Below are positions 1-7,713 of a stretch of DNA of 7,713 bases, one piece after another. How positions within the stretch are numbered: position 1 is the first letter of the stretch; every line of letters begins with the position of its first letter. The notes beneath the pieces are model-generated. The model saw only the letters and a program-made list of their open reading frames with translations, did no database searches and had not been told where the DNA came from. Source of the DNA: an uncultured Desulfobacterales bacterium (GTDB taxonomy: Bacteria > Desulfobacterota > Desulfobacteria > Desulfobacterales > G020354645); assembly GCA_947259865.1 (NCBI GenBank), contig CAMYNZ010000463.1, forward strand, positions 1 through 7,713, read 5' to 3'. Made by a program: the position numbers and the translations under genes.

Positions 1-728
1 ATGGTCCAGGGGGTGGTGGTCCAGATCACGATAAATACTTTTTTGCCTGAAATGTCAGGTATTTCCTTGCTCAGGTCATCTTTCAGAAGGAATTTAACGA
101 AAATCGAAGGCGAGGTTACATCATAGTATTCTATTTCTGCTTCGGCTAAAGCAGTTTGACAGGTGTTGCACCAGTAAATTGGTTTTTTGCTCCGAAAAAG
201 GCTTCCATTCAGCGCAAATTTACCGCATTCACGGGCAATCGTGGCTTCGTATGCATAGTTCATTGTCAGATACGGATCATCCCACTCACCCATAACTCCC
301 AGCCGTTTAAACTCATCACGCTGAATATCAATAAACTTATCGGCATAAGCACGGCATAACCTGCGGACTTGCGCCAGGGTTAGATCTTTCTTTTTTTGTC
401 CGAGTTCTTTATCAACGTTATGTTCAATGGGCAATCCATGACAGTCCCATCCGGGAACATACACGGAATCTAAGTTCATCATCTGCCGGGAACGTACGAT
501 TATGTCCTTTAAAATTTTGTTGAGAGCGGTACCGATATGAATATAACCATTGGCATACGGCGGGCCGTCGTGCAGGATAAAAAGTTTTCGGCCTTTGGAG
601 GCTTTTCTTATTTTTTCATGCAGTCGATTTTCTTCCCAGGTTTTGAGTTGCTCGGGCTCACGTTTGGCCAGATTGGCCTTCATCGGAAACGATGTTTTGG
701 GAAGGTTAAGCGTTTTTTTATAATCCAT
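1..728 (-). CDS. ileS: Isoleucyl-tRNA synthetase, N-terminal 242 residues (runs off left edge)
   Basis: Class I aminoacyl-tRNA synthetase that charges tRNA-Ile with isoleucine in the cytoplasm. The window holds the first 242 of roughly 930 residues expected for the family. Visible landmarks are DGPPYANG (54-61), the ATP-binding HIGH-type signature as HIGT (64-67), [10 protein letters not shown] (93-102), a WCNTC pair of cysteines (186-190) followed by ALAEAEIEY as in other IleS proteins, and the beginning of the CP1 editing domain, WTTTPWT (236-242). The start is ATG at 728-726, preceded by GGAGGA (738-733) at about 5 nt. It has its own promoter upstream and is separated by 142 bp from ugd, which is transcribed toward it. 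The last residue of HIGH is Thr rather than His; I recall this as a variant in related bacteria and do not regard it as inactivating. The identification is very secure; the gene is partial only because of the window edge. Confidence 0.97.
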
Positions 729-748
729 TGATTCCTCCAAAATCGGGT

Positions 749-760
749 ATTTACGTAAAT
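749..760. repeat. 12-bp perfect palindrome at the predicted ileS transcription start
   Basis: ATTTACGTAAAT is its own reverse complement. It sits between the putative -10 (767-772) and the Shine-Dalgarno (733-738), overlapping the predicted start of transcription. That position suits a repressor operator, but a single AT-rich palindrome can arise by chance and no regulator is implied by the sequence. Confidence 0.3.
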
Positions 761-765
761 CAGGA

Positions 766-795
766 ATTCTTAATCATTTATCCTTTTTGTGTCAA
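766..795 (-). promoter_or_regulatory. Sigma70-like promoter of ileS
   Basis: On the minus strand there is a perfect -35 TTGACA (795-790), a 17-nt spacer and TAAGAA as -10 (772-767); AAGAAT with an 18-nt spacer is equally possible. This predicts a start near 760 and a leader of about 30 nt before the ileS ATG. The -10 is only a partial match, so the exact start is uncertain. No T-box-like leader fits in so short a region. The rest of the 739-870 spacer shows no ORF and no terminator hairpin with a U-tract for the upstream ugd gene. Confidence 0.6.
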
Positions 796-870
796 GGAAT
801 AGATTGTGAAGGTGTGGGGATGGTGCTGGTGCGTTTATAGTAATACTTATTAAGAGAAATATACGCCGGT

Positions 871-2256
871 TCAGTTTTCAGCGGGCGTCATAACCATGGA
901 ACCAACGGCGAGATAGGTGTATTTTTTTGTAACTAAATCGACAAAATCCGGTATCATCCGCCGTCCATCCATTATCAGGTAGGGTGGTTTAACCAACTCT
1001 TCTATCGTGCGGGATAAACCGCGAAACTCCTCCCAATCAGTAGATATGAAAAGCGCATCGGATCCTTTTATGGCCTCTTTGGCGGATTCTAGATAGTGGA
1101 TCTTTTCAAAAAGAATGTTTTTAGTAGGATCAAATACGTCACCGGCAGTTTCATTGGCCACGGGATCGTAGGCTTGAATTTTTGAAACCCCCTTGCCCAA
1201 CAGTGACTCAATCACCTTGATTGAGGAGGCATCTCGCATATCGTTGGTGTGCTTTTTAAAAGCCAGACCCAGAACGGCGACGGTTTTATTGTTAAATTTG
1301 AAACTGGCTTCTGTAATTGCCCGATCTATCAGATAAACTTTCTGATACTCGTTTACCTCATAGGAGGCTTCCAGCATTTTGGTGCTTACATTCTGACGCC
1401 GAAGCTGGTAAATCAGGGAAGCAATATCTTTACCAAAGCAGCTGCCGCCGGCCCCGTTGCTGACAAAAGAACCCCAGGTGCTGATTCTCTCATCGGCAGT
1501 AACACCCAGTCGCAGATCGTCGATAATGATGTTGGGCAATTTTTCACCGATTTTTGCACCCACCCCATTCCAGAAAGAAATATAGGTCAATAGCATCGTA
1601 TTGGCGACATACTTTATCGCCTCGGCGGTTTCCGGCGTGGTCTCGATATATTTTATTCTCACATGGTGAACAAATTGGGAGTAGACTCTGCGCAGTATAT
1701 TAAAATCTTGCTCCTCATCCGCCCCGACCACCACACGGTCGGGTCGTCGGGCCTGGGGAACGGCAGATCCTTCCGCTAAAAACTCCGGGTTGGAGGCAAC
1801 GCCAAAATTAGAGACGCCTTGCGCATTCATGATGGTCTGAAGGTGCCGGGCCGTTCCAATAGGTACGGTACTCTTGTTGACGAAAATAATCCGGCGCTGA
1901 TCTTTGCGCTTTGCAGACAACTGGGCCAAATGTTGTGCCGCCGCGTCATAAAAAGTGAGGTTTGTGGAACCGTCCAGATTGGGTGGTGTGGGCAGGCACA
2001 TAAACACTGCATCAGCACCCTCTATGATCGACTCCAGATCGGTGGAGAAGAAAAGGTATCTGCCGAGAGTTTCTCTGATAATGTTAGCCAGACCCGGTTC
2101 ATTGACATATTTTTCAATCTCTTCGGCCTGGCCGGTCGAAAAGGCCTCAATCTTATCGATGTCTCTGTCGTAGGCATATACCTCATGACCATACTCAGAA
2201 CAAACGGCTGCATGCACAAGCCCGACATAACCGGTACCCAGAACAATTATTTTCAT
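871..2256 (-). CDS. ugd: UDP-glucose 6-dehydrogenase-type nucleotide-sugar dehydrogenase
   Basis: Cytosolic NAD-dependent enzyme of the UDP-glucose/GDP-mannose dehydrogenase family. It probably oxidises UDP-glucose twice to UDP-glucuronate for surface polysaccharide synthesis. In the 461 residues the N-terminal Rossmann fold opens with GTGYVG (7-12), followed by STVPIGTA (129-136), NPEFLAEGSAV (156-166) with Glu158, EAIKYVANT (212-220) with Lys215, and the catalytic-cysteine motif GGSCFGKD (270-277) with Cys273. The C-terminal UDP-binding domain has VLGLAFKKHTNDMRDA (328-343). Length is normal and all key residues are present; the usual Pro after CF is Gly275. Start ATG at 2256-2254 is preceded by GAGGG at about 5 nt. 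It lies 64 bp downstream of the HNH gene on the same strand, so co-transcription is possible. Exact substrate is inferred: related enzymes use UDP-ManNAc or UDP-GlcNAc, and no other sugar genes are in view. Confidence 0.9.
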   Translation of the reverse strand: MKIIVLGTGYVGLVHAAVCSEYGHEVYAYDRDIDKIEAFSTGQAEEIEKYVNEPGLANIIRETLGRYLFFSTDLESIIEGADAVFMCLPTPPNLDGSTNLTFYDAAAQHLAQLSAKRKDQRRIIFVNKSTVPIGTARHLQTIMNAQGVSNFGVASNPEFLAEGSAVPQARRPDRVVVGADEEQDFNILRRVYSQFVHHVRIKYIETTPETAEAIKYVANTMLLTYISFWNGVGAKIGEKLPNIIIDDLRLGVTADERISTWGSFVSNGAGGSCFGKDIASLIYQLRRQNVSTKMLEASYEVNEYQKVYLIDRAITEASFKFNNKTVAVLGLAFKKHTNDMRDASSIKVIESLLGKGVSKIQAYDPVANETAGDVFDPTKNILFEKIHYLESAKEAIKGSDALFISTDWEEFRGLSRTIEELVKPPYLIMDGRRMIPDFVDLVTKKYTYLAVGSMVMTPAEN

Positions 2257-2320
2257 AACACCCTCATATCAGGTTTTTATCTCAGCGGCGAAAAGATCTG
2301 TTCGGTATCACTATATTTGG

Positions 2321-2830
2321 CTAATCATACAAGCCCAGGCCCTTGAGCGCTTTATGAATTCCAAGTGTTTTAACTCTCAATCTTAAAAATTCTGAAATTG
2401 TCGGTTGATAGGTCTTTACCTTTAGATACATTTTAGCTTCGTTGGGGGTACGTTTACCTTTTTTGTTATTGCAGGGCTTGCAGGCGGCCACACAGTTTTC
2501 AAAACTGGCCTCCCCGCCCCTTGATTTGGGCACAATATGATCGATTGTTAATCGCTCGGTTTTCACACCGCAGTATGCGCAACGATACCCGTCCCTTACA
2601 AACAGGTTCTTTTTGCTGAATGGAACCCTTGTCCGGTATATGGTCCTGATAAACTTGATGAGTTTCATGACGGCGGGGATTTTCATTATCATTCCTTCCC
2701 CTGTTCGGACGATTTTTTCTGAATACTTCAAGACCTCAACTTTTTGTTTAGTCAGCAGGCACATCGCCCGCTTCCAATCTACAACATTCAAAAAAGAATA
2801 GTCTGCATTCAGCAAAACGCACGATGTCAT
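2321..2830 (-). CDS. HNH endonuclease-domain protein, 169 aa
   Basis: A small stand-alone protein with an HNH nuclease fold in its middle. The zinc-binding first knuckle is CAYCG (Cys84, Cys87), the catalytic segment is TIDHIVPKSRGG (Asp97-His98), then ENC with Asn112, and a second knuckle CKPCNNKKG (Cys117, Cys120, Asn121). All metal and catalytic positions are intact. The N-terminus (VLLNADYSFLNVVDWKRA) belongs to a conserved subgroup I recall from deltaproteobacteria and cyanobacteria, where such proteins are single genes of unknown role; this one need not be a restriction enzyme or homing nuclease. Start ATG at 2830-2828 has GGGGGAT (2840-2834) 3 nt upstream. There is no intron or transposase nearby. 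Function beyond DNA/RNA nuclease activity cannot be inferred. Confidence 0.9.
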   Translation of the reverse strand: MTSCVLLNADYSFLNVVDWKRAMCLLTKQKVEVLKYSEKIVRTGEGMIMKIPAVMKLIKFIRTIYRTRVPFSKKNLFVRDGYRCAYCGVKTERLTIDHIVPKSRGGEASFENCVAACKPCNNKKGKRTPNEAKMYLKVKTYQPTISEFLRLRVKTLGIHKALKGLGLYD

Positions 2831-3015
2831 CTTATCCCCCTTAACTCTAAATACATACTGAACAATGCGGTTTCCCTGAAGCCGAGTTATCGGCTAATAT
2901 CGGTATCTTATACAAGAGTATCGCCAAAATGACTCACGCGGACCAAAATGCTGCTGGTTTGCACGACTCAGTCAGAATATGATATCATAATTCAATCGAT
3001 GAAGGGAATGTAATA
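2831..3015. other. Divergent intergenic region between HNH and Dabb genes
   Basis: This 185-bp spacer must hold the start signals of both outward-facing genes. It contains a 6-bp stem with a 4-nt loop at 2880-2895 (AGCCGA/TCGGCT) and a 12-bp perfect palindrome TATGATATCATA at 2978-2989. The palindrome includes TATGAT, a plausible -10 for the plus-strand gene, but no good -35 lies 16-18 nt upstream. I could not pick a convincing promoter for the HNH gene. No ORF in the spacer looks genuine. Confidence 0.45.
2978..2989. repeat. 12-bp palindrome upstream of the Dabb gene
   Basis: TATGATATCATA is a perfect dyad ending 26 bp before the ATG at 3016. It could be an operator overlapping the -10 (TATGAT) of the Dabb gene; AT-rich chance symmetry is the alternative. 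Confidence 0.3.
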
Positions 3016-3360
3016 ATGATCAGCCATGTGGTTTTAATGAAATTTAATCCAGATGTCGAAGATTCTGATATTAAAGATCTAGAAGACGGTTTGAATGCGC
3101 TTCCCGATGCCATTGCTGAGATCCATGCCTATGAATTCGGCCGGGATGTGGTCCGCTCTGAAAGATCATATGACTTCGCCCTGGTTTCCTTATTTGCCAA
3201 CCTGCCGGCTTTAAAACGTTACCAGGATCATCCGGATCACCTGATAGTCTTGGAGAAGTTAAAAAATTTGTGTCAAAACATCATCACCGCCGATTTCGAG
3301 GTGTCGCTGCGAGTTGACCCAACTGATTCGATATCATTATCAGAAATTCCAAACTTGTGA
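3016..3360 (+). CDS. Dabb-family (stress-responsive A/B barrel) protein, 114 aa
   Basis: A single-domain protein with the ferredoxin-like alpha/beta barrel of the Dabb family (Pfam Stress-responsive A/B barrel), which dimerises in the cytoplasm. The N-terminal strand is ISHVVLMKFNPD (2-13), followed by a helix carrying the LEDGLNALPD segment (22-31). The core is YDFALVSLFANLPALKRYQDHPDH (57-80), with the family's Y-D-F-A-L strand and the Y..HP.H ending; the C-terminal strand ends near FEVSLRV. Length (about 100-115 aa) is normal. Start ATG 3016 has AAGGGA (3002-3007) about 8 nt upstream; no closer in-frame start exists. It is followed 64 bp later by a conserved hypothetical gene on the same strand. 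Biochemical role is not established for most members; ligand binding or oligomeric stress functions are reported for a few. Confidence 0.88.
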   Translation: MISHVVLMKFNPDVEDSDIKDLEDGLNALPDAIAEIHAYEFGRDVVRSERSYDFALVSLFANLPALKRYQDHPDHLIVLEKLKNLCQNIITADFEVSLRVDPTDSISLSEIPNL

Positions 3361-3424
3361 TTTGGGGCAGCTAAGGCACGGGGGCATAAATTATTTTCCC
3401 AAATTAAGGCCATTTAGGAAGCCA

Positions 3425-4138
3425 ATGACCACCTTAAATTTTCAATACACGTTTACCCTGAAAGACAGCGACCAGGAAGTATTTGATATAAAGTTGGATG
3501 AAAAAACATTAATATTAAGGGAACCGGTCACACAAAATCCGCCACGCTGGGCCCGCCTCGAATTCCAACAATGCCCGCACTGTCCGTTCACCGCAGACAT
3601 TTATCAGCACTGTCCTTTAGCCGTCAATCTGGTTAGTATTGTCAAACGGTTCGATCGCTTCATATCGTATGACCAGATTCAGGTGGATGTAATCACCGCC
3701 GAAAGGCTAATTTCTCGGAACACCTCGGCCCAGGAAGGCCTTAGTTCATTGATGGGCTTGCTGATCGCCACCAGCAAGTGCCCCTTTACGGATTTTTTAA
3801 AACCGATGGCCCGCTTCCATCTTCCTTTTGCCAACGAGCAGGAAACCGTTTGGCGGGCGACCGCCACTTATTTAATGGCCCAATGTTTTTTGATCCTTAA
3901 CGGTGACCGTGACGAGCTGGATTTAGAGGGATTGACAAAAATTTATAATGACATCGAAAAGCTCAACGCCGCAATAGTTGGACGCCTGCGTGCCGCCGGA
4001 AAAGAAGACTCCACCGTAAACGCCCTGGTTCATCTGGATATCTTCGCTAAACTTCTAACGCCGGGCCTTGAAGAATCGTTGAACAGTCTTAAACACCTTA
4101 TTCGACCATTCTTAACCACCCACAAAAATTGCAGATAA
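3425..4138 (+). CDS. Conserved hypothetical protein with CPxCP...HCP cysteine cluster, 237 aa
   Basis: The N-terminal part (about 1-42) reads as a small beta domain ('FQYTFTLKDSDQEVFDIKLD'). A cysteine-rich segment QQCPHCPFTADIYQHCPLA follows (about 53-71), giving Cys-x2-Cys-x9-Cys that could hold a metal. A mainly helical part comes next with SSLMGLLIATSKCPFTDFLKPM and ARFHLPFANEQETVWRATATYLMAQ. I recall proteins of this layout in many deltaproteobacteria, probably the DUF6901 type, but the family number is from memory. There is no signal peptide or membrane segment, so it is likely cytoplasmic. Start ATG 3425 is chosen because AGGAA (3416-3420) lies 4 nt before it; an in-frame ATG at 3314 would overlap the Dabb gene by 47 bp and adds low-quality sequence. 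It is probably co-transcribed with the Dabb gene. No function can be assigned. Confidence 0.85.
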   Translation: MTTLNFQYTFTLKDSDQEVFDIKLDEKTLILREPVTQNPPRWARLEFQQCPHCPFTADIYQHCPLAVNLVSIVKRFDRFISYDQIQVDVITAERLISRNTSAQEGLSSLMGLLIATSKCPFTDFLKPMARFHLPFANEQETVWRATATYLMAQCFLILNGDRDELDLEGLTKIYNDIEKLNAAIVGRLRAAGKEDSTVNALVHLDIFAKLLTPGLEESLNSLKHLIRPFLTTHKNCR

Positions 4139-4429
4139 CTTTCCATTTATTCCAGTTCTGGCTATTCCAGCCGACTTTCTCCGTCCTGCGTCTGCGGGAC
4201 TGAAAAGGCCTGGGTGGCTACCTGAGCCAAGTCGGCCATTCCACTATTCCAAGTTTTCATGGGCCCTTTTGTCCGAAGATCCATCAGCTATGAACGCTCA
4301 TGCCCGACCGAATATTATTTTAGGACTGCTGTAGCCTCACCGGTCCTGTAATGGCGCGGCAAAAGCACAGAATTATTAGCGCAACCAGCCATATTCCTTT
4401 AATTACCGGGAGTTTAAATTCTTAATTGC
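4139..4429. other. Gene-free spacer with strong secondary-structure potential
   Basis: No credible ORF on either strand. Symmetric elements are a long-range pair GCCGACTT (4170-4177) with AAGTCGGC (4229-4236), enclosing two hairpins at 4183-4200 and 4215-4229, and a separate 7-pair stem at 4322-4347 (AGGACTG/CGGTCCT with one wobble, 12-nt loop). None is followed by a T-run, so intrinsic termination of the upstream gene is not evident. The motif ATTCCA recurs (4149-4154, 4164-4169, 4238-4243, 4246-4251), flanking the structured part. The final 70 bp are AT-rich and lead into the promoter at 4430. Confidence 0.5.
4170..4236. ncRNA. Possible structured RNA: three-way junction (unassigned)
   Basis: An 8-bp perfect closing stem (4170-4177 with 4229-4236) brackets a 7-pair hairpin, GTCCTGC/GCGGGAC with loop GTCT (4183-4200, one G-U pair), and a second hairpin, TGGCT/AGCCA with loop ACCTG (4215-4229). 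The outer stem and second hairpin share base 4229. An alternative hairpin, GGCT/AGCC at 4160-4172, would compete with the closing stem. It matches no riboswitch or sRNA consensus that I recognise (I compared c-di-GMP and cobalamin from memory). The strand is undetermined, and it could equally be a DNA-level repeat. Confidence 0.3.
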
Positions 4430-4458
4430 TTGACTCAAAATAGGTATTTTTATATACT
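4430..4458 (+). promoter_or_regulatory. Strong sigma70-like promoter of the DUF1566 pseudogene
   Basis: TTGACT (4430-4435), exactly 17 nt of AT-rich spacer, then TATACT (4453-4458): each hexamer matches consensus at 5 of 6 positions. Transcription would start near 4465, giving a leader of about 90 nt before the ATG at 4554. It is the best promoter in the window, and it drives a broken gene. Confidence 0.7.
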
Positions 4459-4553
4459 ATTAAAAAACCGTCCCTTTAATTTGTTTAGAGTTTCTCTATC
4501 CGCTCGCATTTCGCTCAACCAGGGTAAAGTAAAAACCCGAGGTATGCAGTCAA

Positions 4554-4989
4554 ATGTCCAAGCTCGTATTTTCAGTAATCATCTGCACGCTTTTAAGTAT
4601 ATATACGGTTTCATACCCCGACACGGTCTCAGCAGCTCCCCGTTTCACCGATAACGACGATGGAACTATAACAGATAACAAGTTGGGGCTAATGTGGGCC
4701 AAAGCAGATAACCAGGAGGATATTGATTGGCAGCGAGCCGAAGCCTGGACCAAAAATAAATTTGCCAAATCCATAAAATCAAAATACAAAGACTGGCGCC
4801 TGCCCCGCGGACTGCGGTATGGTCGTTAAAATCGTCCCCAACATTAAAATAAGCTGTATACTATTGTGGTCCTCAGAAACAGCCCTGGGGGCACACCTGG
4901 CATTCAATTTCAATATCGGAGATTCTTTTACCATACCAGCCTATGATATAAGCGGATGCCGGGCACTCCCCGTGCGTGCTCTGAAATGA
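4554..4989 (+). pseudogene. Broken DUF1566 (Lcl C-terminal-type) exported protein
   Basis: The 5' part (4554-4829) encodes a signal peptide (hydrophobic to about residue 20, likely cut after VSA) and a DUF1566-type start: APRFTDNDDGTITDNKLGLMWAKA ... W..AEAWTKNKFA ... DWRLP. In intact relatives WRLP is followed by a few dozen residues leading to IKLTCC-type and WSSE segments. Here the frame runs to a stop at 4827-4829. The family's C-terminus appears in the +1-shifted frame: IKISCILLWSSE from 4843, then HLAFNFNIGDSFTIP and CRALPVRALK, ending at TGA 4987-4989. Only 36 nt separate the halves, so codons were deleted as well as the frame lost; a single-base sequencing error would not restore it. 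GAGGT (4539-4543) lies about 10 nt before the ATG. Such proteins are usually secreted and of unknown role. The decay looks recent because both halves are well conserved. Confidence 0.8.
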
Positions 4990-5016
4990 AGCTTCCCGCA
5001 GTCCGCCCCAGTCCTT

Positions 5017-5094
5017 TGGCGGATTTATTCGCCAAAGTTCTATGGCGGATTTATTCGCCAAAGTTCTATGGCGGATTTATTCGCCGTAGTTCTA
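5017..5094. repeat. Three tandem 26-bp hairpin-forming repeats
   Basis: Units at 5017-5042, 5043-5068 and 5069-5094; the first two are identical and the third differs at two adjacent bases (AA to GT). A fourth copy begins at 5095 but is lost after about 6 bp. Each unit carries TGGCGG, ATTTAT and TCGCCA, folding into a 7-pair stem with loop TTTA (one G-T pair). There are no spacers, so this is not a CRISPR array. It starts 28 bp after the pseudogene stop. Confidence 0.9.
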
Positions 5095-5118
5095 TGGCGA
5101 ACAGGGTATTGAGGCGCA

Positions 5119-5129
5119 GGCGAATAAAT
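5119..5129. repeat. Inverted partial copy of the 26-bp repeat
   Basis: GGCGAATAAAT is the exact reverse complement of the ATTTATTCGCC core in each tandem unit (for example 5075-5085). Transcribed DNA could form an 11-bp stem between 5075-5085 and 5119-5129, competing with the small unit hairpins. It suggests a miniature palindromic element rather than a simple tandem duplication. Confidence 0.55.
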
Positions 5130-5171
5130 AGGCTGTAAGGCACGAATCTCCAAAGACCTGAGAATTAAGCT

Positions 5172-5384
5172 ATGAAATATATGGTCAAACATAGTGAACA
5201 AGGCTATCAGGTGTATGAAACGGATGGCGCTTCCGAAATCTTGATTGCAACTTTCCATAAAGGTCCCAAAACCCGCACGGGCGAGAAATCACAGGCGCAA
5301 TTAAGGGCAGAGGAGTACTGTGACGTTCTCAATCAGAAGGATATCGGTGACGATTTTATTCTGGATGTCGAAGACGATCACTGA
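5172..5384 (+). CDS. Small hypothetical protein, 70 aa
   Basis: I do not recognise this protein. It is soluble and acidic at its C-terminus (DDFILDVEDDH), with a beta-like start (MKYMVKHSEQGYQVYET) and a charged middle (HKGPKTRTGEKSQAQLRAEEYC) that may form a helix; it has a single Cys and no signal peptide. Start ATG 5172 is supported only by a weak purine stretch (TGAGAA, 5159-5164); ATG at 5181 is possible. It lies between the repeat array and the rhodanese gene on the same strand, and its TGA (5382-5384) is 111 bp before the rhodanese start. That frame happens to be the rhodanese frame, but I see no reason to fuse them. Even codon usage and absence of a better overlapping ORF favour a real gene. 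Confidence 0.55.
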   Translation: MKYMVKHSEQGYQVYETDGASEILIATFHKGPKTRTGEKSQAQLRAEEYCDVLNQKDIGDDFILDVEDDH

Positions 5385-5495
5385 ATGCGGTTTCAAGACC
5401 TCTACCATCCCACCGATTTGACTTTTTTCCAATCCGCCATAACTTTGTATCAATGTAAAATTGGTACCGCCGCACTCCAAAACCAGAGGCTATAT

Positions 5496-5903
5496 ATGCT
5501 GAAATACATAATATGGATCCATATTTTCCTGGGTCTAATTCTGGCCCCGATATCAGGTCCTGCCCAGGCAGCTGATATCGCTCCGATGATAACAAAAGAA
5601 GCATTGTTAGAAATGCTGGCAAATGATGATCTTATTATCCTTGATGTTCGCGCCCACCCGGACTGGATGTCCAATGAATTCAGGATCAAAAACGCGTTGC
5701 GAGTCGATCCGGATGATTTCGAATCATGGGGCAATTTGTTTCCAAAAAACAAGTTGCTTGTTTTATACTGAGCTTGACCCAATGAATCTACCAGTGCCCG
5801 TTGGGCATTAAAGCTTATCAACAACGGATACCGTAGCGTGTTCGTGCTCAGGGGCGGTTGGAACGAATGGCTGGAAGCTAATTTCCCGATCGAAAAAAAG
5901 TAA
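5496..5903 (+). CDS. Periplasmic rhodanese-like selenoprotein with two in-frame UGA (Sec) codons, 135 aa
   Basis: The frame starts at ATG 5496 (AGAGG at 5485-5489, 6 nt spacing) with a signal peptide (hydrophobic core about 4-20, cleavage after AQA25). The rhodanese domain follows: DLIILDVRAHPDWMSNEF (45-62), IKNALRVDPDDFESWG, and the strand KLLVLY (86-91). Codon 92 is TGA (5769-5771), 93 is GCT, 94 is TGA (5775-5777). The same frame continues PNESTSAR (95-102), LINNGYRSVFVLRGGWNEWLEANFP and ends at TAA 5901-5903. From memory, relatives read YCACPNEATSAR here, so both UGAs replace cysteines; the first is the expected sulfur-carrying nucleophile. A SECIS-like hairpin lies just after. The role is probably sulfurtransferase or thiol/selenol redox chemistry in the periplasm. 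The alternative, a gene killed twice precisely at its two cysteines with everything after intact, is much less likely. Conventional calling would stop at 5771. The FxsA gene begins 30 bp later. Confidence 0.85.
5793..5809 (+). promoter_or_regulatory. Candidate bacterial SECIS element in the rhodanese mRNA
   Basis: AGTGCCC-GTT-GGGCATT forms seven consecutive pairs (one G-U) with a 3-nt loop whose first base is G (5800). Between the UGA codons and the loop lie 28 nt (first UGA, 5769-5771) and 22 nt (second, 5775-5777). Both fall in the 16-37 nt range known for bacterial SECIS elements, which usually have a small loop with G in the first two positions. It could recruit SelB-Sec-tRNA for both codons. 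No bulged U is obvious in the stem. Confidence 0.65.
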
Positions 5904-5933
5904 GGCTTGGCTAAAATAAGGAACCTCTGGTTT

Positions 5934-6320
5934 ATGTTGCTCAAACTTTTTCTGGCGTTCACCCTGATACCGATCATCGAACTCTACCTGCTCATCGAAG
6001 TCGGAACAATCATTGGAGCCCTCCATACGGTGCTTATAGTTATAGCTACCGGTTTTGCCGGCGCCTGGCTGGCCCGCTTGCAGGGCATGCAGACCATGAT
6101 TCGCGTCCGGTCCAGCCTGCAACAGGGAACAATGCCTGCCGAAGAACTTATTGACGCCCTCTTAATATTTATGGCCGGGATTGTACTGCTCACACCGGGT
6201 TTTGTTACCGATGCAGCCGGATTGCTCCTTTTGATTCCCAAGACGCGTGGTTACTTTAAACGTTTTCTGAGATATAAATTCGATCGCTGGATTCAAAATC
6301 AGAACATCCGTATCCAGTGA
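5934..6320 (+). CDS. fxsA: FxsA-family inner-membrane protein, 128 aa
   Basis: The start MLLKLFLAFTLIPIIELYLL is typical of FxsA. Hydrophobic segments lie at about 4-21, 25-46 and 75-98, the last containing the family signature LLTPGFVTDAAGLLLLIP. A cytoplasmic-type linker (MQTMIRVRSSLQQGTMPAEELIDA) separates segments 2 and 3, and the C-terminus is basic (RGYFKRFLRYKFDRW). E. coli FxsA modulates exclusion of phage T7 by the F plasmid; the physiological role elsewhere is unknown. Start ATG 5934 fits family N-termini, with AAGGA (5918-5922) 11 nt upstream; an in-frame TTG at 5907 adds nine residues but has no properly spaced ribosome-binding site. It is 30 bp after the rhodanese stop, so the two are probably one operon. 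No terminator with a T-run follows. Confidence 0.92.
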   Translation: MLLKLFLAFTLIPIIELYLLIEVGTIIGALHTVLIVIATGFAGAWLARLQGMQTMIRVRSSLQQGTMPAEELIDALLIFMAGIVLLTPGFVTDAAGLLLLIPKTRGYFKRFLRYKFDRWIQNQNIRIQ

Positions 6321-6362
6321 AAATACTAGAAGCGGTTATAAAATCCCATCTAAGGCTCAATA

Positions 6363-6400
6363 GCCCGCCCGTCTCGCCTGGGCGGCTCGCGTTGGCGGGC
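6363..6400. repeat. GC-rich 7-bp inverted repeat (REP-like)
   Basis: GCCCGCC (6363-6369) and GGCGGGC (6394-6400) are exact inverted arms around a 24-nt centre that itself contains CGCC/GGCG. It lies 43 bp after the FxsA stop. There is no T-run after it, so it is more likely a REP-type element than an intrinsic terminator, though it could still protect the 3' end of the transcript. Confidence 0.6.
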
Positions 6401-6416
6401 AGACCACCTTGCAAAA

Positions 6417-6444
6417 GGCTCGGCTGAGCTCGTCGCAGGCCTCT
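6417..6444. repeat. Palindromic repeat resembling a widespread GAGCTCAGCCGA-type intergenic element
   Basis: It contains the hairpin GCTC-GGCT-GAGC (6418-6429), GAGCTC (6426-6431) and AGGCCT (6437-6442). The reverse strand reads close to the ACGAGCTCAGCCGA-like sequences I recall being scattered between genes in many bacterial genomes. Assignment is from memory; copy number in this genome is unknown. Confidence 0.4.
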
Positions 6445-6473
6445 TAAAAATGCTCACATGCTAAAAGGTTGGG

Positions 6474-6497
6474 CCCGTTGACCCGTTAGTCCGTTTG
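6474..6497. repeat. Degenerate 8-bp tandem repeat, three copies
   Basis: CCCGTTGA, CCCGTTAG and TCCGTTTG follow one another without gaps, sharing a CCGTT core at fixed 8-bp spacing. This could be slippage-derived or a set of binding sites, 154 bp before the hydrolase ATG. Confidence 0.45.
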
Positions 6498-6631
6498 CCG
6501 GTGGAACCGTAAAAACTGATAACATTCCGTTTTGGACGGGCTAAATCCCGCTGATAACGGGACAAACCGGTTAACCGTATTTTGCGCCGTTTCCATAAAC
6601 GTAATCTTTACGATAGAGATAGCTTCTTGAT

Positions 6632-6637
6632 TATAAA
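6632..6637 (+). promoter_or_regulatory. Possible -10 element of the hydrolase gene
   Basis: TATAAA in an AT-rich context is the only reasonable -10 close to the gene; upstream TTTACG (6607-6612) is a poor -35. If used, transcription would begin near 6644, leaving under 10 nt before ATG 6652. This would explain why no Shine-Dalgarno is visible. Confidence 0.25.
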
Positions 6638-6651
6638 CTGTGAATATAGCT

Positions 6652-7452
6652 ATGGCTGCTGATTCAAAAACTGACTATTCGATACTGGATCGACCCGAGA
6701 TATTGATGTTCTTGTTTCATCCCCGACCCGAATCCAATGGGACTGCAGGAATCTCTTCTGCCCAGGATATGATGATAGCCGTTGAACCGGGCGTGGATAT
6801 TGGCGCACGATTTCACATGGCGGCAAAGACCGGCGTTAATATGATATTCTTCCACGGAAACGGTGAAATTGTTTCCGACTATGATGAACTGGGACCCGTT
6901 TATAACCAAATGGGGGTCAACTTTTTAGCGATAGATTACAGGGGTTACGGACGCTCAACCGGTCAGCCGACAGTGAGCGCCATGATGCAAGATTGCCATG
7001 TAATCTTTGCATTTATCAAAGAGTGGTTAATAACCCGCAAATATACCGGACCTTTAGTTGTGATGGGGCGTTCTTTGGGCAGCGCCTCCGCACTTGAACT
7101 GGTCCAACATTACAAAAACGAGATTGACGGATTGGTGATTGAAAGCGGGTTCGCTCATGTCACGCCGCTGTTAAAACTCCTGGGGATCGATACCGATGTT
7201 CTTGGATTCAAAGAAGAAACCGGATTTCGTAACATCGACAAAATTCGTGAATTTGATAAACCGACCTTGATTATACATGCGGAGCTGGACCACATCATTG
7301 CTTACTCGGAAGGAGAAGCCCTGTACCATGCGTGCGCGGCTCCCGATAAGGCCTTGCTTAAAATCCCGGGGGCAAATCACAATGACATCTTCATGCGCGG
7401 CTTCGCGGAATATATGGCAGGCGTAAAAGCGCTGGCAAGAAAGCTCATATAG
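6652..7452 (+). CDS. Alpha/beta-hydrolase family protein, 266 aa
   Basis: A serine hydrolase of the alpha/beta fold, without signal peptide and therefore likely cytoplasmic. From ATG 6652, the oxyanion-hole motif is FFHGNGE (67-73). The strand FLAIDYRGYGRSTGQPT (91-107) is typical of BEM46/FrsA-like or 'Hydrolase_4' members. The nucleophile elbow is GRSLG (139-143) with Ser141, the acid is Asp213 in HAELDHI (209-215), and the catalytic His is His243 in IPGANHND. The triad is complete and length normal, so it should be active; the substrate (ester, lipid, or peptide) cannot be read from the sequence. An in-frame GTG at 6640 would add four residues. Neither start has a clear ribosome-binding site; ATG is preferred as the standard codon. 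The gene converges with the next one, only 17 bp between the stop codons, and stands apart from fxsA behind a repeat-rich spacer. Confidence 0.9.
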   Translation: MAADSKTDYSILDRPEILMFLFHPRPESNGTAGISSAQDMMIAVEPGVDIGARFHMAAKTGVNMIFFHGNGEIVSDYDELGPVYNQMGVNFLAIDYRGYGRSTGQPTVSAMMQDCHVIFAFIKEWLITRKYTGPLVVMGRSLGSASALELVQHYKNEIDGLVIESGFAHVTPLLKLLGIDTDVLGFKEETGFRNIDKIREFDKPTLIIHAELDHIIAYSEGEALYHACAAPDKALLKIPGANHNDIFMRGFAEYMAGVKALARKLI

Positions 7453-7469
7453 AGCAAAAGACGAGGGGG

Positions 7470-7713
7470 TTACAATTTTTGGCCCGCCAGAAATTTTAAA
7501 TACTCACCTCTTCTGAGCAGACTTGGAAGGTCTTTTTCCCTGTTTTTTAAAACGTGTTTCAGATACTCCATATTCTTTTGGATCGCCTCGGCATATAAAT
7601 CGCGGTCTGCGTTCCAGCGTTTCTTAAAATGAGGACGTGCGAAATGGTTTACACCCCCGAGATCCCTGGCAAACGATTTAAGGGTGGCGGCATAAAAATC
7701 CTGTGATTTTTCA
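7470..7713 (-). CDS. C-terminal 80 residues of an unrecognised protein (runs off right edge)
   Basis: On the minus strand an open frame enters at the right edge and ends at TAA (7472-7470). The segment is basic, hydrophilic and apparently helical: FYAATLKSFARDLGG, then HFARPHFKKRWNADRDLYAEA, then KNMEYLKHVLKNREKDLPS, ending LRRGEYLKFLAGQKL. Periodic hydrophobics in the second half suggest amphipathic helices; there is no membrane segment. The composition looks like real protein, and no plausible gene overlaps on the other strand. I do not recognise the family, and the start lies outside the window. It is convergent with the hydrolase gene and no terminator is visible in the 17-bp gap. Confidence 0.75.
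   Translation of the reverse strand, partial: EKSQDFYAATLKSFARDLGGVNHFARPHFKKRWNADRDLYAEAIQKNMEYLKHVLKNREKDLPSLLRRGEYLKFLAGQKL

Follow-up and report, generated by a model that had tools for sequence, protein, structure and literature searches.

A rhodanese gene with two in-frame UGA codons from an uncultured Desulfobacterales bacterium, probably a two-selenocysteine variant of the NF041203 family

The window, a stretch of 7,713 nucleotides, carries a gene that very probably encodes an exported, single-domain rhodanese selenoprotein, the form of the NF041203 family with two selenocysteine (Sec) residues in a UxU motif. A form of this family with one Sec, CxU, was already known; the second Sec is new. 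As read from an alignment of relatives and their tree, residue 92 of the protein has repeatedly switched between Cys and Sec, with Sec retained at residue 94.

Reading frame and family assignment

The frame opens with ATG at 5496, encounters TGA at codons 92 and 94 and closes with TAA at 5901-5903 (Table 1), yielding the translation MLKY...LLVLY-U-A-U-PNESTSAR...FPIEKK. An earlier note on this DNA had described a rhodanese frame interrupted by TGA at 5769 and 5775 and running to TAA at 5901, and the same frame was obtained on re-reading. A Pfam search matched residues 34-127 to PF00581 (E 4.1e-15; 56.5 bits against a cut-off of 22.2), and residues 20-135 matched NF041203, "rhodanese-related (seleno)protein", with 151.8 bits against a curated cut-off of 115 (6.6e-45). 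Since the PF00581 and NF041203 matches span it, the sequence 3' of both UGA codons is rhodanese. Rfam gave no matches at gathering thresholds in the window, and PHROGs gave none. An in-frame UGA could by itself also point to genome-wide reassignment of the codon. Three neighbouring ORFs of the window (3016-3360, 5172-5384 and 5907-6320) end in TGA, however, and reassignment was rejected on this ground as exceedingly improbable.

Table 1. Features of the rhodanese locus, in window coordinates
Feature	Position	Strand	Basis
UxU rhodanese selenoprotein gene (predicted), 135 residues including both Sec, ending in TAA	5496..5903	+	PF00581, NF041203; 12 relatives ending at first UGA
Signal-like N terminus with a putative cleavage site near AQA|AD	5496..5570	+	Sequence; hydrophobic stretch (2.34), simple script
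UGA codon 92, predicted first Sec; Cys in CxU relatives	5769..5771	+	Alignment
UGA codon 94, predicted second Sec, common to CxU and UxU relatives	5775..5777	+	Alignment
SECIS-like hairpin	5793..5809	+	Position, energy; covariation over 80 distinct sequences
FxsA-family ORF downstream	5907..6320	+	Neighbour only; starts 3 nt past rhodanese stop given TTG start

In its accessible text the review PMC9312934 lists this family with the motif CxU, and the accessible text of a further review, PMC13188914, lists a rhodanese-like domain-containing protein, form 3, which is NF041203 and has the motif CxU with one Sec. The window gene resembles this form (rhodanese_LYCAU) in belonging to the family by cut-off, in Sec94 and in a hairpin at the same place. 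It differs at the first position of the motif, which is Cys in the form given in the available portions of both reviews and Sec in the window. With UGA at both 92 and 94, the gene lies outside the definition of the one-Sec CxU form and is classed within NF041203 as a UxU variant rather than a CxU member; PMC13188914, in the portion available, treats differing Sec positions or motifs as distinct subfamilies. UxU in the NF041203 family was not found in the accessible text of PMC9312934, PMC13188914, PMC8318568, PMC5029168 or PMC2398784, nor in literature searches, subscription papers and preprints being outside their scope. In the earlier note the double arrangement was not known as a described system; this stands for the second Sec, and not for the family itself, which was already known as CxU.

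Double-Sec families with the motifs UxxU and UxxxxU are listed in the available part of PMC13188914. According to the same text, the UxxxxU protein TsoB (NF045694, rhodanese/DsbD fusion-like) resembles the window gene in having two Sec in a rhodanese-containing selenoprotein. Its model has 572 positions and its Sec spacing is other than UxU; identity of the window gene with TsoB was rejected, the score being 24.5 bits against an NF045694 cut-off of 805. The UxxU selenoproteins described there, a Prx-like thiol:disulfide oxidoreductase and a mercuric-reductase-like metal-binding protein, likewise have two nearby Sec in a motif, but they belong to other families and have two residues between the Sec, whereas the window has one residue between, in the rhodanese loop.

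A search of 5.8 billion proteins yielded 12 relatives among 21 candidates, with 68-95% identity over the common part. All 12, known from protein sequences alone, stop at LVLY, which immediately precedes the first UGA. Eleven have a length of exactly 91 amino acids and a start matching ATG 5496, and the other, of 80 amino acids, has a later start. Gene calls elsewhere therefore appear to break at the identical codon, and UxU forms are in consequence easily lost in annotation. Searching plasmids by tblastn returned 14 records, each with less than 60% identity, and protein-derived scans of viral contigs and genome contigs gave no confirmed relatives.

Recurrence of UGA at both codons

Scanning GTDB species genomes with the DNA pattern Y/F-UGA-x-TGx-P-N-E... 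gave 24 loci, comprising 14 U-x-U rhodanese frames, one rhodanese piece with UxC and nine unrelated. The UxC piece is a rhodanese C-terminus behind an unrelated upstream frame (L009) and was left out as an intact gene. By their record titles, the 14 UxU loci come from several groups of Deltaproteobacteria, from Nitrospiraceae and from Chloroflexi/Dehalococcoidia.

Within one class, 67 of 389 genomes contained NF041203 matches over the cut-off, 73 in all, with one TGA in 57, two in 14 and none in two. All 73 were read: 57 are CxU, 14 UxU, one CAC and one CST, and every match with two TGA codons is UxU. A second class gave 28 matches over the cut-off in 23 of 55 genomes; 24 have one TGA (one of these also with TAA), three have two and one has none. 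Among the 301 genomes of the phylum of another UxU carrier (G008) no NF041203 match exceeded the cut-off. Weaker ones (E to 1e-15) number 46 and come from 37 genomes, with one TGA in 38, two in five and none in three. The matches with two TGA codons were again UxU, both in the second class (3/3) and in this phylum (5/5). One locus (L134; G429:C109:3200-4900) holds tandem members of the family, a CNC copy without Sec adjoining a USU copy.

Because 14 of the 73 over-cut-off matches have two in-frame UGA codons, all of them UxU, the motif is, judged on these sequences, a recurrent variant and not an error. A pseudogene or a sequencing artefact in which Cys codons were turned to TGA has in its favour that TGC and TGT are each one base from TGA. 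Against it stand the 23 aligned genes, the window included, that share UGA at both codons, five further such genes read later, the covarying hairpin described below and the Sec machinery of the carrier genomes. Such an origin is highly improbable, and was rejected on the recurrence of UxU.

The alignment of 84 rows combined the window with 13 loci from the pattern scan, 67 additional matches from the class of 389 genomes and three weaker matches. Excluded from it were L008, a UxU locus whose contig has one residue before the motif, and stretches below 100 bits (L009 at 54.7, L107 at 70.9 and, weaker still, the second stretch of each of L011, L039 and L106). A CxU gene of G260, the tandem pair of G429 (CNC, USU) and four Chloroflexota UxU genes were read later and lie outside the 84 rows.

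The rows divide into 58 CxU, 23 UxU and three without Sec (CAC, CST, CSS), with UxC in none of the 84. Residue 94 is Sec in 81 rows and Cys, Thr and Ser in one each; one gene beyond the alignment, the CNC copy of L134, also has Cys there. In the 81 rows with Sec94, residue 92 is Cys or Sec and nothing else. At codon 92 the UxU rows have TGA without exception (23/23), and the CxU rows have TGC (41) or TGT (17). The earlier note had looked to homologues with Cys or Sec at 92 and 94 for support, and the rows provide it at 92 (81/81 with Sec94) and, as Sec, at 94 (81/84). With Sec machinery present in carrier genomes, its Sec-Ala-Sec rhodanese continues to be the best reading of the frame.

A tree of the 84 rows (133 columns, many forks unresolved) requires 11 changes for UxU, at least five of them forced by starred, well-supported branches, and a single UxU origin was recovered in 0% of 200 bootstrap trees. 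The UxU label is nonetheless clustered on the tree, with 11 changes against a shuffled mean of 20.3. Three UxU rows (L071, L073 and L076) are nested in well-supported groups that are otherwise CxU. L071, with TGA at codon 92, and its CxU neighbour L088, with TGT, are identical at 111 of 130 residues and have the hairpin in the same place. From the nesting in the tree we infer that the direction of change at 92 was from Cys to Sec, and the two-Sec form seems to have arisen several times.

Of the rows without Sec, L078 and L079 retain Cys92, with Thr or Ser as residue 94. G009, the genome of L079, contains a CxU and a UxU copy as well. The CAC row, L054, in which codon 94 (at base 445) is TGT, has kept the hairpin, with a GGUCU loop and an energy of -6.8 kcal/mol (8.7% of recodings as stable), and may have reverted from Sec to Cys, its SECIS surviving as a relic.

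The SECIS-like hairpin and the selenocysteine machinery

The window hairpin has a 5' arm at 5793-5799, a GUU loop at 5800-5802 and a 3' arm at 5803-5809, placing the loop 22 nt past the second UGA and 28 nt past the first. The bSECIS model, in the accessible text of PMC13188914, has a small loop whose first two places include G, as G[G/U], at 16-37 nt after the UGA for most elements. The window has the G in a small loop, and both of its UGA-to-loop distances are inside this published range; support for the element comes at the level of the family, the window hairpin alone being non-significant (8.3% of 300 synonymous recodings were equally stable).

In 22 of the 23 UxU and 57 of the 58 CxU genes (79/81 in total), the loop of the best G-loop hairpin starts 21-22 nt past codon 94. 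Mean hairpin energies are -6.9 kcal/mol for UxU and -7.1 kcal/mol for CxU, compared with -1.5 and -1.6 kcal/mol for synonymous recodings. No more than 5% of 300 synonymous recodings were as stable in 17 of 23 UxU and 43 of 58 CxU genes, while 6/23 and 15/58 miss the 5% mark.

Covariation was determined on an ungapped alignment of 81 genes, representing 80 distinct sequences. The 7-pair stem is paired in 83.8% of cells, against 26.8-46.8% in slid registers. Double changes occur in six of the stem pairs, with 41 doubly changed cells against 17.0 after shuffling, and the covariation score of 0.292 compares with 0.151 for shuffled alignments (0/500 as high) and 0.028-0.158 for slid registers. As counter-evidence, sliding the register by -1 raises the number of doubly changed cells from 41 to 44. 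Of the seven pairs, the outermost is unpaired in 59/80 sequences and the innermost in 27/80. The loop bases are GU in 54 genes and GG in 27, at the same place in all 81. Residue 102 is G, S, R or W, with G as the second codon base in every case; Ser102 is encoded by AGU in 22/22, and AGY accounts for 31% of the Ser codons at other positions of these domains.

Because a covarying G-loop hairpin follows the second UGA at this distance in nearly all of the genes, one SECIS probably serves both UGA codons, and we infer that SelB and tRNA-Sec use the one hairpin to insert Sec at both. Alternatively, only UGA94 is efficiently decoded as Sec and UGA92 mostly terminates translation or is read by another tRNA. 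The distance from hairpin to codon 94 is equal in CxU and UxU genes, and the hairpin may therefore be tuned to UGA94. Both distances in the window are nevertheless within the range given in the available text of PMC13188914, UxU has been kept in several lineages and the protein is conserved downstream; decoding of UGA94 alone is accordingly considered unlikely.

Twenty-two genomes with UxU genes were searched for SelA and SelB, and 14 of them for tRNA-Sec. SelA was over the cut-off in 20/22, the exceptions being G008 (no SelA) and G012 (below the cut-off), and SelB in 19/22, with G010, G011 and G012 below. A tRNA-Sec of at least 70 bits was found in 13/14, that of G004 being below the cut-off. 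Each of the 22 genomes has at least one of SelA, SelB and tRNA-Sec. Among 14 well-known genomes used as controls, tRNA-Sec was over the cut-off in five, SelB in two and SelA in one; since five of the 14 pass, the tRNA-Sec family cut-off alone is not specific. The nearest to the window of 378 genomes searched, G274, in which the UDP-glucose dehydrogenase gene is 84% identical over 1386 bases, has tRNA-Sec (76.1 bits), SelB (377.5 bits) and SelA (609.3 bits).

The family represents a natural experiment, in which close relatives differ in Cys or Sec at 92 with the hairpin in the same place. The L071/L088 pair and the CxC/UxU tandem of L134 thus make two questions testable, namely the benefit of a second Sec beside the first and the service of two UGA codons six bases apart by one SECIS.

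Active site, possible function and gene neighbourhood

In phmmer alignments residue 94 falls on the Cys of YCGGGFRS in PDB 6mxv, ungapped and in both 6mxv domains, and in weaker, gapped pieces residue 92 falls on the YC Cys of 6kvw. When ordinary rhodaneses from the fetched loci were placed on the family profile, Cys aligned to 92 in 8/9 and to 94 in 1/9, six of the eight requiring a loop gap of 1-3 residues. An initial choice of 94 for the classical catalytic Cys was abandoned, as these eight rhodaneses and the weaker phmmer pieces place 92 there. On these alignments, position 92 is at least as likely as 94 to be the classical catalytic one. Against 94 as the sole nucleophile are two rows with Cys92 and Thr or Ser at 94, together with the ordinary rhodaneses, most of whose Cys align to 92. 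The claim of the earlier note that the two UGA codons include the catalytic position holds for either residue, both being Sec in the predicted protein.

An AlphaFold2 model built from a 26-row alignment has a mean pLDDT of 86.4, with block means of 91-98 for residues 31-135; in it, residues 87-91 form a strand and a helix begins at 98. Rhodaneses ranked first in a Foldseek search with this model. At rank 38 (E 2.4e-5) was Sud, the polysulfide-sulfur transferase of Wolinella succinogenes (PDB 1qxn), for which only the fold was compared. Sud is a periplasmic polysulfide carrier and serves as a functional model; its site is sulfur-only, unlike the two-Sec site of the window. A hydrophobic stretch or lipobox was detected by a simple script in 17/23 UxU and 56/58 CxU rows. 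Five UxU rows lack a signal-like stretch, all within a distant tree group of seven rows, and one more is cut.

In L005, L069 and L072, which belong to one clade only, a frame with the motif WUVWC lies on the same strand 485-528 bases downstream of codon 94. When its UGA is read through, the L072 frame is hit by models of AhpC-TSA, Redoxin and thioredoxin, and the redoxin/thioredoxin-like frame beside these three UxU rhodaneses is likely a selenoprotein. No frame of the WUVWC type was present among the window ORFs beside the window gene.

The family, the strict alternation of Cys and Sec at 92 and the WUVWC neighbour in one clade suggest a redox-pair chemistry. One residue of the 92/94 pair would attack the sulfane sulfur of polysulfide, thiosulfate or a persulfide, or a disulfide; the other would resolve the adduct, forming an Se-Se bond (Se-S in CxU forms) with release of sulfide or a thiol, and a periplasmic thioredoxin-like partner would then re-reduce the pair. 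The mechanism as a whole is proposed tentatively, as somewhat short of an even chance. A double-Sec protein might instead simply transfer sulfur (or selenium) or bind metal(loid)s, with no redox cycling of the 92/94 pair. The rhodanese domain and fold are kept, as such a role would have it, and certain other selenoproteins may use Sec to coordinate metal, according to the accessible text of PMC13188914. A redox pair is the better fit to the strict alternation of Cys and Sec at 92 and to the redoxin-like selenoprotein frame that accompanies one UxU clade, although neither is proof, and transfer or metal binding is regarded as a real possibility that falls below probable.

With a redox pair, the evolution and function of the family might be combined in a single account. 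Cys-x-Sec would have been upgraded repeatedly to Sec-x-Sec by single base changes (TGC or TGT to TGA), the SECIS for Sec94 tolerating a UGA six bases upstream; the two Sec would be decoded in quick succession via one SECIS, and the product would be a periplasmic, diselenide-forming sulfane-sulfur reductase. This combined account is possible, but is held with more doubt than conviction.

In G274 the genes ileS, ugd, HNH, small ORF, FxsA and hydrolase are in the same order as in the window, with 77-83% DNA identity. The small ORF there directly adjoins FxsA, without a rhodanese (window 5380-5918 versus L123 6680-6707), and a profile search of the genome found no NF041203 member over the cut-off. 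On this comparison, the rhodanese gene may come or go as a unit, by gain in one line or loss in the other. The window ORFs 3016-3360 and 3425-4138 had no match in L123 of G274, the two queries not being to the same end.

A permease-like gene is located just upstream in 27/58 CxU rows versus 0/23 UxU rows, three UxU loci having less than 700 bases upstream. In the 27 loci it ends just before the CxU rhodanese, for example at L039:52-1383 and L058:1908-3275, and one of six permease-like proteins scanned matches an amino acid permease model over the cut-off. The upstream permease comparison gave no answer for the window.

In the window region 4554-5000, an Lcl_C-like frame scores 30.6 bits, below the Pfam cut-off of 34.9, and ends at 4829. 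G274 has approximately 56 bases more between two pieces matching this region, and the window copy may therefore be decayed. Short repeats with a GGCGGATTTATTCGCC-like unit were seen by eye at window positions 5010-5105.
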